A stretch of 64,000 bases of DNA, from contig NC_088934.1 in the NCBI RefSeq assembly GCF_038396675.1, forward strand, positions 39,545,001 to 39,609,000, given 5' to 3'. Below are positions 1 to 64,000 of the stretch, in pieces. The notes beneath the pieces were generated by a model that had not been told where the DNA came from, did not search any database, and was given only the letters and a program-made list of their open reading frames with translations. The stretch comes from Hydra vulgaris. Lineage: Eukaryota > Cnidaria > Hydrozoa > Anthoathecata > Hydridae. The position numbers were made by a program, and so were the translations under genes. The first letter of the stretch is position 1; each line of letters begins with the position of its first letter.

Positions 1-580
<580 letters not shown>

Positions 581-681
581 TTCATCTGTGTAATTAGTTT
601 GACTTTCAATTGTTATTTCTTCATCAGCGATATCTAAATCAAAAATGACAGAATACTATAATAAAGTTGTAATAACAATAT

Positions 682-793
<112 letters not shown>

Positions 794-940
794 TGGCGGC
801 GTTAGGGTAAGGCCTGGTTGGGCGATGGCCCAGGGCGCCGAATATAAAGGGGCGAAACTAATTGGTTATTTTACCCTTTGCCTTTTTTTTGAGTGGGGTT
901 AAATTGAGCTAGGGGCGCCGTAGAAATCTCGCCCAGGGCG

Positions 941-968
941 CACAGTGGGCCAGATGGTGGAAAAAAGT
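941..968 (+). other. Transib left end: heptamer, 12-bp spacer, nonamer-like block
   Basis: Heptamer CACAGTG (941-947), 12 bp (948-959), then GAAAAAAGT (960-968). The same A-rich block occurs at the other end after a longer spacer. That heptamer/nonamer logic applies here is inference by analogy with recombination signals. Confidence 0.5.
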
Positions 969-1660
969 ATTTAAAAAACATTCTCAAAAATGACATTATT
1001 ATATACCATTTTATAGCTTAAACATCTGGCTTTTATAAAATGTATATATTTCTGCATAACTGTCATGTCGTTTGCATTTTTAACTGTTTTTAAAAAAGAT
1101 GTTTTTTAATTTTTTCAATTTTTTAATTTATTTAATAATATTTTTCGTGTTACTAATAAGCAAAAAAAATTTATTAATATTTAGATCGTCATTTTTTTAT
1201 TGCATAATTTAATAAAACTAAGTATTATCTATCAAATGGTTTATTGCAAAGTTATTTTGCACGTAATTTATATCAAATAAATTGATTTCTAATGATTGCG
1301 TATTTAAAGTACTTTTCTTAGTGAAAACTTCACTTAAATAATAAAATACTTTTGCGCTCCAAGGTCCTCCAGAAATTTGAGACTTGAAATATCTTTTCTA
1401 ATATGTACATAATCGATATATATTTTACCTATTGTCGACGGATGTCGACTGCGTCTCTATACATAATTTTTATGAGTTGCATGTTTGGGACAGGGGGGCC
1501 AACATTCTGGTTTTTTTTGTGTTCCCAGGCTCCAATCATTGTAATTTTTCAGCAAAACATCTTTTTTATCACATTAAAATGAACATGTAAATATGTGGAG
1601 CTTGTTTTATGTCTGGTTGTCCAAATGTCTCATGAATAATATATTTTTTGTATTTGTAGG

Positions 1661-3596
1661 ATGAAAATGAAATATTTTGATATCTATGAATTCTTAGTGC
1701 ACAAGCGTAATAATCTACAAATATCTGACTGTGGTATTGAGGGAACACTTATTGAGGCAATGAATTTGGATTGTAACAAGAAGCAATTAGGAACTATACT
1801 AGCACATCTAAGAGATAGGTGGCGCAAGTCAGATAGCAACATGGCTCGATTTGAAAAAAAGAATGAAAAATGGCTCCAAAGCCATGTTCCTGAAGATATA
1901 AATATAACACCAATACCTATTGGAAGGCCAATTAAGGCAAACTTTGATGACTACTCTACTAAAACCAAAAAACATAAAGTTAGTCACTTAACTGAAATGT
2001 ATTCTGCTTCTGCGTTGCAATTTGCTTCAGAAATTAAAAGGAGAAAAGAAAATCCAATTGAAAAAACCTCAAAAAAAGATTTTAGAATGTCTAAAGATGA
2101 AGCTCTTTGTCTTCTTTTAGATGCTAAATTAACAAAAGCTTCCTACAAAATTATTAGAAATCAAGCAGTTGAAAAGGGATTTGATATATATCCGCCATAT
2201 AATGATGTTCGAGATGCAAAGTTGTTATGCTATCCTGCAGATATATCTGTCTCAGATTTTTCAGCTGAAATAAAACTGCAAGCTTTGGTGGATCATACAT
2301 CAAATAGAATATGCCAGGCACAGTATGATGTCCTTAGCACTGAAGGCACTCCAGATAGTCTTTCTTTCTCTGAGATACAAAGTAGGCTTTGATGGTGCCA
2401 CAAGACATTCCATATATAAACAAATATCGCAAGAAACAGTAACAAGAAATTTAAACGATGAGCAGGCACTTTTTATTACTTGCCTAGTACCATTGGACTT
2501 GTGTGGCTTTTCAAATGGAAAACGTTACCCAGCTTGGCGAAACCCACGACCATCATCAACAATGTACTATAGACCTCTGCGTTTTAAATTTGAAAAAGAA
2601 ACGGCAGCAGTTTCTAAATCAGAGGAGGATCTCATTAGGCTTGAGATTTCAAACTTGAAAGATACTGAAGTTGATATAAATAACAAAAAAATCAAAATAC
2701 ATCATATAATACAAATTACTATGATTGATGGAAAAGTTCACACTGCTCTTTCAGATGTTACAAATTCTAGTCAATGCTGTATTGTATGTGGGGCAAGTCC
2801 CAAAGTAATGAATGATATTGAAAAAATGATTTTGAAAAACGATATGACAGGCAGTTATTCATATGGTTTATCATCCTTACATGCTTGGATACGTTTTTTA
2901 TCCTTACATGCTTGGATATGTTTATTACATATTGGATATAAAATGACTTTGAAAAAGTGGCAGGCAAGAACAGTAGAAGATAAATCTAAAGTAAAGGCTC
3001 TGAAACAACAAATTCAAAATAGATTTAAAGATGAAATGGGCTTGATAGTTGATGTTCCGAAATCTAGTGGTAGTGGAACATCAAATGATGGAAATACGGC
3101 TCGAAGAGCATTTCAAAATGCAGAAAAGTTTGCAGAAATTTTAAATATTGATGTTGAACTGGTTCTAAATTTTCATATTATATTGGCAACAATTTCATGT
3201 GGTTTAGACATTGACACTGAAAAATTTGAGGCTTTCTGTTTAAAAACAGCTCGTCTTTACGTTCATCATTTTCCTTGGTACTATATGCCACAATCTCTGC
3301 ACAAAATTTTAATTCATGGTTCTGAAATTATTAAAACTTTAGCATTACCCATTGGTATGTATTCTGAAGAAGCTCAAGAAGCGCGCAATAAAGACTTTCA
3401 AAACTATCGTGAACATTTTGCAAGAAAATCATCTCGTGTGAAAACGAACCAAGATTTGTTAAATCGACTACTGTGTACATCCGATCCATTTATTGCATCT
3501 CTGAGAAAGACAGCAGGAAGTAACACCAAAACGAAAAACTTACCACCAGGAGTTATTGACTTATTGATGTCATCCACAGATTATATTAGTTTATAG
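1661..3596 (+). pseudogene. Transib transposase (RAG1-core relative), frameshifted
   Basis: Two overlapping plus-strand frames make one protein of about 640 residues. Frame one (1661-2392, 243 aa) is an N-terminal region rich in Lys/Asp. It shifts within a CTTTCTTTCT run near 2362-2373 into the second frame, which carries VGFDGATRHS (probable first catalytic Asp) and SQCCIVCGASPK (a CxxC like the RAG1/Transib zinc site). It continues with GNTARRAFQNAEKFAEI, SLHKILIHGSEII and EEAQEARNKDFQNYREHF, all motifs I recognise from Transib proteins, and ends DLLMSSTD. The motif SLHAWI is duplicated in tandem (nt 2873-2930), which probably damages the zinc-binding/helical region. TTTGTAG at 1653-1659 just before the first ATG could be a splice acceptor, so an upstream exon is possible. 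Function in life: cut-and-paste transposition. This copy is dead. Confidence 0.85.
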
Positions 3597-3911
3597 ATGT
3601 GTCTTTTTTATTTTTTGTATTTAATCTTAATAATTTTGGAAATGTGTGTACTAATATTAAAGTGTGACTGTAAATTAAAACAAATAGTTATGCTCAATTA
3701 TATTAGAATCATCAAATTATTTTAATTTGCAAAACAAGTTCAGAAACATTTGGCTAAAAATAACTCTTTGGAACTAAGCATAAATATGTGTTTCTATGCA
3801 ATCGGGGTTGCTATGGCAACCACCAAAAACCATGCTTACTTAATTTATAATCATCCAATTACTTTATATACAAATTTTTGAGGCCTATGGATGAAAGGAA
3901 AAAAAGTTATG

Positions 3912-3948
3912 ACTTTTTTCCAAAAAAATGGGATTCTGGCCCACTGTG
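3912..3948 (-). other. Transib right end: heptamer, 21-bp spacer, nonamer-like block
   Basis: Read on the minus strand: CACAGTG (3948-3942), 21 bp (3941-3921), then GAAAAAAGT (3920-3912). The extra length against the left end comes largely from an ATTTTTTT stretch within the spacer. Confidence 0.5.
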
Positions 3949-3974
3949 GGGCGCTGGTAGTGTTAAAACCGGCA

Positions 3975-4075
<101 letters not shown>

Positions 4076-4158
4076 TCTATAGTTTGTTGGCTTTGGGAAG
4101 AGCGGAAGGAAAAAAGTGATTCTTACGCCAACATATACGTCACTTTTAATTACTTTTA

Positions 4159-4192
4159 ACTTTCGTCCAACATTTCCGTGTTGGACGAAAGT
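4159..4192. other. 14-bp stem hairpin inside foldback arm
   Basis: ACTTTCGTCCAACA / TGTTGGACGAAAGT with the 6-base loop TTTCCG, perfect over 14 bp. The opposite arm carries the same structure near 5615-5648. A hairpin nested in each arm of a larger palindrome is unusual; its function is unknown. Confidence 0.75.
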
Positions 4193-4403
4193 AAAAACCA
4201 TTAATTTAATTACAAATTAATCGTTTTTTAAAAAAACCACAAAAACGCAAATTTAATTGACCAGAATGTTTTAAAAACATTGTGAATGTTTTTAACAATA
4301 TAAACAATGTTTTTATTTTTTTTTTTTTAATAAAATGTTTTTATTTTTATTTTTTTTAATAAAATGTTTTTATTTTTATTTTTTTTACTGAAAATCATGC
4401 GCG

Positions 4404-4592
4404 GAGTGTTGCTACATCGACTATCTTATAGCCTGACTCGCAAGGGAGTGCTGCTACATCGACTGACAAATAGCCTGACTCGCAAGGGAGTGCTGCTACA
4501 TCGACTGACAAATAGCCTGACTCGCAAGGGAGTGCTGCTACATCGACTGACAAATAGCCTGACCCGCAAGGGAGTGCTGCTACATCGACTGA
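4404..4592. repeat. 42-bp minisatellite, left arm (about 4.5 units)
   Basis: Units start GAGTGYTGCTACATCGACTG at 4404, 4446, 4488, 4530 and 4572. The 42-bp period is a multiple of three, so an ORF of 14-residue repeats (motif KGVLLHRL) reads through. The mirrored array at 5190-5380 gives the same ORF on the other strand. Both ORFs are best treated as by-products of the repeat. Confidence 0.9.
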
Positions 4593-4711
4593 GGGTTTGG
4601 TTAGGGCAGGCAGTCTATCATTATTAAAAAAAAAAAATTCCGGTCTTGCATTTTAATTTTTACTTTTTGTCAACAAAATATCGAAAAAACTTTCGGACAA
4701 CATCTAAGGGT

Positions 4712-4773
<62 letters not shown>

Positions 4774-4806
4774 TATATATATAGATATATATATATATAT
4801 ATATAT

Positions 4807-4885
<79 letters not shown>

Positions 4886-4943
4886 TATATATATAGATAT
4901 ATATAGATATATATATATATATATAAAGACTCATTAGTATATG

Positions 4944-4978
<35 letters not shown>

Positions 4979-4983
4979 TATAT

Positions 4984-5073
<90 letters not shown>

Positions 5074-5189
5074 CCCTTAGGTGTTGTCCGAAAGTTTTTT
5101 CGATATTTTGTTGACAAAAAGTAAAAATTAAAATGCAAGACCGGAATTTTTTTTTTTTAATAATGATAGACTGCCTGCCCCAACCAAAC

Positions 5190-5380
5190 CCTCAGTCGAT
5201 GTAGCAGCACTCCCTTGCGGGTCAGGCTATTTGTCAGTCGATGTAGCAGCACTCCCTTGCGAGTCAGGCTATTTGTCAGTCGATGTAGCAGCACTCCCTT
5301 GCGAGTCAGGCTATTTGTCAGTCGATGTAGCAGCACTCCCTTGCGAGTCAGGCTATAAGATAGTCGATGTAGCAACACTC
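5190..5380. repeat. 42-bp minisatellite, right arm (inverted copy)
   Basis: Reverse complement of the left-arm array, with the same unit number and the same variant units in mirrored order (the CTATCTTATAG variant lies outermost in both arms). The mirror order shows that the whole arm was copied, not that each array expanded separately. Confidence 0.9.
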
Positions 5381-5739
5381 CGCGCATGATTTACAGTAAA
5401 AAAAATAAAAATAAAAACATTTTATTAAAAAAAATAAAAATAAAAACATTTTATTAAAAAAAATAAAAATAAAAACATTGTTTATATTGTTAAAAACATT
5501 CAAAATGTTATAAAAACATTCAGAATGTTTTTAAAAACATTCTGGTCAATTAAATTTGCGTTTTTGTGGTTTTTTTAAAAAACGATTAATTTGTAATTAA
5601 ATTAATGGTTTTTACTTTCGTCCAACACGGAAATGTTGGACGAAAGTCAAAAGTAATTAAAAGTGACGTATGTGTTGGCGTAAGAATCACTTTTTTCCTT
5701 CCGCTCTTCCTAAAGCCAACAAACTATAGAACTATACAT

Positions 5740-5846
<107 letters not shown>

Positions 5847-7400
5847 GGGAAGTGGGGTCATAACAGCCCCCGTAAGGTTTAGATTAATGAAATATGAAAA
5901 TAAAAACGACCTGTGTTTTTTTATCAGTGTATTTCAACAAACAACAACAACAAAAAAAAGCTTTTAATTTTAGCAATTTAGAAAAAAATACAACAGTTTT
6001 TGAAAATGTTATTAAACACAAATCGCAAAAATCGCTGGGGGTATACTTTTCGTAGTACAAGTTTCTGATTCAGAGCAAGATGTCAGGGATAATTCTTGCA
6101 GTGAAATAGTTGGTGTTTGAGACTTGGTAGTTAGATTTGGTGTTGCTGAATCCATCTCAGGAAATGACCTGTTGGTTGTTTCTGAAGGCTCAAACATCCA
6201 ATCATCAAAAACTTCAGGATTAAGTGGACTTATTCCAGTCTTTCTGAAACAATTTACAGCTGTCAACATGTTTGCAGATTTCATATAAGCTATTCCAAAT
6301 AGTTCTGGAATCTGATATCCGGTCACAACTCTAGTATAATGTGTACGCAGCCAAACTTCGTTCGAATAGTTGCTACTAAATGGTGCCATTAAGGAGACAT
6401 CTAGCGGCTGCAGATGGTGTGAACAATGTGGTGGAAAGTAAATAACAGTAACACGATTTTCACGTTCTTTCATTATGAACTCTATATTTTTTGTATGTGT
6501 TGCATGAACATCTAATAATAGCAGTACAGGTCTTTTTTTGGATGGCATTACAAAAGATATATCTGTTTGCATCCAACCACTAGGTTGGATGCAAACAGAT
6601 ATATCTATATCAAAAATATATCTGTTTGCATCCAACCACTAGAGTGATATGATGCAATAGTACCCGGAGGAGCTTTTTCGATAATATCAACATTCTTGGG
6701 AGCTCTGACATGGGGGAAAATAATCAAGGGGGCACGTATATATACCAGAGGCACTCATACACATTTTGATTGTTATGATTTTCCCTCGTTCAGCTGATGT
6801 TAGAGTTCCAACTTGTTTTTTACCCATCTTAGCAATTACTTTTGACACTTTTTTGGTACTGAAGAAATTCCTGTCTCGTTAACATTATATATATTATTTG
6901 GAGTTATGTTATTTTCATCTATGCTTTTAGTTAATAGTTCAAAATTTTATTCACAGCAGGTCGGTTAAATCCCATTGGTCTAGCTCCAGAAGTTCCCTCT
7001 GGTATACCCAAAGAAATAACAGGATTGTGTTTTAAAAAGCTTTCTGCCCACTGGTAGCCTGCCATTCCTGATTTTTTGTTAAAGCTATGTGACATCTTGT
7101 TCTTTTCAGCTAGCTGAAATGCCAATTCTCTCAAATCTTTCATTGTAACTGGAAACAAGCAACTCTCTAGAAAAATTAGATGTTTAGCTAACTCTTACTC
7201 TTGTTCAAGGTTAAAAACTGATTTAAAATTCCCAAGTTTTTTTACTGAACAACTACTTAGTTCTAAACTCCCTTGCTGAAGTCTTTTTATTCTGTCTTGC
7301 AGTGTCGTTGTTGGGATACAAAACATTAACGATGCCTTCTTATACCCCATTTCCTTCTTTATTACTGGTTCAATAGCTGCTATCATTGAATTTTTTTTCC
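5847..7400 (-). mobile_element. pogo/Tigger-type transposon, degenerate
   Basis: A terminus reading TA-GGGAAGTGGGGTCATAAC at 5847 leads into a minus-strand coding region with pipsqueak-type HTH, CENP-B-type HTH and DDE domains in the order expected for pogo/Tigger elements. I could not find the matching terminus upstream of the gene before the (TA)n at 7541, so the right-hand end is probably lost. Confidence 0.7.
6012..7386 (-). pseudogene. pogo/Tigger transposase (HTH_psq, CENP-B HTH, DDE_1), broken
   Basis: Read from the right. 7386-7195 encodes a pipsqueak-like helix-turn-helix (IPTTTLQDRIKR). 7158-6931 encodes a CENP-B/Tc5-type HTH (AGYQWAESFLKHNP...GIPEGTSGARPMGFNRPAV). 6850-6640 in a shifted frame gives GKKQVGTLTSAERGKII and ASGIY...FPHVRAPKNVD. 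6635-6012 carries KRPVLLLLDVHATH...HHLQPLDVSLMAPF, the DDE core with its catalytic Asp. Several frameshifts and stops separate the blocks. Near 6555-6641 the sequence for SGWMQTDI is present as a direct, an inverted and again a direct copy, which corrupts the frame. The protein would bind TIRs and cut DNA; this copy cannot. Confidence 0.82.
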
Positions 7401-7535
7401 CAGGATTGTCGATGAGTTAGACGTTTGTATTTTCTAACCATATTATGTAACTGTATGCACAAAATAATAATTTTTTTTCTATCAAAGAAAAAATATAATA
7501 ACAATATATAAATATACAATATGTATCTATATATC

Positions 7536-7540
<5 letters not shown>

Positions 7541-7622
<82 letters not shown>

Positions 7623-7656
7623 TTATACATACATATATATATATATATGTATATTT

Positions 7657-7722
<66 letters not shown>
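7541..7722. repeat. (TA)n with (TATACATA) interruptions
   Basis: TA tract with two short repeats of ATGTATATTTATACATAC at about 7616-7665. A (CA)n patch at 7762-7783 leads to the next element. Confidence 0.95.
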
Positions 7723-7724
<2 letters not shown>

Positions 7725-7871
7725 AATAGAGTTTATATAGCTAACTAGTATATATTAATACACACATACACACACACACACACAAATATATATGTAGGTA
7801 CGCGGAAATCGCGTTTTACGGAGCCGATTTTTGTGCTAAAATTTTGTTCCACGTTTTTTTCACTTTTTTTA

Positions 7872-8521
7872 AGGTAGCGTCAGACAAACGTTTTTTTGTG
7901 GTGTTTCTTTTTAGAAACATATATAAACCTAGATATTTTTCTGAAAGAAGAAGGGTTAATCTTGATTTTTATGTGGCTTTTAATGTATGGTTACTAATTT
8001 TTCATGGTTTGTTATGGTCCTGAAAATATAGTATATGTTCTCACATTAATTTATAGTAGAAGAAATGTTGAGCCCGCTTTTTTTATTATTGATTTAACTT
8101 TCTACATGCATTTTCTAAGCACATGCCAATTTTCAAAGAAAAAAAAAAGGGAGCAGATAGTTTACTATGTGTTATTCTACAAATACCACTTTTTTTAGGT
8201 AGCCTTAGGCAAACGTTTTTTTGAGGTATTTCTTTTTAGAAACACATATAAACATAGGATATTTTTTGAAAGAAGAAAGGTCAAGCTTGATTCTTATATT
8301 ATTTTTAAGTATGGTTGCCTAACTCTTTTATGAATTTTTTTGCTGACAATTTTCTATGAAAATTTAGTCGATGTTCTCACATTAATTTCGTATCAAAGAA
8401 ATGTTGAGCCCGCTTTTTTTATTATTTATTCTACTTTCTACATGTATTTTCTTTTTACCTGCCAAATTTCAGCCAATAAAAAATGGGAGCAGATATATAA
8501 CTAAGTGCAACACTTTTGGTA
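7872..8521 (+). repeat. Two tandem units of about 325 bp at the element's left side
   Basis: Both units start AGGTAGC and share CAAACGTTTTTTTG, TTTCTTTTTAGAAACA, ATGTTGAGCCCGCTTTTTT and other blocks at the same offsets. Copy 2 has the same pair at 14675 and 15001 (offset 326). The duplication therefore predates the split of the two copies. It looks non-coding; subterminal transposase-binding or regulatory sequence is a guess. Confidence 0.8.
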
Positions 8522-8668
8522 CCTAATTTCTGTTTTAATGAATTTTTTTTTCGGTAACAGCGAACTATATAAATACGGGGGCGGATAGGGGGGCCAGTTC
8601 TTAGAAAAACAATTTTTTTTCTGCATTATTTTTATTATTAGATAACAGATAACAGAAAAACAGATAAA

Positions 8669-10573
8669 ATGGAAAAGAAAGACTTACAAAAATATATAGA
8701 TTCTCTAACAGATAGTAAGCAAATTTTTTTTTTCATAATTATATTATTGCTAACTATTTTTAAAACAAAAACATAAATGTAAAAACCTTACTCTTTTTGT
8801 TTATCTTAGTAAGAGATTCTTAAGTATAAAAAGATTAATGTATTACTAATACATTTTTAGTAACACATTTTTAATAATACAGTTTTAATCTAATACTATT
8901 AAATTAAAACTGTTTTGATTTTATTGATAGATTAAAGTATCATTTCACAGGTTCATTAAAACATCATATAAGTATAAAAATTTGTTAATACACAAATAAG
9001 TATTAATAATACTTATTTGTATATTAACAAATACTTTGTTAAAAATAAATTATTTTATGATTTGTATAATTTGCTTCTTTTCTTTTAATTTCTATAGAAG
9101 TCTACAAATCGAATTTATATTGATTTATTCTTAACAGACATATTTTTTGGTGTTTAGTTTAAAAATGGTATAAAAATTACACTCATCTTCTTTTATTATT
9201 TTCCTGTTGTATACTACTTCATCCTGTAAATATTATTTAAATAATTATACAAACATGTCTAATATTTGCTTCTTGTTTAGATCCTAGCACTATCATTATA
9301 GATTTTTTGAGATTTCTTAAGTATAGTTCCCATAACATTTTTGCATTAACTTAATGTTTCTAAAGTTTTTTTAAATATAAGATATAATTATTATTGTCTA
9401 TACCTTTTTCTTGATGTATACTAGTTTATATATATTTATTGTTTACATAAGTATATACCCATTCCTAATGTTAGCTTCTTGTTTATATACATATAATCTT
9501 TATATTTTAATCTTTTAGTTGTTATTTTTTGAACTTACTTTTGGCAATTACAAGGTGTTATTTTTTATCGTACAATTTTTTTGTTACCTTTAGTTGAATC
9601 GACAAGGTCTACCATTGGTAAGTTTGTATATTATAACTTTTGTTATGAATCATAGTAACAAAAGTTTAAACATGTGTGTCTAGGTTTAACTCATATTTTG
9701 TTTAACTCTCTTTTCATCACTTGCTATAGTTAGTAATTTTGAAAACCAGGAATTTTTATTCCGTGAATATATTTAATGCTAAACTTATTTTTTTTTGCGG
9801 TGTCTTACTCCTTTTTTAACTTTAGAACCATCTTCATCTGGTACAGTTGGTAAGTTCTAAAAACCTGTTATGCATTCCTTATCAAATGCAACATTTATTT
9901 TTTATAACCATCTTTTAACCTTAGTTCCAACTTTAACTGCAACAAGTGGTATGTCTAAAAACTATTACTTTTTAATATGAGTGCGCATTTCTTAGCAATT
10001 GCAATATCTTTAAATGACAACTTTTTCTACCTTTAGTTCCACCTGCTCAACCTTCTGCTGGTAAATTTATGTATTAAAAATGTATCTGAATGGTTATCAA
10101 ATTTTTATTATTCCAATTAATATACACTGTTTAATACATTTATATTGTGTTTTCATTTGAATTCTCATAAAAGGAAAATCACTAGCAGTATTGAAATTTT
10201 TACTCTTATTAAAAATTTGTTTACCTATCAGTGATTTATTAGTCAATAAATTTATATATTTAGATTTTACTTTAACAAGTAAAAAATTTTTATTAAGTGT
10301 TACATAATGCCATTTGTTACTAATATAATTATTATTTATTTGCTTTTAGAGCTTACATATGAAGCCTACAGGGTTTACAGGACCCAGCATCCTGGACCCA
10401 CCAGCAACAGATCATATTTGCGTTGGATCCAGTTTGGGGGCAATGATGACCCTCTTTTTAGATGGCCCTATTATCCCCCAAACAGGAGTGCTGGGGACAG
10501 CAGCAGAGGTACTGCAAGTGGTTGTGGCAGAAGAGGTCAACCTAGGCGGAAAGTTTTATGGCTTACAAAATGA
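8669..10573 (+). CDS. Spliced cargo gene with four 24-nt microexons (unknown family)
   Basis: Predicted exons: 8669-8714 (ATG, MEKKDLQKYIDSLTD plus one base, donor GTAAGC); four microexons of exactly 24 nt at 9594-9617, 9826-9849, 9925-9948 and 10037-10060; and a terminal exon 10350-10573. Every acceptor ends TTTAG or TTAG, and every donor is GT (GTAAG, GTAAG, GTATG, GTAAA). All junctions are phase 1, so each microexon inserts eight residues (PSSSGTV, PTLTATS and PPAQPSA cores) without changing frame. The last exon starts LTYEAYRVYRTQHPGPTS, has WIQFGGNDDPLFRWPYYPP, and ends with a Gly/Arg-rich basic tail at TGA 10571-10573. The total is about 120 residues. No signal peptide or known domain is evident. 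Copy 2 keeps the terminal motif with two stop codons. I do not recognise the family. Possible donorless microexons lie near 9098 and 9282. Intron calls are from sequence alone. Confidence 0.6.
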
Positions 10574-10842
10574 GTACCACAAGTTTTGTAGCTTGCAAAT
10601 ATGGTGCAACAAGTTTTATGGCTTGCAAAATGAGTACCGCAAGTTTTGTAGCTTGCAAATATGGTACAGCAAATTTTATGGCTTGCAAAATGAGTACCGC
10701 AAGTTTTGTAGCTTGCAAATATGGTACAGCAAGTTTTATGGCTTGCAAAATGAGTACCGCAAGTTTTGTTGCTTGCAAATATGGTACAGCAAGTTTTGTA
10801 GCTTGCAAATATGGTACAGCAAGTTTTATGGCTTGCAAATTT
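10551..10842 (+). repeat. Alternating 30-bp tandem repeat (60-bp higher-order unit)
   Basis: Two related 30-mers alternate: type A with TTTTATGGCTTGCAAAATGA and type B with TTTTGTAGCTTGCAAATATG. Nearly five AB pairs run from the last codons of the cargo gene, and one extra B unit near 10790-10820 breaks the alternation. The 30-bp period keeps more than one plus frame and one minus frame open, so the long ORFs here are not evidence of coding. Copy 2 lacks the array at the matching place. Confidence 0.9.
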
Positions 10843-10873
10843 TTTTTGATAGACGGCTCTGGCTTACCTTCAC

Positions 10874-11163
10874 GTGGTGTCTATTGTTAAAAATGATTTA
10901 ATTTTATTCATTAATGGAATTGAAAAATTAAATCATTCACTAAAAGCCAAGACAAAACTTAATTACATTTTTTATTTCAAAATACTTATTGTTTTTGTGT
11001 GTTTTTTGTTAAGGTTGGAGTGGGTAATCGGTCCCTTTAAAGGACAAAATGGATATTCAAACTCATCTTGTAATGTGGTAAATTAGTTTTTTATTCTAAT
11101 TTCTCTCTGTTTAAGAAATTTTAACATTTTTTGTGAAATTGTTATTAATTTTTTTTTTTCAGG
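10874..11163 (+). other. AT-rich 3' part of GGTACG copy 1, no gene seen
   Basis: Contains short blocks matched in copy 2 (AAACTCATCTTGTAATGTGG against CCAACCTGCATTTTGTAATG near 17010-17035). A 70-aa frame here has no supporting features. Confidence 0.5.
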
Positions 11164-11209
11164 TTTAAGGCAGCAGGGGGGAGGGGGCGGCATACGCCCC
11201 CTCCAAAAA
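11164..11209 (+). other. GC-rich hairpin, possibly a terminal mini-exon
   Basis: A T-run ends in TTTCAG just before this block and GTAATT follows AAAAAAG, so it has splice-site-like borders. Inside, GGAGGGGGCG / CGCCCCCTCC (11180-11189, 11195-11204) forms a perfect 10-bp stem with loop GCATA. Copy 2 has two related GC-rich blocks (17131-17168 and 17290-17350), and copy 3 has one near 27190-27215. Whether it is an RNA structure, an exon or a remnant is not known. Confidence 0.45.
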
Positions 11210-11837
11210 AGGTAATTTTGTACACCACTAGTTACTATTTTTCAAAGTGTTAAAATGTTATATTTATTTTTTATAATTTACTCATTTTAGTAAATATTAC
11301 AATATTTAAAAGAATGAAATTTTGATAGGGTGTGTTAAACCTTACCCACAACCTAACACCCAACTTTATGATAGACCTGTAATACTCGCTAGTGATGTAG
11401 AATAAAATAATACCAATATGTTATTCATAAATATTATCAATTTCATAAAAAAAACACTCTTTAATGGAGAAAAAGTGTTTTTTGTGAGGTGTCGGTGGTG
11501 GATTAGCACCCCCTCTGGATCCCTTGATGCGCCATTTACCTAGAAAAAAGTTTAAAATTAAAGCCCATTTTTACACCTATCTTTTGATATCAAGTTATAA
11601 ATTTTTGAATAAGAATTGACAATGTTATAACAATTTATGTAAAAAAAAAAATTTTTTTGACCACAGTTTTATCAAGAAATCCATATATCGAAAATTTGCT
11701 ACTAAAAACGTCATAACTTTTTATAGAATCGTCCGATTTTCGTAATTTTTTCACCTTTGAAATACTGTATTTGAGAGCTTTCTAATGATATATAACATTG
11801 TATTATTTGAATAATTTAAAAAAATCAGTCCACGTAC

Positions 11838-12375
<538 letters not shown>

Positions 12376-12556
12376 ATAGGGGGTTAATTTATTTCAGTGG
12401 GGGTTAGAAATACTTAAGCCCCCGGTTAATCCATTTCGCTATATTTTAAAATAATTTAACTCCCGGGGTTAATTTATTTCGAAATAGATTAACCGGGGAG
12501 TTAAAATGTTTTAACCGGGAGTTAACTTTTTGGGGAGTTAATCTATTTCGCGTCAC
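12376..12556. repeat. Palindrome-rich element built from GGTTAATYTATTTCG units
   Basis: Several copies in both orientations of a unit reading TTAACTCCCSGGTTAAT-ATTTC. The largest palindrome is centred at 12480/12481 (TTTC|GAAA) with arms 12456-12480 and 12481-12504. It may be a small MITE; no target duplication was identified. Confidence 0.6.
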
Positions 12557-12737
12557 CGGCATACAACCTGGCCATCAATTTAGCACACTATGCTTTGCGA
12601 TTTATGAATTATTGCTCCACCAATTAAATTAATTTTTTTTCAAATCTTAATAGTTAATAAACAATAATAGTTATAACGTAAAAATGTAAAAAAAACCTGC
12701 ATTTTTAGTTAAAAAAAAATTAAAAAATCTAAAATAC

Positions 12738-12806
12738 TCATGAAAGACTTGAACCCAGAACTCCGCGCGTGCATGCCACAACTTTATCCGCTTGGCTACG
12801 CAAACT
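12738..12806 (-). ncRNA. tRNA-like relic (probably tRNA-derived SINE head)
   Basis: The minus strand has an A-box-like TAGCCAAGCGG (12798-12788) and a B-box-like GGGTTCAAGTC (12756-12746) at tRNA spacing. The acceptor, D and T stems do not pair well, so it is not a functional tRNA. Either a decayed tRNA gene or a SINE head fits. Confidence 0.4.
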
Positions 12807-13204
12807 TACGAGATATACTTACAAGTTATTATGTGTAACAATAATTTACGGAAATTAATTTTAGGTAATTAACGGTAATTAATTTTAGAATTATTTCCCG
12901 AAATTGCCGGCGATTACCTTTTGAGATAAAGTATAAAAAATACTTAGTAAGTAGTGCTTACCTATATTTTTCTTGAAATAATCCCAGATTGAAGATGTTG
13001 TAATAACGAGTTTTCTTTAATAACTAAAGTATATTTATGTTTAATTGTTTAAAACTAAAGTTTAGTTGTTGAATGTTGAACACAGAACAAAGCGAGAATT
13101 ACGATACCACGAGAGATTTAATTAAAGTAACTATACCAGAAGAGAAATTAAAATATGAATGCGATATTACACAATTAATTAAATTAAAATAACTGTAGTG
13201 ACTG
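12807..13204. other. AT-rich intergenic, nothing recognised
   Basis: Unique-looking AT-rich sequence with a short repeat (GGTAATTAACGGTAATTAAT near 12862). No ORF, RNA or transposon end that I can support. Confidence 0.4.
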
Positions 13205-13456
13205 TTACGAAATCAATTCCCTTTGAACAATCATATCTAATAAGCCTTAAGAATAATTATTAACATCACAAGCATTGCATCACAAGCAATTCCCTTTGGA
13301 GAATTGATGAAAACTCTAATTAATGATAGTTACAAAACAAATTCCCTTTGAACAACCATTTCTAATTCTCGTTTAGAATAATCATTAACCATTGAATCAC
13401 AAGCAATTTTCTTTGGAGAATTATATGAAAAACATTTTTTAATGATTGCAAAACTA
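13205..13456. repeat. Two diverged tandem units of about 126 bp
   Basis: GTTACGAAATCAATTCCCTTTGAACAA... at 13205 recurs as GTTACAAAACAAATTCCCTTTGAACAA at 13330. Both units share CACAAGCAATT.CTTTGGAGAATT at the same offset. A partial third unit may begin near 13446. Confidence 0.7.
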
Positions 13457-13549
13457 TTCCCTTGGAGATTAATCCGCACAGAAAATTTTCGCTTGAATGG
13501 AATAAAAATTCGATAGAGTTGGAATAACGACATGAAAAATTACACATTG

Positions 13550-13849
13550 CAGGGGCTGATCCAGGTCATTGTTCTAAGGGGGTAGTCGGACCAAAAAAAA
13601 TATAAAAAAAAAGGTTTGCGTTTTTTCAAAATAAAACAACTGTTTCATTTGATATTTAGAATGATTTTTAGAAAGGTTATAAGATAGTTAGTAATAGTAA
13701 ATATATTGAATGGTTATGTAAATTTTTTTATTTTTTTTTTATTTTTTTAACTTTATCAATAATATTTTGAAGTTTGACGTTTCTTAGGTAGGGGAAGGGG
13801 GTAGTTACCCCGAATACCACCCCCCTCCCTAACTTTTTTGTCCGCCCTT
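13550..13849. mobile_element. hAT-type MITE (about 300 bp)
   Basis: The left end CAGGGGCTGATCC and the inverted right end AAGGGCGGAC are flanked by an 8-bp duplication with one mismatch (ACACATTG at 13542-13549, ACACACTG at 13850-13857). The interior is AT-rich with G-runs near both ends (AGGGGGTAG; GGGGAAGGGGGTAG). No coding capacity. Confidence 0.6.
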
Positions 13850-14204
13850 ACACACTGTTTAACATAATTTAATAATTTGTAAAAATTTCATATAGGAATA
13901 AATGTTGAAAAAATCTTTTCTTTCCTTTTAATCACGGTAGAAAATGTTGTAATAAGGATAACAAATAAGAAATTAAAATACAGAAGTGGTACCACACAAT
14001 TAGTTAAATTAAAACAAAGATACCAGATGAGAAATTAAATGATAAACATGATGTCATACAACCAGCTTAGAGAACTTTTTTTTATAATAAATGAGCCATA
14101 TATATATATTTCATTAATTATACGAATTTACTATTTCAAATTACAAATCGTTTATAAAAATAACATGGAAGTTCTCATGATGACCCGAGTTGCAATACCA
14201 AATG
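13850..14204. other. AT-rich spacer, nothing recognised
   Basis: Short motifs ACCAGATGAGAAATTAAA and ACCAGAAGAGAAATTAAA (about 14020 and 13137) recur, suggesting decayed repeats. No gene supported. Confidence 0.4.
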
Positions 14205-14560
14205 ATACTATCGGTACCAAACAATACCAACATAACCGATAACTTTGATATTAGTATCGATATCGATACCGTAAGGTATCGCACCGAGACCAAACGATAC
14301 CAACATAACCGATACTTTCGATACCAGTATCGCGTGATCTCGATATCGATACTGTATGGTATCGCAGCGATACCAAACGATACCAACATAACCGATACTT
14401 TCGATACCGGTATGCGTGATCTCGAAGTCGATACTGTAAAGTATCGCATCAAGACCAAACGATACCAAACAGTACCAACATTAACGATACTTTCGATACC
14501 ATTATCGCGTGATTTCGATACCGATACTGTATGGTATCGCACCGATACCAGACGAGAAAT
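14205..14560. repeat. GATACC minisatellite, about 83-bp units
   Basis: Units containing AAACGATACCAACATAACCG begin at about 14218 (diverged), 14292, 14375 and 14457. Each unit is full of GATACC and its complement GGTATC plus ATCGAT/GATATC sites, so the array is close to self-complementary. This explains open frames of Tyr/Arg-rich peptides on both strands, which are not genes. Confidence 0.85.
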
Positions 14561-15921
14561 CGAGACTCGAGACCGATTATCTAGTGTCTAATATATATAG
14601 GTACGCGGAAATCGCGATTTACGGAGACAATTTTTATGCTAAAATTTTGGTTCTCATTTTTTTAACACTTTTTTAGGCAGCGTGGGACAGACGTGTTTTT
14701 GTAGAATTTTTTTTTTAGAAACATATATACACATAGATACTTTTTTGAAAGAAGAAGAGCTAATCTTGATTTTTCAAGACTTTTATGTATGGTTACTGAA
14801 CTTTTTTATGGATTATTTTGCTCCTGAATATTTGGTTGATGTTCACACATGAAATTGCAGTCGAAGAAATGTCGATCCCCCTTTTTTTATTATTAAAATA
14901 GTTTTCTACATGCATTTGTTATTCACTTGCCAAATTTCAACGAAAAAAAAATACCAGCAAATAGTTTAACTTGTGTTAGATTAAGTTTATCATTTTTTTT
15001 AGGTAGTTCTAGACAAACGTTATTTTGTGGTGATTCTTATTAGAAACATATATGAACCTAGACTATTTTTAAAAAACGAAAGGTTAATCTTGATTTTTTT
15101 ATGACCATAATGTATGATTATCATACTTTTTTATAGATTATTTTTTCGAAAACTTTGCATGAAAATTTGGTTGATGTTCACACATGAAATTGCAGTCGTA
15201 GAAATGTCGATCCCCCTTTTTTTATTATTAAAATAATTTTCTACATGCATTTCCTATTCACATGCTAATTTTCAACGAAAAATAAATACCAGCAAATAGT
15301 TTAATTAGTGTAGAACTTTTTGTGCCTATTTTTGTTTTTTTGTTGTTGTTGTTTTTTTCGGTAAGCGAAATACGGGGGCGGATAAGGGGGATAAGGACTC
15401 AAAAAAATTATTGCAATTTTGTATTATGTTGATTTTTATTATTAGATTAAAATTAAAGTGCAAAATATAAATAAAAGTGTTTTTAATTCTCTAACAGATT
15501 AAAGTTAATTTATTTTATTTCATAATAGTATTATAGTTAACTTATGCTTGAAACAAAAAATAATAATTAATGTAAAAACTTATTGTTTTCTTATGTTACA
15601 TATAAAAAGAATAATGTTTCAGATAAAGACTCTTGCTTTTGAATGGATTGTTAAGTGATAGTATCAGTTGACAAATTTATTAACACACCATATATAAATA
15701 AGTATACAAATCAGATTCTTCATTGGTTTATTCCTAACAAAAAATTTGTTAGTGTTTTTCAACTATAATAAAAGATATTATTGTTATTATCTTTTTTTAC
15801 TTCGATTGTATACTTCTATAACTGGACTATTATTTAAATCATTATACTAGCATGCCTTATGTTTACTTATTGTTTAGACTCTACAGACTCTGTTTTTTAT
15901 TACAACTTTGTTAACCTTGAG

Positions 15922-16651
15922 ATAAATCTTCAGCTGCTACAACTGGTAAGTTCAAAAAAGCTATTATTTTCTAATCTGTTTATGCATGATGTATGCGTAA
16001 AACAATTATTTCTAATATGTGTATGCCTTTCTTATCAATTGCAAATAAAATTTTATTTTATTACAACTTATATTTTCATTTAATTTCACAACCTTCTTAT
16101 AATCAGCCCAACCTTCTGCTAGTAAAATTATGATTTAATTATTTTTCTGAATGATTATTGAATTCATAATATTTCTATTTACATACACTATTTAATACAT
16201 GTTTATTATGTTATCCATTAAAGTGCAGTAGAAGTAAAATCAAGAGTAGTATTTAAATTTTTCTTTGATTAACATTTTTAAAATATATAGTTGATTAATT
16301 AGTCTTTCATTTTATTTGTTCAGCCAATGACTTTCACAAGTAGTTGGTTTATATTAAATGTTACATAATACCATTCAGTACTAATCTATTTACAATTCAA
16401 TGTCATTAGATCTTACATATGGTGTCTATCAGAGATACATGTATCAGCACCCTGGACCGACTAGCAGTCGCTCATTTTTGTGATGGGTCCAGTTAGGAGG
16501 GAATGACGGGGAATAATTTAGCTGGACCTATCATCCCCTAACAGGGGTGCTAGGAGCTACAGCAGAAGAAAGCTGTTGTGGAGAAGTTTGCAGGCGAAGA
16601 CAGCATGGTAGCAGCTTTGTGGTTAATGGTGGCATACACAATCATTAGGCA
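15922..16651 (+). pseudogene. Degenerate cargo gene of GGTACG copy 2
   Basis: One 24-nt microexon survives with AG/GTAAG borders (15922-15945, KSSAATT core). A shortened one of 15 nt (16107-16121, PQPSA core) is still in phase. The terminal exon from 16410 reads LTYGVYQRYMYQHPGPTS, then RSFL-stop-WVQLGGNDGE-stop, so two stops kill it. The first-exon region (about 15480-15500) has lost its donor. Residue-level similarity to copy 1 (TY..Y..Y..QHPGPTS.RS, W.Q.GGND) is much better than the surrounding intron similarity, which argues that this really was a protein. Confidence 0.6.
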
Positions 16652-17537
16652 CCACCATTCTTGTTTTTTTATTAAAAATTTATATGTAATATCATTAAGT
16701 TTGTTTTCCATTTTGTCTCAATTTTTTTCAAACATTTGAATTATTTATTTAAAATTTATTTACCCAAAATAATTTAAAAATGAAGCATTGACAAGTGTAA
16801 TAGTTTTAATGAAATATTTTGTATGTTTTCAATGTGATTAAAAATTGTAGTATAAAAGTAGTCAAGTTGTACCTAGAAATAGTTATAAACTTTTAGATAC
16901 AATCAGGACTTTTTGAGGATTTCATAGCCCATATTAAATACAGTGTTAAATTTATGTGTAATATTTTATTGAGTTGATAAATATGAAAAGTCTTTTTTTT
17001 AGGGTGGATACTCCAACCTGCATTTTGTAATGTAATAAGATTTGTAAAGTTATGTCTCTATTTTATATAAAAGCAATTTAAAAACGTTTTTAAATTTCTG
17101 TTGACATTTTTTTCAAGTTTAAATATGAAAGGAAGGGGGGGGGGGCGTTAGTTGTGGCACACGCCCCTTTCCTAACTAATGTAGTAAAATAAACTTGTAT
17201 ACTAATTTCTTATTTTCAATAAACTCAATTTAAAATCTTTTTTCAAATCTCTTTACAAATTTTTTTTTTAGGTTGGAAGACTAAAGGAGATGGGGGGGGG
17301 GGGGGAGGGGGGGAAGGAGGAGTTAGGCGTGGCACATATCCCACCCCTAATGCCAATTTATACACCACTTGTAAACGCTGTAGAGTAAGAAAGTATTATT
17401 TATACTTCCGAACACAAAATATAATCAGGGTTTTTAAGATTAAAGTATTTATAATTATCATTATCATCAAATCATCAAATTCATCATTATCATCATTATC
17501 ATCATTATCATCAAATTTATTAAATATAACTTGTGGA

Positions 17538-18485
17538 GTGCCACAAGGCTCAATACTAGGCCCATTGCTGTTCCTGATATACATCAATGATCTATACAAA
17601 GCCTCAAACTTAATGACAATTATGTTTGCGGATGACACTAATCTTTTTTTAACCAGCAATGATCTAACAACATTATTTAGAAATATGAACACTGAGGTTA
17701 TTAAAATCTCTGACTGGTTCAAATCAAACAAATTATCAATTAATATAGAAAAAACTAAATGGATGCTTTTTTACCCAAATTCAAAAAAAAAATTAATTCC
17801 AAGTATTACGCCACTTATTTTTGTTGACAATATTGAAATAAAGCGAACAAAAATTACAAATTTTTTAGGCATTTATATTGATGAAAATCTTAAATGGAAA
17901 CACCACGTTAACAACCTAAATAACAAAATTGCTAGAACTATAGGAATATTATATAAATCAAGAAGTTTCTTAAATAAACATACTTTAACTCAATTATACT
18001 ATTCCTTTATTTACTGCCATATTAACTACGCTAACATTGCTTGGAGTAGTGTGAACAAAAGTATACTAGAACCTCTTCAACGTCAACAGAAACACATTGC
18101 ACGTCTTATAAACTTTAAAGACCGTTTTACTCATGCCAGGCCTCTCTTACTTGAAATGAATATTTTAAATATATATCAGCTAAATGTTTATAATATTTTA
18201 TGTTTTATGTATAAATGTAAAACCAACGATTCCCCTTCTTCCTTTCATAACCTATACTCAATAAAAGAAAAAAACAAGTACAATCTACGAAATGATAATT
18301 CTATTCGACTACAATTTTCGCATACAAATTTTGGTAAATCTTGTGTTTCTTTCCGAGGAGCCTTTCTTTGGAATAAAATAGTTTTGAAAATTTTTGACTT
18401 TTCTCATAAATGGACTTATACCTCTTATAAAAGGAAACTTAAGAAAATCATTTTGTCTATTGATAATATACTTTTATACTTTTAA
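17538..18485 (+). pseudogene. LINE RT ORF fragment (RT palm onward)
   Basis: The open frame of 315 codons starts in the RT at PQGSILGPLLFLIYINDL. The catalytic FADDTN box is at about residue 31. The thumb region has NFLGIYIDENLKWKHH, then the LINE C-terminal region (NIAWSSVN...PLQRQQKHIARLI...FRGAFLWN) ends at TAA. Upstream RT motifs and the endonuclease are missing through 5' truncation. Within the fragment there is no stop or frameshift, so the insertion may be fairly young. It is very similar in layout to the minus-strand copy at 61.8-64 kb. Confidence 0.88.
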
Positions 18486-18618
18486 TAGGAAATTTATTTG
18501 AAAATTTCTATTTTTATTTAAATTATGTTTTTCTTCTAATATTGTTAAACACAGTTTTTTTTTTTATTTATTTTAAAATATGTAAATTTATAACGAGTTT
18601 GCAGTGGTTCTCGACGAC

Positions 18619-18634
18619 AAGACCTTAAGGTCTT
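18619..18634 (+). other. LINE 3' UTR hairpin, copy 2
   Basis: Stem AAGACC/GGTCTT with loop TTAA, about 130 nt after the ORF stop and about 115 nt before the A-rich tail. Context CGACGAC-stem-CTACGAGTCTCCG. Confidence 0.65.
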
Positions 18635-19271
18635 CTACGAGTCTCCGCATTCTTTTTTTTTTTTATTATTTATAGTAAAAATCCTCACTTGTAATTGTTT
18701 ATATTATTATATCTTAACTTGTAATTTTATAAATATTGAAGAAATGTAAAAAAAGTTAAAGAAAAAAAAAAAAATAATAAAAAAAATAAGAATGTAACAT
18801 TTCACTATGAGGGTGTTAAAACGTAACGAAAACATCCACCCTTTAATATAAGATAGACCACTAATATTTGAAAATGGAATGGAAGCAAATTAGATCAACT
18901 TTTTGTGTATAAAGATAAAAAAATTTATCAGAAAAAACAATCTTTCAGATGAAAAACTTGTATTTTTTAAGGCTTACGATAGTGTGCCATACCCCCTCTG
19001 GCCCTCTAGACACCCCCTTTATCTATAGACTAATATAAACTTGTAGCCTACTCTTACATCTATCTTTTGATACCAACTTATAGGCATTTGGATAAGACTT
19101 GACAAAGTTATAACAATTTTAGTGAAAAAAATAATAATTTTGGAACCAGTTTATTCAATAAATCCATATATCTAAAATTTGCTACTAAAAACTTCATAAC
19201 TTTTTTTTGAATTGTTTGTTTTTGATAATTTTTTCATCTTTAAAATACTGTATTGAAGGGCTTTCTAATTA

Positions 19272-21057
19272 CAGGGTGTATACTTAATTTCTGACCCCCT
19301 ATATCTCGGTTTACGAATACGGTATTTCAACACATACCATTTTATTACTGTCATATCAATTTAATTAGACAAAGAATATATGTTAATGTCAGTAATCAGT
19401 ATTTTGTCCATTTCTTTCTATGCATTGAGTAATTCTCCTTGGTAGGCTTTCTACTAGGCGAAAACACTCTTCTTGCTTAATGGCAGCCCACTCCTGTTCA
19501 ACACGTCTGATCAACTGTTGACGATTACGAGGTCGAGGATTGTGTAAAACACTGTTCTGGAGTCTTGACCAAATATGTTCGATGACATTTAAGTCGGGCG
19601 AGTTGCCAGGCCAGTCGGTCCACACTGCTGGAAAGTCTCTGTTGATCACATTCATTGTTGCTCTTGCCGTGTGGCAAGTTGCTCCATCTTGCATCAGAAT
19701 AACTTTATTTCTCACAGGAAAGATGGTCTTATCATCAGCTGCACGTTTGTACACAGGTAGAATAATATCACGGTAATACTTTCCATCAACAGTTTTATTT
19801 TGCTCAACAACAACCAGATCAGTTTTGCCATATCGAGAAATGCCGCCGGCTTTTCTCGATATGGCAAAGACCTTTGAGACCGAATTTCGGACGTCGAACA
19901 TAAGGTATTGACTCTGGTGTTGCTGTACGTACTCTTTGATTTTGACGGTTTAGAGCCGGATATAATTCAATTGTACTCTCATCAGTCCACAATACGTGAG
20001 CTCGTTTCACTTTACCATCCGGTAAGTCATCTGCGAATCCCTCTTCTTGCAAACGAGTACAAAAATTTACGCGATCAGTGATGTTTTTCTGCGACAACAT
20101 GGGTTTCACTTTCTGTGTATAGGCATGCTTTCCCCATGTGGTCTTGCGCAAGTATTTACTGATAGCACTGTGTGAAATTGTTTTTCCTCTTTCTTTTTAA
20201 CTGTCTGAAAAATTCAGTTTTTTAGCTACAGTTCTCGTTCCAACTCCGACTTTGTCTTTGACCCAGTTTCTGACCTTGTCCTTGGTTCTTGGTGAAAACT
20301 TTGTTGGCTTTCCAGGTTGCTGAGCATCTGTGACGTCACCCTCTTGTTTTCTTGCCCACTTCCTTACAGTATTTCGAGAAACTTTACACTGTCTAGTGAT
20401 TTCTTTAATGCTTAATCCTTGACTACATAAAACTTGAATTCGGTGACGAAGTAACTGTTTATCAGAACTCATTTTCAGAGTAAATTGCTAAAAAACACAT
20501 GTTATATAATACATGTTAGTAACATATACATATAATACATATAAATACACACAGAGTAATTAATGTAAATCATAAACAGACACCAAGTATCACTGATATA
20601 AATAAGGCAAATAAAAATAATGCTGATTATTTCTTGTAGCCAAAATGCTAAACATTAAAAAAGTGTAAACTTAATTTCTGACCCCGGTTTCGAAGAGTAG
20701 CAATACGTCATAAACAGTGAAGAAAAAATGTGTTATTAATTGGCAAACTAAGATCACATATTAAGGAGTAATAAGGACAATTTACTTAAAAATCGTGCTA
20801 AAACTATAGTCATAATGCCAAAGGCCGTGGAAGACAAGGAGAATGAAAATATCATTTTTATGTATGTTGACAAAATGGCTCCCATAAACATTTTCTGAGG
20901 TCATATCCTATCTGAAGTGAGCGTTTTACGTGCAGAAATTATAGTTACACCAAAATACATACTATAGTATTTTTCGGGCTAAAGTAGCATTTAAGAGAGC
21001 AACTCAAAATCTTGTGTTTGTAACATGTGGGGGGTCAGAAATTAAGTATACACCCTG
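19272..21057 (-). mobile_element. Tc1/mariner-family transposon, complete ends, TA target
   Basis: Both ends read CAGGGTGTATACTTAATTTC inward and are flanked by TA (19270-19271; 21058-21059). A third, partial copy of the terminal sequence (GTGTAAACTTAATTTCTGAC) lies internally at 20664, in the same orientation as the left end. The interior carries a minus-strand transposase gene. The element sits in GGTACG copy 2 at a TA that matches the uninterrupted sequence of copy 1. Confidence 0.92.
19389..20472 (-). pseudogene. Tc1/mariner transposase, one stop and one frameshift
   Basis: 20472-20197 holds the N-terminal HTH (LSIKEITRQCKVSRNTVRKW) and second HTH region (RTVAKKLNFSDS). An in-frame TAA at about 20196 then interrupts, and the frame continues KERGKTISHSAISKYL...LWTDESTIEL with the first catalytic Asp. 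A single extra G near 19879 shifts the frame; the downstream part (19901-19389) holds MQDGATCHTA (second Asp) and DWPGNSPDLNVIEHIW (catalytic Glu). I count 35 residues between the second Asp and the Glu, so a DD35E-like spacing. Two simple lesions suggest recent death. Confidence 0.9.
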
Positions 21058-21111
21058 TATATATAACATTCTAGTATATGCTCAATTTAAAAATTTCAGT
21101 CCACGTACCTA

Positions 21112-21149
21112 ATATATATATATATATACACATATGTATATATATATGT

Positions 21150-21237
<88 letters not shown>

Positions 21238-21260
21238 GTATATATATATATATACATATG

Positions 21261-21342
<82 letters not shown>
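21112..21342. repeat. (TA)n microsatellite with ATACATATGTAT interruptions
   Basis: Long TA tract directly after the right end of GGTACG copy 2, just as (TA)n follows copy 1 at 11841. Confidence 0.95.
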
Positions 21343-21344
<2 letters not shown>

Positions 21345-21346
<2 letters not shown>

Positions 21347-21596
21347 TACTTAAGCAAATAAAAAAAAAATAGCTAGTAGTAGTTGAACTTGCAGATTTGA
21401 TTTTGCCAGAAATTATTGTTGAATGCTGGGTTTTATAATGTGCTTTTAGCTTTATGAAACTAATAAAAACTCTATTGCATTTATCAAAAGTGCATTCGAC
21501 TTCTGAACCTCTCGATGCCAATCCATGAAAATTTCGAAAGTGAGAAAAAAAGACAGTTAATGATGAAAAATATAATCTACAGAGGTGGCATTTCAT
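21345..21596 (-). pseudogene. C2H2 zinc-finger fragment (two fingers)
   Basis: The minus-strand frame opens MKCHLCRLYFSSL. It has two C2H2 units: C3/C6/H19/H24 and C35/C40/H53/H58. The frame runs into the (TA)n tract with no further domain. Similar N-terminal double fingers precede CACTA-like transposon genes in invertebrates (memory-based, unverified), so this may be an orphaned first exon of such an element rather than a host transcription factor. Confidence 0.5.
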
Positions 21597-21599
21597 TTT

Positions 21600-21850
21600 T
21601 TTGGAAACCTTTTTAATGAGTGGTTCAGTTCTAAACGACGGATTGGAATATTTAATCCGTTAAATTAACGAAACTTCGAAGAATCCGTAAATATTTAATT
21701 TTACTCTGTTAATTTTGTGGTTTTCAGTAACGAATTATTTCGTTAATTTAACGAAAAAACGCAATCCGTTACTTTTTTTAACGGATTGTTTTTGGAGTGT
21801 AAATATAACTTTAACGCCATATCTCTTGAGCTCTTTCCTTAATTTTGACC
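21600..21850. other. Short repeat-like spacer
   Basis: AACGAAA/TTTCGTT and ATCCGTTAA motifs recur in both orientations (21640-21785), suggesting a decayed palindromic repeat. No gene. Confidence 0.4.
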
Positions 21851-22635
21851 CTATTTTGGAATCCATGGGAGTTTTATTGTTATGTAACCATTTTCTGTTT
21901 TATCTGCAACTACACCAACATGATTGTTTTTAATTTTGAGAAAATATTTTGTTTGATTTTCGACAAACATATTTATTATAAATTGCATTTCATCTTGAAT
22001 GTATTTTGGGGAGCAATTTTTTGAGGCTCTGGATATAAAACCTTTAAAGACTCCAAAAGTTATTACAGGATTAATGCTTGAATTTGGTTTTATTTGTATA
22101 TTCATAATTACGGAATTTCAATGGTTTATAAAGTTATAGTTGAAACTATTTGTATTTATTACTGTTATATCTAAAAAGTTTAACTCCTTCCTTCCATTTT
22201 TTATTTTCGATGTGTATTGAATTGCGGGATTTTGTTGGTTTAACAATTCCAAAATTTTTGCATTGTTTTTCAAATGAATCAAATCTCGCATGGCTGTCAT
22301 CTACATACGTTTTGAATGGGTTTGGTGAGAATAAATTTATTTCCGCGAATCTCAAAGTTTCTGTTTCTAAATGTTGCAAAAATGCCTCTGCAGCAACTAC
22401 CATAAGTGATAGTCTAATAGGGCAAGACATCGGTAGAGTTCTACTTACATTTTTATATAAAATGTAGCATCGGCTTAGGCAGAGTTTAATTAGTTGGTGA
22501 ATTTCAGTAATAATTAACTAAGTTCTTTTCGCAAGGTCATCTTTATCATTGTTGAATATGTCAATAGTTGTATTATTTTAACAAGATATTCAGAACAACC
22601 ACATAGCGGAGTACCGATAGTGGAACCCATGGTCT
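21851..22635 (-). pseudogene. Penelope-like retroelement RT fragment
   Basis: Reading leftward from 22635, a degraded GSTIGTPLCG patch (possible PMGSPLS-type motif) is followed by AAEAFLQHLET, FKTYVDDSHARFDS (the catalytic YVDD box), NPAIQYTSKIKNGRKELNFLDI and, after a frameshift, NIQIKPNSSINPVITFGVFKGF...FIINMFVEN. This motif order (YVDD, FLD, then the region normally starting VYRKPT) fits Penelope-like RTs, not the LINE RTs nearby. No GIY-YIG endonuclease was seen. Multiple frame changes make it a pseudogene. Confidence 0.65.
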
Positions 22636-23210
22636 CATTGGATAGTTTTTTTGTTTTTTTTTAATTTAATTGGCGATTTCATTTGAAATGATGATGGGAT
22701 TATATTATTATAATAATATTATACTTCTTATATTTCTACAATATATCTTTGTAGAAATATAAGCTGGTTCTTTAAAATAGCATTTTGGATTTTTTGTTCT
22801 TGAAGTTTTTTTTGTTAGATTATAAATCTTCTCGCAGTAAAAAGTAGTGATCAATTGTTTTAATGACATTTCTTGTAGTACTTGATAATTTATTTATTTA
22901 ATATATAAAACAGAAAGTACAGCTTAATATAATATCTTTAAATTAAGTACTCTAATTTAAAGATATTATATTATCAGATATATAGAATTATAGAAGTTTA
23001 TTTAAATAATTATAAAAAAGAATTGGAAAGACAATTACTATCGGTTTTGAAAGACAAAAAAAAATAATTGGCTTTGAAAATTAATAAGAGTTTCACTTAA
23101 GAAGGTAAATTGGTTTTTTTTCCTAAGAAGGTGAATTGAACAATTCCTTTTTTTATGGAATTATATCCTGGCAGTACACTTTATTAGGAAAATATCAAAA
23201 GCTTGGATTC
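22636..23210. other. AT-rich spacer with two perfect inverted repeats
   Basis: CTTATATTTCTACA (22727-22740) is inverted at 22750-22763. A 21-bp arm (22925-22945) is inverted at 22953-22973 around AGTACTC. No gene seen. Confidence 0.6.
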
Positions 23211-23261
23211 ATTGGACCATTGTTCCGAAGTAGCATCATAGTTTGTGCGCTGCTTTGGTAT

Positions 23262-23470
23262 ATTATTTCCAAGCTAGCACGCATCGGTTGAGCTAACGTC
23301 AAGCAGACGTCGAAAAAGTTGAATGGTCGATGTTCGGTAGCCTACTTTGGCCCAACGTCAATTTGGTAGTTGGCGCAACGTCGCAGCCAACCGTTGGCTC
23401 AATATTGGCCTAACGTTGGCATCTAACGTTAGGTCAGCGTTGCATTCTACCGTTCGCCTAACATAATTTT
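23262..23470. mobile_element. MITE-like block of TTGGCCCAACG-type repeats
   Basis: It begins CCAAGCTAGCACGC, resembling CCCAGATAGCACAC at the ends of the element at 38723-43086. It contains many short palindromic words built on GGCCCAACGT, CCAACCGTTGG, GGCCTAACGTTGG and CTAACGTTAG. Probably a non-autonomous relative of that family. Exact ends not determined. Confidence 0.5.
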
Positions 23471-23762
23471 GTTTCAATTTTTTGTTTGCAAAAAATTTTA
23501 TAAAGAAGTTGAATTATTTCTTTATAACGTTTTTTAAAACCGTTGCATTTCTTTTTTTCTCAAAATAAATTTGCAAAAACTTTGATACAGATAAATTAAA
23601 GACCAAATATTAATGTTGGTCAAAGAAGAAACCATTTTTTGAAAAATTTAAAAGACTAACATTTTATAAGAAATTTAACTTGAGACAAGTTTAAAGAAAA
23701 TTTTTGCTAATTTTGTATGAAAATATTTGAAAATGATGCATTAAAAATATAGTTATTATGTA

Positions 23763-26524
23763 GGGGAGAGTTGTCTTAGTTGAAACACTTTAGGAATAAA
23801 TATTTATTAACCAAAGATGGCTCAACTATGAAAACATTCATGATTTGATAAATACAAACTGACAACACTGCTATACTTTTAACCATAATTTGACTTAACT
23901 GATTGCACTGTTATTAGAAAAAAAATTGTTTTTGAAAAAATACCATTTTGTTCCAATCAAGACAACTGGTTCCCAAAAATGGAACATTTTGATTCCTTAA
24001 TCAAAACAAGTTTTTTTTAAAAAAAAAAAAAAACAACAACACTAAAATCAACAAAATTTCTTAAAAATAATTTTTATCTTAACAGTGAAAATTTAAACAG
24101 TTCATTCAAAACTTATAATAAGAATAACATTACCCTGACAAACTGAAAGTCTACAAACAAAACATTTTATAAAAGCTTCAACTGTTATGACGTATACTCT
24201 TAATTTATTTATTTTTATATATTTGTTAAACACCCACTATATATTACAAGTAAGGTAAATAAAAAGTTTCAAAAAAAATCTCTAGGATCTAGAAATTTTA
24301 TTTTCAAGAACATCCTTGAAGATTGTTCTTTGTTCTTTTAAGTTCCAGTACTCAACTGCACATTTTAAGATTTTAAGATCCGTTTCAGGAATTATGTTTT
24401 TTAAACCAGTAATTTTTATTTTTTCTTTGTGTTGCATTAGTTTCTCTATATTTAATTTATGACTATTGCACAGAGCCTTGACGCTATCTACAAAAGGTCG
24501 TGGACCTGATTCGTTGTTCAACTGCGACTTAAGAATATCAAATGTCATTTTATTTTTCAACAGGCGAATAAATAAGTTTATCTTATTTTGTTGCGTAATT
24601 ATAGATATATCTTTAATACAAAATAGGGGATGTATATAATTTTTACTATGTTTTGAAACGTTTAGTAGTGACTTCAGTGCAATTCTTCCTACTTTATCAA
24701 GCTTTTGCAATAACATTTCTTTATGGTCGCAAAGCTCAAGACTATACGTTAGTGTTGGAACAGCTAAAGTTTTATATAACTGGACAATAGAGTTTGGGTG
24801 AACAAAACGAATTCCAGCTTGAATTAAAGACTGTATTACTGCCCGGAAATGGGATATTTTTTTTATCAATGTTTAAACGATTAAGTGAGGCAATTGGTGA
24901 ATATTTTGTGTCCCATATAAAGCCTAGATGAGTAAGTTTATTGTCTAGTTTTATTTTTTGGTGGTTGAGTGTTATCGTGCATTTTTTAATTTGATGTTTT
25001 CCGGTGACCAAAAACTCGGTTTTGTCAGCATTCAATTTTATGCAATTTTCTTTTGTGTAAATGTTACAGATATTAATTAGCTTTTGTAGGCCAGAGAGGG
25101 TGGAACTAAGAAGTATAACACTTTCATTTTGTAAGGTTTCTAGTAGGTTTTGAGTGTAAAGATTGTACAAATGAGGCGAGAGAATCGATTCCTGTCTCAC
25201 TCCTTGCGTTAGATAGAATGGAGATGATTTGCAACCTAGATAAGACACAGAAGCACTACTTTTCCTGTATAATGACGATATTGTATTAACAATATACAGT
25301 GGTAATTTTTTATTATTGTACAGTTTCTCAAAAAGAATGTCCCAGTTGCAGCTGTCAAAAGCTTTTTCAGCATCGAACAGAGATAAACAGGTGAGTTGTT
25401 GTTGTTGTAGTGTTTAATTGTTTCACTAATAACAAATTCGGCGTGTAGGGTTGAGCTACTTTGGGTGAAACCGAATTGAAGAGGATGAGCTTCTTTTAGA
25501 TCTGGACAGATTATTCGGATTATATATTCGATTAGTTTTGTGAAGATTGGAATGATGCTGATACCACGGTAGTTATTTGGATCAGTTAATGATTTTTTAT
25601 AAGATTTAGCAAGTGGTATTATAAGTGATGTAGACATCGACTTAGGCGTTTGACCATGATTAAGAGAAAATGTGAAGAATTTTTTTAGCCATTCTATCAG
25701 GGCTTCACAACGCAAATATTTTAAATGTTCTGCAGAGATTCCAAATGCATCTTTGGTTTTGTTTAATTTTAGGCAAGAGATAACCGTTCTTATAATTTCA
25801 TCTGATATTATTACAAAGTCAAATTTTGTACAAGGTGGAACTTGAAAACTCGTCGCGGTATGCGTTATAGATTTAGTGTTCAACCGTTTTTCGAAACTAT
25901 CGGCGAATTCTCTTGCGATTGACTCCTTGTCCTTTTTATTATTTTTATTATTGATTAAAAATCACTAAATAAAATATTATTTTTAAGATTTATGGTTGTT
26001 ACTAAGTATTTTTAAATTGCGCTTGGACTATTTTTACAACCCTTTGATTTTATTACTGATTAAGTAAGGAAAACTTTTTAGTTCCAATCAAGGAAACTTT
26101 TGACTATTTTGTTATATCACTGCAATTATAAGATATTATTATTTTGTTATGTAATATTTTGTTATATTTATTATTTTGTTATATCACTGCAACTTATAAG
26201 ATAAGCTTATATTGTTATTTTGAATTTTAAATCCCATCGAATTAAAGACAAAAAACCGTATAGCATATAGCAGTATAGTTTACCCAGCGCAATTAATATA
26301 TTGTGAACACAAAATTAGATCACCGAAAAAAAACGACGCAAAAAAACTTTAAATCAATGGTGCACATGAATTTTTTATGGTATAACTTTCAAAATGTGTC
26401 AAAACATAGAAATTAAGGCGTTTTACTAAAAAAGAAAGCAAAATATAGCCATTATTCATTTTTTTTCAAAAATTAATGCAAGTGTTCCAATTAAGGCGCT
26501 GTTCCAATTATGGAAATTCTCATC
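23763..26524. mobile_element. pogo-type TIR element containing a LINE
   Basis: The left end, after TA, GGGGAGAGTTGTCTTAGTTG, and the inverted right end GATGAGAATTTCCATAATTG match at roughly three positions in four over about 30 bp, with ATGTA on both flanks. Element-like sequence (GTTCCAATCAAG words) occupies 23763-24240 and 25960-26524. Between them lies a minus-strand LINE RT, presumably a later insertion. No pogo transposase was seen. Confidence 0.45.
24282..25883 (-). pseudogene. Non-LTR retrotransposon RT, broken, missing the YADD box
   Basis: From 25883 leftward: KFDFVIISDEIIRTVISCL, NKTKDAFGISAEHLKYL, SLIIPLAKSYKKS...NNYRGISIIPIF, HPLQFGFTQSSSTLHAEFVI. A shifted frame gives DAEKAFDSCNWDILFEKLY (motif with catalytic Asp), followed by LTQGVRQESILSPHLYN. 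The expected FADD/YADD box should precede ILLSSTL, but the text goes directly LLETLQNESVILLSS (about 25105), so the box is deleted. The C-terminal part (24869-24282) follows after another frameshift. It differs from the L2/CR1-like copies and is closer to jockey/CR1-group RTs; the clade is not certain. Confidence 0.8.
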
Positions 26525-26546
26525 TACATAAATACAGCTTCATATA

Positions 26547-27230
26547 GGTATCTAGATTAAAAAATTAAAATAGATCAAAGGCTAGATTGTCATATATCAT
26601 TAGAAAATGCTTCAATACAGTACTTGAATCGTGAAAAATTATTAAAGTCAAACAATCCTACAAAATGTTATGAGGATTTTAGTAGAAAATATTTGGAATA
26701 TAGGTTTGATTAAGAAACTGTGGTCAAAAATAAATTTTTCTTGACTTAAATTGTTATAACTTTTTCAATTCTAATTTAAATATATATAACTTGGTATCAA
26801 AAGATAGGTGTAACTGTGGGCCACAAAGAGATAACTGTCTCTATCTACCGGGCATTTCGTGGGAGCTAGAGCACGTAATAAACCACACCTTCACCATTAA
26901 AATTTTAATTTTTTTTTATTAAAGAGTGCTTTTATTAAAAAATGGTAAATATTTTTATACAAAATATTTTTAATTTTTTCATTCCAAACCAGCAACAGTG
27001 ATTGGTGTATATCATAGTTGGTGGTGGATATGGTTTAACACACCCTAATTTCACAAATGTTTAATTCTTAAAAAATTTCTATTATTAATAACATAAGTGA
27101 AATTAGTATTCAGTTTAAATAATATCAAAATAAGTTATTTTACATGATTTGCATTAATTGGTGGTGCACATATTGATTTGTGGAAGGAACGAGTGCACAC
27201 CCCTCCCCCAACCTGAAAAAAAAATTTATA
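26547..27230 (-). mobile_element. GGTACG element, copy 3 (right part only, inverted)
   Basis: It begins TA-GGTATCTAGATT and then follows, on the minus strand, the right part of copies 1 and 2. Shared features include CTTTCTAATGATATA, CTACTAAAA, the ATAACTTTTTCAA region, CACCTATCTTTTGATACCAA, GGTGTGTTAAACC and the G-rich block after TTTCAGGT at 27190-27215. The left half with the cargo gene is absent or unrecognisable. Confidence 0.6.
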
Positions 27231-27840
27231 TTAACAGTTACTATTATTTTAAAATAAGTTACCAATTTAAAACTTAAGTTAGGCTTTTGGCACAAGGCAA
27301 AACTTAGGGGCTAAAGTTAAAGACCACAACCAATCTTACTTTTAAAGAAAAATTCTCTCCGCTGCTATACGTAAATTTTGATTGAGATGCGAATTTAGTT
27401 GAACGGGATAGTTGCACATTCTTAAATGAAAAGATGTTTAATTCTTAAAAATATTTGTATCATTAGTAAACAAAATAGTATGAAATATATTTCAATTCCT
27501 AACCAAAAAAATTAGTGTTGCATTCTATTAAAAAAAAAGGTTATATACGAAATGTAAAAATTTTTGGATAAATTAGTAATTCTAGTATAAAATGGTTATG
27601 GTATAATTCTACATGGTGAACTTATATGTAATTAAAAATAAATTTAAAATAAAACAAGTGGCTATGTAAATTAAAACCTAATAGAAACTAACCTTCATAA
27701 TGAAACCCTTTTTTAAGAAGAATGTAAGATCTTACATTCTAACATAACTTTTTTAATATATCTTTCACAAATATTTGTAGTTTTGAAATAACATTATATT
27801 AGTTGAATCTTACCTTTTTCAAAATTCGACGCACTTGCTT
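27231..27840. other. AT-rich spacer, nothing recognised
   Basis: No ORF or terminal repeat that I can support. It may be decayed interior sequence of GGTACG copy 3. Confidence 0.35.
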
Positions 27841-27844
27841 GCTC

Positions 27845-29640
27845 TTTGTGAGAACAATTTAAATTTTGCTGCTCCTTCTTCATATCTCAGTATTGATGGG
27901 TACTATCCTTCTATTTGCAAACACTTCAATAGTCACATGCATGGCTTTGGTGTTACTAACGCATAAATTCACCTATTTGTTGAGAAATTAGATTTAAGTC
28001 CTCTGACAATTTCTGATCAAACTGACTTGACTCTTTCTCTTTACCCCTCTGCCAAAATTGTTGTTATAGCTGACTTTAATGCTCTCATCATTAATCACAC
28101 TGAATGGCTTGGCTTTAACACCACTGACCTGCTGGCACTAAAACCTATAACTTATGCATTTCTCAATCTCTTACTCAGTTAGTAACAGTTAACTTTATCA
28201 CTCGTTTTCAGACAACCCTAACCACTTACGTTTACTCCTTGATATATGATTTGTTTCTGACCCTAGCTGATCTCTATAAATCTTCTATCAAGACCTTCAT
28301 TTTCTCTATTTTCTCCCTAAGGTGATTCTGGGGCTCACCATATTATCACACTATTTACTACTACCTTTAAGCAGACTAGAACTCTTTTTGTGATTTTCAT
28401 CGTGGCGGTCCTTGGGCTGATGTTTTCTCTCTCTCCGCTGATGCGCATGAATGTTATTGATTCTAAGTCAAGCCTAATTCTATTCCAAGGTTTTCATCTT
28501 TTTGTGAAACTGTTAAATCTAATCGTTATCATTTTTTCATTTTTTTAAAAATACAACTCTCTTAAAAACAAGCGCTTACTCATTATTTCAAAAAATTAAT
28601 ATAAAAAGATACTAAGCTCTAATAATCACTAATACTAAATCTTGTATATTATCTCAGAACTTAGACTCTAGAGACTTTTTGAAAAATCTTCAACAGCATC
28701 ATTTACAAAAGTAAGTCTAAAATTCTCTCTCTCATTGATGGGACTGATCTTATTAACTCTCCCAAAGATAAAGCAGAACTATTTACAAAGAAACTTCCTC
28801 TTGAATCTTATAGCCACACCCTTCCTTCCATTCCGGTTAAACTAAATAGCCCATTAAAGATTCAAATCACTCCAGCTTCCGATGCTATTGTTATATCACA
28901 AATTAAACTTTTATATGGCTTGTGGTTTAAACAACATTCCTGTCTTAGTCTTACCAAAGTATTTTTCAGAACTCTTTTCAATTCTCTCTAAACTATTTAA
29001 TAAGTGCTTGACTTAACGTTGTTTCCTGCCTGCTGAAATAAACCATCTGTAGTTATAATTTTAAAAACTCTGGAGAACATTCTGACCCCTCCAATTATTA
29101 TCCGATCAGTCTTCTATCTGTTATTAGCAAAGTCTTTGAGTCTTTGATCAACAAACTTTTAATATTCCATCTTGAGTCAAATAGCTTACTGTCAGGCAAT
29201 TAATTCTGTTTTCCATCCTCTCGCTCTACTGCTGACTTGATAATTGCAATAACTCAAAAATTTTATTGTGCATTAGATGGAGGCAATGAAGCTAGGGCTT
29301 TTGCTCTTGACATATCTAAAACTTTTGACAAAGTTTGGCATGCTGGTCTTGAATCTAAAACTTTTTTTGAAATTCTCAAATCATTTCTTACTAACCGCTT
29401 TATACAAGTCATCCACGAAGACCAACACTCTTTTACATTTCCAGTAACTGGGTATATTGAAGTTTTTCTTTCTTTATTTTTTTTTTTTCTTTATTTTTGG
29501 GGTATTTTGAAGTTTCACCCTTGGACCTGTTTTGTTTTTTATCTACATTTATGATCTTCCTGACAACTTTACATTTAAAGTGGCTCTATTTTCTAATGAC
29601 TCAACTTTAAGTCTTCTCTGTTTCACGTCTTGAGCTAACA
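27845..29640 (+). pseudogene. jockey-like LINE (endonuclease plus RT), heavily decayed
   Basis: In shifting plus frames: SSYLSIDGYYPSICKHFNSHMHGFG (endonuclease), ADFNAL...HTEWLGFN (APE catalytic Asp/Asn region), LNSPLKIQITPASDAIVISQIK, LPKYFSELFSILSKLFNKCL, and at 29237-29554 an open frame with LDISKTFDKVWHAGL (RT motif with catalytic Asp) and SFTFPVTGY. It ends around LFSNDSTLSLL (degenerate YADDTTLYS; the first Asp is Asn). Many stops and indels. The best-preserved words match jockey-superfamily elements. Confidence 0.75.
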
Positions 29641-30333
29641 CATGGCACTTTTGATTGTATACAATTGTAATACAAAACTTTTAATTGCATAAAAACCTTA
29701 GATTGTATACAATCAAAAGTTTACGATGATATTCAACCATTAGATTTAATCCTAACTTCGTTTTAATTAGACTTTGTATATTAAAAGATTTTGTTGCAAT
29801 ACATATCACATAAAACAATATATTGTTTTATGTGATATGTGTACATGTTTTTTTTAAATATTCATTGATTTCCACTCATTTGATGTTGCGTTTATTTTTT
29901 TACGCAAAAAAGGAAGTTATTAAATTGAAAATAAAATATTTTCTAAGTTTTTTATTCAGACAACTTAACATTTATTATGAAGCAATCGTAAAATAACAAA
30001 TCCTTTATCAACAAGTAAACATGTACACTTGATCACTATAGCCGTAACCAAACCTTTGGTACAAATAACATTCTTTAAATTATTCAAAAAAAAACACCAG
30101 GTATTGAATTTAAAAAAATGTCAATGTAAGTCTCCAAGTCTTTCTTTCTGTAAGAAAGAACTAAAAAGCTAGAAGCAACTAAATTTCAACATGATTGCTT
30201 AAAAAACATGCAATTTAGCTTTTATTTTAAAGCGTGTTCATGAAATAAATGTGAAAGAATAAGCACGTCATTTTTTTTTCAGTGGTTGTATTAAAATCTT
30301 TTTAATTGTTTTGTATTTTATTTACAACGTGTT
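29641..30333. other. AT-rich spacer with two strong palindromes
   Basis: A 19-bp arm (29647-29665) is inverted at 29702-29720 with a 36-bp spacer. 29801-29840 is a perfect 40-bp palindrome. No gene. Confidence 0.7.
29801..29840. repeat. Perfect 40-bp palindrome
   Basis: ACATATCACATAAAACAATA is followed immediately by its exact reverse complement, with no spacer. Confidence 0.95.
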
Positions 30334-31362
30334 GTGGTTTCAAAAAAATATGTTAGTTTTTGGAAATTAGTTTTAAAAATGAAAAAAGAAGAAGACGTAA
30401 GAGAAAAAATTTTGAACAAATGTTTACAAAATCCTAATAGTAGCTACAATTCAATAGCAAAATCGTTGCAAATACATCCATACACCATTAGTCGTGTTAT
30501 TCAACGTTTTTCTCAAAAAAAATCGATCAAATGCAAATCTGGTGGTGGAAGAAAGGAAGGTTTTAAAGATATAGCTAATTAGAAAACTGGTTAACAGTTT
30601 TAAGAATAACCCAAGCCTTTCATTTAGGGAACGCGCAAAATATATGGATTTTCTCATAGTTTTGTTGCAAAAGTTAGAAACAAACATGGTTTTCATTCTT
30701 TCAAATCACAAAAAGTGACCAACTGTTCTGAAACTCAACAAAAAAGTGGAAGAACCCGCAGCAGAAAGTTGTATGACAAATTTATTTCTAAAAATTTTTA
30801 TATTATTGAAGACGATAAAACTTTTTCTGGTGCTGTTTAATATATAGCCAAATATAGAGAAAAAGCAGATAAGAAATTTAAATACACAAAACATGACAAG
30901 TTTGCTAAAAAAGCTTTGATTTGGCAAGCTATTTGCAGTTGTGGCAAAAAATTAGCACCTTATATTTCTCAGTCCACACTTTCTGGTCAAATATGTTAAA
31001 GAATGTTTATAAAAACGCCTTTTACCTCTCATTAAATCACACAATAACAGACCTGTGTTTTGGTATGATTTAGCTTTAATTCATTATTGTAAACTAGCTA
31101 TGGAATGATATAAAAAGAATAGTGTGAAATTTGTGCTTAAAATAGAAAATCCTCCAAACTGCCCAGAATTGAGAGTTATTAAAAAGTACTGGGCTATTAT
31201 AAAAAAAAATGAAAAAAACAGAAAAGCTTTGCAGAAACATTAAAGATATTAAAATATCATTTAAAAAAGCATCAAATAGTTTTGATTATTGTACTGTGCG
31301 TAAGCTTATGGGTACCACTAAAGCAAAAGCTCAAAATTTTATTAGATTCCCAAAGGAATAAT
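30334..31362 (+). pseudogene. IS630/Tc1/mariner transposase, decayed
   Basis: The open start (30334-30582) carries an HTH (NSSYNSIAKSLQIHPYTISRVI). After a stop and frame changes come KVRNKHGFHSFKSQKV, LYDKFISKNFYIIEDDKTFS (first catalytic Asp), KFAKKALIWQAICSCGKKLAPY and NPPNCPELRVIKKYWAIIKKK. In this family the last motif is PELRPIEKYWA; here the catalytic Glu position reads Lys. Clear TIRs were not found around it, so the element limits are unknown. Confidence 0.75.
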
Positions 31363-31593
31363 TAATTTTTAATGTTTGATCTTCTTATATTATTGTATTA
31401 AAATTATTACTTGGTTCGAAATAAAAATTGAGGAGTACTTTTGTTTAGTTGTTTTTCTACTTTCACTTTAATTTCGCATACACGATTTAATTGAAAAAAT
31501 GGGAGACAACTCTTGATTAATTAATAAAATCTTTTATATATTTACTCAATGACGCTATGTTTTAAGCTCACCAATCTTTTTAATGGTTGCAAA

Positions 31594-34213
31594 TAGTGAA
31601 CAGAAACTTTCGGTTTCGGCTGAAATTTCGGCCGAAGTTTCGGCAGAAACAGAAAACCGAAATTTCTGCTTCAATAATTTTTTACTTTTCCTGAATCGGC
31701 CGAAATTTCGGTTCAAACCGCAACCGAAATGAACCGAAACTTTTATTAGATTTTTTTTAAGTTTTTTTTTTAAATTTAGAGTGGGATCATGAAAGTTTCC
31801 TAATTGTAATCGCTTTTTAGTAAATTAATTTTTAATTATAACAATTGTAGAAATTTTAATTGAAATCACGTGACATAATAGTTTTAAGTTACTATTGTCA
31901 AGTCATTCTTTAAATAAATTAACATTTAAGTGAAGCAACCAAGATCAATGATTTCATCAAAAGTTTCTCAGCGCTAAATTTTAAAATGGAAAATAATCAA
32001 AAGAAAAGCTATTTGTGGAATCATTTTACCGTAACAGCCAGTGATTCCAAATACGCAACTTGCAATATCTGCAATTTGAAAATATCTCGTGGATCGCACA
32101 ATCCAAAACTTCAATCGCTTAGCGGACTTTCATCACATTTAAGAAGTCGACACCCACATCTTACTCTAAAAAATCTCCTAACTGAAAGAGAAATACTTAC
32201 AACTACCGGCAGTCCTGAAAATATACCAACTTCAGATCAACTTGAGCCTAATACAATTAATAAAAGAACAATACCCTTATTTGACATCAGATCAAAACGG
32301 CAGAGGACTGAAATGTTGCAATTTACAATGCCTGGCTGGGTTGACAATATCTCAAAAATTGATTTAAACTTCAAAGAAGGTCTGAAGTTTCATAGATCTA
32401 TATTTGAAATGATTATCCTCGATTTACAGCCTTGGTCAATTGTAAATAATCCGGGATTTTTACGTCATCATGCTGTTTTTACACCACACTTTGACATTGG
32501 AAGTGAGAAATACTACCGTAGCATGCTCAATCCAGCCTATGAAAAGATTAGGCTTGCAACAAAAGTTATGCTTTTCGAAAAAAATGCTGAAACTGTTTCC
32601 ATCTCTCTGGATGCTTGGTCATCCTTTCATCGTGAGTACTTAGGCATGATGGCACACTTCATTTCAGAAAAATGGGAGCGGATCAAGTTTTGCCTGTCAT
32701 GCTCCAAGTTTGATGAAAAACATACTGCTTCAAACATTTTTCAAAGACTTGAGAATGTTGTGAAAGAGTGGAAACTTAAGGACAAGATCACAGTCTGCTT
32801 AAGAGACAATGCTGCAAATGTAAAAGCAGCTTTCAAAGATCCACAGTGTGTTTACAAGTCTGCTGGGTGTCTAAATCATTCACTTCAACTGGTGATTAAA
32901 AAAAAACTTTTTTCACTCCAGAGTGCTGTAAGCTTGATAGAAAAATGTCGAAAGCTTTGCACTCATGCTTCTTTTTCAAACTCCTTCTTTGCTGAGCTTT
33001 ACAAGCAACAAGAGGTTCAAATAAACAATTTTGACCGGCTCGGGCTCAAAAATGATGTCCCAACACGCTGGAATTCAACTTATTACATGCTTGAAAGAAT
33101 TCTGTACTTAAAATCTGTAATTACTACTACACTGCTAATCCGTCCTTCCAGCGGCATTGAGTTCACTGTACAGGATTGGAATCTGTGTGAAAAGCTGGTA
33201 AACATATTAGCGATTTTTGAAGAAGTCACCAAGTTGCTTTCTGGAAAGGATGCTTGCATCAGTGCATGCATTCTAATTTTGACAACTATTCTAAAGTCAT
33301 TTGAAGTTCCCTCTGATGACGAAAAGTAATGGGCATGAAAAATGCTTTAAAGAAAGGAATGGATGCACGTTTTTTTGACTTAGAAACCATTGATCATTTT
33401 GCAATAGCAACACTTCTTGATCCCAGATTCAAGCACCACTTTTTTAGATCCCAAGAAGCCTTTCAAGCTGCTAAAAAACAAGTTTTTTCGGATTTAGACA
33501 GTTACAATTTGAGCCAAAATGAAACTATACCTGCAATGAAAACTACGTCAATTGAGAACACTGGGTTTTTTTCAATGATGCAAAATATCATTGCACAGTC
33601 ACAAAGTACAAATTCCAAAAATCCAATTTCCAAATTGGCAAAGGAAATTTTAAATGAGTACTTAGAAAGTCCAACATCTTCAAGTTGTTTGGAGTTTTGG
33701 AAAGAGTATAAAGAAAAAACAACATTAAAAGCAAAGTTTGGTTTGGCAAAAGTAGCGAAGAGATTCCTTACACCTCCACCGACATCCACCAAAGTTGAAA
33801 GGTTGTTTTCAACATTCGGTGAATGTTGAAAACAACTTTTCAAATGACATTCTTTCAAATGAAAAGAAACAGACTTTTGCCAGAAAACATGAAAAAAATT
33901 TTATTCTGTAGAGAAAATATTTCAATTATTAACTTTAATTATTGAAATGTCTTGACATTATAGTTTTTATCAAATTATATTATATGGTGACTGCTTAGAT
34001 ATATGTAAAGCAGTTTTTTTTTGCTCATAAAAGTAATAGTTTTTTTTGTTCATGTAAAATTTTTTTTTTTGATTATAAAAGGTTCAATGATTTTTAACAT
34101 TCTTTTTTTAAATTTCGGCTGAAATTTCGGTTTCGGTTTCGGCTACGGCTTCACTGAACCGAAATTTCGTCACTTTCGGTTTCGGCTCAAATTTCGGTTT
34201 CGGTCGATCACTA
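31594..34213 (+). mobile_element. hAT transposon with 8-bp TSD
   Basis: Ends TAGTGAACAGAAACTTTCGG and, inverted, TAGTGATCGACCGAAACCG. Flanks GTTGCAAA (31586-31593) and GATGCAAA (34214-34221) are an 8-bp duplication with one mismatch. Both subterminal regions are packed with TTTCGGTTTCGGC repeats in both orientations (31605-31740; 34110-34208), likely transposase-binding clusters. The interior encodes a BED-finger hAT transposase. Confidence 0.9.
31986..33961 (+). pseudogene. hAT transposase (BED finger, RNase H core, hATC), frameshifted
   Basis: 31986-33329 is a 447-codon frame. Its BED finger has Cys26/Cys29 and His51/His56. The RNase H-like core has ISLDAWSS and CLRDNAANVKAAF (catalytic Asp residues) and AGCLNHSLQLVI. 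It also has NDVPTRWNSTYYMLER (the conserved hAT TRW motif). A one-base shift at about 33326-33331 moves to the next frame (to 33829) with LATLLDPRFK-like FAIATLLDPRFKHHFF and the hATC start PPPTSTKVERLFSTFGE. There an inverted duplication (33802-33836) introduces a stop; the end (NEK, then RNRLLPENMKKILFCRENI, to about 33945) lies in shifted frames. Otherwise well preserved, so inactivation looks recent. Confidence 0.9.
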
Positions 34214-34221
34214 GATGCAAA

Positions 34222-35974
34222 TAATTCTCAAACTTAATTGCTAATATGTTATCAGAAGGCGTGTTATAAAATTGCCAATTGTCGTAAAAGTTTATGTACA
34301 TTTTAACTTAATTAAATTTTAACAAAAAAGTTCACCAAATGTTCATCAAAATGTATGTTTATTTGAATTGATAACAAAGTATTTAAAAAATTTGCGTGCA
34401 TACCAAAATTTCAGTTTCTGCAATCATTGTCATTATCAATTAAAATTCTAGTAGCTTTTTCAAAATTTAAGAAATGCATTTTGGGGTAAATAGGATGAGA
34501 GGGCAAATGGAGTTAGATGACTTTTCATCTGACAGCTAAACAAAATAATTCACAAATGGACAGAAAAGTAATCATATTTATGTATTTTATTTTAAAATAT
34601 CAGTTGTTTTTTTTTAATATTGTCACCGTAATATTATATAAATATTTATTATAAATATTTTTGTATTTCTAACAATATATTAAAAAACAAAAGGTATTTT
34701 TTCTTTTTAAAGTAAAGCTTCTCTGACTTTTAGCAAAAGTTATATATTTTATATAACTTTAATTTCAAGAAGTTATCTTCGTTTACAATCCTTCACCACT
34801 CATTTAGGAGAATTTTTAGTTTTGTCCTGATTGTTTACGCTTTTACATTTACACGAAAATCTACAATTGCAGGAGTAGACAAATATTTGGTTCCAAAGTC
34901 TCTTACCATAATGCTTAACAAAGCTATTTCACACTTAAAACTGTGCTAAAACATTTTTGTTGTGCTTTTAAAATGGTCTGGTTATGATGCCATTTTGAAA
35001 TTTGGTAATTCTTTAAAGAGAACTACAATCCTAGAAATTATAAAGACAAAATCATCTTTAGATTGATAAAAAAGAAGAAACAAATAGTGATCAACAGGGT
35101 ACTTTTCATTTTTTTTAAATTATCTAAGACCTCTGACAAAAATAAAATCTTTTTTACTTGTCTGTGAATGTATAAGAGGTTTTGTAATCCTTTAACTGCA
35201 CGATCTTTCTAATGAAACTAAAAACCTTGATCATGGAGTTGCATTTGGTTTTTAGAATTACCATCAGGCTGTTTGATTGTATAACTTGAAATTAATTTGT
35301 TTTACTAAAAATTTTATCTTTCAATGAAAATGTTTTTTCTAGGGTTGATTGATTAAAATTTATTAATAAAAATATTTTTTCTAGGGTTGTTTGATTGAAA
35401 TTTATTTCTTTTAAATTCATTGAAATAAGGAATAAACGTTAAAATACACTAATTTTTTGAATCAACAACAATTTTTGTGTAACCAACAAAGAATTACTAA
35501 AGTTTCAAATGTTTAAAAAGCTAATGAAGCTGAAAAAATATTTACTCACATTTAAAATATAAATTTATGCTTTTATTTTATCAAGCTTGTAAAAATTTTA
35601 CGATAACTTCTACTCTCGAAATTTTAGAACAACTAATAAGCAAAAGAAGAGCTTTAGAAATAATTTTTATTGCAGTTTTTTTTCTTTGTCAAACTTTGCA
35701 GGTACGTATCATATTAGAATATTGTTTTTATTTGAATAAGTAACAACAGCATAAAAGATAAACTCAATTTTATTTTCAGAGGTATAAAAGAAATGTAGAA
35801 GATAGGGTGTTTCAGTTAGTTAAGTTACATATAACAGGCAGGTTATGTATACACTTAATCAGCATGCCAAAAATTCACACACACGCACATAGCTGTAAAA
35901 AACTTACTTAAAGACTTTTAACTTTTTAATTAAAACTGAAGTTGTCCCAATAAACTAAAATAGCAAAATTCTCC
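34222..35974. other. AT-rich intergenic, no gene recognised
   Basis: Scattered repeat-like words only: GGGGTAAATAGGATGAGAGG near 34483, reminiscent of pogo-type termini, without a partner I can identify, and a short tandem TTTTTCTAGGGTTGWTTGATT at about 35336 and 35378. No supported ORF. Confidence 0.45.
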
Positions 35975-36599
35975 GATATTTGAAACCGAAAATTACGTCA
36001 TTGTTAAGTAGTTATAGAATGATTTTAATTTTTCCAGCATATTCCAAACTTCTGAAAAGAATTGTTCAAAACAAACTTTATAAATATTTAACAGTAAGTA
36101 AAAGTCTTAGATGGATATCTATAAGGTTTTCAATCGAATTACTTAACGGAATATGCAGCCCTAGACCTTAGGAACAACATTATTGCATCTTTTGATGTAA
36201 GGAAGTTTCTATTTGAAGTTTTTATTGACTTTACAAAATTTTTCAATGTATTTTCATATGAAATTCTTTTTTAAAAAAACACACAAAAAATAACTATAAT
36301 CAAAACCGAACTACTAAACGGTTTTTTAACAAGATAAAAGGCAACAAAGTATTTCAATTGATGGCAATATTATATAAAATTGTTGGCAATATTATACAAA
36401 GCAAATTACAAATAAAATATGGTGCACCCTAGGAATCAATAATTGCTCCGTTGCTTTTCCTTATTTCTATCAACAACCTTCTTAAAGTCTTCACAAACTT
36501 TGATTATAACATATTTTCAGATGATACTAACTTATTTTATTCGACTGCTTTTATTAATTACCTATTTGATAAAGTAAATATTTTGCAAAATGTCAATAT

Positions 36600-36815
36600 C
36601 AACAAGCTAAAGCACAAATATTGGCATATTGATATTGACCAATAAAAGCACGTCAATACGGTCCCAATATTGGCATCCTAAAATTTGACAAACAATATTG
36701 GACCAATGTTAATGCTAATACTTGCCATTATTAGTATGCCAATATTGGCGCAATATTGCATATCTTGTCCGATATTGGTCAAAATATCCAATAATACACC
36801 ATTATTGCACTTTTT
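36600..36815. mobile_element. MITE-like block of CCAATATTGG repeats inside the LINE
   Basis: It starts CAAGCTAAAGCAC (compare CCAAGCTAGCACGC at 23272) and is filled with AATATTGGC/GCCAATATT and ATATTGGACCAAT words. It splits the RT between INKLK and KWTLF. Right limit approximate. Confidence 0.5.
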
Positions 36816-37767
36816 AATCGATTTATTCTTATATAAATGGACACTTTTTTTTATCCACCTTCAAAAAAATGGAAACTGCCTCATATCATGCAAGACCTTT
36901 TAATTGATAATATAATAATAAAAAGAGAAAAAGTTACTAAGTTTCTCGGAGTATATTTATTAAAAATCTATCTTGAAAGAGAAAATCATATTGATATCTC
37001 AAATAAAATTGCTAAATACATCGGAATTCTTTATAAAGCAAGAAATGTAATTCTCTATAAAGCAAGAAATATTAAGTAAACACCAGTTAACACAATTATA
37101 TTATTCATTAATACATTGTCAAATAAACTATGCGAATATTATATGGGAAAGCACTCATAGAATAAAGCTAAAATCTCTTTACCTTCATCAGAAACACACA
37201 GTTTGCGTAATAAATTTTAAAAATCGGTTTTTTCATACAAAACAACATTTTAAAGAAATAAATATTTTAAATGTATATCAACTAAATGTCTTTAATATTT
37301 TATGTTTCATGTTTAAAAGTAGAAAAAAGTTGTTGCCAAATGTATTACAAAATCTTTATTGTATGAAAACTATAAACAAATATAATCTTCGAACTAATAA
37401 CAATCTTATTGCTCCTTTTTACCGTAAAAGCAAAGACCAGTTTTTTGTTTCTTATCTAGGTCCTTATCTCTAAACAAAAATAGTTATACCAAATTTTGAT
37501 TTTTCTACTCAACTGATTTTTGGTTCCATTCAACAAAAACTAAAAAAATTATATTTTTAATTAAAAATATCTTGATTTATTTTTAATTGTTTTTTTTTTG
37601 TTTGTTGTTGTTCTATTTTGTATATTATTTGCTTTAAAATTTTATCCAGGCTTTTTAACATTTTATCTTGGTTTTTGAATGTTTTTGCATAAAGGTGAAT
37701 TATTGTTTCACTACAAACATTGTATTTTTATTAAAAATTAACCATATATTGTAAAGGGCTTCATGAC

Positions 37768-37784
37768 AAGATCCTCATGATCTT
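37768..37784 (+). other. LINE 3' UTR hairpin, copy 3
   Basis: Stem AAGATC/GATCTT with a 5-nt loop CTCAT. Relative to copy 2 the fifth pair changed from C-G to T-A on both sides, which keeps the stem. Confidence 0.65.
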
Positions 37785-37825
37785 CTAGAATTCCTGTCGT
37801 TACTAATGTAAAAATTGCAAAAAAT

Positions 37826-37862
37826 ATCTGGTTATTGTTATACTTTTAAACGACAAAATATA

Positions 37863-37942
<80 letters not shown>

Positions 37943-38149
37943 GTATATATATATTAATAGTATGAATAGTTAACATGAAAACAAAGCTTTCAGCAAAAAA
38001 TATTTGCTTTAAAGGTTTAAAAGTTAGGTTAAAGTTTTATTAGAGAAAGAATATTGCAATCAGAAATCTACTCACGTGCAAAAAATAAAAAGCTGAAATA
38101 AGAAATATTTTTAATAAAAAATGCAATTTAAACTTAGTAGCAAATATAC
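37826..38149. repeat. Segment X, first copy (contains (TA)n)
   Basis: From ATCTGGTTATTG through a TA tract (37866-37955) to AGCAAATATAC. The same sequence reappears at 39931-40333. The approximately 190 bp after the TA tract look identical in the two copies; the TA tract differs in length and interruptions. Confidence 0.9.
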
Positions 38150-39269
38150 GTAATTAGTTTAACTAAAGCAAAAAAAAATTAGTTTATTTTTTTATTTTTT
38201 TCAAATTCTTTAAAAACTACCACTAGTATTTTCTCAATACTAAAAAATTTTTGGAAATTTTTGCCGGATTATAGGATCATCACCATATAATATAATACTA
38301 GCGGCTCTGACCCGTAAAATACAGGTCTTGATGAGTCTATTCAACACCGACCATTTCTATACTTATTAACTTCAATATTTTTTACATAAAAGTATATCTA
38401 CTATAGAACATTTAATTAACAAATTGTTACCATATTTTTGTTACATTAATTAAATATAAACTTTCAGAAAAAGAAGAAAAAAAACAAAAAATAATGAAAG
38501 AAAAGCTAAGAAGAGCTAACATTCGACATAGGTTTTGTGACTTCTGTGTCTTGTTTTTCTTTTTAAATCTTTATAAGAAAGTTATATTATGAGAAAGATA
38601 GGGTAAATTAGGGTAATCTGAGCACCTTGGTAATATGGGCACACTTAAAGATTTCTTAGATGTAAGCAGTGAAGTTAAAGTTGCTTTGTATTTTTTGAAT
38701 CAACTTTATGTGGTGATAACAGCCCAGATAGCAAACTGATTGGTCCATTGTTGGCAGCCAACTATCTTAACGTTGGTCCTATATTGGCTGATTGCTATGG
38801 GCCAACATTGGTGTGTTACAACGAGCAGCATTGGCCCAACTTTGGCTAACTAGTACGGGCCAACATTGACGTTATACTTTGCGCGACATCGGGCAAATGT
38901 GGCGGCTTAACATAAATATATTGCTATCTCTGATTATTTTCAGTTATACGGGTCGTTTCACCTAACATTATGCAAACTATTGCAAATGAAAAGATAAGAA
39001 GTAGGGAGGGATGATATAAACAAAAAAAAAGTATTAACATTATTTTATTATATTTTAAGTAAAAAAGCAAAAGTTTTCATCTAATTGATAACCTAGTCAT
39101 TGTGTTCATCTTTACTATCTGGATCAGCACGCGGTCTTTTCAAACGTTGCGCCCTGCCGCCGTTTCTATCTTTGGCATAGAGAAACCAGTTCATAAAGGC
39201 AATTTTTATTTCATGATTTGCCAATTTAACAGTAAAACAAAATTGTAAGTTTTTGTTTTACTGTTAAAT

Positions 39270-40559
<1,290 letters not shown>

Positions 40560-40732
40560 AGTTTTTCTAAATTAATAAACTTTAAACTGTGTGTTAAACA
40601 ACAATATATAAAAATCAAAATAACGTAAAACATAAAAAACTGTTTAAAGACAAATAATCAAATGCTTCAATTGTATAATTATCTAATATAACTATCAACA
40701 ATACATGTTAATTGCGTAACCTCTTTTTTTTT

Positions 40733-42374
40733 TTAATGAAATAAGAAATTCAAGAATGAGTGAATGAGTGGTAAAGCACGATATCTAGTGTTTTCCAATT
40801 TTATAAGTATACATTTGCTTATTATATCCGACACTGGAAAACTAAGCAGGTTTGTGTTTACATCTTTTACTACACTGATGTGTAGGTAACTTGATTGTAG
40901 GGGGTAGTCAAAATAATCATTTGATAAAATAAGTTTATGGCAGAGTAAAAAGATTTTACTATCTTGAACAACAAGGTTTTTAACAAGGCAATACTGATTT
41001 TTGCTTAGTAACACACAACAGTCTTTATAACAGTCATAAACACTTATTAAAAAACAGCTAGTTTTCAACTTTAAATACTGAGCACAATTTGAAAATATTG
41101 ATAAAATGGGGCCTTGCTTGTGTTTGCCAGACATAATAATCTCATCGGAAATCGTATCTTGTTCTACAGAAAAACCTGTCATCTCAGCTAATCGTTTTAC
41201 AACTTGCTGTATTGGCTGCTTAGGTTTTCTAATCAACTTTTTTAGCTTTCCCAAAAAATTTTCGAGTGGAAGCTATCAAGGGGACCAAATCTTTGTGCGT
41301 CTGAGGCTAAATTCGCAAGATTGTGAAAATTATACACTAAAAGTTTCCGTACAAAATGTGTGCATGCTGAACAAAAAGTTTGAGGAGACCGCCAGCGTAC
41401 TCTGAATATGTTTTACATAGTAGAGGGTTCACTAAAATACTTACTTGACAGACCAACAACAAAAAATGTTTATAAACATCATTATCAACAATTCCATTTA
41501 ATGCAGCAATACCAGTATATAGAAGGAAATTTCTATTCTCAGTTGCTTTCAAATAACTAATTTCATGAATAGCAGGTGGTTTACGGGAAAACTCACTTGG
41601 GAAACATTTAGCCATGCCAATTAGTTTATCTGAAGTTTCAGCAGTTTTTTTTTGCAGGGTAATGACTTATAAGACCACCTATACCTATCTACTGTTTAAC
41701 TAACTTATCAACAAGACCTATACAGACTAAATCCACATAATCAATTGGAAAATTTGTCACTATGCCTATTCCAAGCTCAAGTAATGGAGTTGAACCTTTA
41801 TGGTGTTCTTGGTCATCCAATACAGAAAAACTTTTATTGGTACGCAATGGGCAATTCACATCTGTGAGTATTACTCTTCCGCACCATTCACCTTCAACCA
41901 CACATTTCTCAAAGGCAGAGTATCCTAGTTCTCTAACTACAACACTACATGGAGTTTTAAGCAGTGTTCTGGAACATCGAGGCAACACGGGGTGATATGG
42001 ATTCAATAGTTTTAATTGTGATGTCAATGATACATGTGTTATGCCAAACTTAACAGACCACTCACGCAACTGTTCTAAACTGTTTCATTATCACTGCGGT
42101 ACTTACGCTATTGAAAAAAGTCATCATAAGTATAATCATTGTAAAACCATCTATCTAAATCATTTTCTATTTTATAAATAGATGAAAAATTGGGGATAAC
42201 ATTTTCAGAATTACTGTCACAATTTGATGAAGTATTCAATTCATCATTAATAATAGAAGCTCCATTTGTTTTCCATTATGTTTTAGATACATACTTCATT
42301 ATAGAAGCTATAGTTTTGGATATTCGTCGCCTCTTTAAAAAATATGTTGATCTTGATTGATTATTTGATTCCAT
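40733..42374 (-). pseudogene. CACTA-like transposase, multiply frameshifted
   Basis: ATG at 42374 (ESNNQSRSTYFLKRRRISK). After stops, 42069-41689 reads MREWSVKFGITHVSLTSQL, PRCSRTLLKTPCSVVVREL, RTNKSFSVLDDQEHHKGSTPLLELGIGIVTNFPIDYVDLVCIG. A frameshift around an A9 run leads to 41615-41337 (FSRKPPAIHEISYLKATENRNFLLYTG...YSEYAGGLLKLFVQHAHILYG), then in shifted frames SVYNFHNLANLASDAQRFGPLDSF and 41254-40733 (LGKLKKLIRKPKQPIQQVVKRL). The motif order (RTLLKTP, HHKG..PL, DYvdLVC.G, FSRKPR..., FLLYTG, NLanLA.D..RFGPLD) is that of the common animal CACTA-like transposase proteins. It is non-functional here. Confidence 0.65.
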
Positions 42375-42466
42375 TATTAGTTCAACACTTATTGTAAAAC
42401 AATTTTAATACAATAAAATTTCAATGCAAGTAAAAAGGGGTCAAGTTAAACAGTATATTTCGTTTA

Positions 42467-42470
42467 CATA

Positions 42471-42542
<72 letters not shown>
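42467..42542. repeat. (TA)n microsatellite
   Basis: TA tract between the transposase-like gene and the right subterminal region of its element. Confidence 0.95.
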
Positions 42543-43990
42543 CACAAAAAAAAAGTTTAGCATCTAAAAGAATAAATCCAAAACTTCATTATTTTTGATT
42601 TCACATCTTTGATATTATTCTTTTATTACTATATGCTTTATAAAAATAGGTCTCAACAAAAGCATTTTAAAATAATAAAGTAAATTTTATATGGAGGATG
42701 CCAACAGCACGCTTTAGTAAAAGTCTAAATTTTTTTTAAATTTGTTTCGTGTATCTACAACATGGGGTATTTTTAATTTGAACGATGGCCCACCGTAGGC
42801 CCAAATGGTTGTTTTTTATTAACTTTACTTTTTTAAGAATCAATGCTTGCATCTATGGTCCAACCTTGGCCCAACAATAGTCTAAAATTTTAAATATTTA
42901 TAAATGTATAAATGGGTTTTCAAATGGTATAGTTTAATATAATTTTATGCCCAAACGTAAAATATAACATTCGGTAATAATTTAAAATAAATATTTCCTT
43001 TTAAAACGCAATATTTGTATTTTTGGTTGGCGTTATGTCGGCATATGACATTGGCCAATATAAACTAAAAAAGTGTGCTATCTGGGTGGAATCAGTACAA
43101 TTAGCCTTAATTTATATGCAGTAATTAGCGGCTATCATCTATTTAAAACGCTGTTTAATTTTTTGCGTTGTTAAAATAATATCATCACGCATGAATATAT
43201 CTGTGACGCGAAATTTCGGTGCTAAAATAATGAGATTAATTTTTTTATAAAAAAAAATATGTTAGCTAAAAATCCAATCAATATTTGTTAGAAAAACAAT
43301 GCATAGAAACATTTAGTTTTGACTTTATTAAAAGATGCCATTTTTGTGTAATATGAGCATCCTCAAATTACCCAATGTTTTTCATTGAAATTACCTAGTT
43401 TAAAGTCCTAAAATAAAGGTTTTTTTAACTGCTTTTTAAATATAAACAAAACATAGTTAAAAATTTTAATATTATAACAATACTAAATATTTTTCTGTAA
43501 CTTATATTAAAAAGTTCTGAGTTTTTATCGTTCAAAGGATTGAGTTAATAAAATTGATAGAATAACGAACTAATTTTGTGTTGTTGTTGTTGCGGAAAAC
43601 CTAGTAGTATTATTTCAACAAAAAGTGATTCAAAATTTAATTTTTTAATGATAAGTTTTATTAATAACAAATCATTATATTTCAAAAATTAGTTCTAATT
43701 GTAAGATTGGTACTTTTTTAATTAATGTTATTTTTTTGAACTAATTTAAAGTGCTGATATTACCAAGTGGTCTTGGTAATATGAGCACTTTTGCTACTTT
43801 TTTTAAACCTCTGTGTTTTTAAGAAAAAAATTTCGGATGCCCAAATATCTAAGTGGAAAATGAGTAGGAATCCATGAAAATTGTTTATTCGCAAAAAATT
43901 TTTGATTCAGCATAATTATTTTTGAAAATGTTTCAATTTTCGTTTAAGGTGCTCATACTACGCTAATCTACCATATATACCTTTCACATA
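42543..43990. other. Right non-coding parts of the nested 38.6-44 kb elements
   Basis: AT-rich with TTGGCCCAAC-type words to 43086, then pogo-type subterminal words to 43975. No supported ORF. Confidence 0.5.
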
Positions 43991-44661
43991 CAGTAGTGTG
44001 ACAATTCATAATGGCCACCCACAATTTTTTACATCCATAAGTTTCAAAGTCTATTATTTTAATATTTTTTTGTGATTTATGTTCTCAAAAGTAATTTTTA
44101 TTTACGAAATAGGTACTTTTTTTAACAAATAAATAAGATTTAACAAATTGTTCATAAATTTTAATATTCAAATATTACTTCAAGTATATTCAAGATCAAT
44201 ATTTGGTGATTCCTCCTGTTGCCTCTAAATAATTGCAAGAACCCTTTTTGACATATGCATCTTTTTAGCCATTTCCTTCAATTCTTTATTATGGTTCCAA
44301 TGGTGAATAATTCTTTCTATTAAATACACTTTATATGTAATATTTCTTTAGGAGCGCCCAAACGTTTTCTGAAGGTAAGGTGAGTTTCCTGGTCAATCAA
44401 GTAATAGAATATTTTGTTCTAATAGATATTTTTCAACTGATTTAGCTGTGTGACTAATAAACAAATTCAAAACTCTGGGAATAAAACTTAACAAGTGTAC
44501 AGCCAAAAGCACTGATTTTAAGAGTTAAAATTTTATTTAAATCAAAACATTAACTATGAATAATAAAAATAATGAATTTTTACTCTTCATATGAAAAAAA
44601 TGAGGTTAAACTTCAAAATGATCAAAATTCATTTGTGGCCATAATAATTGTCACACGACTG
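43991..44661. mobile_element. Short Tc1-type element, TA target
   Basis: Ends CAGTAGTGTGACAATTCATA and, inverted, CAGTCGTGTGACAATTATTA, both leading to ATGGCCAC. Flanked by TA at 43989-43990 and 44662-44663. At 671 bp it is an internally deleted copy with part of a transposase gene left. It lies 15 bp to the right of the 5.4-kb element. Confidence 0.85.
44185..44480 (-). pseudogene. Tc1 transposase C-terminal remnant
   Basis: Minus strand reads VSHTAKSVEKYLLEQNILLLDWPGNSP, then LPSENVWALLK (catalytic Glu region of a Tc1 DDE domain). The following region is decayed. The N-terminal domains and first two catalytic Asp residues are deleted. Confidence 0.7.
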
Positions 44662-44982
44662 TACATGACAGTTGCGTAAAATTTCTTCCTGTGTTTTTGA
44701 AAACCTAAGGCTATAATAAAATATAACTTTCTCATAAGGATTATTTTATTAAAAAAGCAAAAGAGGACACAGAAACAGGTCACAAAACCTAGTTACGTCA
44801 AATGTTAGCTCTATCTGTTTGGTATATTTTATAGGATTTTCTCTGTAGTATGACGAATCTTATAGGAACTTTTCTAGTGCGACAAAAATTGGCCCTAAAA
44901 AAGTATGTAATAGAAACGAACATAATCAGCAAAAAAATAAAAGTATAAATGATTTCATTACATTTACAAAAATACAACGGAC

Positions 44983-45082
<100 letters not shown>

Positions 45083-45239
45083 ATATTTATTTTTAAATTG
45101 CAAAAATGACCAATATACAAAATATCTATACAAAATAATACAATGTAGAGGGCACAGCATCATAAATTCACATGTTAAGCAAAATTGATAAATTTTTGTT
45201 TTTCTAATTAATAATAATGTTGCCGTTCCCAATCTGTTG

Positions 45240-46440
45240 GTAATAAAAATTTCTGCGGCGTGGTTCGATTTATAAAGCGTCCAAAAGGTAAACCATAAAA
45301 AAATCTTTTTTCCAAAAAAAACATATTATTAAATTTTTTTGCTTTTCATTTTGTTTTCTATTTGTTCTTTAGTAGTTGCAATATAAGAAAATAATTTATG
45401 TATTTTTTGAATTATTATAAGGAAAAGTAATTTTGGGGCAGTGGCTCACCTTGTTTCTATCCACGATATTTATGAAAAATTTCAAAATAAGTTTAAAATG
45501 ACTGCAATGGTACAAGAAAAAAAGTTCCGAGGCAAATTTTGCATAAAAATTTCCTATTGTATGGCCTAAAACCTTTAAAATTGAATTGGTGATAAAAAAA
45601 AATTCAATTAAATTTTTTTAAATTTTATTTTTGTTTTCTTTTCTATAAAAGTTACTTTATCAAAAATTTATTTTTAAATTGTATACGTTTTTGGAAGAAA
45701 TAGAAGAAAAAGTAATTATTTGATTTATTTATATATCTATATATATATATATATTTCCGAAAATATCTAAAATAGGTTTAAAATGGTAACTATAGGGTAA
45801 AAAATAGGGTAACTGTGCCAGTAAAAAAAGTCATGAAGCAATTTTTTAACAAAGTATTATAGTTTTTATTTTAAGGCCAAAAAACTGTAAAACATCATTA
45901 GTACTATTAAAAAAAAAAATAAAGCTCTGTGGTTATCGAAATTAAATGTCAATAGGCATTTTTTGGACTGGGCGTAGGAATGTTGTTGGACAATGGAATT
46001 TGTTGTTGCCGAAACTAAATTACAAAGCTTGTTATTTTAGCTTTTTTAATAACTTAAAAAAAATAAAAAATATTTGTTTTCATAAAATAAAAAATATTAG
46101 TTTTCATAAAGTTATTGGAAATAAGTTCAAAAAAGAAAGTTAACAAACTTTAATCTAAGAATTGGTTCAAAAAATTTGAATAAAATTACAAATGAAGCAA
46201 TAACATCAATTTCAGTTTACTAGATTTCAGTTTACTAGATTTCAGTTTACTAGATCTCAGATTAATATTAAAATTAAACTAGCTTTCCTGTGAGATTTTA
46301 TTTCATCTCCACAAAAATTTTTATGATATATTTAAACCTCATATCTGCTTTATAGTCAATTATGATTCTAATAAAACGACCCCAAAGTTTATCGTTGACA
46401 CTTTTTTCGTAATTTTCTTTTGACTCTTTGCAGTCTTTGT
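45240..46440. other. AT-rich spacer with a diverged tandem duplication
   Basis: Blocks such as AAAAGTAATT, TAAAATGRTAACT and AAAAAAAGT.C.GA.GCAA recur about 310 bp apart (45420-45560 and 45710-45850). A 15-bp tandem TTTCAGTTTACTAGA is repeated just over three times at 46210-46258. No gene supported. Confidence 0.45.
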
Positions 46441-46445
46441 TCCAT

Positions 46446-48480
46446 TTACACTCCATTATCTCTTTGATCATTAATTTTTCTAAAATAATTTTTCAGTTGA
46501 GTCTGATACATTTCTATGAAGTTAAGCTCATAATAAAACTTAAGAAAATCGATTATTTTTACATCCATCTTATACTTTTTATTGTGCTCTTGAACTAACT
46601 TATCTAATTTTGATCTTTTCGTTAAAGCTAGATGAGACGATGCTTTTATTCTTAAGTCAGCAAGAAGAATGTCTAAGGTTTTCATGGGTAAGTCAATAAG
46701 ATCTAATTGTCTGACAAGGGATGTGTATAGTCTCTTCCAAAGATGAGGGTTTTTAGAGATAAAAGATTTCTTTAGTTGACCGAGAACAGAGTTAGTTTTC
46801 GATGATATTATTTTAATGTGAGGGTCCCATTAGAGGTTGTGTGAAATATAAATGCCAAGATCTCTTACGTTGTAAGAGAAATTGAGAAGCGGCATCCCTT
46901 GCTGAGTCAAGATATAGTTTTGGTGATTAGGATTTTTACTTTTGTTAAAACGTACGATAAGGCACTTTTTGTAGTTAAGACATAAGCGCCAGGTTAGATT
47001 CCAAAACGTGATGTGATTTATATTCTTCTGGAGCAAACCTAGACTATCAAGTATCAAGTTGATGGAAATAACTTTGGTGTTGTCGGCGTATAACTTAATT
47101 GGATTGCTAAGAAGGACTGTAATATCATTGATGTATAAGATGAATAGAAGAGGTCCTAGAACAGATCCTTGTGGGACACTACTGGTGACTGGTAACCAAT
47201 CTGAAATAGCGGAGCCCATCACAACTCGTTGTGTTCAGTTAGAAAAAAATTTATCCAATTAAGAAGCATATAAGAGATACTATAACCAGAAAGTTTGTGA
47301 AGCATAAGATTATGAGGAGGTGTGTCAAATCCTTTTCATAATCTAGGTATAAAGCATCTACAATATAGCCTCTTGCCATTGAGTATGAGATCTGATCAAC
47401 AAATTCCAATAAACTTGTAGTGCATGATTTATTTGGCACAAACCCGAGCTGATTTTGAGATAAAAAATTATTAGCACATAGATACTCAGTTAAACAATAT
47501 TTTACAACACGCTCTAAGATTTTACAGCAGACAGAAGTTAAAGAAATGAGTCTATAGTTTAATGCATCAAGTTTAGGTCCTTCCTTGTAAAGCGGTGTAA
47601 TGTTTGCTACCAGCCACGCAGCTGGAACTTTTCCTTCAGATATAGATTTTATAAATATATAAGTAACTGGCACATTCTGAGATGAAGAACATTTGTTGAG
47701 AACATGTGGGTGAATGTCGTCTACGCCTGCAGGCTTCTGCATGTTAAGTTTTGAGAGTATTGATTTCATGTAGTTCTTATTAAGTCTATTTAAGGCCGGC
47801 GTCTCCTAAATCACAGAAAAAATCCGTTTCTTGAATGCTGGCAGTGATTGACTTAAACTTAAAGGATTAAAAACAGATGAAAAGAATTTTTTTAAGGATT
47901 ATAGCTATATGGCTTTGATCGGTTGTAATATATCAGTTGGATCTTACATAGATCATATTTGATTTTTATCTTTAAGTTTCATATTTATGTATTGATATAT
48001 AAGTTTCAGGTTTTTCTTGGCTTTTTCTGATGGCGATTTTTCATATTGAGCAATAGAATAAATAAGAGCTTGTTTTACTTTTTTGCAGCTATTGTTGTAT
48101 TTTGTAGTGTCCAGACGCCAGTTTTGGTCTTTGCTTCTATAATAAAGTTTATTTTAATTTTTTATCGCAGAGATTACTTCTTTTGTGATCCAAGGTTTGC
48201 GTAAAACTGAATAATGTAATTTAATTGCTGGTATATGAAGATTACATCCCTCAATATAGCATTCATTAATATTTAAATTTCTAATACAATTATTCCAATT
48301 GGCATCTTTGAAATACATATTTAGATACTTTGTCATACCATTTTTAAAATCTTGTCGAGATGAAGAAAACATAATTCTAGGAGGGCTTAAAGATTCTACA
48401 GCGAAATTCCATGTTAGAATTAAATGAGCTCGTCTTTTTTTGGCGTAGCCAAGTTGAGAAAAACAAACGTTACATAACAA
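46446..48480 (-). pseudogene. CR1/jockey-group LINE RT, broken
   Basis: From 48480 leftward: RAHLILTWNFAVESLSPPRI...KLHYSVLRKPWITKEVISAIKN (region before the RT), then 47769-47251 LNMQKPAGVDDIHPHVLN, VANITPLYKEGPKLDALNYRLISLTSVCCKILERV, NQLGFVPNKSCTTSLLEFVDQI, DALYLDYEKDLTHLL. In the next frame (47222-46830) come VPQGSVLGPLLFILYINDI, IKLYADNTKV (catalytic YADD read YADN), LNYKKCLIVRFNKS and RDLGIYISHNL. The C-terminal region is short and ends oddly (KTLDILLADLRIKASS..., 46685-46446), suggesting a deletion or a foreign segment. Frameshifts and the Asp-to-Asn change make it inactive. Confidence 0.82.
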
Positions 48481-49083
48481 CTCAAGTTAAATAGTGTTAT
48501 AACTAATACGTTAAAATTTTTTATAATAACTATTACGTTAAAATTTTTATAAAATAAATTTAAAAGGGGTTTTAAAAGCTAAAATATTTGTTTGAAATTT
48601 CTAAAAACCATCGGATAAAAAATGAAATAAATACTAAAATAAAAATTTAAATTAATAACTAATTGCAACGTTTTAATATGAATGATAAAAACTTAATTCA
48701 AAAAAATTTAATGCTTTGGTGTCTTTTAAAAAACAAATTTACTCAAAAAAATGACGTATTTTACTCACGTAGCCGTGTGTTCAACTTCAATTTTGTTTTA
48801 TATAAAAAATAAAAAGTTCAAAATATAAAGTTTATATTCAATACTGAATTTATTTATAACTTTGGAACAACTATAATGATTAGAAATTTAATGCACATAA
48901 AATATATTGGACAAAATGACCGCAAGATGTCATTTTTTACCAGACAAGTGCCGGACAATGTCTGATGTCCGGCGCTTATTTCGAACCCTTATATATGGAC
49001 ATATGCATATAGTTTGTTTATATACATTATTTATATTGTATTTGTTATTATTTGTTATAATGATAAAAATAAATAATTTTTAG
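48481..49083. other. AT-rich spacer between LINE and exon A
   Basis: No supported ORF. A signal-peptide exon for the downstream gene could lie here or upstream of the LINE, but I could not identify one. Confidence 0.4.
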
Positions 49084-52000
49084 TTTTCTGAATCCTCGTT
49101 TAAAGTAAAGATCTATCTTGAAACATTTAATACAAGTGGATCAATTGGCCGCGATTATAAAAAAGATTGTTGTAAAAAAAACTTTTGCGATGAAAACTGT
49201 TTATTTCAATTTGAAATATGTTATGGCACAAGTTTGCTCCACTGTTTTACTTCAAATACACTTGTTGAAAATGGGAAAACAAGAACTACTAGTTTTAAAT
49301 TAGATTCAAGTAACATAACGAAACCATTAGATGGTAGCATGACACACCCAATGATTTTTAGATCGTCTTTATCAAAGGTGAAATTTATTTTTAAATATAA
49401 ATAAGAACTATTTTATAGATTAGATATCAAAATAATCTAATAAAGTTTAATTTAGTATGAAACTTGATTTAATAAGGAATGAGTGCTTGTCTAAACAGAA
49501 AGATTTTACCACGTTGCCGATGATAAAACCTTTTACCAATATATTATGAGTGGCAAATTTAAAACGCGATTTTAAAAAAGGGCTTGGAATCCAAATAAAA
49601 AAATCTAAAACAATAGCAAACTTGCTCTGTGTCTTTTATGAGCACTCGGTTGCAAGTGTTTTCCGAATATAAATAAACAAATTTAAAAAAAATATTAACC
49701 AAAAGGCAAACCATATTGTAATAATAATAACGCTGTGTAAACGTTAGATTTTATTCTAGCAGAAAGTTGCTAGTTTTTCAAAATGGAAAGGTTTTTGTAA
49801 CAATAAATTCAAATTTAAAAGTGACTTTACATATTAACATTAATTTAACTAACGTAAATTTGTGTTAGAATAATTTTAGCGCATTTTATTACCCTTAAAC
49901 ATTAAATTTAAATGCGGTTTATATTTTATAATAGCATATCTATAATTATCTAACAAACCCTAAGACGTCTTTGAGTAACTGGTAAAAAAAAATTAGCTGT
50001 GGGGAGACTCAAACTCAAAAATAATTTGTTAAAAAAAACGTATAATATTTAATAAATATATGATAAGAATATATACTCAAAATACGATAAGATTAAGAAT
50101 ATAAAACAGAATATATTTGTTAAACGTATACTAAAAATATACAAGAGGAGATTAGTTTTTATTTTGTACCTGAGAACAATATAAAAAGTATTTAAAAAGC
50201 ACACATACATGAATTTATACAATAACTTTAAATCCTCAGCACACATACATGAAATTATACAATAACTTATCATTTCAATCCTCAGAACACTCATCACTTG
50301 ATTCTTCAGAAGACTGATTAGTTATGAAATATATTCTAAAAATATTTTCATGGATATTTACAAATAGAAATTTTACTGATCTTTAATAGTCATTAAGTAA
50401 TAACTCTACTAATCTTAAGTAATAATTAAGTAAATCTGCAAGTCTTAAGAAAACACAAAAAAAAAAACACAGAAATTTATAAACATTTAGTTAAAGTAAT
50501 AATATTAATTATAATAGTAATAATAACAATAATAACAATCTGTAACTGTGTCTTTGTCAAGTCAACAATATCGTTGGTTATAATACTGAATAGCAAATTA
50601 CAGAGGTCAACAAAAAAAATTTTCTTTCTGGTGCCGAGCAAACAATTTGTTTTTTGTATAGCATTTCTCATTTTGATATCAAATATGCAACTCTTTTTTT
50701 ACCATCACGTCAAGTTGTAAAGGTATTTAGGTTCAAATCTTAAGTATTTAGGGTATAGTCCCTAATATTGTCGAAAAAAAAGTTATTCAAAAGTATGTCA
50801 ACCTGGGTCTCAAAAGAAGCGTATTTTCATAGAGATTTTAGAACAAATAAATATTTTACCTTTAAATTTATTGACAAAAAATTACGTGAAAAAATGCTAA
50901 AGACTCTTAAAAAATTTCAACAGAATGTTATTTAGTGATAATACAAAAAATACTTATTTTTATTACAAATCAATAACATTTTAAAAATCTCTGTGAAAAT
51001 ATGACGTGATGGTAAAAAAAGAGTTGCATATTTGAAATCAAAATGAGAAATGCTATACAAAAAACAAATTGTTTGCTCGGCACCAGAAAAAAAGTTTTTT
51101 TTTGTTGACCTGTGTTATTGCATGAAATACAAATAAATAAATGAAGCAAATTAACAAAATGCGTATTTAAATATATAAATAATAATAGTAATAATAATAA
51201 TAACAATAGTAGTTATAACTATAATAATAACATTAATAAAATTTTAAAAATAACCAATAAAAAATTAGTTGTACGAATGTCGTACAGTTGCACAACAACT
51301 ATGCTCAATAATAGTAGCATTTCCTTGCACAACTTAACGTCGGTTGTACAAAAACAAAGGTTGAAGAAATAGAATCTAATCAATTTCTACAATTGTTCGA
51401 TAGCAAAATCGCAGAACTGGTGCATAACATTTCTACTACTACTACTAGGAAACCAAGCATTGAGGAATTAATTTTTTTTTTTTTCATTCCTTAAAGTGTT
51501 AAATGCAAACCAATTCATTACGTAATCGTAGAATAAAAGTGTGAAAGCAACCAGAAAACTTCATTTTACGTTTTAAGGAAAGTGAATGAAAAACAAATGG
51601 AAATTTCTTTTGTGTGTGTTAAGCTTGAGTAAAGTTTTTAAAACTTTCTTAAATATTTTTAGTATTATATTTATTTACTGAAGCCATAAAAGATGTTAAG
51701 AAAAATTGTTTGTGGAAAACTTATAGTTTTTGTTGTTCACATTTTCAAAATTCCGAACAACTTGTTGAAACCTTTCTGTTTATTAAGATCTTCCGTAGAC
51801 AGCACGAAAAATTACTACCGAGTAATTTTCGTGCTGTTTCTTTCATAAATATCTCTTTTATAAATAGAGAGAGCATAAAACCTTTAACTCTTTTAATCAA
51901 ACCTTTGACTCTTTCATTCTGAAGTCAACACTTTAATCACTGAGCATATTTTTCTACTTTGATAAATTATATGTACTTGTACTCGTATTTAATTTTAAGA

Positions 52001-52217
52001 ACAATTTTTTCCCGTTTGATAAAATTGTAATTAACTATATTTCTATCTAGGTGACCTTTAATTTAAGCATAAACATTTATAATCAAAATGTCAATCCACC
52101 TAGTTTGTTTAACAGTTTATCAGCGCAATTTTCACTTGACTCAATCGGTGACAGAAAACTAAGTTTATTTGGTGGATTGAATAAAAGGTTTAAAAACGAG
52201 TTATCATTTACAGCAAG
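49084..52217 (+). CDS. Partial host gene, Notch-ligand-like (MNNL-type region), two exons
   Basis: Exon A 49084-49377 (acceptor TTTTTAG, donor GTGAAA; 98 codons open throughout, both borders phase 0). Exon B 52051-52217 (acceptor TTCTATCTAG, donor GTAAGAA; phase 0 to 2). Exon A reads SSFKVKIYLETFNTSG...KKDCCKKNFCDENCLFQFEIC, then FKLDSSNI...MIFRSSLSK. Exon B reads VTFNLSINIYNQNVNPP...GDRKLSLFGGLNKRF...LSFTA. The pattern (F-V-I..N..G...CC...C....F.IC......C, a beta-rich stretch, then FxLxIxIxNxN) resembles the N-terminal MNNL domain of Delta/Jagged proteins, which act as secreted or membrane Notch ligands. A DSL exon should follow but none is seen before 64 kb, and no start exon was found. The 2.7-kb intron contains a foldback element (50599-51117). 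It could instead be another cysteine-rich secreted protein. Confidence 0.45.
50599..51117. mobile_element. Foldback element in the intron
   Basis: The left arm 50599-50713 (TTACAGAGGTCAACAAAAAA... to ACCATCACGTCA) is repeated inverted at about 51003-51117. The right arm continues inward with AAAATCTCTGTGAAAATA, whose partner lies further in on the left (50822-50844), so about 108 bp (50714-50821) were gained in the left arm or lost from the right. No coding capacity; class unknown. Confidence 0.75.
51799..51837. repeat. Inverted repeat, 17-bp arms
   Basis: ACAGCACGAAAAATTACT / AGTAATTTTCGTGCTGT around ACCG, with one extra A in the left arm. It lies about 210 bp upstream of exon B. Confidence 0.85.
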
Positions 52218-53130
52218 GTAAGAAAATATTTTTGACTAACTGATACTATAACTAAAGTTATAGATTTTGGAAGATTTGTACAGGAAAAAGGTTAAGTGAT
52301 AAAAAATTATTGAAAAATTTTAGATATCGATAGTTTTAAATAGAGTTGACAGGTCACCGGTCAATCTAGGCTTTCAACAATCCGTCAGGTTAAAAAAAAA
52401 AATATGGGGCATGTAAATGTCAAGTTTTTTAAAATTACGGAATATTTGTTTGTGTCCATTTTATTACTTAGTTATCGTCTAAAACTTTCGTCACGCTGGA
52501 TGGAGGGTGGGGGGAAAGGTGGAAGGCTTAAATGGTTTTGTAGCAACTCTTACAGGATCGGGGTGCTTATTCACAACTTTTGCGAAATTATTGCTTAGCT
52601 GAGCAAAGGTTACGAAAAACTGACGCAAATTATTTTTTGCGTAACTATTATTCACAACTTTTTTGCTGCATTTCGTCACCCAAGAATTGGTTTGCTCAAT
52701 ATCCACTTTTTACTGAAAATGAGTTACTGTTACAGAATTTCATTTTTTTTGGACTTTGAACAAAAGAGATCTGAATATTTTGATAAGAAATGTAAATTCT
52801 GTATATGTTATTGTAGATATTAAACAAGCTGGTAAGCTTGTTTAATATCTACTATAAAATATACAGATCAAAATATTCAGATCTCTTTTGTTCAAAATCC
52901 AAAAAAAAAACATCAATTTATTACATTTTGTTCAACATTTGGATACTGAATAAACCAAAATGTTATTTTAATGGGTGTATAATTGTGTTTTAACTTCCAA
53001 ATCGTCGTTAGTTCTGGTCTATTTAATCCAGCTATTTATCCAGCTAAACCAATTACTGCGTCCGGTGAGGTCGTATTTTTGATAAAAAGTTGTTGTCAGT
53101 TAGTCAACACTTATATTGGATAAATCTTTA
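52218..53130. other. Spacer with a 170-bp hairpin
   Basis: 52743-52912 forms an inverted repeat: outer arms TTTTTTTGGA.TTTGAACAAAAGAGATCTGAATATTTTGA and its inverse, and inner arms GTAGATATTAAACAAGCT / AGCTTGTTTAATATCTAC around GGTA. No DSL/EGF exon was found here. Confidence 0.7.
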
Positions 53131-53159
53131 GTAACTGAAAATAATGATAATACTATAAA

Positions 53160-54115
53160 TGAAACCATGAGTATGACAGAGGATATTTACAGCATTTAAT
53201 ATGTGGAACAAAGTAATACGTGACATCGACAGAGAAGAATGAAGATAGTTTAAATAAATTTAAATCTTTTTAACAACGGAAAGTAAAGGAAAGTTAACTA
53301 TACGAAGAAAATTGGCAAAAAAATATAAAGAAAACAAAAAGAGAGAGGGGAGAAGAAGTTGTTGATAATAAAGGACAACTACATCCTGCAAAAAAAGTTG
53401 AAGGAGGCTGTAAACCGAATTGCAGTCATAAATGCAGTGATTATTTTTCCAATGAAGAAAGAAATTAAATAATGAAACAATTTTATAAATTGTCCGATGA
53501 GAAAAAGCTACATTTTTATAATAAGTACACCATTAGGGGTGAACCATTTTGGAAGCGAACATACAAAGAAAAGAGCAAAAAGTCTTATGTGTACAAGTAT
53601 TATTTAAAACACAACAATACACGTGTGCAAGTTTGTAAAGAATTTCTTTGTGGCACACTGAGCATCAGTCAACAACGTATATATTACTTTCATAAAAAAA
53701 TTCACAATCCACCAACTTCTGTACCAAGATCACCACACAAAGGTCAAAACGTCAAAAAACGTACGCAAACAAAAAACTAGAAATGGTTAGGAATCGCAAT
53801 AATTTGTTTCCTGTTGTCGAATCACATTACTGCCGTGCCAACAGCAATAAGCAATATTAGATGGTAGTTTAACTTTAAAAAAAATGTATGATCTGTACAA
53901 GGTTACAGATTAAAAATTCTGTAAAAAAAAACATTTGCAGAAGTGTCTTCAATGAGGAGTCTAATTTATCATTTTTCAAACCTAAGAAAGATAGATGTGA
54001 TGAATACGAAGAGTATAAAATTTTTGAACAACCATCAGAGGAAAGAAAATATCAGCAAAAATTACACACTCAAAGAAAAATAGATGAATTTGAGGAAAGA
54101 ACGAAGGACCGATAG
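53160..54115 (+). pseudogene. Relic of a transposon-associated protein (unclassified)
   Basis: In shifting plus frames: KPNCSHKCSDYFSNEERN, stop, MKQFYKLSDEKKLHFYNKY (53472), YKYYLKHNNTRVQVCKEFLCGTLSISQQRIYY, FPVVESHYCRANSNKQY, and (53888-54115) KKNICRSVFNEESNLSFFKPKKDRCDEYEEY. The words C.PNC..KCS, RV.VCK.FL..TL.IS, IE.HYCR and FN.SF..PKKD.C recur in a widespread family of uncharacterised animal proteins that I associate with mobile elements. Its function is unknown to me. No terminal repeats found. Confidence 0.5.
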
Positions 54116-55481
54116 ATAATTAACGGTATAATAGTTGTAGTTTATTTTTAACCCTAACATCTATACTAGCTATAATTAAAATACGAGAGCAGTAATAACC
54201 TCCTAAACTTTAACCGCGTTTTACCAACAATTTGTAAATTGGTATGTTAAACAAACAAATTCTAGGGTGACGATTTGCGTAAAGTTAAGGTTGCGCATGA
54301 GTTACGCAAAACTTAGACAAAAACTTAGGCAAAATACTTACGCAAAATTGAAGGCAAATATTTTATAACTATTTATATAAAGGAAGTAGCTAGTATTACT
54401 GATTCTTTTTTTATCAAAACATACTAGGCAATGTGACCGAACAGCGAATGCATCTTTTTTTAAAGGCAGGGCTAACATTTACTAAAACTTAAGTTTTTGT
54501 TGTTGTTGTTTCTATATTTATAAATGTAGCAAAGTATATAGAGGCTATTCAAACCATACGTGACATTCTAATATAGAGTAGGGGTGTTTGAAATTGTCAC
54601 CAAATATAACATGGGAGAGGGGTGGTTAGGAACAGTGTAACATGACAAAATTTTTGACATTCAAAAATAAAAACATGATTCTTATATTTGATGGATAAAG
54701 TAAAGTTAATTTTGTGAATCAGGCACATGCAGTATAGAAAATTTTGACTCATCGACAAAGCAAGTATTGATTAAATCACAACAGCAAGTATTGCAGTAGG
54801 TTTTCAAGACACCAAATACAGTACAACCTACTAGCTGCAGCCAGTGTGAACAATGTGCTGTCATGTCAAGAATTTAATACTATTTTTATCAGCAACAGAT
54901 AATAATTTTACTGAACTGTGAAAACCACTATCATTCCATTTGGACTAACTGGTGTACCAAGGAATTTTTAAAGGAATTCCTCCTCCTCACTATAACAAAC
55001 TACAACAATAAGATTTTATATAGAAATACAAAATAAAAGATCTACCAAAATAATTTAAATCATTACAGAATATGTTTATTATTTGCAAATAATGATATTA
55101 TTTACCAAAAAAATAGGTTTTGAAAGACAATGCTCTTTTTTTACATAATTTAAATTATCCACAGATGTTACTAATATCTCTTGATAATTGAAATAATTGA
55201 CAAAAGAGCATTATTATTCAAAATAATCTTAATATTGTTAATACTTTTGGATAATTGAAATCATCAAAAAACATAGCATCATTATTTAAAGTAAGTTTAA
55301 CATCTAAGTTATAATACTTTGTTACTTCAATAGCCTGATTACTCAGAGATAATTTTAACATTATTGTATTTTGAAATAGCTTTGTTCTCATTTTTAATAA
55401 ATAAAATAGATATTTGAAAAACTAACAATATAATTATATATTTTTGTGAATATTGTTTCTATATTAGCACACATATTTTCT

Positions 55482-55502
55482 CTCTCTCTCTCTCATAGAG
55501 AG

Positions 55503-55553
<51 letters not shown>

Positions 55554-55569
55554 GAGAGAGTGAGAGAGA
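55482..55569. repeat. (TC)n/(GA)n microsatellite with an inversion
   Basis: TCTCTCTCTCTC changes to GAGAGA at CATAGAGAG (55493-55501), so the first part can pair with the second. ORFs reading through (Ser-Leu repeats) are artefacts. Confidence 0.95.
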
Positions 55570-55955
55570 TAGACATTATGCTAGTTATGCAAGTTAAAGT
55601 ATATACTTCAATAATATTATTGTATACATTTTTTAACAGTATAGTATAGACAGTATAGCATAAGTACAACCATAAGTTAATATAGTATGGATACATCATT
55701 TAGTTTTGAAGTATGACAATAACTAGTTATTAAGTTTACTTAACTTATTTAATAAGTTATTGGCAAACAACAAAACTGTATGATATATACATCGTATGGT
55801 CGCTTAACTTGTTTTAGCTAGGCTATGAGAGTGTGAACCATCCGTTATATAGATTGTATATATATTTTTTAACCTTTAATATAAGGTGAAAACAAGTTTT
55901 TTAAAACAACTTTATCATAAAGTAGCAATTAGCAATTAGCAAAAATAGCAATAAA

Positions 55956-56032
55956 AGCAATTATTTATCAAAAATTTAGATGTACCACATAAAGTTTATG
56001 TGGTACATCCAAATTTTTGATGAATAATTGCT
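55956..56032. repeat. Near-perfect hairpin, 38-bp arms, 1-base loop
   Basis: Arm 55956-55993 (AGCAATTATTTATC... to ...GTACCACATAAA) is mirrored at 55995-56032 with only a few mismatches. It would form a cruciform or, if transcribed, a long stem. Confidence 0.9.
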
Positions 56033-56693
56033 ATTGTTGTTGTTGTTAAAAAAATATTTATTGTTGTATTATTTAAATAAATAACTAAACGTTATTTATT
56101 TAAGTAATGCATATTTATAGCAGTATAAAATTAACATAAAATTATATTTTATTGGCAATAACAAAGAAAATCTGAAATTTTTTACAATAATAAAAACGCC
56201 ATTTTTAATATTATTGGATGATTTGAAGATACACCAAACTTAAGTCAGAAAATAGCAGAAGTAACTCTTCCTGTGTCAAGTTTGCTGAGCACTTTTTATG
56301 AAAATGTTGTAAATACCATTTTTTAAGTATAACTTAGGTAAAAACTTAAGTTTTTTGTTACGCAGAACAAATACTATACAAAACGCAATACAAGCAAGAA
56401 AAAGGCATCTGATTAATATAAAATAAATTTCTTCGAGAGTTTAATTCTTAATTAAGTAATAAAAGTTAAATTTTTTATTCAATTAGGCGCCATTTACACA
56501 ATTATACAGTTCTTTAATGCAAAATACATTTTATTTATTAATTAGAGTAAACTGGGGTAAGAGTAAACGAAAACAAAAGTGAATGGTTTAGCAATTTTGT
56601 TTCTTTTACATTTATTGAAAGCTAAAAATCAAGTGGCTGGATAGCTCAGATGTTTGGTGAGAGCGTCAAATGAAGAATTAAAACCCGGACTGT

Positions 56694-59600
56694 TAGTGCC
56701 GGATTAAGGCTTTATTGGCCCTAAGGCACATTTTAAGTGGCCTAAAAATACAGATAATACGGACTTTCCCACAAAAAGAAAAAAATTAAAATTTAAAAAA
56801 AAAATATTTATTAGGCAAAAACTACATAATTTAAAAATTTCACGCTTTTATAACTGCAAATTTGTCAATTAGTTCTTTGAAGTTGACCTTGTTGAGTAAA
56901 TCAATTTCAATGCACAGAAGTGAAAGTACAGAAAGACGCCGTTGAGCCGTTGTTGATCGTTTTGCATCTTTAATTCTATTCAATTGAGAAAACGAACGTT
57001 CTCCTGAAGAACTGGTTGACATCAGGCATAAGTATATCCGGAGTGCTATTTCAGTATTTGGAAATGCTTGATATACACCAGAATTGTGCAGCATTTTAAA
57101 CATCTTCTGAGCACTTGAATCAAATTGATTCTGTGCACTTGATCCTTCTTCATAGTTTCTCTGTTCCTTATACCAGCACATAAATTGTCGAAATTCTGTT
57201 GGAAAATCAGAACAAAGGTCTTTCTAATACACAGTAACAATTCTTTTAACAGCAATGTCAATATCTTCATCGGTCATGGCGTCATACTCAGTCAGAACTC
57301 CAAATCTCTGCAGCACAATTGAGTAAGCTTTAATGCGTTTCTTTAATGCATTTTTCAGCTGATCGATGATGACATAGAAGGTATTGACCTTGAAGTTTTG
57401 CTGACTTGACATCCCTTCCATAGCATCTGCGGCATCTCCATCATTGATTTGTCTCTTACGCTTTGGTTGTCTTCGACTTTCAGATTTATATGTGCTGTTG
57501 CCACAGCGATCACCTGCCTTCTGATTGTAATCATCAAACTTCTCTCGGCATTCATCCAAAAATATATGCAAGCTCTTCAGCAGACCAATAGCTGGAGTTA
57601 ATTCGATTGTAGAACTTTGCAATAACTTGCTATTAATGTTGAACCTATGCAGAATGTCATTCCAAAGTTCACACAATAGGGCAACTTCAATAGTATCCAT
57701 GTGTTTGGCCAATGAGTCCGCTTCATTCCTTGTGCTACCATTCTGATTACAATCCCCTGAGATCACCTGAAGAGCACTTTGTAATTGGTGGTACCCCTTG
57801 AACACTGCTTTTGCAGCATCAGCTCGAGCAGACCACCGGGTATCTGATGGGTATTTTGGAACAAGGCATTCTCGTTGGTTTTTAACATGGGTCATCATGA
57901 CATCCCAACGATGTGTTAATGCTATAAAGAAACTATACAGGCGATTCAATATGTTAAAAAATGAAACTGCTTCAACGCAACAATCCACAGCTGACTGGCA
58001 ACTAGGTTCAACGAGTGGGCAGCATAAGGAATGTAGTCCACTAAACAGTTTTTGTTTTTCAGGATTTATTGCATGCCAATATATTTACCAGACATATTGC
58101 TGGCATTATCATATGTCTGACCACAGCAATTTTTGTAGTCGATGTCTTGATCTAACAAGTACTGAAGCAGTGTGGCTGTCCTGTGTGACTGGATATATTA
58201 ATAAATGTCAAAAACGCTTTACAGGCTGGTAATCCACCATATTAATATAACAAAGAATGATGGTCAGCTGGTCACAATGAGTAAAATACCGTGAATTTGA
58301 AATCTCATCCTTTATGAAACCCATAACTTGTTCACCCATCATTGTAATTAATTCTTCACAGATTGTTTTTGATAAATATGATGTGTGACCGCGTCCGCGA
58401 TTGCCATGAGTACAGATGTGCTGGGACAAAAATGGATCAAATTGACCAATCGGCTCTAAGATGCCCAAATAATTCCCATTTTCTCTGGAGCCAACAACTT
58501 CATTGCTACCTCGAAGAGGGAGACCTCTCTCACAAAGAAAAGTAATAGTTGCAGCACAGCGTGACTTTTCTCCAGTAATTGCGCTGCTCCAACATATTGT
58601 TGTGCAATTGCTCGTCAACTCTCCTAGCAGCAACACTTCTTTGACATAAAGTAAGAACTGATTGTATGTGCTTTGCACTGATTTCATGGGATTTTAAGTA
58701 TTGTGTCATATTCTTCCAATCCTCAAATACTGAGCCAGACAACTGTGATCGGTCAGATGAAAACAGAATGCAGGGAAAGCAGAAGACACATGTCTTGGCT
58801 GGAGAATAAACAAGCCAGTCACGATCAACGATATCACCATTTGGCAAAACCCGTTTGAAGACACTAGAATTTAGGAAGCGATTCACTCCACTGTATTCCC
58901 GCTTTGTTTCTGGATAACTGTGTGCCAAGTTTCGAAAATGGATTGTTCCAAGGCTGATGCACATGTTGCGCACATGATCTGTTATGTCACCAAAACTCCC
59001 AACATCATTGGGAATGGTTCCTAAACCAGTATCAGCTCTGTCTTCAAATTTTTCAGTATGTCCAAGTTCAAATGCAATTTTTGCAGCCTCTTCCTTGTGA
59101 TCAATACCTACCTGAGATGTTGATGAGGATAGTGGGGAATTGAGAGTAATATTATCAGTAGCATCAACCTTGTTCGTGGCAGTGAAAAATGAATTAATTT
59201 TGGGTATTTTCCTTAACAGTTTATCTTCATCATGCATTTTCTTCTCTAACTCCTTCCCTCGCTCCCAACCACCTTTACGTATCGACATTAATCTAAAAGT
59301 AAAACGTAAAAGTAATCTTTAAAAACGTATTTTTATGTATTCAATAGCATAATTATTCGATTTAAAAATAATTGATTCATGAAGTCATATCATAAAATGA
59401 TGTAAAATTTTAAAAATTGATTTCTTGTGAACTGCATGATAAGAACATACAAAACCTATATATAAAATAGATTTTAATATTCGAAATGATAATTTAAAAT
59501 CAAACAACCAGTATACCAGAAGAAAATCATTTGATGAATTTGGTTTTGAACAACCAGAATAAACACCAATTATGAATTCAGATGATGGGATTTCTAGAAT

Positions 59601-60754
59601 GCACATATAACCCAAAAACATTTCACTGTGCTGTTAAAGAGAGGTAATCCATCAATAAATAGACAAAGACTCAACTTGGAAAGATCAGAATTCATATTTT
59701 GTTCAATTAAAATAATAATTACAACAGAAATCTAACAATAGTGATGACAGCGTCAACATAATTCATTAAAAATTATAGATTCCTATAAATGAAGGATTTT
59801 ATTTTTGTTTATTTCAGGAGCATGATGTTCAAAAATTCATGCAAATTACTCGCTGGGATTGATTGTTTGACTTATTAATGATCTGCTTCTTATACCCCTA
59901 GGTCACAGAACTGAAGTTCTACATGTATAGTGTATATACGTTTTCTATGTTATAGCAAGAACTAATTTATAAATTAAAATAATATTTATTAGAATATGTA
60001 AAATTGATATGTGATATAATAATGATTAAACATATTGTTTTATATATATATGATAAGAAATCATACATATATATATATATATATATAGATAATAATGTAT
60101 GATAGTGAAAGTCAAAATGAAAGTCACTCAGTATAGTTGAGATACATGGATCTAATACATATTATATTAATGAGCTTTAGTATATTAATATCAACAATAA
60201 ATAAAATATGTGACAAATATGTTTTGATGGAAACATTTAAAACATGGCATGTTGAACAAAAAAACTACACCCAGTTCTTTCTGCAGTAAATGTGATGCTT
60301 TTTTCTTCTTTAAACCTACTAATAAATTTAAAAGATTACAATTTTATAACAATAGTTACATCTAAAAGTATAGTCATTTGCTAAAACCATTAATTTTATT
60401 ACAACACTTTGTTATTCTTTACGAAAGAGTTCCACTGTTTAAAACAAATGTTATCAAATTTCAAAAATACAAAAAAACAATATTTTTCGAATATTTTATT
60501 CGAAATATTTTAAATCGATATTTTAGAAGAAAAAAATTATCACTTATAAGAATGAATTAGTTACAATTTTTGACATCGTAAAATTGACATCGTAAAGTAT
60601 GAACAAAATGTGTTTAATAATTAGAATAATTATAATAATTTCATCAATAAAGATAAGACATAAATATAAATTTATGCATAAATTTTTTGTAGCCTGGATT
60701 TTTTGCTGGCCTTAAGGCATGTGCCTTATTTGCCTAAGGGTTAATTCGGCACTG
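56694..60754 (-). mobile_element. hAT transposon (TTF/DUF4371 type) with 8-bp TSD
   Basis: The left end TAGTGCCGGATTAAGGC and inverted right end CAGTGCCGAATTAACCC are flanked by CGGACTGT (56686-56693) and TGGACTGT (60755-60762), an 8-bp duplication with one mismatch. A minus-strand transposase occupies 56840-59288. The segment 59289-60754 is AT-rich 5' sequence without a supported gene. Confidence 0.9.
56840..59288 (-). pseudogene. hAT transposase with TTF-type zinc finger and DUF4371, frameshifted
   Basis: 59288-58560: N-terminal region with ITDHVRNMCISLG, then the TTF-type finger DWLVYSPAKTCVFCFPCILF and WKNMTQYLKSHEISAKHIQ. A shift near 58550 moves to 58687-58208 (ATITFLCERGLPLRG, GQFDPFLSQH, YLSKTICEELITMMG; DUF4371). 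The piece 58200-57990 is in another frame with NASNMSGKYIGMQ. 57988-57224 holds LYSFFIALTHRWDVMM, KYPSDTRWSARADAAKAV (TRW motif) and a long helical insert. 57181-56840 holds the hATC region (FPNTEIALRIYLCLMSTSSSGERSFSQL). Only a few indels break an otherwise full-length protein of the ZMYM/ZNF862-related hAT group. It cannot work as it stands. Confidence 0.9.
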
Positions 60755-60900
60755 TGGACTGTTGTACAAAACGAGTTTAAATCCTGCCACCGCCAACTCA
60801 GCGCTTGAGTAATACTTCGGCACGCAAAAATGTTGGTCAATAACGGACACTACCTTGGATTAGTCTGAATGACTATTTGTGGCTGTTCCTATACTAAGCT

Positions 60901-61356
60901 AACAACATCTTCGGATATAACATTGTATAGAAAATATATAGCATGAAAATTCAAATAAATAAAAAATGAAAATAAAGCATAAAGTCTTGAAAAATGTTTA
61001 CGCCTTTAGATTATTAAAAATTAACCTTACCAAACCTAAAAACTCTTATTTTAATAAAAATTTTTTTTATTAATATAAGAACTTTTACTCAAAACTCCAA
61101 AAACTACAATAAAATACTAAACTAATAAGACGGTTTTGTAGAAAATTTTATGAAGATCAAGGTTGTCTCTTCAAAATCGAATTTGCTTGTTCCGGAAAAA
61201 AGATCATTTTTTGGGAAGAGTAAACATACTAATTGCTCGCACTTATGCATTAAAATGAACGCGGCTACATTAATTAATAGATATTAGTCAAAAATGACTC
61301 GTAATTAAGTTTGTTTTAGTAATTAAGTAAAACGTTTACAGTAGAGTAATTGCAAC
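60901..61356. other. AT-rich spacer, nothing recognised
   Basis: AAACATACTAATTGCTCGC and similar words only. No ORF or terminal repeat I can support. Confidence 0.4.
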
Positions 61357-61457
61357 TTTTTTTTTTTTTTTTTTTTTTTTAATTTTATTTTGCCGTATAA
61401 TACTATTTACAATGAGAAAAATCGTTTACATATATAATAAATGGCCAGAGCAAGAAA

Positions 61458-61472
61458 AAGACATACTGTCTT
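61458..61472 (-). other. LINE 3' UTR hairpin, copy 4
   Basis: Minus strand AAGACA/TGTCTT with loop GTA, in the context CTCGGTGAT-stem-TTTCTTGCTCTGGCC. The sixth pair is A-T where copy 2 has C-G. Confidence 0.6.
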
Positions 61473-61541
61473 ATCACCGAGCCCCGTTAACATTGAAGCC
61501 GTCAGTTAATATTACAATTTAAAAACTTTAAACATAAAAGT

Positions 61542-61552
<11 letters not shown>

Positions 61553-61608
<56 letters not shown>
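61553..61608. repeat. (TA)n microsatellite in LINE 3' UTR
   Basis: TA tract between the ORF stop and the 3' hairpin of the minus-strand LINE. Confidence 0.95.
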
Positions 61609-61611
<3 letters not shown>

Positions 61612-61807
61612 CTACAAAGATATTATAAAACTTATAATAAGATATTAAAATAGCATAAGTTTTCAATAACAACATATTTAAATGAAAAATAAAAGTCATA
61701 TGATCAAAAAAAAATAAGTTATGACTTTTTCACAAAAAAAACAAACTAAAAAAGTAGATGAAAACCTATTCAGTTTATATATTTTTTTATTATTTTATAA
61801 TCAAATT

Positions 61808-64000
61808 TTAAAATAAATATCTTAGATCGAAATTTTTTCCTAATAAGAAATGTTTACATACTATTTTGAATTGTTCACAAGATATGTTTTGAAGAATGTT
61901 ATTTTTATTAATTTTTTGAAAAAATTCATTCCATAGAAATGCTCCACGATATTGAATTCGGAATGAACTGAGTTTGAAATAGAATCTTGGAACTACAAAA
62001 TTATCATTTGAAAAATTTGTGGGGTACTTATGAGAAATTTTAGTAAAGTAAGAGTGAAATATATTAGGCGACAGACCATGTTTAGATTTAAACATGAACA
62101 ACATAACTTGATATATATTAAGTTTATAAACATTGAGTGCATTAAGTTCCATTAAGAAAGGCTCTCCATGAGCAGTTCTCTTAACGCCAAAAATAATTTT
62201 GCATGCAATTTTTTGTTTACTATAAATTTTTTTAAGCTTTCCATAGTTGCTACTTCCCCATGCAATATTGCAATAGGATAGATAACTATGGATAAATGAA
62301 AAATATATAATTTTTAAAGACTTGATATTAAGAAATGGTTTAACTCTATATAGAACAGAAATATTTTTAGAAATTTTATTTTCAATAGATTTAATATGAG
62401 ATTTCCATGATATATTTTCATCTAATATTATTCCCAGGAAGTTTACATTTGATTTTCTTTTAAAAACTGAATTATTCATAAAGAGATTGGGTGATTTTAG
62501 AGGGAGGTGATCACTCTTACTAGGTTTATGAAACAACAAAAATTTAGTTTTCAGTACATTTAATGAAAGTTTATTACAAATAATCCAATCATTAACTTTT
62601 ATTAGTTCTTCATTAAATATTTTAAAAAGATCTTTTATATTTTTATTTGAGTAAAAAAGATTAGAGTCGTCAGCAAACAAAATAAGATTTAAAGCCTTTG
62701 AAGCTAAATATAAATCGTTAATGTACAACAAGAATAATAGTGGTCCTAGGATGTATCCCTGGGGAACACCACAAGTTATAACTTTGTTTCCTGTTTCATT
62801 TTCTTTATACACTATGTATTGTTTCCTGTTTGACAGGTAATTTTTAAACCAGAGTAGGTTATTGTTTAATACTCCATAGAGTTCTAGTTTTTCTATAAGT
62901 ATGTCATCGTTAACTGTGTTAAATGCTTTTGACAGATCAATAAAAACTCCTAGTGTATAACAATCATTATTGAACCCATCGGATATATAATTTATTAAAT
63001 CGATTACTGCTTGATCCGTTGAATGTTTTTTTTTGAATCCAAATTGTTTATTATACAGTATTTTGTTTTTGGTTAAATATTTATTAAGCCTATCATACAT
63101 AATACGTTCTAACAATTTTGAAAAGCATGGTGAGACAGAAATAGGTCTATAATTTGACATAATTGTGTTATCGCCAGTTTTAAAAATAGGTGATATTTTA
63201 GCAATTTTTAATTTCTCCGGTGCAATACCGGATTGTATTAAAAGGTTGAAAATATGAAACAAAGATGGTTCTATGATATCGAAGATTGCTTTAACTACGT
63301 TCACGCTAATTTGATCAACGCCAGCGGATTTATTATTTTTCAGACTATTGTACGCATTACGCACCTCAGTTATATTTAAACTAACTTCTTTCATAGATAT
63401 ATTGGTTGGTTTTATATAGGATTTGAAACTTGTGGTGTTTTTTGGGATTTTACTTGCTAAATTTGGGCCAACTTCAAGGAAATAGTCGTTGAGCTTTTCA
63501 ACGATGGTTTCTTTATTACTGATCATTTCCCCATCAATTATGAGTTTCTGTAGCAAATTATTGTTAGAACATCTTTTTTTACCAATTATCTGGTTAATCA
63601 CATTCCAAGTTTTTTGAGTGTTTCCTTGTGTTTTTTTTAGCATCTTAGCATAATAAATTCTTTTAGAGTGTTTCTTTGTTTTTTCAAATAAACTTTTATA
63701 ATTTTTGTAATTTATTTCATTTGTAAATGGTTTATGTTTTAGATATTTTTCATAAAGTTTTTGTTTTCTCTTAGATGATTTAAGTAAACCTTTGGTCATC
63801 CAAGGGCTTAAAAATGATTTTGAATTTATAACTATTTTTTTAGTGGAAATGCCAAATCGTAATATTTACAAAACTGCGCCAAAAAAAGATCATACGCCTT
63901 ATTTGCCTCTTGTGATTGTAATATAAGGTCCCAATCAATTTTTTCTGATAAGAGATTTCGAAAGTGCAACAAGGAGTTTTCATTGATCTGTCGCATTTGG
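61808..64000 (-). pseudogene. LINE ORF2 (RT), one frameshift, partial at window edge
   Basis: The main frame 63799-61808 gives 663 residues without a stop. It has VINQIIGKKR, the RT start (GVDQISVNVVKAIF), ISPIFKTGDN...NYRPISVSPCFSKLLERI, GFKKKHSTDQAVIDLI, VFIDLSKAFNTV (catalytic Asp near residue 285), GVPQGYILGPLLFLLYINDL, LILFADDSNLFYS (catalytic Asp pair near residue 370), FLGIILDENISWKSHI and the C-terminus AWGSSNYGKL...QYRGAFLWNEF. Upstream, 64000-63840 reads QMRQINENSLLHFRNLL...FPLKK and joins the main frame (INSKSFLSPWMTKGLL) only after a one-base change in an A7 run (plus 63835-63841). The enzyme copies LINE RNA by target-primed reverse transcription. With one homopolymer lesion seen, the copy is young or the indel is a sequencing error. 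Confidence 0.9.

Follow-up and report, generated by a model that had tools for sequence, protein, structure and literature searches.

Pack-type elements are non-autonomous transposons with terminal inverted repeats (TIRs) that carry genes. Micro-exon genes (MEGs), by the rule given in an excerpt of PMC7653826, have at least seven exons, at least half of which measure less than 70 nt and are multiples of three, in a run of at least four, and those of schistosomes are described in an excerpt of PMC8293314 as encoding secreted proteins with a signal peptide. The origin of microexon genes is hard to see in old genes. Here, we describe a family of TIR elements from the cnidarian Hydra vulgaris that carries a gene of this architecture, starting from one copy in a stretch of 64,000 nucleotides (hereafter, the window). 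The gene shares with the MEGs of schistosomes and tapeworms the runs of short exons that are divisible by three and can be skipped without a frameshift, and differs from the flatworm genes by its location inside a multi-copy TIR transposon of a cnidarian, by microexons that are nearly all of one length and by their tandem array. Similarly, the element resembles the Pack-type in its TIRs, its target duplications, the spliced gene inside and the lack of a visible transposase, whereas its gene occurs in diverged subfamilies, between which it looks conserved, and is made of a duplicating microexon unit.

Among titles and the first parts of abstracts (a scope that left subscription literature mostly outside), we found no paper describing microexons in a transposon gene, and none that combined 'micro-exon genes' and 'cnidarian'. 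This is weak evidence that the transposon-borne, cnidarian version of the flatworm architecture has gone undescribed.

Element structure and target duplications

The window element is one of many copies in the genome, and extends from 7795 to 11840 (plus strand; copy 1, TAGGTACGCGG ... CCACGTACCTA), its ends having been matched to relatives. Its first 904 bases gave at least 47 matches in the genome (911.5 Mb in 15 contigs; 40 of 959 candidates were scored), many of them at 96-99% identity and with some copies counted in pieces. Twenty copies were taken for comparison, 17 of which were complete at both ends. Among these 17, 15 have TAGGTACG at the 5' end and 14 have CGTACCTA at the 3' end, the others carrying one change each. 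Perfect target duplications were recorded for 11 of the 17 (eight of 7 bp and three of 8 bp, e.g., GCCTTGG, CTTCATG, ATGATAT and CTTATGTG), while the other six comprised a one-mismatch duplication (L015), a copy with none (L018) and four copies that are uninformative since they lie inside TA repeats. Two copies counted among the 11 (L009 and L021) are situated on different contigs and have the same flanking bases, so they may represent one event; one of them may be a segmental duplicate, or both may lie inside another repeat. The window copy is likewise flanked by TA repeats and is thus uninformative on its own duplication. The TA flanks reported in the earlier note proved to be wrong, as the TA sits inside the TIR (TAGGTACG...CGTACCTA) and the relatives have duplications of 7-8 bp; on the same grounds a Tc1/mariner affiliation (TA target duplication) was rejected.

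The same TIRs occur in the copies with readable ends of both subfamilies examined, being found in 17 copies of subfamily 1 and in L037 and L038 of subfamily 2 (L037 with the 7-bp target duplication ACAATAG); within subfamily 2, L036 has the 5' TIR alone and no TIR was present in the stretch examined for L035. hAT transposons generate 8-bp target duplications, a length close to that seen here and shared by three of the 11 perfect cases, the other eight being of 7 bp; the TIR TAGGTACG departs at base five from what we take to be the hAT pattern. Dada elements, according to the excerpted part of PMC8869645, generate duplications of 6-7 bp, similarly near to the 7-8 bp of this element, and insert into RNA genes.

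Close to the 5' end, the element contains a direct duplication of about 336 bp (7861-8495, plus strand), which is present in copy 2 as well, followed by a TATA-like block (ACTATATAAATACGGGGGCGG, 8564-8584, plus strand) that may act as a promoter. In seven relatives searched for this block, it was exact in three and changed in two, with the search motif unmatched in the remaining two. The two longer copies that had been reported from the window turned out to be of unequal standing: copy 2 (14598-21111, plus strand), nearer to subfamily 2, is full-length, albeit decayed and interrupted by nested insertions, while copy 3 (26545-27105, minus strand) could be aligned as a 3'-end fragment only (26565-27105; the last 20 bases, to 26545, were placed by eye). 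The open reading frames of the window element, L037 and L013 that were listed include no recognizable transposase-like frame, and a transposase split over small exons is possible. Copy 2 harbors a nested element (19272-21059) with inverted ends of its own and a DDE_3 transposase apparently split over two frames; the DDE_3 match (19389-19946) was rejected as the element's own transposase because it lies inside this insertion.

Exon structure of the window copy

The gene begins with a 46-nt exon 1 (MEKKDLQKYIDSLTD, 8669-8714) and continues with four microexons of 24 nt (m1, 9594-9617; m2, 9826-9849; m3, 9925-9948; and one matching the m10 of relatives, 10037-10060) and a 224-nt terminal exon (10350-10573), all on the plus strand. 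The AG/GT borders of the four 24-nt exons fall exactly where the earlier note had placed them, and the spliced frame (46, 24, 24, 24, 24 and 224 nt, joined in phase 1) is open over 121 aa; the note had likewise described an open frame. The six exons of the note are right, and what it missed is a 36-nt exon 2 (9281-9316, plus strand; PSTIIIDFLRF), for which 17 of the 18 relatives aligned have a GT donor that the window copy lacks. The terminal exon encodes a conserved YR.QHPGPTSN...RW stretch and a basic, RG-rich tail, and is overlapped by a 60-bp tandem repeat (4.8 copies, 10551-10840, plus strand), which has probably taken the place of the C-terminus that L026 possesses. Further downstream lies an alternative last exon (11014-11027, plus strand; GWSG followed by a stop).

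From all the acceptor-donor distances tested (6-60 nt) between 8715 and 10349, 24 was the sole one to occur four times. In 2000 dinucleotide shuffles, neither 24 nor any other length was ever seen four times (maximum 3), and this held under both acceptor rules. A shared block (GCATTYCTTAKCAAWTGCAAYAT) was noticed at 9872-9894 and 9985-10007, roughly 30 bases upstream of m3 and m10; similar blocks recur across the unit alignment, and are perhaps a splicing signal.

The microexon array in relatives

A scan recovered 7-12 exons of 24 nt in each of the 19 copies in which exon 1 and the terminal exon are both present. The 18 copies that were aligned (L017, which lacks the terminal part, and L013, which has extra units, were left out) follow a common plan of exon 1, the 36-nt exon 2, m1-m10 and the terminal exon, and the ancestral array probably consisted of ten microexons, most of which were arranged as tandem units about 113 bp long. 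Each unit comprises an intron plus one phase-1 exon of 24 nt in full, and the introns of different units can be aligned; the microexons m3 to m10 of L022 follow one another at steps of 113, 113, 113, 113, 113, 108 and 112. The window copy retains m1, m2, m3 and m10 only (m4-m9 being absent), and its m3-to-m10 step of 112 nt is what would be expected from the in-register loss of six units. At the other extreme, L013 has four copies of m1, each within a repeat of about 547 bp. Microexon units are both gained and lost between copies. Copy L024, with exon 2 and m1-m10 in one run, has the exon count demanded of micro-exon genes in the excerpted rule of PMC7653826, while the window copy, with six exons in the model of the earlier note, falls below it.

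Microexon length was divisible by three in 179 of the 180 cases in the 18 aligned copies (m9 is 27 nt long in L024 and L026), and 151 of the 180 had AG and GT borders too. Blocks out of frame or devoid of AG/GT borders in other copies had been named as the result that would speak against the microexon gene; the counts give the opposite picture, and the view of a mobile element carrying a gene built by the duplication of symmetric microexons is upheld by these 18 copies. All ten microexons are intact in only two of them (L024 and L026), and the m7 acceptor is lost in 13. The similarity among introns is weak within the window copy alone (best-matching intron pair, 4 of 500 shuffles) and is made clear by the units of the relatives. 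Exons of 24, 24, 27 and 24 nt recur in the more distant subfamily, which is about 72-76% similar in the 5' part. At least 150 matches to the terminal exon were scored in the genome; in two places (G000 C13:570571-579806 and C8:37955465-37965510) four such matches stand in tandem, about 3 kb apart.

When units are compared with each other in windows of 24 columns, divergence is highest in the exon, a value reached by none of the 106 other windows (0 or 1 of 106 on a composition-corrected scale, depending on the unit set). Positive selection on the microexons between units is a lead only, as the windows overlap, the introns are AT-rich and the between-unit pN/pS equals 0.90.

Annotated isoforms and splicing

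NCBI annotation generally requires transcript support for extra isoforms. Two proteins of LOC136087846 correspond exactly to copy L024, one (P0009, X2) through exon 1, exon 2, m1-m3, m5-m10 and the GWSG exon, thus skipping m4, and the other (P0010, X3) through exon 1, exon 2, m1-m9 and the GWSG exon, thus skipping m10; each of them is given by one exon combination alone among those tested. A third (P0011, LOC136076724) is an exact match to copy L038 with its m4 skipped and the terminal exon used, and all three include the counterpart of exon 2. These annotated models parallel the exon-skipping variants of micro-exon genes mentioned in the excerpt of PMC7653826. The protein variants proposed earlier are thereby borne out as far as the skipping of single microexons in three annotated models goes. 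Differences of eight residues separate further isoform pairs of the same LOC (P0020/P0021, P0027/P0029 and P0003/P0030, the last pair differing in its ends as well), next to differences of 2, 6 and 13 residues and alternative starts. Judged from protein sequence, P0023 and P0025 look as though they lacked exon 2, like the model of the earlier note. Since 24-nt exons can be skipped without breaking the protein, the mobile element may give rise to several variants of it.

Protein relatives and putative function

All the matches at E up to 1 in the protein searches (10/10 and 15/15) and in the profile search (32/32, under 22 LOC names and two product names, many as isoforms, with the best 8000 candidates by shared words being scored) are named Hydra vulgaris. 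On these matches, and on the three annotated proteins of this species that are identical to exon combinations in the genome containing the window, the window was assigned to H. vulgaris. These searches brought up no sequence relation to MEGs, the low-complexity exons limiting what such searches can recover. Pfam gave weak matches only (best Mit_ribos_Mrp51, E 0.0085, 8 of 21 members), HTH_38 weakly matched one of the 21 aligned members (E 0.059) and the PDB sequence search had no match at E up to 1. Arg and Gly abound in the basic C-terminal part, and the microexons supply a Pro/Ser/Thr linker; from this composition we infer a putative RG-rich nucleic-acid-binding protein with a linker of variable length, in which the N-terminus may form a short helix. 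Compared with the signal peptide of schistosome MEGs, the main start exon (MEKKDLQKYIDSLTD) is not signal-like by eye, and the alternative start of P0014, P0027 and P0029 looks hydrophobic (by eye). In P0007 the microexons are preceded by an N-terminus that resembles, by eye, a helix-turn-helix, as if spliced to a neighbouring transposase.

Apparent constraint and decay of the terminal exon

Between the subfamilies, the terminal exon yielded, over its first 50 codons, dN/dS values of 0.12-0.23 (mean 0.163, 24 pairs), with dS (1.4-2.5) near saturation. Subfamily 1 was represented by L015, L026, L028 and the window copy and subfamily 2 by L029-L032, L037 and L038; L024 (intact over these codons), L009, L011, L012 and L025 of subfamily 1, as well as L033 and L034 of subfamily 2 (one stop each), were left out. 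For one between-subfamily pair, rounded counts of synonymous and nonsynonymous changes gave a Fisher p of 4e-6, and a separate comparison of copy 2 of the window with subfamily 2 (45 codons) gave dN of 0.37-0.39 and dS of 1.1-1.4. On the evidence of these four and six copies, the terminal-exon protein looks conserved by selection between the two subfamilies.

Within subfamilies, the evidence is divided. In favour of conservation, among four subfamily 2 copies the terminal exon shows 25 pairwise differences in 1548 positions and no gaps, versus 113 in 1763 and 10 gaps for the preceding intron; L036 alone accounts for 83 of the 113, and without it the figures are 12/774 and 30/881. Against it, the similarity of the terminal exon is almost equalled by that of the 3' flank in subfamily 2 (72/2774 differences, 27 gaps). 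Over 15 pairs of six subfamily 2 copies, 33 nonsynonymous and 10 synonymous differences were counted in the terminal exon, a ratio of about 0.9 per site that gives, on few changes, no sign of constraint. The young subfamily 1 gave none either (N:S of 26:9 versus an expected ratio of about 2.1:1): here, microexons vary like introns (35/240 versus 208/1400 columns, p = 1.0), splice dinucleotides are not spared (10/44 variable) and the terminal exon is more variable still (41/167). The terminal exon is broken (acceptor, frameshift or stop) in 14 of 18 young copies and unbroken in L015 (the exon 1 of which is broken), L024, L026 and L028, and two clades with shared breaks occupy several different genomic sites. 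Considering that copies with broken terminal exons still spread, the gene or its protein seems dispensable in cis. From the best 15 genome matches to P0020, 10 were without a stop, a ranking by score that favours intact copies.

Proposed explanation and its rivals

We propose, at a probability of roughly 0.57, that this family of TIR transposons carries one microexon gene, which is spliced into variants and the protein of which serves the family in trans. Transcription would be driven by the TATA promoter inside the element, and splicing would deliver a set of proteins with a common short N-terminus, an RG-rich, nucleic-acid-binding C-terminus and a Pro/Ser/Thr linker of variable length between them. 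Such proteins may bind element DNA or RNA, or may counter silencing, while the young copies would be freeloaders moved by a transposase and helpers encoded elsewhere. This keeps two parts of the earlier interpretation, namely the duplication-built gene on a mobile element and exon skipping (present in the annotated models), and drops the TA target duplication. A bolder form of this proposal, which we consider tentative and rather doubtful, holds that a selfish element has acquired its own diversity generator: a self-duplicating minisatellite of intron plus 24-nt exon that adds eight residues per unit without a frameshift, with exons diverging more between units than introns do and combinatorial variants acting for the element against its host, i.e., an independent origin of a microexon gene caught in the making.

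The main rival to an element gene is a host gene captured by a non-autonomous element and carried as a passive passenger, the conservation reflecting the host gene or a few domesticated copies instead of any service to the transposon. The lack of a transposase-like frame among the listed reading frames (window, L037 and L013), the spread of young copies with broken terminal exons and the missing sign of constraint inside either subfamily would all suit such a passenger; we nevertheless deem it less likely, as the same TIRs are present in those copies of both examined subfamilies that have readable ends, and as 10 of the best 15 P0020 matches are stop-free (even if the score ranking favours intact ones). 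With two subfamilies read, a host gene may well lie elsewhere. Fewer chances still are given to the array being a minisatellite with splice-like sites arisen by chance, annotated as a gene and yielding little or no protein today. Such noise would explain why microexons and introns are equally variable in young copies and why 29 of 180 microexons are not intact, but it is hard to reconcile with three annotated isoforms identical to exon combinations of genomic copies, with the recurrence of 24, 24, 27 and 24 nt exons in the distant subfamily or with the between-subfamily dN/dS of about 0.16, and is thus quite improbable. That the exons of the window copy are mere chance AG/GT pairs in AT-rich DNA can be considered refuted: acceptors and donors are also found there at other distances, but no shuffle in 2000 reached four at length 24, and the exons are common to the 18 aligned relatives.

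The preferred reading, of a gene serving its element family, suggests a transposon family with a splice-variable gene in an animal that is easily kept and manipulated. The array copies differ by only 0.4-4.4% over their first 1.7 kb, with one copy having one microexon quadrupled; since both the loss and the multiplication of units are visible between such similar copies, gain, loss and selection become directly measurable.

Two other features of the window were recorded. A pair of overlapping reading frames at 1640-3596, one of 250 aa (without a Pfam match) and one of 440 aa, is perhaps a broken transposase. A large palindrome at 3978-5828 is 94.5% identical to its own reverse complement over 1882 columns, and has 42-bp tandem repeats in each arm.
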